Below, in pieces: positions 1 through 36,939 of a stretch of DNA of 36,939 nt. Source of the DNA: a virus; the IMG/VR virus record IMGVR_UViG_3300042899_000076, positions 1 through 36,939 of that record. One strand, given 5' to 3'. The notes beneath the pieces were generated by a model that did not search any database, had not been told where the DNA came from, and worked only from the letters and a program-made list of their open reading frames with translations. Within the stretch, counting starts at the first letter, position 1. Every line of letters starts with the position of its first letter. A program made the translations under genes and the position numbers.

Positions 1-216
1 GAATCAAAATAAGAGGGGTCCTGATTAATGTCAACGACCTTCCCCCCTGAAGTAATTCCCCGCGCTCAGAGAGGGTAACTAAAACCCCCTGTCCATTCTT
101 TCCGTTCACGCAACAAAAATCTTTTGCAAATAATGCAAAAAATAAATTGCCCTTTCTATTGCTTTTTTTTCGTTTGTTGTTTGGTGGAACCGAATAGTTA
201 ACGTATCTTTATAGTG
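1..216. repeat. Direct terminal repeat, left copy
   Basis: Identical to 36724-36939 except at one position (C at 89, T at 36812). It holds no credible gene. It carries a G/C-run-rich left half, an A/T-rich centre and a Bacteroidetes-type promoter at its right end. It may be a true packaged terminal repeat, or the overlap of a circular or permuted genome. The mismatch argues against a pure assembler k-mer overlap, which would be identical. The unique genome length is 36,723 bp. Confidence 0.9.
180..211 (+). promoter_or_regulatory. Candidate early promoter (Bacteroidetes sigma-A type)
   Basis: TTTG at 180-183 lies 20 bases before TATCTTTA at 204-211, close to the Bacteroidetes -33 TTTG / -7 TAnnTTTG pattern (last base A instead of G). 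Transcription would begin near 217 and reach the first plus-strand gene at 283 after a leader of about 65 bases. The same promoter is present in the right repeat at 36903-36934. Inferred to start the early plus-strand unit. Confidence 0.6.
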
Positions 217-282
217 TTGAAAGGGGCGAGGGTTACAACTCAAACCAATTAACACAAAGTAGAAACCAAAAAAACAAAGAAT

Positions 283-489
283 ATGACACACTCAATGATT
301 GATGAACTAAGGGACGCAATAAGCGCGGAGTCTAATAAAGATATTAGCGCACGTATTGAATACCTAGCGAACGAATTAAACCAATTGTACCAAACTATGC
401 CAAGTAGTGAGTCTCAGTATGCGATTGGGGACGTAATGAACCTTTTAGAATTTTTTCAAGATAACTTTAATCAATTAACAAACAAATAA
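283..489 (+). CDS. Hypothetical early protein, 68 aa
   Basis: First gene of the rightward unit. The ATG at 283 follows an A-rich leader containing AAACCAA (263-269), the start context that recurs in this genome. The product is small, acidic and appears mostly helical, with no cysteines and no recognisable motif. It lies 11 bases before the next gene, so the two are probably co-transcribed from the promoter at 180-211. Being first behind the strongest-looking early promoter suggests a host-takeover role, but that is positional inference only. Confidence 0.7.
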   Translation: MTHSMIDELRDAISAESNKDISARIEYLANELNQLYQTMPSSESQYAIGDVMNLLEFFQDNFNQLTNK

Positions 490-500
490 AAATAGAAATT

Positions 501-767
501 ATGATAACGATTTACCAAATAAATACTAAGGGCGTAAAGGTTCCTAAATTAGTGGCTTCCGACCTTACAAAGGGACTCAATATGCTATACGTAGGGCTAA
601 ATAAGCAAGACAATATAGGCAAAAGGTTCCTAACTTTAGCCAAAGGGCGTCCCGTCTTTATTGAGGGGATGAACAAAAGCGGGTACCTACAGCATCAAAA
701 TATAGTGCCTGCAAATTGGACGCAATCGCAAATGCTCGAAGCAATTTCATACCTTTTGAGCAAGTGA
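501..767 (+). CDS. Hypothetical early protein, 88 aa
   Basis: The ATG at 501 sits behind the A-rich leader AAAATAGAAATT. The predicted protein starts with a beta-like segment (MITIYQINTKG) and ends in an amphipathic helix (SQMLEAISYLLSK). No family was recognised. The stop codon overlaps a GTG start for the next gene (GTGA, 764-767), an arrangement typical of translational coupling. Confidence 0.7.
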   Translation: MITIYQINTKGVKVPKLVASDLTKGLNMLYVGLNKQDNIGKRFLTLAKGRPVFIEGMNKSGYLQHQNIVPANWTQSQMLEAISYLLSK

Positions 768-991
768 GCCCTTCGGACTATTATATTAGACCCGAGGGAA
801 CAAAGGGCAAAAATACGCGCGAAGCACTAACGAGTGCAAAGGTACGTAAAAGCCAAGCGCGTAAAAATGCTGCAGTAATGCGGGCTTCAATTGTAGACGC
901 CGCGCATAGTTCCAAACTAGACAAACGTATGAGCAATAAAGCGCAAAAGTTAGCGAAGCGCGAAGCAAAGCGGGCGGGCCTAGTGTACTAA
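764..991 (+). CDS. Highly basic small protein, 75 aa
   Basis: The likely start is GTG at 764, overlapping the upstream stop by four bases. A TTG at 716 would give 91 aa but requires a long overlap. The protein is strongly basic, with many Lys/Arg/Ala residues in its C-terminal two thirds (for example NKAQKLAKREAKRAG), as expected for a nucleic-acid-binding peptide. The coding sequence is rich in GCGAAGC-type repeats and is more GC-rich than its neighbours. It closes the first early operon, since a terminator hairpin follows at 1098-1135. Function unknown. Confidence 0.6.
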   Translation: MSPSDYYIRPEGTKGKNTREALTSAKVRKSQARKNAAVMRASIVDAAHSSKLDKRMSNKAQKLAKREAKRAGLVY

Positions 992-1097
992 ATTTCGCAA
1001 AGCGAAGCCGCGGCCCTAGGTCGCAAAATTGAGAGCCACAATTAAAACGGCAATAAGTAGAGGGAATAGGTATGCCCAATTCCCAACACTTAAAACA

Positions 1098-1135
1098 AAG
1101 GAAGAGGTATGCCCTATTGGGTATGCCTTTTCTTT
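1098..1135 (+). terminator. Rho-independent terminator after the first early operon
   Basis: GGTATGCCC (1106-1114), loop TATT and GGGTATGCC (1119-1127) form a 9-bp stem if two G-U pairs are allowed. TTTTCTTT follows at 1128-1135. The purine-rich AAAGGAAGA upstream can pair with this pyrimidine tract and lengthen the stem. A third GGTATGCCC copy lies at about 1070, so the element may have arisen partly by direct duplication. Confidence 0.65.
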
Positions 1136-1163
1136 ATTATTAATACTTTAAAAAATTCAATTT

Positions 1164-1349
1164 ATGATTTCACTGGAGAATAATATGCGGAACTTTGCAG
1201 CTTTAAGCGCGAGGATTCCGAAATACCTGCAAGAAAAAGAATTTGCCTTTGGCGAAATATCCTGCAAAATTGAGGATCCGGCCTACATTTATGATGTAGC
1301 GCAAGACCTGGAATACATAGAGAACAGAGCGAACGAACTAAACTATTAA
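1164..1349 (+). CDS. Hypothetical early protein, 61 aa
   Basis: ATG at 1164, 29 bases after the terminator tail, in an A/T-rich context (AAAAAATTCAATTT). The product is predominantly helical (MRNFAALSARIPKYLQEKEF) and acidic at its C-terminus, without a recognised domain. No promoter matching the Bacteroidetes consensus was found between the terminator and this start. Expression may therefore come from read-through or an unrecognised promoter. Confidence 0.65.
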   Translation: MISLENNMRNFAALSARIPKYLQEKEFAFGEISCKIEDPAYIYDVAQDLEYIENRANELNY

Positions 1350-1361
1350 AATATAGAAATT

Positions 1362-1469
1362 ATGCACATACTACAGTTATTTATGCTAATCGCCGCAGTT
1401 ATACTGGTGCCCTTAGTAATATCCCAAGGAATACAAACCTTTAAAGAACTTTTCAAAGATGCGAAGTAA
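1362..1469 (+). CDS. Small single-span membrane protein, 35 aa
   Basis: ATG at 1362 behind AATATAGAAATT, stop at 1467-1469. Residues 3-22 (LQLFMLIAAVILVPLVIS and neighbours) form one hydrophobic segment. A short charged C-terminal tail (FKELFKDAK) follows, presumably cytoplasmic. Its 3' end overlaps the next gene by 11 bases, which supports it being a translated gene. Function unknown; its early-region position argues against a holin role. Confidence 0.55.
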   Translation: MHILQLFMLIAAVILVPLVISQGIQTFKELFKDAK

Positions 1470-1647
1470 ACGATCCCTAGAACTTTACAGCTTTTCGATT
1501 AAGCGAACCGGAGCAGACTATCAGCTAGTTAGTCGTCGTTGGTGCAAATATCCCGAGAGGACTAAAGAGTACGCGCATATTTTAGATATGCTGCACAATG
1601 ACCAAGTCGAGTCCATCCGTTGGTCCCTGGCAACCCCTAGATTTTAA
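1459..1647 (+). CDS. Hypothetical early protein, 62 aa
   Basis: The ATG at 1459 lies inside the end of the 35-aa membrane protein gene (11-base overlap). The product is basic, with aromatic and charged residues (SRRWCKYPERTKEYAHIL) and a C-terminal beta-like segment. It resembles the many short uncharacterised phage proteins that display a host-modified query or repeat of alternating beta/alpha structure, but no family can be named. Confidence 0.6.
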   Translation: MRSKRSLELYSFSIKRTGADYQLVSRRWCKYPERTKEYAHILDMLHNDQVESIRWSLATPRF

Positions 1648-1667
1648 CCATTAACAAAAACCAAATT

Positions 1668-1964
1668 ATGAGCAAATTAACACAACAATCAGTAAACGCA
1701 TTCTTGATGAATAAAAAATTCAAGAAGGGCAATATGCAGGTAGAGGTATTAGCGCACAAATCAATACTGAAACTGCACGGCAACCATATAGCCTATAAGT
1801 ATAATAACCCAGAGGGAACTATCGAGGTGCAAAATTGTGGATGGTTCACCCGAACTACAAAGGAGCGACTCAATGCAATCCCAGGAGTTAGTGTAAACCA
1901 AAAGAACTTTTATTGGTACCTAAACGGTGAGCGATGGGCCGGGAATTTAGTAGAAGTAAAATAA
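1668..1964 (+). CDS. Conserved phage protein with HGNxIA and TTKERLNAI motifs, 98 aa
   Basis: ATG at 1668 behind AAACCAA (1658-1664). The pattern LHGNHIAY (residues 36-43), then GWFTRTTKERLNAIPG, then an aromatic YWYLNGERW segment, matches a small uncharacterised protein that I recognise from many tailed phages of Bacteroidetes and cyanobacteria. Its biochemical role is not known to me. Size and motif order look complete. It lies in a run of closely packed early genes and is followed after 14 bases by the next gene. Confidence 0.75.
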   Translation: MSKLTQQSVNAFLMNKKFKKGNMQVEVLAHKSILKLHGNHIAYKYNNPEGTIEVQNCGWFTRTTKERLNAIPGVSVNQKNFYWYLNGERWAGNLVEVK

Positions 1965-1978
1965 CAAAAACCAAAATT

Positions 1979-2287
1979 ATGCAATTTAATCAATATGCTT
2001 TTGTCCTCGAGCTGAAGGAGGAAATAGAAAACAAAATCGATAGTGGAGAAATTACAAGGTCTGAAGAGATTCAGGAGTTTGTTCACCAAGAGGTGGAAAC
2101 TGCCTGTATTTATTACTCCGAATGCTTCGATATTATTAAGGCACTAAGCTTTACCGACTTCAATAATTCCTCTTTTGAAATTACTAATGTGACTGAGGCA
2201 GCTTGGTGCGCCCTTTGGGAATTACTAGAGCGAGAGTTAGCCTGGAATGACCTTGAGGAAAGAATAAACCTTAAAGAAAATGAATAA
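1979..2287 (+). CDS. Hypothetical acidic protein, 102 aa
   Basis: The ATG at 1979 is preferred over an in-frame ATG at 1934 because it is preceded by AAACCAA (1968-1974) and avoids overlap with the upstream gene. The protein is helical and acidic, with a CIYYSECFDIIKAL segment in the middle and a Trp-rich C-terminal part (AAWCALWELLERELAWNDLEE). No family was identified. It overlaps the next gene by eight bases. Confidence 0.65.
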   Translation: MQFNQYAFVLELKEEIENKIDSGEITRSEEIQEFVHQEVETACIYYSECFDIIKALSFTDFNNSSFEITNVTEAAWCALWELLERELAWNDLEERINLKENE

Positions 2288-2510
2288 TCCAATCTTTGAA
2301 TCAAAGTACTGCAAACTTATAGAGTCCGAGACACCCTCGGGCTCTTTGTATTATGCAATACATTACGACTATTCCGAACTCAATCAAGAGGCTTTTATTA
2401 ACCTAATAGAACTTACATTACCTGATGGCTCGGTAATTCCTTTACCTGCCAACAAATACCAAGACTTATACCAAGCAGAAGAAGAAAACCTAACAAAAAA
2501 CTTAATATAA
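2280..2510 (+). CDS. Hypothetical acidic protein, 76 aa
   Basis: ATG at 2280 within the end of the preceding gene; its own stop shares one base with the next start (TAATG at 2508-2512). The product is acidic and seems to alternate strands and helices (CKLIESETPSGSLYYAIHYD). No motif was recognised. The tight overlap on both sides supports co-translation within the early cluster. Confidence 0.65.
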   Translation: MNNPIFESKYCKLIESETPSGSLYYAIHYDYSELNQEAFINLIELTLPDGSVIPLPANKYQDLYQAEEENLTKNLI

Positions 2511-2788
2511 TGGAGACTCGAAAATATATCTTATCAAACCTAATCGATCAAATCGTAAAGAAGGGAGTATTCTTTGGTGCTGTCTATCAAAAGAAAGATG
2601 GAGAAATTACCAAGGTGAACGCTAGGTTCGGGGTAACCCGACATCTTAAGGGCGGGAAGCGAACGGTGCCAGGCTCTATGTATGTAGTGTGGGATTCAAA
2701 CCGCAAACGCTACACAGCACTTGATCCCGAGCGTATTCAATCTATAACTTATCAAGGACTTACCTATGGAATTACTGACCCAGAATAG
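2510..2788 (+). CDS. SH3-beta-barrel-fold-like phage protein, 92 aa
   Basis: ATG at 2510 overlaps the upstream stop by one base. The core FGAVYQKKDGEITKVNARFG, followed by VTRHLKGG, then a VVWDSNRKRYTALDPERIQSI stretch, follows the pattern (KDG, R-x-GV-x-x-HLKGG, hydrophobic-x-D, Y-x-x-I/L-D) of a small family in Bacteroides phages and conjugative elements. That family is commonly described as an SH3 beta-barrel fold protein. The role in the phage cycle is unknown. It overlaps the following GP88-like gene by 23 bases. Confidence 0.65.
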   Translation: METRKYILSNLIDQIVKKGVFFGAVYQKKDGEITKVNARFGVTRHLKGGKRTVPGSMYVVWDSNRKRYTALDPERIQSITYQGLTYGITDPE

Positions 2789-3371
2789 CAAACTAAAAAA
2801 GACCTCTAAAGAATTAGGGGTTCGGGTATTCAACTTCGGAATACCTGCGTACAAATCCAAGACCGGTAAACTTACTTGCCCCTTTGCGAAGGACTGCATT
2901 AAGTACTGCTATGCACAGAAGGGTGCATATATCTGGGGTAACGTATCACCTGCCTTTGAGCAGCGATATGAAGCTACCAAGAAAGACGACTTCATAGAAG
3001 TTATGGGAGCCGACATCCGTAAAAAGAAAGTTGACTTCTTACGCATCCACGATAGTGGAGACTACTACTCACCCGCTTACCTAAAGAAGTGGCTGCAAAT
3101 CGCAGAAAACAACCCTCAAACGAAGTTCTATTCTTACACCAAGAGTGTTCCATTATTCGAGGGTATAACTTTACCGGATAACTTTGATATAATTTTCTCT
3201 CAAGGTAGTACGGTAGATGGTATGATCAACCCAGATAAGATGCGACACAGCAAGATATTCAAGAGTGCTGACGAGCTAATTATCGCAGGGTATGTAGACG
3301 CTAGTAAGATAGACCTTTATGCTACCAAGTGGTTCAGCAAGAACCATAAAGTTGGCCTTATATTTCACTAA
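2766..3371 (+). CDS. GP88-like protein, 201 aa
   Basis: The opening TQNSKLKKTSKELGVRVFNF, a GIPAY segment and a cysteine cluster (residues 38, 44 and 48; TCPFAKDCIKYCYAQKGAY) match the phage GP88 family, named from a mycobacteriophage gene and widespread in phages and plasmids. A later conserved-looking block is FLRIHDSGDYYS. Three clustered cysteines could bind a metal or an iron-sulfur cluster, but the family's activity is not established as far as I know. ATG at 2766 overlaps the preceding gene by 23 bases. Length is plausible for a short member. Confidence 0.75.
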   Translation: MELLTQNSKLKKTSKELGVRVFNFGIPAYKSKTGKLTCPFAKDCIKYCYAQKGAYIWGNVSPAFEQRYEATKKDDFIEVMGADIRKKKVDFLRIHDSGDYYSPAYLKKWLQIAENNPQTKFYSYTKSVPLFEGITLPDNFDIIFSQGSTVDGMINPDKMRHSKIFKSADELIIAGYVDASKIDLYATKWFSKNHKVGLIFH

Positions 3372-3384
3372 AATAAATAAAAAT

Positions 3385-3618
3385 ATGGAACACTTCACAA
3401 TATCGAAAGACGTAAAACATACAGTTTATTATCGATACCACTACCTCGTAGAGGCTGAGACAAAAGAAGAGGCAATCAACAAATTTAAGGAAGATGAGGA
3501 GCTCGAGTGCGAAAGTTATTTGACCGAGCAAGAACTCCTATGGGATACAGTCGAAGAGGCTATGGATCCGGAAAGTCCTCCATACTTAGAGATTGACGGA
3601 GACTATTTTGAAATCTAA
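3385..3618 (+). CDS. Hypothetical acidic protein, 77 aa
   Basis: The ATG at 3385 follows the A-rich spacer AAAATAAATAAAAAT, so it is preferred over an earlier in-frame codon at 3319 inside the upstream gene. The N-terminal half reads as strand-strand-helix (YRYHYLVEAETKEEAINKF). The 57-aa protein at 4017 has the same pattern, so the two may share a small fold. The C-terminus is very acidic. Function unknown. Confidence 0.65.
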   Translation: MEHFTISKDVKHTVYYRYHYLVEAETKEEAINKFKEDEELECESYLTEQELLWDTVEEAMDPESPPYLEIDGDYFEI

Positions 3619-3648
3619 AAAACACAAACTATAAAAGATAAAAACCAA

Positions 3649-3774
3649 ATGACTACATCCGAAAAATTAGAAAGCAGTTGCTGTGGTGCTAACCTACTTC
3701 AATACGAAGATGGCTGGGGTATCTGCGCTGACTGCAAAGAGTGGGCAGAAGATATGCCTGAAGTTTCTGAATAA
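3649..3774 (+). CDS. Zinc-ribbon-like micro-protein, 41 aa
   Basis: ATG at 3649, directly abutting AAACCAA (3642-3648), with stop at 3772-3774. Cysteine pairs CCGA (residues 10-11) and ICADC (27-30) flank a short turn, as in minimal zinc ribbons. The rest is acidic (EWAEDMPEVSE). Possible roles include RNA polymerase or nucleic-acid binding, but this is inference from the metal-ligand pattern alone. It is conserved in arrangement with its neighbours, with a 15-base gap to the next gene. Confidence 0.6.
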   Translation: MTTSEKLESSCCGANLLQYEDGWGICADCKEWAEDMPEVSE

Positions 3775-3789
3775 CCTAAAAAAAAATAA

Positions 3790-4014
3790 ATGAAAAATAA
3801 AATGTATATGGTTCACCAAACCTCTGGGTTGTGTGACTACAATTCTCATTGGCTGTTCGCCACAAGAGAAGATGCTGTGTGGTTTTGGAATGCTCTGTAT
3901 AAAGAACACTCCACAACTTATATGGAACGAGTCCTCTTTGAGGATTTGAACAATCAGGAATACTATTATGAAGATGACGAGACTAACGTAAAACTTTACA
4001 TAACCGAACACTAA
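3790..4014 (+). CDS. Hypothetical protein rich in aromatic and acidic residues, 74 aa
   Basis: ATG at 3790 behind an A-run (CCTAAAAAAAAATAA). Contains SHWLFATREDAVWFWNALYK, which looks like a helix with several tryptophans, and an acidic EYYYEDDETN segment. This is the kind of small acidic protein that often mimics DNA or binds host enzymes, but nothing in the sequence identifies a partner. Closely followed by the next gene. Confidence 0.6.
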   Translation: MKNKMYMVHQTSGLCDYNSHWLFATREDAVWFWNALYKEHSTTYMERVLFEDLNNQEYYYEDDETNVKLYITEH

Positions 4015-4016
4015 CT

Positions 4017-4190
4017 ATGAAAACCTACCAATTTATTTTAACAATAACCAACTCAACCGTTATAGAAGTTCAAGCAGAAAACATTGAGTCTGCGATTGAC
4101 ATAGCAAATACTGAAGCGTTTCAAACGGACGCAGTAAAGAGTTTGTGTAATCCTTCTGACGTAGAATGCTCACTTGATTTATTATCTTAA
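4017..4190 (+). CDS. Hypothetical protein, 57 aa
   Basis: ATG at 4017, two bases after the upstream stop; stop at 4188-4190. The pattern of a beta hairpin followed by TVIEVQAENIESAIDIAN echoes VEAETKEEAINKF in the 77-aa protein at 3385, suggesting the same small alpha/beta fold. The two cysteines near the C-terminus are isolated. No known family. Confidence 0.6.
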   Translation: MKTYQFILTITNSTVIEVQAENIESAIDIANTEAFQTDAVKSLCNPSDVECSLDLLS

Positions 4191-4200
4191 AATTAAGAAT

Positions 4201-4464
4201 ATGAAATTCTACAAACTAAAACAACTGCAATACGGCTACGGCTACGACAAACTTCAAGACTATATCGATACGGGTATGGCTTGGAAGATGGAGGGGGCTA
4301 TTGGTCGCGCTGCTATGGATGCACTAAGGTCAGGAGCCTGTATGCTTTCTACCTCAAGCCGTAAGAATTATTACGGAACTACTGTACCTTCACGCTATCA
4401 GGTAGAAGCAGGTACAACTGGGAGCTATAAGAACTCCGTACGCTTTTATTCAAACTTAATCTAA
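4201..4464 (+). CDS. Hypothetical protein, 87 aa
   Basis: The ATG at 4201, behind AAAATTAAGAAT, is chosen over an in-frame codon at 4174 that would overlap the previous gene. The N-terminus contains QYGYGYDKLQDYIDTG, followed by an Ala/Gly-rich helix (AIGRAAMDALRSGACML) and a Tyr/Ser/Thr-rich tail. No motif was recognised. It precedes the Api92-like gene by 21 bases. Confidence 0.65.
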   Translation: MKFYKLKQLQYGYGYDKLQDYIDTGMAWKMEGAIGRAAMDALRSGACMLSTSSRKNYYGTTVPSRYQVEAGTTGSYKNSVRFYSNLI

Positions 4465-4485
4465 TCAACTTAAAACCAAATTATT

Positions 4486-5163
4486 ATGCCTAACTATTGC
4501 GACAACACACTACGAGTACACGCCAAAGGTGATGTGCTAAAACTTGCAAAGAGTCTACTATTTAAGGATTCCGAGGCCAAGGAAAGTAACTTCAGCTTCG
4601 CCTGTGCTAAACCTATGCCGGGGGAGCTTCGTCATACAAACTGCCCCAATAGTGTTATATCTGAGCAGGAGTACGCACAGCGAGTAAAAGACGGAACAAC
4701 CACTGAAAGTCGAGGTGGTTTGTTTACTTCCTACTACAACACAGAAGTACAGCTCGAAAACTTTCGTACAAAGTATGGAGTAACGAATTGGTACGACTGG
4801 GCCGTGCGTAATTGGGGAACGAAGTGGGATGCTGATTGCTATTCTATTATAGAAGAAGACAAGAGTATTACTGTGCACTTTACTACAGCTTGGAGTCCGC
4901 CGACTGAGTGGCTTGAAACCTTTTGCGGTAAGTTTCACAACGAAGCGATTACGATTGAGCTCGAGTATTCTGAAGAGGGTATGGGATTCGCCGGTCGATA
5001 CACCTTCTGTGATGGTGAGATTGACCACGTTGATGGCGATATTATGATGGTTTGTGAGCTCGATGATCAACAGGTAACCTACAATTCTGAGCTCGAGTGT
5101 TGGACAAACGACGAAGGAGATATTGTAGATGACGACTATGTGGTTAGCCGAGTTGTATTCTAA
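4486..5163 (+). CDS. Api92-like protein, 225 aa
   Basis: ATG at 4486 behind AAACCAA (4473-4479). Starts MPNYCDNTLRV and later has WAVRNWGTKWDA (about residues 106-117) and HFTTAWSPPTEWLETF. This combination is typical of the Api92-like / DUF1281-type family with a ferredoxin-like fold found in phages and plasmids. The C-terminal 60 residues are extremely acidic (NDEGDIVDDDYVV). Function in the family is unknown to me. A Bacteroidetes-type promoter straddles its stop codon (5153-5181) and probably starts a new transcript for the next genes. Confidence 0.7.
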   Translation: MPNYCDNTLRVHAKGDVLKLAKSLLFKDSEAKESNFSFACAKPMPGELRHTNCPNSVISEQEYAQRVKDGTTTESRGGLFTSYYNTEVQLENFRTKYGVTNWYDWAVRNWGTKWDADCYSIIEEDKSITVHFTTAWSPPTEWLETFCGKFHNEAITIELEYSEEGMGFAGRYTFCDGEIDHVDGDIMMVCELDDQQVTYNSELECWTNDEGDIVDDDYVVSRVVF

Positions 5164-5181
5164 CAAATACCTTTAGCTTTG
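5153..5181 (+). promoter_or_regulatory. Candidate Bacteroidetes promoter before the 60-aa gene
   Basis: TTG (5153-5155), 18-base spacer and TAGCTTTG (5174-5181), a perfect TAnnTTTG -7 element. The start codon of the following gene is 25 bases further on (5207). The upstream half lies in the end of the Api92-like gene. Confidence 0.6.
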
Positions 5182-5206
5182 AATTAATTATTTAACTTAC
5201 CTTAAA

Positions 5207-5389
5207 ATGATAATAAGAATAACAGATGAAAAACTCTTTGAAAAACTACAGTGTGAAGTTACTTTCCCTAGCGAAGGGACTATTCAGATCGATTACTCAG
5301 ACGGTATCCGGAGAGAAAGATTGGTTGCTGTAGGTAACCATCGAGAGGATGACTTCCTTAACACCTTCGGGTTCAAGATTATAGCATAA
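5207..5389 (+). CDS. Hypothetical protein, 60 aa
   Basis: ATG at 5207, 25 bases after a perfect -7 element, in an AAAATG context. The short, probably beta-rich product (LQCEVTFPSEGTIQIDYSDG) shows no recognised domain. Its stop overlaps the next start by one base (TAATGG), indicating coupled translation with the coiled-coil gene downstream. Confidence 0.6.
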   Translation: MIIRITDEKLFEKLQCEVTFPSEGTIQIDYSDGIRRERLVAVGNHREDDFLNTFGFKIIA

Positions 5390-5736
5390 TGGATTTATCT
5401 ATAAACAAAATTGCTTACACCCAGGATGAGAGTGTTCTCCTACATTTATTGCAGGAGTTTACCTCCTTCGGGCTAGAGTTCACAAAGGATGATGAGAAGT
5501 ATAAACGATTTATCAGACTCGTTATTGAGTTAGATAAGTTTGTGGCACTGCATCGTACAAGAACCAACGATCTACTTATCTATATGGAGAAGATTGAAAC
5601 TGCTAGGATGGAGTTCTCCAAACTACGCAATAGGAACAAGGACCTAGAGTCTAAGGTCGCAGAACTAGAATCTGCAAACAATAAAATTATAGAAGGGTAT
5701 TTGGAGACCAGCGTAGCTGCCAAAAACCAAAACTAA
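5389..5736 (+). CDS. Coiled-coil protein, 115 aa
   Basis: ATG at 5389 overlaps the previous stop. The C-terminal half (about residues 66-105) has heptad-like spacing of Leu/Ile/Met with charged residues (RNRNKDLESKVAELESANNK), a clear coiled coil. The N-terminal half is a mixed helical region. It ends just before the AT-rich regulatory stretch upstream of the sigma-like gene. Function unknown; coiled coils in such positions can be anti-sigma or scaffold-like partners, but nothing specific supports that here. Confidence 0.6.
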   Translation: MDLSINKIAYTQDESVLLHLLQEFTSFGLEFTKDDEKYKRFIRLVIELDKFVALHRTRTNDLLIYMEKIETARMEFSKLRNRNKDLESKVAELESANNKIIEGYLETSVAAKNQN

Positions 5737-5858
5737 TGGTATCTGTATAATAGATATTATAGTATAAAGGTCTCAATTCTATTATAATAAAAGTTAATTA
5801 TTTTATTATAGTAGTAATTATTTAATATATTAGTATAAAAGTTATAATAACTTCAATT
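5737..5858 (+). promoter_or_regulatory. AT-rich control region upstream of the sigma-like gene
   Basis: About 120 bases with very few G or C. It contains AGTATAAAGGTCTC (5761-5774), nearly repeated at 36708-36720. It also has the palindrome TATTATAATA (5780-5789), found three times in the right-end control region, and a 28-base block (5823-5850) that matches 23 of 28 positions of the minus strand at 36470-36443. No TAnnTTTG element is present. This suggests regulation by something other than the host primary sigma factor. Confidence 0.5.
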
Positions 5859-6464
5859 ATGTTTGAACTTAAGCAAGAGATGATAAGTAGATTTCTTCCA
5901 AAAGATAATAGGTATATCCTGTTCGTCTTAAAAAAGAATCGACGTAACGTCTACAACGAATCCCAGATAGAAGACATCCGCTTCTACACCATAGAGTCCC
6001 TATTCAAAGCCCTCCGCAGGGGGCAGCAGTTTGACTGTGAGGCCCACTTCGTTAACTACCTTAGTGTGGTTATCGACTCAGCCTACAAGCGTATGCTGCA
6101 ACACAATAACGCGAAGAAGAACAACCTTCCGGTAACTAACTTCACTACCATACTTCCTGAGAACCTCTCTGACGGTATCGGTATTGACGACTACCTAGAG
6201 TTTGTTTACGGAGGCACTAGTGCTGACGTAACAGAGTACGATAATACAAACGAACTTATTGTCGAGCTGGCCTACAAGCTGTGCGTAGACAAGAGGTCCG
6301 GTCAACCTAGCGAACTCAAGAGAGCATACTTCGAGGAGATCTACATCAAGGGTAGAGGAGTCAACGAAGTGGCTGAAGAGTATGGCGTAAGCCACCAATC
6401 CGTACAGCAGAAGATGAAAATTCTAATAGAAGATATTAGAAAAGCCCTAAAGGTTGTTGCGTAA
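5859..6464 (+). CDS. Sigma-70-like (ECF-type) transcription factor candidate, 201 aa
   Basis: The C-terminal segment, residues 153-196, with IYIKGRGVNEVAEEYGVSHQ followed by a basic recognition helix, is a typical sigma region 4 helix-turn-helix. The middle part (about 35-85: IEDIRFYTIESLFKALRRGQ, then AHFVNYLSVVIDSAYKRML) fits the helical layout of region 2, though the -10-binding signature is weak. It would direct host RNA polymerase to phage promoters. Upstream lies an AT-rich block sharing motifs with the late control region, suggesting autoregulation and late-gene activation. The alternative is a sigma-like DNA-binding regulator that does not bind polymerase. Confidence 0.6.
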   Translation: MFELKQEMISRFLPKDNRYILFVLKKNRRNVYNESQIEDIRFYTIESLFKALRRGQQFDCEAHFVNYLSVVIDSAYKRMLQHNNAKKNNLPVTNFTTILPENLSDGIGIDDYLEFVYGGTSADVTEYDNTNELIVELAYKLCVDKRSGQPSELKRAYFEEIYIKGRGVNEVAEEYGVSHQSVQQKMKILIEDIRKALKVVA

Positions 6465-6487
6465 TTGGGAATTAATTTATATCTTTG
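6457..6487 (+). promoter_or_regulatory. Candidate Bacteroidetes promoter before the recombination block
   Basis: TTG (6457-6459), 20-base spacer and TATCTTTG (6480-6487), a perfect -7 element. It overlaps the end of the sigma-like gene and lies 20 bases before the 46-aa gene at 6508. This is the best consensus match in the window; it should be read by the host primary sigma factor. Confidence 0.7.
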
Positions 6488-6507
6488 TATCACTAAAACC
6501 AAACAAA

Positions 6508-6648
6508 ATGAAACTATCATTCTCTCAAGAGACATATACACAGGCACTGCAAGTTCAGATTGCCCAGATCCAAGCACTCCAATGCAAGGTAGCAGAGCTA
6601 GAAGCAAAGCTAGAAGTTGCGGAGCAAGCAAATCAAATCTATATTTAA
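6508..6648 (+). CDS. Small coiled-coil protein, 46 aa
   Basis: The ATG at 6508 is preceded by AAACCAA (6496-6502) and a good promoter. An upstream in-frame TTG at 6454 is rejected because it lies in the sigma-like gene and before the promoter. Residues 13-43 (LQVQIAQIQALQCKVAELEA and onward) form a continuous amphipathic coiled coil. It is first in the recombination and replication transcript. Function unknown. Confidence 0.6.
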   Translation: MKLSFSQETYTQALQVQIAQIQALQCKVAELEAKLEVAEQANQIYI

Positions 6649-6660
6649 TCCAAAAAACCT

Positions 6661-7164
6661 ATGAGTAATTACAAGTTCAAAACACAATCCATCAAGGGTA
6701 AGGACTACGTTCCGGTACAGGAGCGAGTTAAGTTCTTCCGTCAAGAGGAGCAGTACAAAGGTTGGTCTATTGTCAACGACATTATCCAACTAGAGGAGAA
6801 TTCCTGCGTAATAAAGTGCAGCATCATTAACGAGAGTGGGATGGTGATTGCATCTGCTCACGCTCAGGAGGACCGCACATCTTCAATGATTAACAAGACA
6901 TCCTATGTGGAGAACGGTGAATCATCCGCAGTTGGTAGAGCGTTGGCTTTCCTAGGCATCGGCATAGATACGTCTATCGCTTCGTCTAACGAAGTTTCTA
7001 TCGCTATTGCGAAGCAGGACACACCTGAATCTAAAAAGCCCCTTACGGGAGATATTATCGCATCAATGAAGAAGGCAATATCTGAGGGTAAGAGGGCACA
7101 GGTAGAGACTGCCTTGGCTAAGTACACCTACAGCGAGTCTCAAGTAACGGAGATCTTTGAATGA
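6661..7164 (+). CDS. Single-strand annealing protein candidate (Rad52-superfamily/Sak-like), 167 aa
   Basis: The N-terminal 110 residues follow a pattern common in phage recombination loci: KDYVPVQERVKFFR (14-27), a beta-rich core, and YVENGESSAVGRALAFLGIG (82-101) followed by IASSNEV. I recognise the SA(I/V)GRAL block from Rad52-like and ERF-like annealing proteins. The last 45 residues look like a separate helical tail. It is followed by an exonuclease gene of RecE type, the usual partner in two-component phage recombination. The role would be annealing of complementary single strands. The fold assignment is by motif only. Confidence 0.6.
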   Translation: MSNYKFKTQSIKGKDYVPVQERVKFFRQEEQYKGWSIVNDIIQLEENSCVIKCSIINESGMVIASAHAQEDRTSSMINKTSYVENGESSAVGRALAFLGIGIDTSIASSNEVSIAIAKQDTPESKKPLTGDIIASMKKAISEGKRAQVETALAKYTYSESQVTEIFE

Positions 7165-7367
7165 GTGCTGATCGGGGTAAGTATGTAACGCTTACAAACG
7201 GAAAGTTCTTTACGATTCGATTCGATAAAGAACCCGAGGACAAAGAGGTACATATCTACCAAGTTTACGACGAGGATCAAGATATTTATTGTATGAGTAT
7301 AAGGCCCGAGACCTTGGTGGACCTTATCTATCAGTTGGAGGAACTAGTATCTGGCCCAGGTGAATGA
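7161..7367 (+). CDS. Hypothetical acidic protein, 68 aa
   Basis: ATG at 7161 overlaps the stop of the annealing-protein gene (ATGA). The small acidic protein is probably beta-rich (YVTLTNGKFFTIRFDKEPED). It sits between the annealing candidate and the exonuclease, so a recombination accessory role is possible but unproven. It overlaps the exonuclease gene by eight bases. Confidence 0.6.
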   Translation: MSADRGKYVTLTNGKFFTIRFDKEPEDKEVHIYQVYDEDQDIYCMSIRPETLVDLIYQLEELVSGPGE

Positions 7368-8133
7368 TAACTACAGAGAGCAAATGCTCTTAAGCGATGA
7401 TAGTTACTATGCAGATAGGTACTATATGTCCAACAGCGCTCTTAAGCTTATGCGGGAATCCCCAACTAAGTTTCACCTATGGCGTAAGGGTTTGTGGTCC
7501 CAACCGGATACATCAGCCTTTAGCCTAGGTAAGGCAGTACACTCTATGTACTTAGAGGGTAAGGACACTGCTATGCTGTGCGACATTAGGAGAGACAAGA
7601 GGACCCAGGCTTATAGAGACTTACTCGATGAGTCCTACGGTATGAACCTTCTGTCCGGATCGGAGTACAAGGACTACGAAGGGATGATGGCAAAGCTCAA
7701 CTCTATTGAGGAGTTAAAGTCTTTGATGTCTTTTGATGAGCCTGAGTTTGGAACCTCTGAACTAGCTGGCTTTAAGGAGGTGCAAGGTGTTAACTTCAAG
7801 GGAAAGGCGGATAGGGTTATTAAGTACAACGAAGACTCTAGGTATATCGTTGACCTTAAGACCACCGCTAAAAGCCTAGAGGATTTTCGATCTTCCGCTA
7901 AGTGGCTTCTGTACAACCAACAGGCTGCACTGTATAGTGAGATCTTTGATGCTGACTTCTTTGTGTTCCTAGTGATTGAAAAGACCTACCCTTATGAGGT
8001 TGGAGTATTCGAGTGCTCACAGGAGTTCTTAGACAGAGGCAAGCAAGAGCTATCTAAATCAATAGAAATGTATAAAGAATTATTTATCAATGAAGAATAC
8101 AACCCATACTCCCCAAGAACATTTGTCCTATAG
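7360..8133 (+). CDS. RecE/exonuclease VIII-like PD-(D/E)XK nuclease, 257 aa
   Basis: The family pattern is clear: MSNSALKLMRESPTKF (23-38), LGKAVHSMYLEG with the first catalytic-site His61, VNFKGKADRV with Asp151, IVDLKTTA with Asp165 and Lys167 (the D-x-K of the fold), and a YNQQAALYSEI motif (185-195). Such enzymes resect one strand of double-stranded DNA 5' to 3', supplying single strands to the annealing protein encoded just upstream. The start is GTG at 7360 (overlap 8 bases) or ATG at 7384. All key residues are present, so the enzyme is predicted to be active. Confidence 0.8.
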   Translation: MNDNYREQMLLSDDSYYADRYYMSNSALKLMRESPTKFHLWRKGLWSQPDTSAFSLGKAVHSMYLEGKDTAMLCDIRRDKRTQAYRDLLDESYGMNLLSGSEYKDYEGMMAKLNSIEELKSLMSFDEPEFGTSELAGFKEVQGVNFKGKADRVIKYNEDSRYIVDLKTTAKSLEDFRSSAKWLLYNQQAALYSEIFDADFFVFLVIEKTYPYEVGVFECSQEFLDRGKQELSKSIEMYKELFINEEYNPYSPRTFVL

Positions 8134-8515
8134 TTCTGTAGTGGATAACATTATAACTAGCGTATCAAACATCACTGGTGTAGAGAAGGCTAAGTTATTT
8201 GAGGATACAAGGACTAGGGATTTTGTTATGGCTCGCCAGATAATTTCCAACGTAATGATTGCCGAAGGCTTCAACGCATCAACTGCTGCAAGGGTATTAA
8301 ACTTAAGCCCTAAGTCGGTTTTTGTTTATGTCTCCAAGCATCAGAACAATATGGAGGGGAGTGCTTATGCACAATCCTTTAACAAATCACTTGAGTTAGT
8401 ACGCTCCAATACATATCTTAGTATTGCTAATGAAGGTGTTATTAATTCTATTAATGCGAGAGTGGCGCGGCTTGAAGGTGTTATCGAACATCTAAAGGCT
8501 TTAATTTTAACGTAA
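8090..8515 (+). CDS. DnaA domain-IV-like helix-turn-helix protein, 141 aa
   Basis: Residues 27-85 (ITGVEKAKLFEDTRTRDFVM, then a helix, then FNASTAARVLNLSPKSVFVY) follow the layout of the DNA-binding C-terminal domain of DnaA: short helix, basic loop, helix rich in small residues, recognition helix. No AAA+ ATPase part is present. The C-terminal 40 residues are helical. It may bind a phage origin or operator and recruit host factors. ATG at 8090 overlaps the nuclease gene by 44 bases; a later start is possible. The alternative is a generic HTH regulator. Confidence 0.55.
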   Translation: MKNTTHTPQEHLSYSSVVDNIITSVSNITGVEKAKLFEDTRTRDFVMARQIISNVMIAEGFNASTAARVLNLSPKSVFVYVSKHQNNMEGSAYAQSFNKSLELVRSNTYLSIANEGVINSINARVARLEGVIEHLKALILT

Positions 8516-8519
8516 CAAA

Positions 8520-8768
8520 ATGTCAGATCAAAAAACAATAGAGTTTGTAGGTCAAACTAAGACCATCAAAACACAATATGGAGAGATCATTAAGGTCGCT
8601 TTAGGCCCCAATGATTTCGAGAAACTCGAAGGTAACAAGAACGATAAGGGCTGGGTGAACCTCGAGATTAAAACTAAGCGCGACGGCAGCCACTATATGG
8701 CTTTCCAAGCGCCCTACGCGGGTGCCAACCAAGCACCTGTTAACGCATCTGAGGACATCCCGTTCTAG
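8520..8768 (+). CDS. Small protein with SSB-like C-terminal tip, 82 aa
   Basis: ATG at 8520, directly after the upstream stop (8513-8515). Residues 1-62 look beta-rich (IEFVGQTKTIKTQYGEIIKV, GWVNLEIKTKRDGSHYMAF). The chain then becomes a flexible Ala/Pro/Asn linker and ends SEDIPF. Bacterial SSB proteins end in an acidic DDDIPF tip that recruits replication and repair enzymes, so this protein could be a minimal ssDNA-binding protein or an SSB mimic. It closes the recombination block, and a terminator follows. Confidence 0.6.
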   Translation: MSDQKTIEFVGQTKTIKTQYGEIIKVALGPNDFEKLEGNKNDKGWVNLEIKTKRDGSHYMAFQAPYAGANQAPVNASEDIPF

Positions 8769-8804
8769 GTTTTCAATTTGGTTTTTGAAAGAACGGATTA
8801 GGGG

Positions 8805-8831
8805 GGGTGGCAAATGCCGCCCTTTCTTTTT
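8805..8831 (+). terminator. Rho-independent terminator after the recombination block
   Basis: GGGTGGC (8805-8811), loop AAAT, GCCGCCC (8816-8822); a seven-pair stem with one G-U. TTTCTTTTT follows at 8823-8831. It lies between the SSB-tip gene and the Cys-rich gene. A GGGGGGG run precedes the stem. Confidence 0.7.
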
Positions 8832-8846
8832 CCTAACAATATAACT

Positions 8847-9020
8847 ATGACCGACATCACAAAATGTACTGGCGAAGGATGCCCACTAAAAGAATCCTGT
8901 TACCGCTTCACCGCCCCAACGGGAATGTACCAATCGTTCTTTGTTGGCGTACCCATCAAGAACGGCAAGTGCGAATACTATTGGTCGCAAAATTCGACCT
9001 CAAGTGACGAAGAGAAATGA
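8847..9020 (+). CDS. Four-cysteine small protein, 57 aa
   Basis: The ATG at 8847, behind AACAATATAACT, is preferred over one at 8814 that falls inside the terminator stem. Cysteines at residues 7, 12, 18 and 41 (KCTGEGCPLKESCYRF and GKCEYYW) suggest a small metal or iron-sulfur site. I recognise a CTGxxCPxxxxCYR pattern from small uncharacterised phage proteins. A Ser/Glu-rich tail ends the chain. Its stop overlaps the next start (ATGA). Confidence 0.65.
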   Translation: MTDITKCTGEGCPLKESCYRFTAPTGMYQSFFVGVPIKNGKCEYYWSQNSTSSDEEK

Positions 9021-9229
9021 AAACACCAGTCGAAAAACTATTTGAATTACTTTGGGATACCCCGAAGGATAAGCTTACTTGGTATGCCATCCGTAATCAG
9101 ATGGTAAAAGAAGAGATGGCTGAAATTATAGAGGCATTCCAAACAGGTATGGAGATGCAGCGCATTGACCCCAATAACGGCATCGCAGAAGAATACTACA
9201 GTTTACGCTTTAACACCAACGAGAAATGA
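9017..9229 (+). CDS. Hypothetical protein, 70 aa
   Basis: ATG at 9017 overlaps the upstream stop by four bases in the context GAAGAGAAATGA. The product is mainly helical (VEKLFELLWDTPKDKLTWYA, VKEEMAEIIEAFQTGMEMQR) and ends FNTNEK. The same end (FNTKEK) closes the next tiny protein, because the DNA at the gene junctions is duplicated. No family is known. Confidence 0.6.
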   Translation: MKTPVEKLFELLWDTPKDKLTWYAIRNQMVKEEMAEIIEAFQTGMEMQRIDPNNGIAEEYYSLRFNTNEK

Positions 9230-9354
9230 AAATAGAAATAACAATGACTGAGCTGTTGTTAATCGTTGATATGATTAAGAATGGTATTGAACCAGAAGAC
9301 AACGAAGGCACGGACTTCTATACTGAAAATGAATTTAACACCAAAGAGAAATAG
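9226..9354 (+). CDS. Hypothetical micro-protein, 42 aa
   Basis: ATG at 9226 overlaps the upstream stop (ATGA); stop TAG at 9352-9354. N-terminal amphipathic helix (MTELLLIVDMIKNG) then an acidic tail ending FNTKEK. The 3' junction repeats the sequence of the 5' junction, so the gene may have been inserted or duplicated together with its translation signal. Function unknown. Confidence 0.5.
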   Translation: MKIEITMTELLLIVDMIKNGIEPEDNEGTDFYTENEFNTKEK

Positions 9355-9379
9355 GCGCAACCTATTAAAAATAGGCGCA
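9351..9379. repeat. Short direct repeat and hairpin ATAGGCGCA
   Basis: ATAGGCGCA occurs at 9351-9359 and 9371-9379. ATAGG (9351-9355) can pair with CCTAT (9361-9365) around a five-base loop. It falls between two tiny genes, overlapping the stop codon of the first. Its role is unknown; it may be a weak processing or attenuation element. Confidence 0.4.
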
Positions 9380-9394
9380 TAACATCAAAGAGAA

Positions 9395-9547
9395 ATGAAA
9401 ACAATTATCGCAATCTACCTCCTTCTTGGAGCAGTAAACGCAGGCGTAACAGCCTCAAAACAAACAGAGTTACCAAAAATGTTTGGCGCTATTGGGTCAA
9501 TTATATTACACCTGTGGTTTGGCGTTTGGCTATTGCTTAACCTTTAA
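9395..9547 (+). CDS. Two-span small membrane protein, 50 aa
   Basis: ATG at 9395 in the repeated junction CAAAGAGAAATGAAAAC; stop at 9545-9547. There are two hydrophobic stretches, residues 3-20 (TIIAIYLLLGAVNAGVTA) and 30-50 (FGAIGSIILHLWFGVWLLLN), joined by a short polar loop with charged residues. The size and topology resemble class II holins, but the early/middle position and the presence of holin candidates in the late operon make another membrane role more likely. Confidence 0.5.
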   Translation: MKTIIAIYLLLGAVNAGVTASKQTELPKMFGAIGSIILHLWFGVWLLLNL

Positions 9548-9559
9548 AACCAACGAGTA

Positions 9560-9643
9560 ATGAGCAAGTACATCAGTGCAGCGTTCTTTAGGGACGTAGT
9601 CAATCGCCAACGATTCATATTCTACAGATCAGCTATAAGCTGA
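9560..9643 (+). CDS. Possible 27-aa peptide
   Basis: ATG at 9560 lies behind AAAACCAACGAGTA, the same junction sequence that precedes neighbouring genes; stop at 9641-9643. The peptide is basic and aromatic (SAAFFRDVVNRQRFIFYRS). Its 3' end lies in a perfect hairpin (9628-9644). It may be a real peptide, a leader peptide for the downstream gene, or an eroded gene remnant. Confidence 0.3.
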   Translation: MSKYISAAFFRDVVNRQRFIFYRSAIS

Positions 9644-9644
9644 T
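9628..9644 (+). other. Perfect stem-loop ATCAGCT/AGCTGAT
   Basis: ATCAGCT (9628-9634), loop ATA, AGCTGAT (9638-9644). No T-run follows, so it is not a classical terminator. It lies 25 bases before the start codon at 9670 and overlaps the stop of the possible 27-aa peptide. It could affect translation or mRNA stability. Confidence 0.45.
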
Positions 9645-9669
9645 AAACGATCTAAGAATAATATAAAAA

Positions 9670-9963
9670 ATGGGAAAGAGATTAACTAAGTGGCAAAAGC
9701 GTGAGCAGGCATTGATTGACCTGATTAACCAGATGTTTGTTATTGCCGGACATAGTGTTACCTACGAAGACATTAAGGGGAGGACTGACAACTGGTGGAC
9801 CGACTGGACTATGACCGTTGCTCAGGGTGACCAGTGGAAGGCTTGGGGTATAGACTACCTGCGTAAGAATCTTAAGATAAACAAAACCTTAGCTGAGAAA
9901 GAAATGCAGTGGATCAACGTACAGTGGGGGCTTAAGTATAGTGATTGGAACGAAACATCGTAA
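9670..9963 (+). CDS. Trp-rich hypothetical protein, 97 aa
   Basis: ATG at 9670 behind AATATAAAAA. It contains ten tryptophans, an N-terminal basic helix (KRLTKWQKREQALIDLINQM), then TDNWWTDWTMTV and a C-terminal amphipathic helix. The pattern of helices joined by short strands suggests a DNA-binding or nuclease-accessory domain, but no family is recognised. The structured non-coding stretch and the GIY-YIG gene follow. Confidence 0.6.
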   Translation: MGKRLTKWQKREQALIDLINQMFVIAGHSVTYEDIKGRTDNWWTDWTMTVAQGDQWKAWGIDYLRKNLKINKTLAEKEMQWINVQWGLKYSDWNETS

Positions 9964-10185
9964 CAAATCTGCTATGTTTTTTGTCACGAACTAATTCGGA
10001 AATCATCCGAGCTGTTGTCTATAATTCGCCAAATGTACCCTTGATAACCTGATTTGGCACAATATAGATGAACCCTTTATTGTGCATTATAAAGCTCTAT
10101 CGTTGTTAATGATGATTATAGCCGCCCAAACTTATACCCACAGTATAAAAATCATCTAGTTATTAAACTAATAAAACAAACAGAA
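9964..10185 (+). other. Structured non-coding stretch upstream of the GIY-YIG gene
   Basis: No gene was found. Inverted repeats include TCGGA/TCCGA near 10000-10015, GCCAAAT (10028-10034) with ATTTGGC (10052-10058), and GCACAATA (10057-10064) with TATTGTGC (10078-10085). Such nested, mutually exclusive stems could be folded RNA. A group I intron was considered, because homing endonucleases often sit in or near them, but no split gene or conserved intron core was evident. Confidence 0.45.
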
Positions 10186-10920
10186 GTGAACGAGAGTAAT
10201 TTAATATATGGTCTTAGGGACCCAAGGAACGATGTGTATAGGTATATAGGTAAGACCACCGTAGGATACGGAAGGCCGCTTACCCACCTAACAAAGTCGC
10301 ACAATAAGCTTGTCAATAAATGGGTTGAGTCGCTGGCCTCTATGGGTATGGCCCCACTGGTTGACATCATAGAAGAAAACATTGATATAGATGATCTAAG
10401 CAATAGAGAGCTTTACTACATATCAAAGTACTCAGACCTGGGTATTGCGCTATTCAATGGCGGTGCTTCAAAAGCTAAGACTATTTCTGGAGGTATGTTT
10501 GACGTTAACCACTCCAAAGAAATTATGATGTCTATGATTAACTCTGCTGGCATTGTCGCTTCTGTGAAATTAAAAATGTCTTTGTCTGATGGGGACTTGA
10601 GTAACATAATAAACCTATGTAGAAACACGCTGTCTAGAATTAAAGGCGGTAAGCTGTCTGTTGGTATGGAACATATAGTTAAGCTGCACATACTGAACGT
10701 CTATGGCTTTCAGGATATGTTTGAATACTACTACTCAATATCTAACGAGTGGATAGGAGACTACCCAGACGACATTACTTCGTTTATAGTAACTATAAAG
10801 AGCGATTCTGAGTTCGCAAAAGCTATTAGCGACAGATACTTCAGGCATAAAATACACTCATTAAGTGAATCAAAACCGAAGCAGATGCGGTTTAAGCGGA
10901 CCAATCAACCTAAAACTTGA
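10186..10920 (+). CDS. GIY-YIG homing endonuclease, 244 aa
   Basis: The N-terminal domain carries the GIY-type motif LIYGLRDP (residues 6-13) and YRYIGKT (18-24). An arginine-bearing GRPLTHL segment follows, then a conserved-looking glutamate region (LSNRELYYISKYS). The C-terminal 130 residues would be the DNA-recognition part, with a helix-turn-helix-like stretch ending TLSRIKGGKLSVG. It starts at GTG 10186. As a freestanding gene flanked by non-coding DNA it is probably a selfish invader that cuts related phages lacking it. Confidence 0.75.
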   Translation: MNESNLIYGLRDPRNDVYRYIGKTTVGYGRPLTHLTKSHNKLVNKWVESLASMGMAPLVDIIEENIDIDDLSNRELYYISKYSDLGIALFNGGASKAKTISGGMFDVNHSKEIMMSMINSAGIVASVKLKMSLSDGDLSNIINLCRNTLSRIKGGKLSVGMEHIVKLHILNVYGFQDMFEYYYSISNEWIGDYPDDITSFIVTIKSDSEFAKAISDRYFRHKIHSLSESKPKQMRFKRTNQPKT

Positions 10921-10969
10921 CACCATAACTCAAACAATAAACCCATAAGTTGACAAAACAAAAAAAACA

Positions 10970-11299
10970 ATGAACGAAGAACCAAATGACCAAGGCCAAG
11001 TTATCTATATGTATTCCGTACAGCTAACTTGGAAGGTGACATCGGGTAAGTCCTACACAAACCACTACAAGGGACTAGAGAATAGCCCCTATAAGTTTGT
11101 CTCTAGAGCCAAAACAATAGACGACATAAACCGTAACCCAGAGATAGTTATGAGAATTATGATGGACAACGGCCTTACCGGTAAAAAGATTAAAGACTTT
11201 CATATCAATAAATGCTTTGATCAGAAAGAAGTCTCCAGGTCTTTTGCTTTTAGGGAGTCCGACTACGAGAAGGAGTTTAAGAAAATGATGAATAAATAA
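10970..11299 (+). CDS. Hypothetical protein, 109 aa
   Basis: ATG at 10970 behind an A-run (CAAAAAAAACA). Alternating strands and helices, with an N-terminal beta segment (QVIYMYSVQLTWKVTSGKSY) and a basic/acidic C-terminal helix (ESDYEKEFKKMMNK). No family is known. It lies 18 bases before the helicase-like ATPase gene, suggesting a replication-accessory role such as a loader, but the sequence does not show this. Confidence 0.65.
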   Translation: MNEEPNDQGQVIYMYSVQLTWKVTSGKSYTNHYKGLENSPYKFVSRAKTIDDINRNPEIVMRIMMDNGLTGKKIKDFHINKCFDQKEVSRSFAFRESDYEKEFKKMMNK

Positions 11300-11317
11300 A
11301 TACAAATACAAAAACCA

Positions 11318-12283
11318 ATGGAACATAAGGAAATAAATCGCGGAGCTATCAGAGACTTTATCTTTGACGTAAGCACACTAAGGGAGTCGCTATTCAATCT
11401 GCGCCACGAAGGGGTAAAGAAAGGAGAGTGGACTGGATTCGAGTCCCTCTTTGATAAGTACTCAATGAAGAGAGGGTCTACCACCTACATCTACGCAGGC
11501 GCACACACAGGCAAGTCTCAGTTCACCTTTGAGTTAATCATAAACCTAGCGCAGTACTCCGGTTGGAAGTGGGCAATATACTCCCCAGAGACAGGATCAC
11601 CAACGGACCTGTATGCGGAGTTGCTTTGGGTGTATCTTAGGAAGCCGTTCCTTGTCAACGATAGGGTAACAGCCTCTGAGGAAGAAGCTGATAAGGCTAT
11701 AGACTTTATATCAAAGCACTTCTTTGTGGTGGACTCTGGACTTAAGGACCTATCGATTGAAGGGTTTTACACAGCAGTAGAGGAGATAGAGTCCCGATAC
11801 GATACCAAGATAGATGGTTGCGTCATTGACCCCTTCACAGAGATAAAGACAGACATATCTTCTGGAGTCCGAGACGACATCGCTATAGGCCAGGTCCTAA
11901 CCAGAATACGCAAACACTCATCCGAGAGGGACTACCACACTATTGTAACGGTGCACACAAAACACCAACAGCCTAAATACAAGAATGGAATCCCTTATGT
12001 CGATGTCCCTACTATGAACGACATTGCAGGTGGAATGCAGTGGTCTCGTAAAGGTATGATGATTATCAATGTATGGAGATGCCCATACGGATTAGAGGAT
12101 GAGAACGGGATCCCATACGAACCTAACCAAGTTAAGATAACTGTAGTTAAAGCAAAGCCTAAGATTGTGGGAAGCCTCGGAAGTATATATCTTTACTACG
12201 ATCGTATGGCAAACAGGTACTATGAGGCAGGAGAAAATGGAAAGAAAATATATGCATACCCACAGCCTTCTTCAGACTTTTAA
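11318..12283 (+). CDS. DnaB/RecA-fold replicative helicase-like ATPase, 321 aa
   Basis: ATG at 11318 overlaps an AAACCAA leader. Walker A AGAHTGKS (60-67); the strand WAIYSPE (85-91) with the glutamate typical of DnaB-like enzymes; Walker B CVIDP (168-172); and a sensor strand IVTVHTKH (209-216) with His213. This matches the RecA-like core of hexameric DnaB-family helicases (AAA_25-like). At 321 aa it lacks the N-terminal DnaB or primase domain. It would unwind DNA at the phage fork, with the host supplying primase and polymerase. The alternative is a RecA/RadA-like recombinase of the Sak4 type. Confidence 0.7.
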   Translation: MEHKEINRGAIRDFIFDVSTLRESLFNLRHEGVKKGEWTGFESLFDKYSMKRGSTTYIYAGAHTGKSQFTFELIINLAQYSGWKWAIYSPETGSPTDLYAELLWVYLRKPFLVNDRVTASEEEADKAIDFISKHFFVVDSGLKDLSIEGFYTAVEEIESRYDTKIDGCVIDPFTEIKTDISSGVRDDIAIGQVLTRIRKHSSERDYHTIVTVHTKHQQPKYKNGIPYVDVPTMNDIAGGMQWSRKGMMIINVWRCPYGLEDENGIPYEPNQVKITVVKAKPKIVGSLGSIYLYYDRMANRYYEAGENGKKIYAYPQPSSDF

Positions 12284-12527
12284 GTTTAGTTGGGCACAAA
12301 CAATAAAAATATATATTGATCTTAATATCGAGCAAGTTACCGAGTGTGAAGTAACAGAAGATTCTAACCTGGTTCTTAACGGAAATACCTATAAGCTAGA
12401 CATCTCCAACTACACTAGCCACTCAGAAAGGTATGTATTCTTTAACCCTCAGAATGGTCGGTTGGTCATTGAGACCGCAGGCAAACAGAGAGTTTACAAG
12501 ATAGATGTTGATTTATTAGATTGGTGA
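12237..12527 (+). CDS. Hypothetical protein, 96 aa
   Basis: The start is probably ATG at 12237 (GAGAAAATGG), inside the 3' end of the ATPase gene; ATG at 12252 would give 91 aa. The region after the overlap appears beta-rich (IKIYIDLNIEQVTECEVTED, SERYVFFNPQNGRLVIET). No motif was recognised. It overlaps the frame upstream of the next gene, whose true start is later (12545). Confidence 0.55.
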   Translation: MERKYMHTHSLLQTFKFSWAQTIKIYIDLNIEQVTECEVTEDSNLVLNGNTYKLDISNYTSHSERYVFFNPQNGRLVIETAGKQRVYKIDVDLLDW

Positions 12528-12544
12528 TTAAACCTTTGTACTAT

Positions 12545-12808
12545 ATGAATACTGAAGAACAAATACGTCGTATTGGTAATGAAATCATTGAACTCCTTCT
12601 TTCTAAGAATATGGCTTATGGCGACAGCGCCCTTAACCCTATCTCTATATTTTGTTCTGGGGATGCTATTGTTTCTTTGGGTGCTAGGATCGATGATAAA
12701 TTATCTCGAATAAAAAACAAAGGTGTTAACGATAAAACAGAAGACACCGTATCTGATTTAATTGGATACCTTATTCTTTATAAGGCAGCTCTCGAGCGAG
12801 TGAAATGA
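12545..12808 (+). CDS. Nucleotide-modification-associated domain 1 (DUF1599-like) protein, 87 aa
   Basis: The ATG at 12545 is chosen over an in-frame codon at 12521 that overlaps the preceding gene. KNMAYGDSALNP, then ARIDDKLSRIKN, then EDTVSDLIGYLILYKAAL fit the family pattern (K-x-x-YG, R-I-x-x-K-x-x-R, E-x-x-x-D-L-x-G-Y). The family is linked to enzymes that modify nucleotides in phage DNA. No partner modification enzyme was recognised here, so its role in this phage is open. Confidence 0.7.
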   Translation: MNTEEQIRRIGNEIIELLLSKNMAYGDSALNPISIFCSGDAIVSLGARIDDKLSRIKNKGVNDKTEDTVSDLIGYLILYKAALERVK

Positions 12809-13200
12809 TAATCACTAAGGAGCAGGAGTTGTTTGACTTTCTTAAGTCAAATCATATACCCGACCTAGAGCCGAGCGAACATCCTACCTCCCGTCACGAC
12901 TGCTACTCCCAGATGTACGAGATTGATATAGAACTTAAGTGTCGCACATCCCACTACGATGATTTACTTATTGAGAAAAAGAAATACGATGCCCTTATTC
13001 AGAGGGCCGTATTGTTTAGCACCAGACCGTACTACATCAACTCAACGCCTAGTGGTGTTTGGTCCTTCAACCTTCTAGAACTGCCCACTCCAATGTGGGA
13101 AGACCGCAGGATGCCTAAGACAACATTCTTTGCTGACAATCAAAACATTATTAAGTCCGTTGGGTACATTAATATATCGCAGGGGATGCGATTACTTTGA
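12805..13200 (+). CDS. PD-(D/E)XK nuclease-like protein, 131 aa
   Basis: ATG at 12805 overlaps the upstream stop (ATGA). YEIDIELKCRTSHYDDLLIE (38-57) followed by KKKYDAL contains Asp41, Glu43 and Lys45 in the D-x-E-x-K arrangement of small restriction-endonuclease-fold domains, often found in phages near recombination and resolvase genes. The C-terminal half has strand-turn elements. Predicted to cleave DNA or to be a structural relative; the specificity is unknown. RusA follows directly. Confidence 0.6.
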   Translation: MIITKEQELFDFLKSNHIPDLEPSEHPTSRHDCYSQMYEIDIELKCRTSHYDDLLIEKKKYDALIQRAVLFSTRPYYINSTPSGVWSFNLLELPTPMWEDRRMPKTTFFADNQNIIKSVGYINISQGMRLL

Positions 13201-13556
13201 TGTATAACGAGATAGAACTCATAATGCCTGTACCTCCTTCGCTGAATAAACTATATTCGCAAAGGCACTGGAGCGTAAGGTCTAATATGAAAAACAAATA
13301 TAAAGATATAATTTATGATGCGCTTCAACAATATGATCCGTTTTTTGCTAACACCTATTCTCTGGATATTAGTTATAATTGTGGCTACGATATTGACAAT
13401 ATGGTACTTGCTAGTAAATTTGTATCGGATAGTCTCAAATCGCTCGGTTATATTAAAGATGATAATCCAAAACACTTTAAGAAACTATCAATCCAGAAAG
13501 ACGAAGAACTCGAAAAAGGAAAAGTAAAAGTGATTATAAAGTACAACTATGAGTAA
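13200..13556 (+). CDS. rusA: RusA-like Holliday junction resolvase, 118 aa
   Basis: ATG at 13200 shares one base with the preceding stop (TGATG). The N-terminal PVPPSLNKLYSQRHWSVRS and the metal-binding block YDIDNMVLASKFVSDSLKSL (63-82), then GYIKDDN, match RusA: Asp64, Asp66 and Asp87/88 as acidic ligands, with Lys73 as a likely catalytic lysine. It resolves four-way junctions formed by the recombination system encoded at 6661-8133, producing linear substrates for packaging. Length is normal for the family. Confidence 0.85.
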   Translation: MYNEIELIMPVPPSLNKLYSQRHWSVRSNMKNKYKDIIYDALQQYDPFFANTYSLDISYNCGYDIDNMVLASKFVSDSLKSLGYIKDDNPKHFKKLSIQKDEELEKGKVKVIIKYNYE

Positions 13557-13785
13557 CCTAGGATACTATAACGATAACAACGTAAGGAGCCAGATAGATC
13601 CCCTCTTGCAGGAGATGGCATCCCTATTTGCAAATACCGGTCAAGACTCTACCCTTAAAGAAATCAAAGAGGCATACAAGAAAGAGTGGCTTCTTATGGA
13701 TCAGATCGCAAAGATTGATCTAGAGTTTTCTAAGATGATACGACCATACAACGAACAAGAGTGGAAGAGGAATACTATGAAATGA
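13549..13785 (+). CDS. Hypothetical helical protein, 78 aa
   Basis: ATG at 13549 overlaps the RusA gene by eight bases. The sequence is mostly helical and charged (LKEIKEAYKKEWLLMDQIAK), with no known motif. Its stop overlaps the next start (ATGA at 13782-13785). Position within the replication cluster suggests a DNA-metabolism accessory, unproven. Confidence 0.6.
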   Translation: MSNLGYYNDNNVRSQIDPLLQEMASLFANTGQDSTLKEIKEAYKKEWLLMDQIAKIDLEFSKMIRPYNEQEWKRNTMK

Positions 13786-13976
13786 TGAGCGAACAGGAGG
13801 TCAACTTTTTACTTGACCTCTACAATGCCATCAAGAAGCGCGTAGATAGCGGGCAAGCAGTAACGCTAGTTGGCCTGGGGTTTGACCTTAAGGTTAGACC
13901 TGTGGAGCTTGCTGACTACCTTATGCATATAACAAGAATCCAAAAGGCGATTGAAGAAGAAAAGAAAATACGATAA
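13782..13976 (+). CDS. Hypothetical protein, 64 aa, HTH-like
   Basis: ATG at 13782 overlaps the upstream stop; an in-frame GTG at 13761 is less likely. It reads as several short helices (EVNFLLDLYNAIKKRVDSGQ, ELADYLMHITRIQKAIEEEK) with a turn at VGLGFDLKVRPVE, which could be a small helix-turn-helix. No family is assigned. It overlaps the sigma-like gene at 13951 by 26 bases. Confidence 0.55.
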   Translation: MMSEQEVNFLLDLYNAIKKRVDSGQAVTLVGLGFDLKVRPVELADYLMHITRIQKAIEEEKKIR

Positions 13977-14367
13977 AGAGGAGATTGAGTTTGAGGCAAT
14001 TCTCTCAAAGGAGAAGGGCCAAATATCAGAGAAGCTAGGAAAGTTTACCCTTGATAGGGCAACCGAGATAGCGAGGTCTTCTTTTTATACTGCTGGTAAC
14101 GAAGAGTTGCAGCAAGCGTTGGTAGATGAGGGCGTGATGCGGGTGATGGAGAAGTTCCTGCTTTACTATCAAGAGAACAAGAGCGCCGCCAATCTGATAA
14201 TCACGATGATCTATAGCAGTATGCTAAACAAAATCACTTCACTTAAGTGGAGCGACGTATATGGTAATAACACCAAAGGGTTTGTTATTTCTGTAGACGA
14301 GGATGGTAACATCTGCAAATCTTTAATTCGATACCTAAAAGACGACAACATTTCTAAGAACCTATGA
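13951..14367 (+). CDS. Second sigma-like protein candidate, 138 aa
   Basis: Starts at TTG 13951 (no suitable ATG). Residues 31-100 give a helical pattern, FTLDRATEIARSSFYTAGNE, then VDEGVMRVMEKFLLYY, then AANLIITMIYSSMLNKITSL, that resembles sigma region 2 and T4 gp55-like late sigma factors. The segment NLIITMIYSSMLNKI also parallels NYLSVVIDSAYKRML in the 201-aa sigma-like protein at 5859. No region-4 HTH is visible, as in gp55. Its position at the end of the early unit suits a late-gene activator. It may instead be an unrelated helical protein. Confidence 0.45.
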   Translation: MKKKRKYDKEEIEFEAILSKEKGQISEKLGKFTLDRATEIARSSFYTAGNEELQQALVDEGVMRVMEKFLLYYQENKSAANLIITMIYSSMLNKITSLKWSDVYGNNTKGFVISVDEDGNICKSLIRYLKDDNISKNL

Positions 14368-14615
14368 TTATATACGAGACCTGGCTTACCGTTATCGGAA
14401 CCGCATTTATGTTTTCCTACCTATTTGTGTTTGAACCATACAATGACCTTATAGATAAGTACCTAAACTTCAAACCATTCAACTGCGTACTGTGCCTAAC
14501 CTTCTGGGCTTCAAGTATTTTCTTTTGGCTTATCGACATCAGTATTATTTATGCTATCTTTAGTGCTGTAATTGCGGAATTAACATACCGTAAGCTAGTT
14601 GGTAATGGAGCCTAA
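14364..14615 (+). CDS. Membrane protein with CxxC motif, 83 aa
   Basis: ATG at 14364 overlaps the upstream stop (ATGA). There are three hydrophobic stretches (about 8-25, 43-57 and 58-72). The motif FKPFNCVLCLTFWASSIFFW combines a CxxC with a membrane segment. I recognise this arrangement from small membrane proteins in other Bacteroidetes phages, but their function is not known to me. Its 3' end overlaps the next small gene by 11 bases. Confidence 0.65.
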   Translation: MIIYETWLTVIGTAFMFSYLFVFEPYNDLIDKYLNFKPFNCVLCLTFWASSIFFWLIDISIIYAIFSAVIAELTYRKLVGNGA

Positions 14616-14766
14616 AGTGTATATTCTAGACTCGGGTCTTGAGACTCCGATCTACTACACAAGTTGTTCTTGCGCGGGAGACGGATGCTCTTGCGGCCTT
14701 ATTTACAACCTTGAAAAATCTATCGATGCCGATACCAACACCAAACGAAACCGAAAAAAGAAGTGA
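14605..14766 (+). CDS. Cysteine-rich micro-protein, 53 aa
   Basis: ATG at 14605 lies inside the end of the membrane protein gene (11-base overlap); stop TGA at 14764-14766. The centre carries four cysteines, SCSCAGDGCSCG (residues 20-31), like a small metal-binding loop. The C-terminus is very basic (TKRNRKKK). It overlaps the next gene by 41 bases. The overlap chain supports translation, but no homologue is known to me. Confidence 0.5.
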   Translation: MEPKVYILDSGLETPIYYTSCSCAGDGCSCGLIYNLEKSIDADTNTKRNRKKK

Positions 14767-14872
14767 GTACCTTACCCGATGTATGTCGGAAGACCTTATG
14801 GTAGATGAGTATCCAAACCAATCACAGCGTTTAGCTATCTGTGCAGTAAAATGGAAGGAGTCAATAAAGTAA
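14726..14872 (+). CDS. Conserved RCMxxxxMxxEYP-type small protein, 48 aa
   Basis: The ATG at 14726 gives MPIPTPNETEKRSEYLTRCM, then SEDLMVDEYPNQSQRLAICA and VKWKESIK. This matches a short motif (RCM, M-x-x-E-Y/F-P, QR-x-A-x-C, W) that I recognise from many phages, often as an N-terminal part of head or portal-associated proteins. Here it is freestanding and encoded early. The two cysteines could bind metal. An in-frame codon at 14639 is rejected because it would overlap two thirds of the Cys-rich gene. Confidence 0.65.
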   Translation: MPIPTPNETEKRSEYLTRCMSEDLMVDEYPNQSQRLAICAVKWKESIK

Positions 14873-14958
14873 GCTCGCTAGGCGAGGACTTTGTGTTTGT
14901 CTATTGGGATCAGTTCGACCCAGGAGACTCGCAAGAAAACAAAGAAGGGGCTCAATAG
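14851..14958 (+). CDS. Terminal micro-protein of the early unit, 35 aa
   Basis: The ATG at 14851 lies in the end of the previous gene (22-base overlap); stop TAG at 14956-14958. Acidic, with a FVFVYWDQFDPGDSQ segment. The last codons lie within the bidirectional terminator stem, so its mRNA would end almost at its stop codon. Evidence for translation is limited to gene packing and a normal start context. Confidence 0.4.
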   Translation: MEGVNKVSSLGEDFVFVYWDQFDPGDSQENKEGAQ

Positions 14959-14969
14959 GCCCCTTTCTT
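14941..14969. terminator. Bidirectional terminator between converging units
   Basis: GGGGC (14947-14951), loop TCAATAG, GCCCC (14959-14963), extended by A-rich and T-rich flanks (AAAGAA and TTTCTT). T-tracts follow in both directions. It overlaps the last codons of the plus-strand 35-aa gene, and its right flank reaches the spanin stop codon at 14968-14970. The gap between the two coding regions is only nine bases. Confidence 0.75.
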
Positions 14970-15381
14970 ATTTAGTTAGCTTTATTACCCCCACCACTAT
15001 TAGTGCTACAAAGGCTATCAGTAGCAGCACCGATAGGTTGTCAACAAACTTATCGAACTTATTGCGCTCTTTCTTCTGTTGAGTCACTATCTTAATAGTC
15101 TCAACGGTAACGGTGTCAGGCGGGCAGGTTGCCCTAACAAACACCAAACTATCTTTGTAACTTACCTCTAGTTTTACCCTGTCCTGAAATATCACTGTGT
15201 CTCTCAGTATTTCCAGGGTGTCTGTCAGCAATCGTTCCTTGGTTACAATTACGGTGTCCCTTACAATCACACTCTCTGGGACTAGTTTCGCACCAATTCG
15301 GCATCCACTAAGAGCCGCAAGAAGTACAATCGTCAGGATTATCGACGTTACAGGTGGGTTGGGGAGATTCTTCAAGTTCAT
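14968..15381 (-). CDS. Unimolecular spanin (lipoprotein with C-terminal membrane anchor), 137 aa
   Basis: The ATG at 15381 is preferred over a TTG at 15396. Residues 1-27 form a lipoprotein signal with lipobox LSGC (Cys27 lipidated). The central part is a long beta-prone, charged region with repeated RDTVI-like strands. Residues 116-134 (LSVLLLIAFVALIVVGVIK) are a single membrane span. Outer-membrane lipid anchor plus inner-membrane C-terminal span is the hallmark of u-spanins such as T1 gp11, which fuse the two membranes in the last lysis step. It lies directly after the endolysin gene, as expected. Confidence 0.75.
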   Translation of the reverse strand: MNLKNLPNPPVTSIILTIVLLAALSGCRIGAKLVPESVIVRDTVIVTKERLLTDTLEILRDTVIFQDRVKLEVSYKDSLVFVRATCPPDTVTVETIKIVTQQKKERNKFDKFVDNLSVLLLIAFVALIVVGVIKLTK

Positions 15382-15421
15382 TAAGCCAGTTATCAAAGTT
15401 TGATGTATCTTGTTCTGCCAT
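15308..15421 (-). CDS. Possible nested 37-aa Cys-containing protein
   Basis: ATG at 15421-15419, stop at 15308-15310, in a different frame. It overlaps the end of the endolysin gene and the signal-peptide region of the spanin gene. It encodes MAEQDTSNFDNWLNELEESP, then CNVDNPDDCTSCGS. The start context (CAAAATGG) is good. Nested lysis genes are known (Rz/Rz1), but this product lacks a lipobox or membrane span, so it is only a candidate. Confidence 0.3.
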   Translation of the reverse strand: MAEQDTSNFDNWLNELEESPQPTCNVDNPDDCTSCGS

Positions 15422-15842
15422 TTTGTTTGATTGCTTTTAGCTTTTGGTTGCGATTGACTTCGTTCTTTTTGTAACTAACGTGAATCCAATTAGGCTCTAG
15501 GTCTGTTCCGAACTCCCAAATAACCTGATCGTAGTCTAGGTTATTTACAATCCAATCAAAGATAATTTTATTCTTTCCACTGACGTTAATGTCAACAGCC
15601 TCACCCTTGGTATGTTGGCTTGTGGATGAGCCTCCTACTGCCTTGTTCAAAGCAGGAACCCTTAGACCACTAGTGATCTTTATGGGGAAACCTAGTCCAT
15701 CTCTTAGCGGCTGCAGGATGTCCTCTGCTAAAGCCTTAAGGTTTGATGTTTGCTCTGCGTTTGGTGAGTTGCTTATCTTAAGCGCTTGTGCCTTTGAGCT
15801 TCTCGTAAGTTCTTCTAGTGCAAAGTTCTTAGTCAACTGCAT
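15393..15842 (-). CDS. Endolysin, peptidase M15 (D,D/L,D-carboxypeptidase-like), 149 aa
   Basis: The ATG at 15842 shares one base with the preceding stop (TGATG), so it is preferred over the TTG at 15854. Zinc-ligand motifs of the M15 family are present: SQHTKGEAVDI (75-85) with His77 and Asp84, and NWIHVSY (118-124) with His121. A glutamate (Glu110, VIWEFG) precedes the last ligand. It cleaves peptide cross-links in peptidoglycan. No signal sequence is present, so export depends on the holin. The start FALEELTRSSKA is typical of phage M15 lysins. Confidence 0.85.
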   Translation of the reverse strand: MQLTKNFALEELTRSSKAQALKISNSPNAEQTSNLKALAEDILQPLRDGLGFPIKITSGLRVPALNKAVGGSSTSQHTKGEAVDINVSGKNKIIFDWIVNNLDYDQVIWEFGTDLEPNWIHVSYKKNEVNRNQKLKAIKQNGRTRYIKL

Positions 15843-16378
15843 CACTCGGGCCAATCTAGGTTAGCGCAGTCTACGTCTATCTTACCATCAGCAGGATAAA
15901 ACAAAGAACCCTGATAGGTTTCTTCTTCTGAAAAGAAATCCCCAGTGCAAGATGCGTCGGTAGCAATAGCGTAAATCGTAGCGTCGTTCTTAATGAAATC
16001 TTGGATGCGCTTGTTGACGTAGTTAATCTTGGCTTCTAAGCCGTTTGAGATCGCGTCTAATGAACTTTGATCTAGTTGACGCTCTTCGATACGGGTTGCA
16101 CCAAATTGAGTCCTTAGAAACGATATAATGCCGTTCGCAGAATACATAGCCAAAGAGTACTGCAATAACTTAAACAGCTCCTGTTCGGTCCCGTTAAGAG
16201 TTTCTGCAGCTACCTCATCTTCTAGGTGCTCATAAAGGCAGGTGCCGATGTTATCCTGTATTGATGTAAACTGCTCCATCTGAATAATGGAATACACAAC
16301 TCCCCTGTCTAATCGCTTAGGTAGTGGAAAGTTCTTGTAGATGTATTCGTCGTCTACCCAAAGAGTTTGCGTAATCAT
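15842..16378 (-). CDS. Head-tail adaptor candidate, 178 aa
   Basis: Encoded directly after the portal gene (one base gap), the usual place of the adaptor. The helical pattern (IQDNIGTCLYEHLEDEVAAE, QELFKLLQYSLAMYSANGII) resembles the Bacteroidetes-phage DUF6712-like family, compact helical proteins that dock below the portal. An acidic, cysteine-containing C-terminus follows (DASCTGDFFSEEE). Assignment rests on position and helix pattern, not on a diagnostic motif. Confidence 0.5.
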   Translation of the reverse strand: MITQTLWVDDEYIYKNFPLPKRLDRGVVYSIIQMEQFTSIQDNIGTCLYEHLEDEVAAETLNGTEQELFKLLQYSLAMYSANGIISFLRTQFGATRIEERQLDQSSLDAISNGLEAKINYVNKRIQDFIKNDATIYAIATDASCTGDFFSEEETYQGSLFYPADGKIDVDCANLDWPE

Positions 16379-16379
16379 A

Positions 16380-17624
16380 TTATCGGATGTTATCGGTGTT
16401 GGCTCCCTTTATATTCTCTAGGTTGATCTGCTCTTCCTTTATACTCAGGTCTATTTTCTCGTAACCAACAGTGGTAAGTATACGACCAACATTATCTAGC
16501 AATGCAGACCTGTTGGGTAGGGTCTCTGTGGCCCTAAAGATTTGGTATGCGGTAACTAATTCGTTACCCGTTCCTCCTAGCTTACCAGATACCATAACAC
16601 CGAATAAGGTAGGTGACGTTACGTTGTGAGAGGTAAGGATCTTAGCGTCGTTCAATCGAGACAATACATCAATAGTCTTGTCAAGGTTTGCCACATCCAA
16701 AGGCTTAACCTCTGGTGCCTCGTCCTTGTTACGAACCCAACTTAAGATAAAGTTATCTGCGTCGGGACCGGTAAAACTCTCTTTGAACTTTAGGTACTCT
16801 TCGCGCTTTTGCTCACCACTCATATTACGACCAACGAAGGTAGCCATAACCTTAGGGGTAAACCCGTTGGTAGCAGAGTTTTCGATATGCTTACCAAACT
16901 GAAAGTCAGCAGCAATAAAGTTATAGGCCGCAATGTAGTTTGGAACACCATAGAACTCGTTTCCTGAGTATGGGTTGGCAAAGTATAGCACCTGCTCTGA
17001 CGTGGCCCTATCGAACTTATCAAACAACTTTATCTTCTTAGGATCGTTGTTCTGCATCGTAGTGGCGGAACCACCAAAAGAACGACGGATAATGCAGTGA
17101 GTAGTCTTTCCGTCTTTACCTGGCTCTGCTAGGCGGAAGCCCTTCATATCCAAACTGCGGAACTCAATTAGCTTAGTATGCTCTTTGTTCCACTTAGCGT
17201 AGAATCCATAGGCACCATTAAGCTCGTACTGAAATGCAGCGTGAGTGATTACATCATACAGTCCCTTGTTCTTACCCGAGCAGTTATTGATAAACGCTCT
17301 AATCTCTGCTTGCTTGGCGGGAGTCTTTACGTTATCGAAGGTGTAATTAATACCGTTGCCAGATACCATCTTAGCCTTCTTGGTAATGATACCAGAGTGT
17401 ACGGGTGATTGGCGGAGCATACGCTCCAATATGTTAGGGAAGTCATCCTGCATACCGAACTTAATGTAGTTGCCTACTTCGGTGAACCCTAACTTATACT
17501 GCTTTTGCAGGTCGTTAATTGAGTTCTCTAGTGGATTGCGGGGGATGGTGTTTTCGGTAGCAACAATATAAGTTCCCCAACTACCGCTGGAGAAAAAATC
17601 CCGTACATTATTTAATAGACCCAT
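16380..17624 (-). CDS. Portal protein, 414 aa
   Basis: The N-terminal IPRNPLENSINDLQKQYKLG, then DDFPNILERMLRQSPVHSGI and KAKMVSGNGINY, then YELNGAYGFYAKWN with LIEFRSLDMKGFRLA, follow the pattern of portal proteins in Bacteroidetes phages. The later GVPNYIAAYNFI and LGGTGNELVTAYQIFRATE correspond to the long helix and crown region. It forms the dodecameric DNA gate at the capsid vertex. It is unusual that it lies near the end of the late operon, some 17 kb from the terminase genes and after the adhesin and holin genes. Confidence 0.75.
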   Translation of the reverse strand: MGLLNNVRDFFSSGSWGTYIVATENTIPRNPLENSINDLQKQYKLGFTEVGNYIKFGMQDDFPNILERMLRQSPVHSGIITKKAKMVSGNGINYTFDNVKTPAKQAEIRAFINNCSGKNKGLYDVITHAAFQYELNGAYGFYAKWNKEHTKLIEFRSLDMKGFRLAEPGKDGKTTHCIIRRSFGGSATTMQNNDPKKIKLFDKFDRATSEQVLYFANPYSGNEFYGVPNYIAAYNFIAADFQFGKHIENSATNGFTPKVMATFVGRNMSGEQKREEYLKFKESFTGPDADNFILSWVRNKDEAPEVKPLDVANLDKTIDVLSRLNDAKILTSHNVTSPTLFGVMVSGKLGGTGNELVTAYQIFRATETLPNRSALLDNVGRILTTVGYEKIDLSIKEEQINLENIKGANTDNIR

Positions 17625-17632
17625 ATCTTAAA

Positions 17633-18076
17633 TTACAAATCGGTGAAAGTCACAACATTACTATATACGCCAGATCCTGTAGAAGTCTCATAGGATTTGA
17701 CTAAGCAAAGATAGATATAAGTAGACCTATCTTCACCCAAATTAACTATTGCATCTATAAGGCAATCAACAGCTTCTATTGTCGCTCCAGCAGTAGTTGC
17801 TCTATCAATAAGTATGTTTGCGTATCGTCCTGCGCTCGCAGGGGTCGATAGAGTTAAAACATATTCTCCTCCACCGAGTGTGGCACCTACAAGGTTAATG
17901 TCTAGCTCAATGTAGTCCTTGCAAGAGTTTAGGCTGTGAACATCAGTAAGAGCAGAGTAGTTGTAGACGTTTCCACCAACAACCTTTATTAGCTCTATAT
18001 CAAAAGAGTTAACTGACCAATCGTTTTTCTTAACGAAGGCCAATCTATTTATCTGATCTCTTACTAATATCTTCAA
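17633..18076 (-). CDS. Putative virion-associated protein, 147 aa
   Basis: Starts at TTG 18076, overlapping the stop of the small basic gene (TTGA), a coupled arrangement. Beta-rich, with an N-terminal VRDQINRLAFVKKNDW and a central GGGEYVLTLSTPASAGRYAN. Residues 96-114 (AGATIEAVDCLIDAIVNLG) resemble two segments of the 97-aa protein at 20685, which may point to a shared small module. It lies between holin-region genes and the portal. Function unknown; its late-operon position suggests a structural role. Confidence 0.55.
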   Translation of the reverse strand: MKILVRDQINRLAFVKKNDWSVNSFDIELIKVVGGNVYNYSALTDVHSLNSCKDYIELDINLVGATLGGGEYVLTLSTPASAGRYANILIDRATTAGATIEAVDCLIDAIVNLGEDRSTYIYLCLVKSYETSTGSGVYSNVVTFTDL

Positions 18077-18201
18077 CGCCCTTGACCCTTATAGGATTTT
18101 TCGTAGTTCTTACTAGCCTTATTATCGGAAGCACTCTTAGAATGCTTGCCCCGCTTCTTGCTATTGCTTTTGTGTTGGCTTACCGCTTGTGTCTTTGCCA
18201 T
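18073..18201 (-). CDS. Small basic protein ending YKGQGR, 42 aa
   Basis: ATG at 18201-18199, stop at 18073-18075. It overlaps the holin-candidate gene upstream by 41 bases and the next gene downstream by four. Very rich in Lys/Ser/Arg (QHKSNSKKRGKHSKSASDNK) and ending in KSYKGQGR. I recall short basic proteins with a (R/K)GQGR end from other Bacteroidetes phages and mobile elements. Could bind DNA or RNA, or be an internal head peptide; unproven. Confidence 0.55.
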   Translation of the reverse strand: MAKTQAVSQHKSNSKKRGKHSKSASDNKASKNYEKSYKGQGR

Positions 18202-18367
18202 CTTCTTTAGGGTCTTTTAGGAACATCAATGCAAACGCACCCATCATAAATGCTGACATCTCCGTAAGCGTTGCTTTCTCATAGAACACTAGAACAAAGC
18301 ATAGTGCTATAATTAACAACCCAAGTAGAGTAGTCTTTGGGTTACGAAAGATGCGCTCAATTAGCAC
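18161..18367 (-). CDS. Holin candidate, 68 aa
   Basis: Starts at GTG 18367, overlapping the upstream 56-aa gene by 11 bases. There are two hydrophobic spans (13-31, TTLLGLLIIALCFVLVFYE, and 36-53, EMSAFMMGAFALMFLKD), a short loop and a charged C-terminal tail (KEDGKDTSGKPTQKQ). This is the classic layout of a small class II holin, which opens the inner membrane to release the endolysin. It lies within the same operon segment as the endolysin and spanin, though separated from them by the portal and adaptor genes. Confidence 0.6.
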   Translation of the reverse strand: MLIERIFRNPKTTLLGLLIIALCFVLVFYEKATLTEMSAFMMGAFALMFLKDPKEDGKDTSGKPTQKQ

Positions 18368-18527
18368 CTTTGTCCTTCAGATAATCCCTGCGCCACTTCC
18401 ATAGGGTGTAGCCCAAAGAGGCAACTAATACCATAAGCCCAAAGGCTTGGTGAACGTAGCTTACAAGCAGCCCTGTGCCTGTTAAGGACCAAGACGTAAC
18501 TACGCTATCAACTGACTCTTTTGTCAT
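18357..18527 (-). CDS. Small one-span membrane protein, possible holin partner, 56 aa
   Basis: ATG at 18527-18525, stop at 18357-18359. A hydrophobic stretch from about 15 to 43 (LTGTGLLVSYVHQAFGLMVL, then VASLGYTLW) is followed by a basic tail (KWRRDYLKDKG). It is next to, and overlaps, the 68-aa two-span gene, as antiholin/holin or two-component holin pairs often do. No family motif, so the role is inferred from topology and position. Confidence 0.55.
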   Translation of the reverse strand: MTKESVDSVVTSWSLTGTGLLVSYVHQAFGLMVLVASLGYTLWKWRRDYLKDKGAN

Positions 18528-18531
18528 CGCA

Positions 18532-18921
18532 TTAAATCGCTACGGGTGGTACGGGCGGAACGGGCGGCTGGCAGTATTCAGCGGTCGGGTTAGCAACGCA
18601 GTACTCTGACTCGTATGCTGATTCCCATCCGGCAAAGATATGGACCCCGCACGGCTCCGGCCATACGACATAAGACGCAAAGCTGGTGGTTAGCGGCTCG
18701 TTGGCCCATAAAATATCTACGCTGTACTTAGTGGCTTCCTTAGTGCACTCGCCTTCCTCGTTACGCTCAATACAAAGCTTGCCCAGTTCCACTACGGCAG
18801 TAACTAATTCGGGGTTGTAGTATTGGTAGGTTTCGCCTTCGGGGTCGGTACCCGTTAACTCAATCTTTGTTTTAGCCGTAGCCCATTGCGTGGGGGTGAA
18901 CTCGTATTTAAGTGGTTTCAT
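18532..18921 (-). CDS. Protein downstream of the adhesin, Pro-rich tail, 129 aa
   Basis: ATG at 18921 follows the adhesin gene by 11 bases. The N-terminal half is a charged domain (YEFTPTQWATAKTKIELTG) with a CIERNEEGEC loop; the C-terminal part has further cysteines and ends in PPVPPVPPVAI. It could be an adhesin chaperone or a tail-fibre tip component, since small genes directly after fibre genes often encode those. No diagnostic motif was recognised. The coding region is notably GC-richer than its neighbours. Confidence 0.55.
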   Translation of the reverse strand: MKPLKYEFTPTQWATAKTKIELTGTDPEGETYQYYNPELVTAVVELGKLCIERNEEGECTKEATKYSVDILWANEPLTTSFASYVVWPEPCGVHIFAGWESAYESEYCVANPTAEYCQPPVPPVPPVAI

Positions 18922-18932
18922 CGTGTGTTGAA

Positions 18933-20681
18933 TTATGCGGTTAGTTCTGCCAGTTGGGCGTTAGTTAAACGGGTCTTGAATAGTAGGGCTTGCGAGTAAG
19001 CCATATTTGCTCCAACTACATCGTACAAATTAATGACACTTGTCGCTGGTACGGATGCTGAAATATCGCTGCCAACTTGAACGCCATCAACATAAAAAAC
19101 GTAATCGTTTAATTTGTACGATAAAGCAAATTTATGATTTCCAGTAGTTAAACCAAAAATGGGTAAGTCTATATTTACTTGCAATGAACCGCCTACAAAT
19201 GCTACGGCTTGAATACGCCCATTTTGGTAATATCCAATCGCTAAAATATTTGAACTTGTCCCGTCATTAAGAGCAATTCCCGCATAATTTCCTGCATTAC
19301 CAGTTATAGTGGTATTAACCTCCATAAAAATAGTTCCCTCCGTCTGCCCAATCAAAGAAGTAATGCCCGTCTTTAAAGCAACATCCGCAACCCTTGTAAC
19401 TGATGCCCCAAGCGTGGGGATGTACGAGGTGGCGTAGGCTCCATCCTCAAATTGTGCGCCCCAAAAGTAAACAAATTGTCCAGCCGAGTTCGGAAAAATA
19501 TATTGTGCTACTTCGGGAGTAGTTGCTGATGTTCCCGTAGCGGTTACACGATACCATCCATTGCCATAATTAGTAATCGTTCCAGTGCCAACTGTTGATG
19601 TGATTGTTTGCGTGGTCAAATTAAAGTCCACAAAAATAGATGAGGACGTTGTGCGTAGTCTAATTAAACTCCCAGTGCCAGCCTTTACAAATGCACTCAT
19701 AGTAACGGAGCCGAGTGCGTTAGCAACCGCTTCAAACATCCTTCCATTACCACTACTAAATGTTACCTTTTCGGCTCCATTAAAACCAGCGGGGTCGAGT
19801 GTTTCTGTTGTGTTGTATACTACTGTTAGGCCGTCAGCGGGCTGCTGCCAAAGTGCGCTATTTTCGCTATAAATCTGAAGGTTGGAACGCTGCGGCTCCA
19901 GCAACAAGCGAGGGCAAGTAGACCCCAAATAATCCAAACGGGGTAAACCGCTAACGGGGCCAACTGATACCGCTGCGGTGGTGGTGGCGATGTAGGGTGT
20001 TGCTCCGAAGTCGGAAACCTCAAACTGCGCTCCAAAGAATGCCGCACGGCTTGTACCATTTCCCGTATAAGAGGTGTTATCTGAAGCGTCTACCAATTCC
20101 AAAGCAATAACGCCAGCAGTATCAATACTTGCCTTTGTAATTGAACAACGATACCATCCGTTGCCAGCATCGCTAATTCTTGCAGTCGCTCCGTTGATTG
20201 CGGAAATAACAACACCTGTAGAGAGGTTGAAAATTGCTTGACCATTGCCACCACTTGCAAACCCAGCACCAGCAAGAACCAAAGCAATCTTAGTGCGAGT
20301 GTCTGCCTTTGCGTAAACGCTAACCGTGTAACTTATGCCAGCGGAAATGACAAAGGTTTGAATTGCTTCGTGCGTACCAGTAGCCGTATCTTCAACAATG
20401 TAATCAGCCGTTGTTGCTCCGTTTACTGGATTTACTAAAGCATTAGCCGTAATGGTTGAGCGGTTTTTTGTCCAACTTGCGTTGTCAAGCGTTTCGCTTT
20501 GCAGCGCCAAATTAGTCCGCACCTTTTCAATTAGGCCGTCACTTTGCACACGGGTAGCGCTTGAGGCACGGCTGAAGGTGAGGTCGCCCGTACCGTCAAA
20601 AGGTTTTGTAGCGTATACTTTTGCGTTTTCGTATACTGCTGGCTCAACCACTAGGCTGGCTTGATTAAATAAACTACTCAT
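18933..20681 (-). CDS. Tail adhesin/receptor-binding protein with duplicated domain and LamG-like end, 582 aa
   Basis: An N-terminal anchor (about 1-55; LTFSRASSATRVQSDGLIE) is followed by two copies of a carbohydrate-binding-like domain. Copy one (about 56-235) has NASW, NGWYR (174-178) and GAQFE (217-221). Copy two (about 266-425) has NSALW, NGWYR (374-378) and GAQFE (408-412), plus SYIPT. A linker, LPRLDYLGSTCPRLLLEPQR, separates them. The last 140 residues resemble a concanavalin/LamG domain. Together these fit a host-recognition protein on the tail tip. The 200-residue repeat spacing shows internal duplication. Confidence 0.75.
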   Translation of the reverse strand: MSSLFNQASLVVEPAVYENAKVYATKPFDGTGDLTFSRASSATRVQSDGLIEKVRTNLALQSETLDNASWTKNRSTITANALVNPVNGATTADYIVEDTATGTHEAIQTFVISAGISYTVSVYAKADTRTKIALVLAGAGFASGGNGQAIFNLSTGVVISAINGATARISDAGNGWYRCSITKASIDTAGVIALELVDASDNTSYTGNGTSRAAFFGAQFEVSDFGATPYIATTTAAVSVGPVSGLPRLDYLGSTCPRLLLEPQRSNLQIYSENSALWQQPADGLTVVYNTTETLDPAGFNGAEKVTFSSGNGRMFEAVANALGSVTMSAFVKAGTGSLIRLRTTSSSIFVDFNLTTQTITSTVGTGTITNYGNGWYRVTATGTSATTPEVAQYIFPNSAGQFVYFWGAQFEDGAYATSYIPTLGASVTRVADVALKTGITSLIGQTEGTIFMEVNTTITGNAGNYAGIALNDGTSSNILAIGYYQNGRIQAVAFVGGSLQVNIDLPIFGLTTGNHKFALSYKLNDYVFYVDGVQVGSDISASVPATSVINLYDVVGANMAYSQALLFKTRLTNAQLAELTA

Positions 20682-20684
20682 ATT

Positions 20685-20978
20685 TTATCTTGATAATTTG
20701 ACCACTTCGGCCTTAAAACATTCAACTCCTTCAAATACAGCACTCGCTGATTTTCTATTGTCTAACTGCTGGTATATTTCGTCAGCAAAATCATAAACGG
20801 TATCACAACCTAGATCACTTACAGCCGCTACCAAACAATCATAACCTTCTGTAAAGGCGGTTGCTGATGCCCTAGCGAACAAAAGGTCTGCAATAGACCT
20901 TGCTCCCTTACCAGAAGATACTACTGAGGTAAGGGTAAGTCCGCCAAGGTTGGTAAGCGATATGCCTAATCCTAGCAT
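20685..20978 (-). CDS. Small virion-region protein with internal repeat, 97 aa
   Basis: Gly/Leu-rich N-terminus (LGLGISLTNLGGLTLTSVVS) followed by two related segments: SATAFTEGYDCLVAAVSDLG (38-57) and SASAVFEGVECFKAEVVKL (77-95). The 147-aa protein at 17633 contains a third similar segment. ATG at 20978 overlaps the stop of the 89-aa gene (one-base overlap). It is encoded between tail-tube and adhesin genes, so a tail or adhesin-connector role is possible. Confidence 0.55.
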   Translation of the reverse strand: MLGLGISLTNLGGLTLTSVVSSGKGARSIADLLFARASATAFTEGYDCLVAAVSDLGCDTVYDFADEIYQQLDNRKSASAVFEGVECFKAEVVKLSR

Positions 20979-21247
20979 TAACCTCCGATGTAAGCGATTA
21001 CGCGGCCTGAGGCCACAGAGATAGTATTGAACTTTCCGTAGACCGTAAGGCCCGCAGGAAATGTCTCTGAGGTAAGCCCCGCAGCAACTTCTGATGTTAC
21101 TGTGATTACGCTATCTTCTACAAAAGTTATAGCGCGATATACTTCTCCGGCAGGTTGTGAGAAACCAGTCTCGATAAGGCGAAAGCCATACTCTCCAAAG
21201 CTAGAAGCCTGAAAGTCTTGTTCGCGAACAATAGTGTTGTAAGCCAT
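20978..21247 (-). CDS. Small beta-rich virion protein candidate, 89 aa
   Basis: ATG at 21247. The sequence seems all-beta, with a C-terminal AGLTVYGKFNTISVASGRVI that looks like a turn-rich barrel. I recall similar small proteins (ending in a VASG-VIAY-like motif) in structural regions of other marine phages, where they are usually called hypothetical or decoration-like. Possibly a capsid or tail decoration protein; unproven. Confidence 0.55.
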   Translation of the reverse strand: MAYNTIVREQDFQASSFGEYGFRLIETGFSQPAGEVYRAITFVEDSVITVTSEVAAGLTSETFPAGLTVYGKFNTISVASGRVIAYIGG

Positions 21248-21252
21248 TTATT

Positions 21253-21423
21253 TTAGTTTTGAAGGATGTTGGCGCTATTTTCTAATATACATTCCGAGGT
21301 GAACTCTATAGTGGCGTTTGCGGCAATGCCTCGCTCGATAAGTTCCTGTGCGTAACGGGTAATAGAAAACACACCTAGTGATGTGTTGCGAAAAAAGAAG
21401 CGTACTTGAGGTGTGTAAACCAT
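21253..21423 (-). CDS. Hypothetical late protein, 56 aa
   Basis: ATG at 21423-21421 shares one base with the stop of the tail-tube paralogue gene (TAATG); stop at 21253-21255. The product reads VYTPQVRFFFRNTSLGVFSI then a helix (RYAQELIERGIAANATIEF). No family. The tight coupling to the tail gene and the absence of any other frame in this gap support it as a real gene. Confidence 0.55.
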   Translation of the reverse strand: MVYTPQVRFFFRNTSLGVFSITRYAQELIERGIAANATIEFTSECILENSANILQN

Positions 21424-21947
21424 TATGCAAAGATTGATTTGTCTACGAATACGCTGTTGTCATTTACGGCGACAGAGCCGATTCCAGATTCCACTGAAAG
21501 GGTAAGATTGATGTAACTCTTTTCTGATAGTCCAGTACCTGAGTCTGCGTCGTAGGACATAACGAGTCCATCCATAACGCCAGATATTGTAACAGTATCG
21601 TTATTGTGCCAAAGGACAACTACTAGATCGTTACGGGTTCCAAGCATATCAACCTTGTTTAGAACAGAGTTGATGTTTGGGATTTGAACTGTGATTGTGG
21701 TTGACACAACAGGTAGTCCATTGGTTATGCTCTTGCTTTCGCTAAAGCCTGTAGTTCCGTCTCTGTTATTGAACTCAATAAAATACGGATTGACAGCATC
21801 TACACTTAATATAATGCTTTCGTCAAAAGGATCGGTTACGATACTTACGTCTTCTTGGGCGTAGAGAACTACTTTCTTAATACCACCTGCTACTTTTTGG
21901 CAGATAATATCTATATCAGTAAGTAAGATTCCGCAACTAAATGCCAT
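21423..21947 (-). CDS. Tail tube protein paralogue 2, 174 aa
   Basis: It shares layout with the 182-aa protein at 22015: an opening MA then GGIKKVVLY against GGITKVLLG, FNNRDG against FNIKDG, and a late SGTGLSEKSYINLTLSVES against TGTGRSEKNRWQMTLTGEE. All-beta, as expected for a tail tube monomer. The pair may build different parts of the tail, or this one may be a minor tube or tail-completion protein. A terminator separates it from the first copy, so its expression is probably lower. Confidence 0.6.
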   Translation of the reverse strand: MAFSCGILLTDIDIICQKVAGGIKKVVLYAQEDVSIVTDPFDESIILSVDAVNPYFIEFNNRDGTTGFSESKSITNGLPVVSTTITVQIPNINSVLNKVDMLGTRNDLVVVLWHNNDTVTISGVMDGLVMSYDADSGTGLSEKSYINLTLSVESGIGSVAVNDNSVFVDKSIFA

Positions 21948-21958
21948 ACTTTTTGTAT

Positions 21959-21987
21959 TAAAAAAGGGCGAGGGATTACCCCGCCCT
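21959..21987 (-). terminator. Terminator after tail tube gene 1
   Basis: On the minus strand GGGCGGGG, a short loop and a CCTCGCCC arm form an eight-pair stem (one G-U) over 21966-21986. Six or more T residues follow (plus-strand A-run 21960-21965). It would end or thin transcription after the abundant tail-tube message. Confidence 0.7.
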
Positions 21988-22014
21988 CTTATTAATATAC
22001 AAGGTTTTCGGTTA

Positions 22015-22563
22015 TTAACCGATTACCTCAGCCCATTCAGCACCCTCGATATTGAAGCTGAGGCTATTCTCTTCTCCAGTAAGGGTCATCTGCCAACGGT
22101 TCTTCTCAGAGCGACCTGTTCCGGTAGAACCATCAACGCTAGAGAAGTAAAGACCGAAGTCAAAACCTAGCATATGGTAAGTTCCAGAAGCAGTCTCAAC
22201 GAAAGCGATAAAACGGCCAAGTGGGTTGGAGATTTTATCAAGCTCTAAGCGCTTTGCAGCACTCATTTTAGGAAACTCCAAAGAAAGAGTAGGGACGACA
22301 GAGAACGTACCATCTGAGTTAACAGTCTTTACGTCTGTCATAACGGAAAATCCGTCTTTAATGTTGAACTCAAAAAGATCAACAGCGCCATCGGTAACAA
22401 GACCAGCTCCTGTGGGAGTGATAGTTACAACTCCGGTGGTAGCATTAGCGGCAACTTTAGTTCGCACTGTAGTGAAGTCGCCCAAAAGAACTTTGGTGAT
22501 TCCGCCTGTTGGGATGTCAGTGCATCCAAAGGTTATACCGGTAAGGGTTGTAGTACAAGCCAT
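22015..22563 (-). CDS. Major tail tube protein, 182 aa
   Basis: ATG at 22563 behind an A-rich leader (AATAAAATAAA). All-beta sequence with TGITFGCTDIPTGGITKVLL at the start and YFSSVDGSTGTGRSEKNRWQ near the end, matching the general tail-tube pattern seen in long-tailed Bacteroidetes phages. It polymerises in hexameric rings around the tape measure. It lies directly after the capsid gene, between two strong terminators, which fits a highly and separately expressed structural gene. A paralogue follows at 21423. Confidence 0.65.
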   Translation of the reverse strand: MACTTTLTGITFGCTDIPTGGITKVLLGDFTTVRTKVAANATTGVVTITPTGAGLVTDGAVDLFEFNIKDGFSVMTDVKTVNSDGTFSVVPTLSLEFPKMSAAKRLELDKISNPLGRFIAFVETASGTYHMLGFDFGLYFSSVDGSTGTGRSEKNRWQMTLTGEENSLSFNIEGAEWAEVIG

Positions 22564-22587
22564 TTTATTTTATTTTTATTAGGTTAA

Positions 22588-22612
22588 AGAAAAAGGGGGA
22601 GGTGACTCCCCC
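22588..22612 (-). terminator. Terminator after the major capsid gene
   Basis: Perfect seven-pair stem, GGGGGAG (22595-22601) and CTCCCCC (22606-22612), with a four-base loop. On the minus strand it is followed by TTTTTCTTT. It lies 10 bases past the capsid stop codon, a strong intrinsic terminator or 3'-end stabiliser. Confidence 0.8.
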
Positions 22613-22621
22613 TAGTTAACT

Positions 22622-23512
22622 TTATACGTGCTTGTAGTATACGATCTCAGAACCCTTAAGGTAGTCAAAACCAAGTTTGAACTGACCCCAAATCTTGTCG
22701 CTAGACAATTCAGATTCGTACTTCATATCAATAGCGCGAACGTCGTTATATTCGTCGGTCAGCATTACGATATTCATAGGTGCGGAAACGAAGAACTGAT
22801 TGACAGCAAGGCTAGGGAAGTGTACAACCTCCATACCGTAGTAAGCAGGAATAGATCCCTCTACGATACCTTGTGGAGTAGTGGTGTACTTAGTAGCGAT
22901 TGCAATTTGGTAGTGCTGCATAGCGGCAGTACCTAGAAAGAACGTAGGCTTGTAATCGCGGTCAGCATCACCGTAGACAGCAGCCAGCATAACTGCGCTC
23001 ATCGTTTGGTAGGCATCCTCCATCTTGTCGAGGATGTTTGATGGAGTCAAAGCAGCAGTTCCGGTTACATCAAGAACAGCAGCGTCAGCAGCGAAAGCAG
23101 TAGCTAACTCTGTTGCAGCAGTCTCAAGAGCCTTTTGGGCAGACAACTTAGCGAAGTAGTCAAACACCCAATCCTTGAACTCTCCGTCCATAGTCTCTGG
23201 GTTGTGTTGACCTTTCTTCAAAAGTACAGAACGGTAGGTGTTCTCAAGAACAGCCTTACAGTTCAGGAAAGACCACTTGTAGGTCTCTACGGTCATCTCC
23301 TTGTCGGCGATAGAAGCAGACGATTGTGCGTCAAACACACAAAGGTCGCTACCAAAAGACAAGGCAGCGTCGTAAATAGGAACATTCACCTTTGATTTTA
23401 CTCCGTCGATAAGGCGGAAGCGGTTGAGTACGGCGGCCGATTTGACCATCGTATCGATGAATAGGTTTGGTTGGCGATTATGCCAAGCGATATTAGCTAC
23501 AGAAATACCCAT
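22622..23512 (-). CDS. Major capsid protein (HK97-fold candidate), 296 aa
   Basis: ATG at 23512. Opens with a surface-like N-terminus, then RFRLIDGVKSKVNVPIYDAA typical of capsid N-arms, YKWSFLNCKAVLENTYRSVL, a helical spine (FAKLSAQKALETAATELATA), and a late TFFLGTAAMQHYQIA strand with GMEVVHFPSLAVNQFFVSAP and YKHV at the C-terminus. Position after the protease/scaffold gene and the strong terminator directly downstream support this. It builds the icosahedral shell. The length is small but within the HK97-fold range. Confidence 0.75.
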   Translation of the reverse strand: MGISVANIAWHNRQPNLFIDTMVKSAAVLNRFRLIDGVKSKVNVPIYDAALSFGSDLCVFDAQSSASIADKEMTVETYKWSFLNCKAVLENTYRSVLLKKGQHNPETMDGEFKDWVFDYFAKLSAQKALETAATELATAFAADAAVLDVTGTAALTPSNILDKMEDAYQTMSAVMLAAVYGDADRDYKPTFFLGTAAMQHYQIAIATKYTTTPQGIVEGSIPAYYGMEVVHFPSLAVNQFFVSAPMNIVMLTDEYNDVRAIDMKYESELSSDKIWGQFKLGFDYLKGSEIVYYKHV

Positions 23513-23539
23513 TTCGGTTTAGTGTATTATTGTTAATTA

Positions 23540-23704
23540 TTAGGCTGAGGTAATCTCAGTGTCAGTTACGGTTACTGGTGCGGCACCCGCTGTAGTTGGA
23601 ACGATGCGACGAACGCCCAATTTGCTAGTAGTAGTGTTCCAGAAAAGTTCGTATACGGCTCCGTTCTCTTGTGAGACCGCGCTGTTAAATACTATTTTTG
23701 CCAT
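23540..23704 (-). CDS. Small protein between scaffold and capsid genes, 54 aa
   Basis: ATG at 23704-23702 behind TTAAAAA; stop at 23540-23542. A beta-prone product: MAKIVFNSAVSQENGAVYEL, then WNTTTSKLGVRRIVPTT and a TVTDTEITSA tail. Encoded where many phages carry head-decoration or capsid-stabilising proteins, so a decoration role is plausible but unproven. The short form and strong start context support it being translated. Confidence 0.55.
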   Translation of the reverse strand: MAKIVFNSAVSQENGAVYELFWNTTTSKLGVRRIVPTTAGAAPVTVTDTEITSA

Positions 23705-23723
23705 TTTTTAATTAATTTACAGA

Positions 23724-24212
23724 TTAGTATAATCTACCCCCAAAAAGGTTGTTGATTAGATTGATTTTCTCGGGAGTGATTGAGTTGAAGACGAGGGTCT
23801 TATCCTCTTCCTTAACTTCCTCTTCTCCTTCTTGCTCGAATTTCAAAGCCTTTTCAGCTTCTTCTTCAGATTTTTCAGCAGCAGCGGCAGGGTCGTACAT
23901 AGACTCTTTGTCTTTGTCCTTCGCCATCTCTTGCCCCTCTTCTTTGTTTTCCTTAGCCATATCTTCTGACTTCTCCTGTTCACCCTCTTCGGATGCAGGT
24001 TTTTCCATCATAGCAATATGCTCTTGGATTAGCTCAATAGCCTTTTTCAGTTCCTCTAGACCAGCGAAGCGTTCCTCTACTGAAGTCATTGCCTCTAGCA
24101 TTAGTTCGTTATGCGTCTCTAGATCTGAAATCTGGCGATTAAGTCCTTCAATTACGGATTCATACTTGGCGGAAATTTTGCCAAGCTCGACTCCAAAGTT
24201 GAACTCACTCAT
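23724..24212 (-). CDS. Candidate nested scaffold protein, 162 aa, in frame
   Basis: Internal ATG (24212-24210; residue 181, MSEFNFGVELGK) preceded on the minus strand by TCTAAAAAAA, the A-rich context favoured for starts here. It lies exactly at the protease/scaffold boundary. Lambda uses the same trick (Nu3 inside C) to make excess scaffold from the protease gene. Not proven. Confidence 0.45.
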   Translation of the reverse strand: MSEFNFGVELGKISAKYESVIEGLNRQISDLETHNELMLEAMTSVEERFAGLEELKKAIELIQEHIAMMEKPASEEGEQEKSEDMAKENKEEGQEMAKDKDKESMYDPAAAAEKSEEEAEKALKFEQEGEEEVKEEDKTLVFNSITPEKINLINNLFGGRLY

Positions 24213-24752
24213 TTTTTTAGAATTAGATAATTTAACATCAGCGTTAATTTCGATAGAGAAACCATTGATCTCTCCATCTTTAATACTCTTTTTGAGAGTA
24301 TCGTCTTCTATTTTCACCTTAGCGAAAACAGTGCCATTCGGCAAATTGTATCCATAGTCAACGCTCTTGTCGTTGTTGGATTCTTTTTTCCACACCTCTA
24401 GCATAACAGCACCTTCAAACTTCTCTCCGTTGTGTTCTACGGTAAAGATGTTAAAGCGTCCGTTCTTAGAGTATCGGTACATAATGCTATCAATGACCTC
24501 CTCTGTAAACACCACATAGTACAACTCGCCAGTTGCGTAGTTCTTACGGAGAATCATTTTGTTGGGGATCATAATAGGTCCAACAACCAAACCCTTCTCT
24601 TCGCTGTCAAAAACAAAAGAGGTGTTCTGCTCCTCAGAGAAGTATACAAAGCCTTCCTCAATAGCAGGGCGGTCTACTAGTGAAATACCAAACATACCGC
24701 TATTCTCAACGTCGTCGTTGAGTGCAATCTCGTATACTGGGTACTTTGTCAT
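23724..24752 (-). CDS. XkdF-like prohead protease fused to scaffold domain, 342 aa
   Basis: Residues 50-170 carry the XkdF-type pattern: GLVVGPIMIPNKMILRKN, FTVEH with His107, GAVMLEVWKK, GYNLPNGTVFAKVKIEDD and KDGEINGFSIEI with Ser166, candidate catalytic residues. From 181 on the sequence is a coiled coil (YESVIEGLNRQISDLETHNE), then a very acidic Glu/Lys/Ala-rich stretch and a C-terminal helix (PEKINLINNLFGGRLY) that would bind the capsid. The protease cuts scaffold and capsid arms during head maturation. An internal ATG at 24212 may give scaffold alone. Confidence 0.75.
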   Translation of the reverse strand: MTKYPVYEIALNDDVENSGMFGISLVDRPAIEEGFVYFSEEQNTSFVFDSEEKGLVVGPIMIPNKMILRKNYATGELYYVVFTEEVIDSIMYRYSKNGRFNIFTVEHNGEKFEGAVMLEVWKKESNNDKSVDYGYNLPNGTVFAKVKIEDDTLKKSIKDGEINGFSIEINADVKLSNSKKMSEFNFGVELGKISAKYESVIEGLNRQISDLETHNELMLEAMTSVEERFAGLEELKKAIELIQEHIAMMEKPASEEGEQEKSEDMAKENKEEGQEMAKDKDKESMYDPAAAAEKSEEEAEKALKFEQEGEEEVKEEDKTLVFNSITPEKINLINNLFGGRLY

Positions 24753-25636
24753 TTAGAACTTTTCGGGTGTGACTTAGGGAGCAAATCGTTATCAGTAATA
24801 TACTTTGGATTTTGAGGTGTTCCCCTTACTATAAGGTACAAAAATGCGTTAAGACGAGCTAGTCCCCACTGAGTTGCTGAACGAACAAATGGAGAACGGC
24901 TAGTATTGTAAGCACCCATACCCCTAAGTACAACCTTCCTGGCAGCAGTAATGGAAACCTTTTTATCTGGATATTGGTCGTTGTGCTTCTTTACCTTACC
25001 CGCTATAGACTTTATTACTGCGGGACCTAACTTTCCACCCTCACCAACTCCCTTAGGGTTTGGGTTTGGGCTATCGCTGTTTGGAGCCTTCTTTGATTCT
25101 TTAATCGATCCGTCCTTGTCCTGCACAGCAAAGCTATCCGTGAGTCCAATTCTGCGTATGAAGTCTTCTCTGTTAAACTCCACTCCACTACGAAGAAAGT
25201 CCTCCATCTGTATAACCGCTAGACGCTTTCTGTTGTCCTTATCTGATACAAGTTTAAGGATGGAGATAATACCATCTACCATAGCCTTGTCTTCCCTCAC
25301 CTCGGAGTACCTGCCGTCTCGTATTCCCTGAGCCTTGCGAATAGCCCAGTCAACACCTGCGGTCCCACCCCAAATAAGCCAAGCAACATATCCCCTGTCC
25401 TTCCAGGGTGTGGCAGCGAACTTAGGATCAATCTTGCTATTTTTTCTATGGCGATTAAAAGCAGCCATACGGGCAATCGTTGAGTATGAAAGGGACTCTT
25501 TATTTGCAAGCTGATTGGCTCGGGTCCAACCAATAGAGGTTCCACCTTTGACCTCATCACCGTACTCTTCTCTCCACCGGAGTGCCTTCTTTGCTGCGTT
25601 TACAGCAGCCTCTGGGTAGTCGTTATACGTTGCCAT
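24749..25636 (-). CDS. Head-region protein with YLLWGG-like and DUF5824-like segments, 295 aa
   Basis: N-terminal domain (about 1-105): DYPEAAVNAAKKALRWREEY, RANQLANKESLSYSTIARMA, then GYVAWLIWGGTAGVDWAIRK. C-terminal domain: KVSITAARKVVLRGMGAYNT followed by TQWGLARLNAFLYLIVRG. Both patterns are familiar from uncharacterised phage proteins encoded near protease and portal genes; the second resembles what I believe is called DUF5824. A Pro/Asn/Gly-rich linker (about 186-200) joins them. Its gene overlaps the protease start by four bases, suggesting coupled synthesis and a role in head assembly. Confidence 0.6.
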   Translation of the reverse strand: MATYNDYPEAAVNAAKKALRWREEYGDEVKGGTSIGWTRANQLANKESLSYSTIARMAAFNRHRKNSKIDPKFAATPWKDRGYVAWLIWGGTAGVDWAIRKAQGIRDGRYSEVREDKAMVDGIISILKLVSDKDNRKRLAVIQMEDFLRSGVEFNREDFIRRIGLTDSFAVQDKDGSIKESKKAPNSDSPNPNPKGVGEGGKLGPAVIKSIAGKVKKHNDQYPDKKVSITAARKVVLRGMGAYNTSRSPFVRSATQWGLARLNAFLYLIVRGTPQNPKYITDNDLLPKSHPKSSK

Positions 25637-25656
25637 ACTTCTATACCTAATTTACA

Positions 25657-28116
25657 TTACAAAAATCTTACGTTGAACTCGCCATAGAAGTAGTCGTCGA
25701 ATATCCTACCCTCAACAGAATCAATTACAAAGTTTTCAGTGGGATCTTCAAGAGAAAAATACTGATTAAAGAAATATAAATTTGTGATGTAGGAAGTTGG
25801 TACTGCCGCATTGAACTTCATCTTGGTACGGGCAGCAGCCTGAATCTTGTCAGTACTAGTGTAGTAAGTGAAGAAGTCATCCGGTGCTGTCTCGCTTCCA
25901 AACTCTAAATTTAACGAATCCTCATTTACGTTTATAGGGTAACCTCCTAAGTAATAGGGACCTAGCGGCTTATAACTGAGACTTTGCACCAACTGACCAT
26001 ATTGATTTAGGTCTATGTATGATGGGTATCTAACAGTAGTGCGATATTGATGCGACCTTAGGTAAAAAAACCTAAGTCCAATTTCGTCGTAATCTGGAAT
26101 CTCATTATTAATGATTCCCACTTCCTGACTAGGCAATAACTTTTGAATAGCTTGATCGGGTAATGGTGCAATGTCCCCACACACGGTCTTTCTATTTGCG
26201 TCAATTAGTGCTCCCTCGAACTGAACAGAATACTTTCCTAATCCACCAGTGGCAAACGCCCCGTCAAAGGAACCAGAGGCCAGGCCATCTGTTCGCTTAT
26301 CGTAAAGGCCGTCGTTTAACTTATTTAGCGTACGGAAAAACGCATACTTTTCTTGACCAGCCGATACCTCAAATGGGAAAATGTCATCTATGTTATCGTC
26401 AAGCGCAACCCCTGAAGACAAAGCCCTGATGTCGTTAAGCGTATCTAGGATATACGAACTAGTATTATAGTCGTATATTATTGATAAACTAAACCTGTTT
26501 ACGATTTCAGAAAACAAATCGTATGGGCTAATTGTGGCGGACTGCTGAAGAGAGTGACGGAAGGTGAACTGATCTGAGGGTGCGGTAGCCACATAAGATC
26601 CAGCTGTGGATATAACAACGTCTAAGTCTGTGTAGGTGTATCCATAAACCCTAGCCTTCGCTATTTCCTCTACGTCAAATATCTTACTGGGGAAAATCAC
26701 ATCATCCTTATCGTCAACAAGAACTGCTTCAATAGTTCCCTCCATATAGATTTTATAGCCAATCGCATATTGAGATGCTGCAAGAATATCAATGGGTATA
26801 TCTAGGAATACGTTAACGGTTTCAAACACTATTGCGTTTTCGTGCTGGTGGCCCCCTCCGTGATGCTCTTGGTCTACGGTCTGTCCATTTTCAAATGATG
26901 ATGGTGTTAGCTCAATAGGATCGCCAGACACATCCGTTAGTGGCACCTCTAATATAGGGGTTCCTGAGCGATAAATCACAGCCCTAGGGAAAAATGTGGC
27001 TTGGCTTACGTCCACAAATTCATCAATCAATAGGCCACCCCACTTTCCAGGATCCCACTCATACTCAACGGCGGGTATTGCTAACTTAAAGCTAACAGCC
27101 ACCCCGTTATTTTGAAGTGTGAGATTGCCTGGGAATCCAGTGGACCAAGCAACATAACCCAACCTATCCTCTTCTGTTTGAGGGTCGGGTATGTTTTTAG
27201 GATTTTCGTTTGATTCAAAATATGCGCCGTAGGTTAAATTTACGCTCGCATTTGTAGGCTTATAGTTTGTACCTTGGTCTTCTAGCCAAATGCTCTGTGA
27301 TGTGTTTTGATAAACGCCAAACGCATAATCACTTGGAATAGGACCTGTAGCGATGTCTTCATTAATAAAGATTCTTCCCGTATATGGTGTTAGGATTTGC
27401 GACCTTTGCCCTGAAGCATTACGCATAAGCCTAGAGGGCACAAGAGCATACAAATCATCACTTTTCCAAGTGCCTTGGTTGGCAGCAAAAGCAGACTGAA
27501 GGCTTTCCGATACTGCATCAAAAATTCTATACAAGAAGTTCTGAACATTAATAGCAGGAAACAACCCCACCTTCTTACCAGTCAAACCCCATCCGGTAAA
27601 CTGACGGCCTTCGTAACCAAATTTTTCGTTATCGTTGCAAACATCAACATACGCTAACTCAATATCCCTAGTCGCATAGTTTTGGTTTGCGCTAAGGTAT
27701 GTGTCTAGCGTCCTTACGGTTGTGGAAAAGGAATCATCATAAAGATCCTCCCACTCCAAAGTCTGAAAGTCCTTGATTAGAGAGGTCGCGTTATCCTCAA
27801 ACCTAAGCTCAAAGTATGGCTCATCCGAGTTTACGACAACCAAAGACAGATATGCTACTCCTGAAGATAGGATGTTTGCCGAGCTATCGTAAAGAAAATA
27901 GGTGTTTCCCAGTATTGGGTAATTGCTTCTGTCTGCGGCAAAGTCATATCCTATTACTCCAATGTTTGTTTGAGTATATGGAAACCTATTAGAGAAACTA
28001 ATTGGCGACTTTACTTCATCTGGGTTAAGTGCGCTGTAAACGTCTATAGAGTAGTCTACAACAAAGTCGGGAAATAGGTCAAGGTCAGCACCGCCTATTG
28101 TTAGCCTAAAACTCAT
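25657..28116 (-). CDS. Tail tip / baseplate hub protein, 819 aa
   Basis: ATG at 28116 overlaps the stop of the distal-tail gene (ATGA). A large mostly beta protein opening RLTIGGADLDLFPDFVVDYS, consistent with the N-terminal tail-attachment domains of tail-tip proteins in Bacteroidetes phages. The middle has a histidine cluster HHGGGHQH (418-425), possibly metal-binding. The later part contains SPYDLFSEIVNRFSLSIIYD and DNIDDIFPFEVSAGQEKYAF. It is encoded after tape measure and distal tail protein, the standard position of the tail-associated hub. Confidence 0.65.
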   Translation of the reverse strand: MSFRLTIGGADLDLFPDFVVDYSIDVYSALNPDEVKSPISFSNRFPYTQTNIGVIGYDFAADRSNYPILGNTYFLYDSSANILSSGVAYLSLVVVNSDEPYFELRFEDNATSLIKDFQTLEWEDLYDDSFSTTVRTLDTYLSANQNYATRDIELAYVDVCNDNEKFGYEGRQFTGWGLTGKKVGLFPAINVQNFLYRIFDAVSESLQSAFAANQGTWKSDDLYALVPSRLMRNASGQRSQILTPYTGRIFINEDIATGPIPSDYAFGVYQNTSQSIWLEDQGTNYKPTNASVNLTYGAYFESNENPKNIPDPQTEEDRLGYVAWSTGFPGNLTLQNNGVAVSFKLAIPAVEYEWDPGKWGGLLIDEFVDVSQATFFPRAVIYRSGTPILEVPLTDVSGDPIELTPSSFENGQTVDQEHHGGGHQHENAIVFETVNVFLDIPIDILAASQYAIGYKIYMEGTIEAVLVDDKDDVIFPSKIFDVEEIAKARVYGYTYTDLDVVISTAGSYVATAPSDQFTFRHSLQQSATISPYDLFSEIVNRFSLSIIYDYNTSSYILDTLNDIRALSSGVALDDNIDDIFPFEVSAGQEKYAFFRTLNKLNDGLYDKRTDGLASGSFDGAFATGGLGKYSVQFEGALIDANRKTVCGDIAPLPDQAIQKLLPSQEVGIINNEIPDYDEIGLRFFYLRSHQYRTTVRYPSYIDLNQYGQLVQSLSYKPLGPYYLGGYPINVNEDSLNLEFGSETAPDDFFTYYTSTDKIQAAARTKMKFNAAVPTSYITNLYFFNQYFSLEDPTENFVIDSVEGRIFDDYFYGEFNVRFL

Positions 28117-28709
28117 TTCGTTGCTATTCTAAATTCGACCCTTTGCTTAAATACGTTATTGATGAACTCAGTTGTGCGCTCTTCGGCTGCAATAGAATAG
28201 GCAACGCCCCTTTCGTAATCGCAGTCGTCTACAAAGAAGAGTGGGTTCGTAGACATTATTATACCAAAGTCCTTGAGATATTTTCTTTGTCGATTATCAA
28301 TCGTAAGGATATATCTACGCTCTATGTTGTATCGAATGTAGCTGCTAGAGTAGAAGGCCTGAGATGTCTCCTCTGATATTGTGTAAGAGTCAACAGCGCC
28401 TACCGTTACTCCGAGTGTTGGAAGAAACGATTTTTGAAAAACAGTAATCGTTCCAGTTGCAGCGAAGGTGTCAGTATAGATCCTATCGTCAAACCCTACG
28501 AACACCGTTCCTGCTCCCGAAGGTGCAGAGGTAGCATACACTACCCCAAACGCTGTTGCCTTTGTTCCTGTGTCGAAATACTTAACAACGTCACCAATGG
28601 CAAATATACCTGTGTTTGATACGTTGACCTGGAATATGCCGTTGCCCTTTACCACACTGCTTCCACTTGCGGTGGTTGGAGTGGTGTCAGCCACAAAATA
28701 CTTAGCCAT
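28113..28709 (-). CDS. Distal tail protein candidate, 198 aa
   Basis: ATG at 28709 shares one base with the tape-measure stop. Beta-rich N-terminal half with many Thr/Gly/Val (NGIFQVNVSNTGIFAIGDVV), then a C-terminal part with ERRYILTIDNRQRKYLKDFG and NPLFFVDDCDYERG. Position between tape measure and the 819-aa hub points to the ring that joins the tube to the tip. No diagnostic motif was seen, so the assignment is by synteny. Confidence 0.55.
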   Translation of the reverse strand: MAKYFVADTTPTTASGSSVVKGNGIFQVNVSNTGIFAIGDVVKYFDTGTKATAFGVVYATSAPSGAGTVFVGFDDRIYTDTFAATGTITVFQKSFLPTLGVTVGAVDSYTISEETSQAFYSSSYIRYNIERRYILTIDNRQRKYLKDFGIIMSTNPLFFVDDCDYERGVAYSIAAEERTTEFINNVFKQRVEFRIATK

Positions 28710-31700
28710 TATAGTCTGTTATTTTTATTTACAATTCTACGATCTATTTCGTTGTTACGCAAATCCGTCTGTGTTACAAAGGCCCTGACGGGTTTACTTG
28801 TATTGCTTGCTACAGCCACATTAGATTCTGCGATAGCGCGAAGATACGACAACTGCTCCTGAGTTGCCCTATCTGCTTGCTGAGGACTTACAGACCCCCC
28901 CGACGCAAACCTAGATGGAATCCTATTAATGCTGTCGTAAGCATAACTTCCGGACATCGCCGTTGGCTTTGCAGAACCGTTTATTTTCTCTAGTAGGCTG
29001 CGGTGAAGATTTGCCGCCCTTTTGTTTACAACAAACTCTCCGCCCTCCATCTCGTATCCACCTCTACCCGCTACGCTAAATGGTACGCCACCCTGTGAGT
29101 GTGAGGGACCCTCTACCATACCACCCTCAGCAAATCGCTTTGGGAAGAATTGACGTTGATTAATTGCGCTAAGCTCTGACGCATAACCAGCAGTGGCAAA
29201 AGCAGCCGCAATACCGCCACTTATCAATGCAGCGGGTAATGGGTTACCTGCCCTTATTTCGTTAATGATTACGGAGCCAAGAGCTTGCAAGAAATCAGAC
29301 CTAGCCTGTTGACGATCTCTCTTTTGTTCGGCATCAAATATCTGTTTGTCAATAGCATTCTGCCTTTCTATCTCTTTCTTTCTGTTGGCTTCCGACCTAT
29401 TGCGAAATTCCTCTTCGGTAATAAGTTGATTGTCCAACTGAGATTTTAAGATGTCGTTCTCTATATCCGCAGAAGCCTGAATAGCAGCCCTTTGCGCCTC
29501 GAGGCGATTCTTTGTGTTCTCAAAGGCAACATCGTTAAACTTATCAATGGCTGTCAATGCTGTATCTACAGCAGACTCTAGTGAGTCAACAAGTATTTCC
29601 TGCCAAAATTCCTCCCAGTCAAACTCATCCTTCCCCTTAGAGGGTCTTTGAGCAGCAGTCTCAATTTGATTTAAAAGCTGTAGGATTATTTTATATGCTG
29701 CTTCACCTTCCGTTGTGGTCCTATCTAAAGAATTTGCAACGGCCAATAATTCTGCACTAAGATCGGTGGTTATTTTATCTAGAGCCTCAAAGTACTCTTC
29801 GGTCTTTCCTGCATTTTCACCAAACTGCTTATTCAACTCTTCGACCTGCTTCTGATAAGTAGAAATAACACCCTTAGAGTCATTTATTGCATCGTTAGCC
29901 CTCTCTAAAAAGGTCTCGTCAATATCATCACCAAGCTCTGCAAAAAGGAAAGAGAGGTCTCCAAGTGATTCTTGAAGGCCATCTACTAGCGATGGAAACT
30001 CACTAGCAAACTTATCTACGGCGATAGTTGCATCCTCGTATAGCGGCCCTAATTTATTGAGCGCATCCTCAATAAGAACTGTAGCCCTTTGATTAGAGGC
30101 GGCAATAGAGTCATTTAGATCCTGCTCGACCTTTGCCCTGTCCACGGATGTCTTAGCAGCCTCTCCAAGTAACTTAGCACGATCTTCGGCAGACTTAACT
30201 TCTTCATTTCTTAGTTCTTTGATTCTTGCCAGCTCATCTTTAAGCTGTGCCTTTCTGCGCTTTATTTCATCAATTTCGGCTCGAGCTGCGTCCTCTCGGA
30301 CCTTCTTTGCGGCTGCTGCCGATTTTTCTTCCGCTCCGGTAAATTCTGAAAGTTGTTCAATCACTTTCTCAAACCCACTCACACGACCAGTAAGAGTGTT
30401 GATGAGTTCTTTGTTTGCTAAAATTCCCCGAGCCTCTTCTTTGTTTAAAGCCTCAGTGGTAAGAACCATCTCTTCCCTGACATCAACTTCAGTCTCTTGA
30501 GCTTTGATTGCAGCAGCATCCGTTGTTGGCCCAAGGGCTTTTATTTCTTTAATGCTTTTAGCGTAGGTCTCCACTACCCTGTTTCTCTCCTTCTCTATGC
30601 TAAGTGCCTTAAGTGTTTCGGTGGCCTGCTCGGTTACAATTTCTTGAAAGCCCCTAAAGGCTACAAAGCTATCACCCAATTTAGCTATACTTAGCCCTGT
30701 ATCATTAAATGCAGTTGTTACTGCTTTAGACTGTTCTGCAGTGGCCTCAAGACCTTTAAGGTATCTGTTTAGAAAAGGCTGACCTTGCTGCGTTCGCTTA
30801 AATATAATTGTCTGAGCCTGCCCTAAACTAAATCCAGCCTTGGTTAGGTCATCAAACAATTTAACCAACTCCTCAGATTGACCAGTACTCTTAAATATAT
30901 TCAAGCTAGACCTTAAAGAACTAAAGGACTCTGCGCCTACTTCCGATAATTTATCTAGTTCTTTTTGGGCGGCGGTTATTCCCGTTGTGCTTGAAAGAGT
31001 TTCATTTAACAACTGATAACCCCTAATCAATCTTTCTGCTTGTGGGAATACAAGTCCGATTGCTGAGGTAAATAGCTCAGTGTTTACTAGCGCCTCACCT
31101 ATAGATATTTTAAGGTCTTCGTATGAGCTTTTTAAGATGTCTGTAATACCCGCAGTGGTAGACATCTGTGCTGCCGAAGCCGCAAGGGAAGATGTTAACC
31201 TTGATGACGCGGAGGCGTTCTCCCTGAGTGCATCGGTATTCCTGAGAATGGTGATTAATTGAGCAGCCGCAGTTTTACCAACTAGGGCGTTTGCCTCAGC
31301 AAGACTAATGTTTTCCTGCGCTAACTTTTCAAGCGTAACGGTAATATCCTCTCCTGGCTTCTTTAGGTCAATAAATATCTTACGAAGTCCTGTTCCAATT
31401 CTACTAGCGGTGAACCCATTGTCGGAAAGCACCTGAAGGAATGATGCTGTCTCGTTAAATGTAAGACCTATTTGATTGGCGATTGGTCCAACATATTGAA
31501 TCGCAGTAGCGAAACTTTCCAATGAAAGTGCAGACTCATTGATTGCCGCAACTAATACCTGTGATGTTGCTGCCGACTCCCTAGAGGAGAGTCCAAACTG
31601 ATTGTTTACTTTAAAGATTACTTCACCAACCGTACCTAAGTCCTCACCTACCGCTTGTGCCGCTAGTGATATTGGTAAAAGAAGGTCCGGTATCTCACTT

Positions 31701-32353
31701 GAAGTTGCTCCCAACTTAGCGAGTCCTAAGGCTAATTCAGAAACTTCAGTAGCGGTAAACCTAGTCTGTACCGCAGCCTTTCTTATTGACTCAGACATCT
31801 GTTCGGTTTGTTCTGCTGTGGCTCCCGTTACCGCATTAAGTTTACCAATAGAATCCTCAAAGGCAACAAAGGCAGTGATGGACCCAAACACTGCTTCCTT
31901 GGCTACACTTACCGCTGTTGAAATCGCGGTGTATATTGATAGGAATTTTGCTACACTTCCTACCGCCCTACCAATGGAGGACGAAGAGAACACTGACGCT
32001 AGACCATCACCAAAACCTTTGTTGGCGGAGTTTGCCCTCTCTTGAGCAACGCGGCCCTTGTTTACTGCTGTCGTTAGGTTGGTGTGGGCCTTAACGGCCT
32101 TCTCTAGATTTGCGTTTGTTTCTTTACGCTGTGCGTTACTAATACCAACTTGCTTGTTGTACTGACGAGTTACGTTAGAAAGCGTAGATAGCTTACTGCT
32201 TACTGAGCTAATCTTCTTTCCAAGCCTTTCGTTTATTTCGGCTGCGGTCTTTCCTTCGGACTCTAGCTTTTTATACTCAGAAAATAGTTTCTGAAGTTGA
32301 ATGGTAAGGTCAGCAATGCGCTTGTTTACCTCTGTGAATGTTCTTTTTGCCAT
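28709..32353 (-). CDS. Tape measure protein, 1214 aa
   Basis: N-terminal 110 residues are coiled coil. Residues 120-160 hold hydrophobic segments (SVAKFLSIYTAISTAVSVAK). The region 165-390 matches the phage tail tape-measure core (TGATAEQTEQMSESIRKAAV, TEVSELALGLAKLGATSSEI, LDFTASRIGTGLRKI-like block near residue 320). Long coiled coils follow (600-1000), and a C-terminal hydrophobic part (AALISGGIAAAFATAGYASE) that may reach the host membrane. At about 0.15 nm per residue the tail would be near 180 nm, an estimate only. It is the largest gene, as usual. Confidence 0.9.
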   Translation of the reverse strand: MAKRTFTEVNKRIADLTIQLQKLFSEYKKLESEGKTAAEINERLGKKISSVSSKLSTLSNVTRQYNKQVGISNAQRKETNANLEKAVKAHTNLTTAVNKGRVAQERANSANKGFGDGLASVFSSSSIGRAVGSVAKFLSIYTAISTAVSVAKEAVFGSITAFVAFEDSIGKLNAVTGATAEQTEQMSESIRKAAVQTRFTATEVSELALGLAKLGATSSEIPDLLLPISLAAQAVGEDLGTVGEVIFKVNNQFGLSSRESAATSQVLVAAINESALSLESFATAIQYVGPIANQIGLTFNETASFLQVLSDNGFTASRIGTGLRKIFIDLKKPGEDITVTLEKLAQENISLAEANALVGKTAAAQLITILRNTDALRENASASSRLTSSLAASAAQMSTTAGITDILKSSYEDLKISIGEALVNTELFTSAIGLVFPQAERLIRGYQLLNETLSSTTGITAAQKELDKLSEVGAESFSSLRSSLNIFKSTGQSEELVKLFDDLTKAGFSLGQAQTIIFKRTQQGQPFLNRYLKGLEATAEQSKAVTTAFNDTGLSIAKLGDSFVAFRGFQEIVTEQATETLKALSIEKERNRVVETYAKSIKEIKALGPTTDAAAIKAQETEVDVREEMVLTTEALNKEEARGILANKELINTLTGRVSGFEKVIEQLSEFTGAEEKSAAAAKKVREDAARAEIDEIKRRKAQLKDELARIKELRNEEVKSAEDRAKLLGEAAKTSVDRAKVEQDLNDSIAASNQRATVLIEDALNKLGPLYEDATIAVDKFASEFPSLVDGLQESLGDLSFLFAELGDDIDETFLERANDAINDSKGVISTYQKQVEELNKQFGENAGKTEEYFEALDKITTDLSAELLAVANSLDRTTTEGEAAYKIILQLLNQIETAAQRPSKGKDEFDWEEFWQEILVDSLESAVDTALTAIDKFNDVAFENTKNRLEAQRAAIQASADIENDILKSQLDNQLITEEEFRNRSEANRKKEIERQNAIDKQIFDAEQKRDRQQARSDFLQALGSVIINEIRAGNPLPAALISGGIAAAFATAGYASELSAINQRQFFPKRFAEGGMVEGPSHSQGGVPFSVAGRGGYEMEGGEFVVNKRAANLHRSLLEKINGSAKPTAMSGSYAYDSINRIPSRFASGGSVSPQQADRATQEQLSYLRAIAESNVAVASNTSKPVRAFVTQTDLRNNEIDRRIVNKNNRL

Positions 32354-32988
32354 TATAACAATAATGTTAGTTTGTTCTCTAAGTTTGTTAGGTAGTCAAA
32401 AGGCCATACGGCCGCAAACTCTTGCTCCGACTGAGCGATAGCTAAGTCAATACGAATTTTGGATTCTGTGATAAATGGTGACCTGTTCTTTAATGACCCT
32501 CTCTCTCCTATGCTTCTTGCGATAGCAAAAGCCAAAGCCTTTCTATATACTAATTTACTAAGTGGGTAGGTGTATGATTTTCTCTTACCTCCTTTGCGAG
32601 TCCTTGTCATAGTATACGAAGTAGCCCCCTTCCAAGTTCCGTTGCGGAGCTTCTGACCTATCCATCTATAAATCTTTTGATAGCTTGGAGCCATACCTGA
32701 AGGGGACCTGCCGAGTACGGTATCTACCTGTTTGTAGTATTCGCTTTCTATGCGCCCTAGGTCATAGGTAATATCCACGTTATATATTACATCAAACTCA
32801 TTATCAATCTTAAAAGATATGGAGAACATTTGCTCTTCCCTCTTTTTTAGTATCTGGCTGATTAAGTTGCCAGAGGCTACCTGCCCGCGTTGCTTTAATA
32901 TATTTGCTGCGGCCTCGCGAACTCTACTCTTTTTGAAGTTGCGGGCCAGTATTGATCTTAGTTGTCCTGCTTGTTGGCGGGCACTCAC
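32353..32988 (-). CDS. Tail/neck protein candidate (HK97 gp10-like position), 211 aa
   Basis: ATG at 32988. A basic protein: helical N-terminus (AGQLRSILARNFKKSRVREA), a SPSGMAPSYQKIYRWIGQKL segment, a very basic TRTRKGGKRKSYTYPLSKLV and a helical end. Its place directly before the tape measure and after the tail terminator candidate is that of head-tail joining or tail-assembly proteins of the gp10 type. No diagnostic motif. Its stop overlaps the tape-measure start by one base. Confidence 0.5.
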   Translation of the reverse strand: MSARQQAGQLRSILARNFKKSRVREAAANILKQRGQVASGNLISQILKKREEQMFSISFKIDNEFDVIYNVDITYDLGRIESEYYKQVDTVLGRSPSGMAPSYQKIYRWIGQKLRNGTWKGATSYTMTRTRKGGKRKSYTYPLSKLVYRKALAFAIARSIGERGSLKNRSPFITESKIRIDLAIAQSEQEFAAVWPFDYLTNLENKLTLLL

Positions 32989-32989
32989 T

Positions 32990-33232
32990 TTAGATTGGTC
33001 GTACTAAACCGCTAGAGCAGCGCTGGCAGCGCTTTACAAGGTTAACTTGACCACACTCCATACACCTATACATATAGGCAGGGTTTTCAGTCACCTCTTG
33101 TTTGGGTGCTTGTGGGGCCTCCGGCTGTTGCTCAACCACTTCGTTTACGATAGTCTGTTCAACTACCTCATTTACAATAGGTTGCTCTACTTGTGCTTTG
33201 GGTTTACGAACCCTAGTTGTTTTCTTTTCCAT
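32990..33232 (-). CDS. Zinc-ribbon protein with 9-residue repeats, 80 aa
   Basis: Basic N-terminus (KKTTRVRKPK), then repeats VEQPIVNEV, VEQTIVNEV and a partial VEQQ (15-36), a Pro/Gln/Ala linker, then a C-terminal zinc ribbon: RCMECGQVNL with CQRCSS, giving Cys-x2-Cys ... Cys-x2-Cys. ATG at 33232 overlaps the upstream stop. The layout of a flexible arm plus zinc knob within the tail gene cluster is unusual. Could be a small assembly factor; function unknown. Confidence 0.6.
   Translation of the reverse strand: MEKKTTRVRKPKAQVEQPIVNEVVEQTIVNEVVEQQPEAPQAPKQEVTENPAYMYRCMECGQVNLVKRCQRCSSGLVRPI
33128..33190 (-). repeat. 27-bp tandem repeat inside the zinc-ribbon gene
   Basis: Two and a third copies of a 27-base unit encode VEQ(P/T)IVNEV in tandem. 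Synonymous differences between copies suggest that the protein repeat is maintained by selection, rather than being a recent slippage product. Confidence 0.6.
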
Positions 33233-33675
33233 TATTGTGCAATCGTTTTAATGTAGGGGCTTCTTGGCAGTACAACAGTAAACTCGCATATCGCTGATGT
33301 TACATTGTAGTCCGAGCCTGTGGCGTTTATAATATCAATGTCGTTAAACTCTACGTCTGCCTCGTCTATCAGTTGAAGTAGATGGTCTTGAAGTTGCCCA
33401 ATAACAAATATGTTTTCCTCTGATGACAGGATAGCACCTAAATCGTTTGTGGGGTCAACCCTGTCAAACAAGATAAGCATAAAGGTCAACTCGTATGTTG
33501 GGCGGTTTAACTCCCTAGAGATGTTGCTGCGTGAGGGCATAAGAGCCAACGAGCGAAACTCAAACTCCCTGCCCTCTAGTTCTGATTCGTCTCCAACAAG
33601 AACAAACTCGTTTATTAGCGGATGATTGTCGGCAAAAGCCTTAACCTCCTGGTATAGGTCACTAAGGGTCTTCAT
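33232..33675 (-). CDS. Tail completion/terminator-like protein, 147 aa
   Basis: ATG at 33675. Alternating beta strands and helices: LSDLYQEVKAFADNHPLINE, RPTYELTFMLILFDRVDP, GQLQDHLLQLIDEADVEFND and a last strand AICEFTVVLPR. This is the typical fold order of tail-terminator (gpU-like or gp17-like) proteins that cap the tube and join it to the head. Position between terminase-side genes and the tape measure agrees. Weak motifs, so the assignment is moderate. Confidence 0.5.
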   Translation of the reverse strand: MKTLSDLYQEVKAFADNHPLINEFVLVGDESELEGREFEFRSLALMPSRSNISRELNRPTYELTFMLILFDRVDPTNDLGAILSSEENIFVIGQLQDHLLQLIDEADVEFNDIDIINATGSDYNVTSAICEFTVVLPRSPYIKTIAQ

Positions 33676-33690
33676 CTCACTTTAGATAAT

Positions 33691-34398
33691 TTACAAGCCT
33701 CGGGTTACGCGGTTCCTAAACTCCTGAGCCTTATCTAGTTTCGCTTTCTGAATTAAGAAGCTAAGTTCGGGAAGAACAGACTCCATCTTAAGCATATACA
33801 CTTTGTCGTAGTTCAGTATGTTTTCACCACCTAGCCTTCTAACTATGTTATACCAGTACCACTGCTCCCTAAACTTATACTCAAAGGTTTCTTCTCCTGC
33901 GGGTTCCTCCTCGCCCTCTTCTTTCTCTTGCTCTGGGTCATAAAACACACCAGCGAAATCACTGAACAACACTTTATTTCGATCTTCGATAAAGTCAGAC
34001 AGTATGGAGGTAGCTATTACCACATCCAAATCCAATATCTTATTGTCGTTCTCGCGCTCCTTTATGATATTGGTATTATCGAACTCTTTGTCTTCGGTTG
34101 GCCTAAGTATGATTCTAAGAACACTAAAGTCAAATAGGTGTTTGGGGACTTCGTCCTTTCCGGTAAAGATCTGCTCAACCATAATAAACTGACCCAACAC
34201 TAAGTCAAATACCCTTCGGTGGGCGTTGAAGTCTACTTGCTGGTAGTCCACCTCTATTTTTTTAATTGGGTAGACCTCTTGCATTTTTCGCTTTAGGGTG
34301 ATTGCCTCGACAGCCCCGAGAGTGTTAAGATAAGTGTCGAGTGAGTGCCCACCCTTAATAAACTTAGTAAGCTCTATATGTTCCCGTAGGGTTATCAT
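33691..34398 (-). CDS. Hypothetical protein after the terminase, 235 aa
   Basis: ATG at 34398 overlaps the terminase stop (ATGA). A charged helical N-terminus (IELTKFIKGGHSLDTYLNTL) is followed by a beta-containing part. A very acidic loop (DPEQEKEEGEEEPAGEETFE) precedes the C-terminal helical part with WYWYNIVRRLGGENIL and LKMESVLPELSFLIQKAKLD. Similar length and acidic-insert layout is familiar from tail or head-tail proteins of Bacteroidetes phages, where function is unknown. In other phages the portal would be encoded here; this protein lacks portal features. Confidence 0.6.
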   Translation of the reverse strand: MITLREHIELTKFIKGGHSLDTYLNTLGAVEAITLKRKMQEVYPIKKIEVDYQQVDFNAHRRVFDLVLGQFIMVEQIFTGKDEVPKHLFDFSVLRIILRPTEDKEFDNTNIIKERENDNKILDLDVVIATSILSDFIEDRNKVLFSDFAGVFYDPEQEKEEGEEEPAGEETFEYKFREQWYWYNIVRRLGGENILNYDKVYMLKMESVLPELSFLIQKAKLDKAQEFRNRVTRGL

Positions 34399-35648
34399 TT
34401 GATAAAGGTAGTGATTCCGCCCTCTTGTTCCTCCTTAGCGCACCAACACGCTATCGCCAAAGACATCACCATATCGTCGTGCTTGCCGTCGGTATTAGAA
34501 AACTGAAGGTTTCCTGTAATTGGATTCCTCTTACTCTTGAAATCATACAACTCCCTAATCAGATTATTGTCTGGTGGTATTGTAATAATGTTTTCCTCAA
34601 ATAACTTTATAAGGTTTCTCACTATCTCTGGCTTACTTTGCCCCGAGGTGGTAAATGGTATTAGCTTATACATCCTCTCGTCATCCGATATGTCGTCAAA
34701 CAAAAGATTGTTGTTGTTGACCTCAAAGTATGCTGCCGACAGGTGGCTATCGAAGTGTAGGTAAAAGTCCTTTATTCGCTGCTTAAACTGCGTTGAGTCA
34801 AGCGTAGCCTCCTTCATATTAAATCTATCGATACCAATAACCTCGTAGTCTTGGGTAACGGCAGTCAAGACAGTATAGTCCTGCGCTATACCAATGTCCA
34901 TACCGATGTATACCCTTTCGTATTTGGTTGGTGTGTTCGGCCTTACGGCCTCCTCAATGTTCGAGAACAAAGCGTCGGAACTCACAGGCTTACATAGATA
35001 CTCCTGATCAAACTGGGCCTTTGTCAGACTCTTCTTAATACTAAGGACCGTCTTCTCCACTAGCGGGTCTTCCAAATCTAGGTATGTCTTTTTGACAGCA
35101 ACTATATCCTCTTGATTATCAGTGTCTAAGCCCCTTTGATACCAATCCCAAAACCAGTTCTTACCATTAAAGGTACTAGCCATACACACCCTACCACCTG
35201 TTCTAGTCACCATCGGCAGCAGGACCTCGTTGATAAAAGCCTCTGCCATAAAGGCTGCTTCGTCAATATAGATAAAGTCTAGGGTAGCGCCTCGAAGGTT
35301 ATCACCAGAGTCGGCAGAACGGAACTTAATAAAGCTGCCGTTGTAGAAGTACATCTCGTTGTTCTTCCTGTCAAACCTCTTTACTATTTCAGCAAACAAC
35401 TCTTGGTGGTTTATAAACGCAGCCTCTACGTCCTTCATAACCTTGTTGGCTTGGTCCTGAATAGGGCTAACCCAGAAGATCCTTTGCCTCCCCTTGTTTA
35501 GACAACGCATAATAGCGTCGTTCATCATAAAGAAACTCTTTCCTGTCTGCCTCCCAGCAACCAACAAACTAATAAATGGCTTATGCTCGTTTACTAAGTT
35601 GTGAAAATCTACCTGTGGCTTACTTGGCTTATAGAGTTTAATCTCCAT
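34395..35648 (-). CDS. terL: Terminase large subunit, 417 aa
   Basis: ATPase domain: Walker A AGRQTGKS (31-38), an RIFWVSPIQDQANKV block, Walker B IYIDEA (126-131), and a coupling ASTFNGK motif (157-163). Nuclease domain (RNase H fold): YIGMDIGIAQDYTVL with Asp251, AYFEVNNN with Glu309, and DGKHDDMVMSLAIA with Asp391, the three acidic metal ligands. It powers packaging of DNA into the prohead and cuts the concatemer. ATG at 35648 overlaps the small subunit gene by 11 bases. All catalytic residues are present. Confidence 0.92.
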   Translation of the reverse strand: MEIKLYKPSKPQVDFHNLVNEHKPFISLLVAGRQTGKSFFMMNDAIMRCLNKGRQRIFWVSPIQDQANKVMKDVEAAFINHQELFAEIVKRFDRKNNEMYFYNGSFIKFRSADSGDNLRGATLDFIYIDEAAFMAEAFINEVLLPMVTRTGGRVCMASTFNGKNWFWDWYQRGLDTDNQEDIVAVKKTYLDLEDPLVEKTVLSIKKSLTKAQFDQEYLCKPVSSDALFSNIEEAVRPNTPTKYERVYIGMDIGIAQDYTVLTAVTQDYEVIGIDRFNMKEATLDSTQFKQRIKDFYLHFDSHLSAAYFEVNNNNLLFDDISDDERMYKLIPFTTSGQSKPEIVRNLIKLFEENIITIPPDNNLIRELYDFKSKRNPITGNLQFSNTDGKHDDMVMSLAIACWCAKEEQEGGITTFIK

Positions 35649-36120
35649 CTACTTCATCTTCGGTGTAACCAATATCAATATATCTAGGCGACTCCTCTTC
35701 CTCAACAGGTCTTGTCAAGTCTATAGATGCCTTAATATCAATCTTCGTCTTCTGGACCTTTATAGGGGCCTTATGCCCTGCCATATCGTTTATAATCTTT
35801 ATGGCCTCCATAGCGGTCTTAAAGTCATCACTCTCCAAAGACCTATCCCTAATCTCCACCAACCTCTCTAGGTTCATCCCCTTCGATATTGCAATATCAG
35901 CCTCTACCTCGCTCGCTAGGTTATGGAGCTTGTGGTAGAACGCAGTTCCGATAGTATTCTTATCCCTGTAGTAGTTTGAGTAACCAATCTCCTTGGCAAC
36001 CCTACTGGCCCTTGACAGCCCCTGCTTTCGGACCTCCTGAATAAACTTCTCCTGAAGTGGGGTCAACTGAGCACCAGTACCCCTTATCACATCTCCGTAC
36101 TGATTCCTGACAATCGCCAT
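35638..36120 (-). CDS. terS: Terminase small subunit, 160 aa
   Basis: ATG at 36120 shares one base with the preceding stop. N-terminal LTPLQEKFIQEVRKQGLSRA followed by SRVAKEIGYSNYYRD is a helix-turn-helix typical of terminase small subunits (Terminase_2-like). The central region is an oligomerisation helix (LERLVEIRDRSLESDDFKTA), and the C-terminal tail is acidic and contacts the large subunit in homologues. It recognises the packaging site. Gene order small-large is standard. Confidence 0.8.
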   Translation of the reverse strand: MAIVRNQYGDVIRGTGAQLTPLQEKFIQEVRKQGLSRASRVAKEIGYSNYYRDKNTIGTAFYHKLHNLASEVEADIAISKGMNLERLVEIRDRSLESDDFKTAMEAIKIINDMAGHKAPIKVQKTKIDIKASIDLTRPVEEEESPRYIDIGYTEDEVDGD

Positions 36121-36392
36121 TACTTCTTAAGATAGATTGGTTGTTTGGACACGCCAAGCCGCCCAGTGAACTCTAGGTCATCCAACTTCTTGGTGGACTC
36201 AAAGTGATACCACTTCCAAAGATTAACCTTTACCTTCTGCACACAAGCACCACATACCGTCTTAGGGTTTTCAGCCTGTCGTATCCAAGCAGAGCGCCCA
36301 ACCAAACTGTTATGCATTGCAAACATACTATCCTTAACATCACCCCTTGGAAGCTCCGGAGTAATCAGATCATAAAATATATCGAGATTCAT
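36120..36392 (-). CDS. First late gene, hypothetical protein, 90 aa
   Basis: ATG at 36392, about 50 bases after a degenerate AT-rich motif shared with the sigma-like gene. Contains a CGAC motif (Cys-x2-Cys, about 48-51) followed by KVKVNLWKWYHFES and a basic end. I recall small CxxC proteins next to terminase genes in Bacteroidetes phages, but no function. The second cysteine pair of a ribbon is missing. Co-transcribed with terS and terL. Confidence 0.65.
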   Translation of the reverse strand: MNLDIFYDLITPELPRGDVKDSMFAMHNSLVGRSAWIRQAENPKTVCGACVQKVKVNLWKWYHFESTKKLDDLEFTGRLGVSKQPIYLKK

Positions 36393-36442
36393 AAACTAAT
36401 CTACAAGATGAATGTCGCCTGATAATCAACGACTTACAATAA

Positions 36443-36470
36443 TAATAATAACTTGTATTATAATATATTA
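36443..36470 (-). promoter_or_regulatory. Candidate phage-specific late promoter motif
   Basis: Read on the minus strand, this 28-base block agrees at 23 of 28 positions with 5823-5850 on the plus strand, which lies just upstream of the sigma-like gene. Shared parts are TAATATATTA, then ATA, then AAGTTAT. In both places the motif points toward the downstream gene. It lacks the host -7 consensus. Chance agreement is raised by the low sequence complexity. Confidence 0.4.
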
Positions 36471-36596
36471 TAATATACTATAAAGTAACTATTAGAATAA
36501 AGGTAATAGAAGTTATAGTAAATGTAATAACCACTATAATAAATTAATAACCTATGTAATAATAACTTTACAGGTTTAGTTGTAGTATAATAGTAA

Positions 36597-36621
36597 AAAG
36601 AAACTCATAAAGAGTTTCTTT
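36597..36621 (-). terminator. Terminator hairpin in the control region
   Basis: Perfect ten-pair stem AAAGAAACTC (36597-36606) / GAGTTTCTTT (36612-36621) with a five-base loop. On the minus strand the stem runs directly into TTTTTAC, giving a T-tract; on the plus strand the tail is weaker (ATAATAAAG). It would insulate the late promoter from leftward transcription entering from the joined left end. Confidence 0.6.
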
Positions 36622-36723
36622 ATAATAAAGTATTATAATAACTATTATACACAAAGATTGGATTTAAGACACTTTCTTTCATCAAGGTAGGTAAGTACAC
36701 ACAAAAGAGTATAAAGTCTCTTA

Positions 36724-36939
36724 GAATCAAAATAAGAGGGGTCCTGATTAATGTCAACGACCTTCCCCCCTGAAGTAATTCCCCGCGCTCAGAGAGGGTA
36801 ACTAAAACCCCTTGTCCATTCTTTCCGTTCACGCAACAAAAATCTTTTGCAAATAATGCAAAAAATAAATTGCCCTTTCTATTGCTTTTTTTTCGTTTGT
36901 TGTTTGGTGGAACCGAATAGTTAACGTATCTTTATAGTG
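36724..36939. repeat. Direct terminal repeat, right copy
   Basis: Copy of 1-216 with one change (T at 36812 for C at 89). It carries the second copy of the candidate early promoter (36903-36934). With the left copy it defines either packaged terminal repeats or the overlap of a circular map. Confidence 0.9.

Follow-up and report, generated by a model that had tools for sequence, protein, structure and literature searches.

The window, the whole stretch of DNA that was analysed, comprises the 36,939 bases of a phage record and has a genome GC content of 42%. The early arm is located on the plus strand and the late arm on the minus strand, the latter opening with a 90-aa gene and a 160-aa gene followed by the terminase large subunit. 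The genes and features under consideration are as follows.

5737-5858, plus strand: block A, an AT-rich word array (12% GC) directly before the sigma-like gene
5859-6464, plus strand: predicted 201-aa ECF-type sigma-like protein (AlphaFold model, with only sigma factors among its top PDB matches)
8090-8515, plus strand: family-conserved HTH protein resembling DnaA domain IV (family HMM 8e-15; Pfam Bac_DnaA_C 2e-5, below the curated cut-off)
11318-12283: DnaB-like helicase gene
21993-22002, minus strand: late promoter candidate TTGTATATTA, lying 46 bp upstream of a gene start at 21947
33687-33696, minus strand: late promoter candidate TTGTAAATTA, lying 12 bp upstream of a gene start at 33675
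34395-35648, minus strand: terminase large subunit of the late operon
36120-36392, minus strand: first late gene, 90 aa, function unassigned, with homologs in 58 loci
36397-36414, minus strand: candidate late promoter, CATTCA-tc-TTGTAGATTA, whose end is separated by 4 bp from the ATG that starts the first late gene
36431-36650, minus strand: block B, which precedes the late operon as an array of AT-rich words (15-21% GC), with three of the four TATTATAATA sites and found at the same place in relatives
36443-36470, minus strand: 28-base stretch, identical at 23 of 28 positions to its partner at 5823-5850 (plus strand)
36597-36621, minus strand: hairpin in block B, AAAGAAACTC-TTTAT-GAGTTTCTTT, followed by a short T run

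The record seems to be cut within the divergent early/late region (ends at 1 and 36939). In two relatives, L020 and L029, the late operon adjoins homologs of the first early genes of the window. If the record ends join, as is implied by the gene order in L020 and other relatives, the two AT-rich regions, described in the first-pass annotation as 30 kb apart, would instead be separated by about 6.3 kb. Upstream of block B and near the terminase genes (about 36760-36805, minus strand) lies a GC-rich element with CTCTGAGCGCGGGGAA and GGGGGGAAGG, and at the same place relatives carry a GC-rich element of the form GACCG ... CTCGGAGCGGGGGGA; this element may be a packaging site. Rfam and tRNA searches gave no match.

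The 28-base match reported in the first-pass annotation was found at the positions and on the strands given there. At least 23 of 28 identities were, however, reached in 2.0% of dinucleotide shuffles of the two regions in the same orientation and in 3.6% in either orientation, so that the match on its own is marginal and makes weak evidence. The better signal is TATTATAATA, of which four sites were found in 36.9 kb, only in these two regions, against 0.11 expected, and none of 100 shuffles reached four. The second AT motif said to be common to both regions, TAATAACT, was not enriched genome-wide (five found vs 2.66 expected), though four of the five sites are within the two regions. Among the 9-mers common to blocks A and B of the window, 39 of 42 sites are inside the two blocks. 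The absence of a full TAnnTTTG host box from both regions was also borne out.

Relatives (loci L002-L126) were collected by TerL and sigma-family scans, additional TerL scans returning mostly identical contigs, and block pairs were compared among the 21 genomes with both regions in hand. In most relatives with the region present, two AT blocks were found, one ahead of the late operon and the other immediately preceding the gene that opens a regulator slot. The blocks of the 21 genomes consist of repeated AT-rich words and usually include one GC-stemmed hairpin. The words vary among lineages yet agree within one genome, as represented by ACTATAATAGTAACTAT in L008 and L015 (both with near-tandem 17-bp units), CCCTATATAGTAT in L017 and TAATGTAATTACATTA in L024. 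With respect to conservation of the motif in relatives, which the first-pass annotation had made one of its tests, the paired architecture is kept but the words themselves change between lineages. When close relatives of the window that include the region upstream of the late arm were sought, only one contig was obtained, and it starts downstream of that region.

Blocks from the same genome had a mean of 19.0 common 8-mers vs 12.0 for permuted pairs (P<5e-5; 21 genomes). With six lineage representatives, one per word class, and composition-corrected z-scores, the true pairing ranked first of 720, this rank being the fairer figure because the word classes were named after the words had been viewed, and relatedness was controlled in part; the true pairing was first or second whatever representatives were chosen for the word classes. 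In 18 genomes the common words were hardly found outside the two blocks (for example, 39/42, 102/106 and 92/96 sites). Exact-pattern scans over whole contigs agreed with this confinement, the 8-base word of L024 being less specific, and ACTATTATAGT was found in three phages solely in the two clusters. Words that are common to both targets, rare elsewhere and co-varying, as in an operator array, were therefore observed across genomes, with the window alone being weak in that no pair scored lower than its own (z 1.5). A fortuitous resemblance between two AT-rich spacers might account for the 28-base match alone, which 2-4% of shuffles reach, but it is contradicted by the recurrence, pairing and confinement of the words across relatives; this explanation, hardly credible, was rejected.

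A third AT block was detected before another late gene in L033 (contig 9989-10039) and in L038 (contig 29834-29880). These third blocks precede seemingly homologous small late genes, and the L038 copy has a hairpin. The words followed the TerL phylogeny, and partial Mantel tests singled out no reader protein.

In 38 of 42 blocks a perfect, GC-containing stem capped by a short loop was identified, such as shuffles rarely give; its sequence is not constant among genomes or even within one genome, where the two blocks differ. In block A of L006 and L008 the best-scoring hairpin is made by the words themselves, and a separate short hairpin is visible by eye. Folding of the window block as RNA gave z -2.5. 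The T run that follows the GC stem in the window is absent from most hairpins of the relatives, and the hairpin is therefore probably not a standard terminator. The frequent GC-stemmed hairpins, together with the T's after the hairpin of the window, could be taken to mean that the blocks are transcription terminators or insulators. This role is very unlikely, since in the relatives most hairpins miss the T run and no upstream gene of the same direction reads into block B, and since the genome-specific matching of words would be left unexplained.

The slot gene behind block A was always of DNA-binding type, either sigma-like or DnaA-IV-like. It is sigma-like in the window, L003, L028, L032, L033, L037, L038, L048, L053, L058, L061 and L064, and in all of these except the window and L003 it is immediately followed by a DnaA-domain-IV-like gene. 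In L006, L008, L010, L015, L017, L020, L024 and L054 the slot is taken by the DnaA-like gene itself, and no sigma gene was seen there. For the 201-aa protein of the window, the PDB matches topping the E-value order were all sigma factors, mostly of ECF type (best E 4.6e-3); region 4 of the model matched 3hug with a TM of 0.71 of the target, at moderate model confidence (pLDDT 70.7). The model contains the region 2 and region 4 folds of sigma-70 ECF factors, and the Pfam Sigma70_r4 profile scored above the cut-off for the relatives L064 and L038 and below it for the window protein. As modelled, the 201-aa protein is ECF-type sigma-like, in agreement with its first description as sigma-like. Comparison of the sigma-like protein with a named-phage collection gave no match.

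Among the DnaA-like slot proteins, Bac_DnaA_C was detected in L024 and L054 (39.8 and 51.1 bits vs the cut-off of 31.5), scored just below the cut-off in L008, L006 and L015, and was not found in L010 and L020. The contigs of L020 and L022 (38 and 43 kb) gave no sigma region-4 signal, and the sole such signal in L017 (53 kb) was weak and located within its second DnaA-like protein. Profile comparison between the sigma-like and DnaA-like families indicated no homology. For phage proteins consisting of DnaA domain IV only, no assigned role was found in the literature searched.

The reading of block B as promoter overlooked a separate conserved promoter-like element just outside the reported region, CATTCA-tc-TTGTAGATTA at 36397-36414, which is present at the matching place in nearly 50 related loci, in some of them near-identical. 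In seven genomes the motif TTGTAnATTA was found at 38 late-strand vs two early-strand sites, a few sites being counted twice where neighbouring loci overlap slightly, and 32 of the 38 precede a gene start by no more than 70 bases. Seven scrambled patterns gave at most three late-strand sites, none of them upstream of a late gene. The window by itself has three sites, a number without significance since it was reached in 7 of 100 shuffles, and no conserved -35 was observed among 35 non-redundant sites. The motif precedes late genes in phages with and without the sigma gene. Neither TTGTAnATTA nor the blocks were found described in the literature searched.

Three further arrangements were observed around the late promoters. 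In the window (21947-22002, minus strand), and likewise in L028 (contig 12292) and similar cases, a terminator-like GC hairpin follows TTGTAnATTA before the next late gene, and a transcript starting there would therefore meet the hairpin at once. In many relatives the late core promoter is closely preceded by an inverted repeat, TGAATG/CATTCA (TGAATGnnCATTCA), in place of which the window has GTCGTTGATTATCAGGCGAC (36415-36434, minus strand); this repeat is possibly a second operator. In several sigma-less phages (L006:9270-9300 and similar), the first late ATG follows the promoter-box TTTG by three bases, and the late mRNA would therefore be nearly leaderless.

The sigma-A promoter box of Bacteroidota is TAnnTTTG (PMC9723704). 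The first late promoter of sigma-less phages resembles it in ending TATATTTG, whereas in the window and in most sigma phages the base after TTGTAnATT is a different one. The TTTG ending was found in 6/6 lineages without sigma vs 1/10 with sigma (Fisher 0.0009), an association for which the tree holds a few separate contrasts (window vs L024; L054 within the sigma clade) and one exception, L061. Upon extension to 28 more contigs, most of them fragmentary, one weak match was obtained. The internal late promoters end TTA in both groups. Judging only from the promoter resemblance, the host would belong to Bacteroidota; a TerL search of genome contigs for the host gave no match.

The simplest model of the first-pass annotation made the AT motifs a phage-specific promoter or operator class that the sigma-like factor of the phage would read; as a promoter class, they would drive the gene of that factor and the late operon. 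The sigma fold of the 201-aa protein, the abutment of the blocks on the slot start codon and the first late promoter without the host TTTG ending in nine of ten sigma lineages all point in this direction. Phage sigma factors for late genes include T4 gp55, with its -10-only late promoters, and SPO1 gp28, and the likeness lies in the early-arm location of a sigma-like gene encoded by the phage and in a short late motif without a visible -35. The motif here is, however, TTGTAnATTA and not TATAAATA, it is also present in sigma-less relatives, and it is accompanied by a paired AT array. Both the paired AT blocks and TTGTAnATTA were found without a sigma gene; relatives without a detectable sigma gene keep the paired blocks, some of them on contigs of 38-53 kb, including the 38 and 43 kb contigs above, and the late operon has its own core promoter apart from the block. 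A promoter class read by sigma only is thus unlikely. Because the motif precedes later late genes in phages without sigma, the sigma-like protein cannot be the sole reader of TTGTAnATTA. Of the earlier proposal, phage-specific control is supported, in that a conserved pair of blocks stands at the regulator gene and the late operon, an arrangement that autoregulation together with late control would predict, but the AT motif as sigma-read promoter is not.

The blocks might also be replication origins, in view of their iterated AT words and AT richness, the near-tandem units of L015 and L008, the hairpin, the neighbouring DnaA-domain-IV gene, the Bac_DnaA_C proteins and the DnaB-like helicase gene. 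Iteron origins lie beside their initiator gene and are similar in the iterated words, the AT richness and an adjacent DnaA-type HTH gene, but are different with respect to number and position, two or three sites per genome being found here, each at a gene start. The occupation of the same slot by a sigma-like protein and the conserved position at the late operon also speak against origins, and this assignment is quite unlikely.

The two AT blocks are best interpreted as operator arrays of one phage-encoded regulatory circuit, to which a probability of about 0.6 is given. Because the same architecture accompanies a sigma-like or a DnaA-IV slot gene, each block is probably an operator array rather than the promoter of sigma. 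That the words match within a phage and differ between phage groups suggests one phage-made switch protein as the reader of both blocks. In this circuit, a phage DNA-binding protein would bind the repeated genome-specific AT words before the regulator slot, leading to autoregulation, and the same protein would bind the block upstream of the late operon, so as to switch on, or hold back, late transcription. Late transcription itself would start from the separate core promoter, CATTCA-tc-TTGTAGATTA in this record, beside the first late gene. Most likely, the reader is encoded in the regulator slot or is the conserved DnaA-domain-IV-like protein next to it; in the window it would be the sigma-like protein or the DnaA-like protein of 8090-8515.

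Autoregulated phage regulators with operators at their own gene and at a late promoter include the P2 Ogr-type activators. The related upstream sites at the regulator gene and the late operon are similar, but the sites here are AT-only word arrays that change between lineages and carry a hairpin, and the slot gene is sigma-like or DnaA-IV-like. A late switch composed altogether of co-evolving genome-specific AT arrays, an exchangeable ECF-sigma/DnaA-IV regulator and a new -35-less promoter class, TTGTAnATTA, is put forward as a tentative and rather doubtful extension of the operator reading.

The control of late genes is unknown in most uncultured phages, and candidate regulators, their likely operators at two sites and a late promoter motif common to the family are provided here from sequence alone. 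The paired blocks point to a transcriptional role for the phage proteins that consist of DnaA domain IV only.
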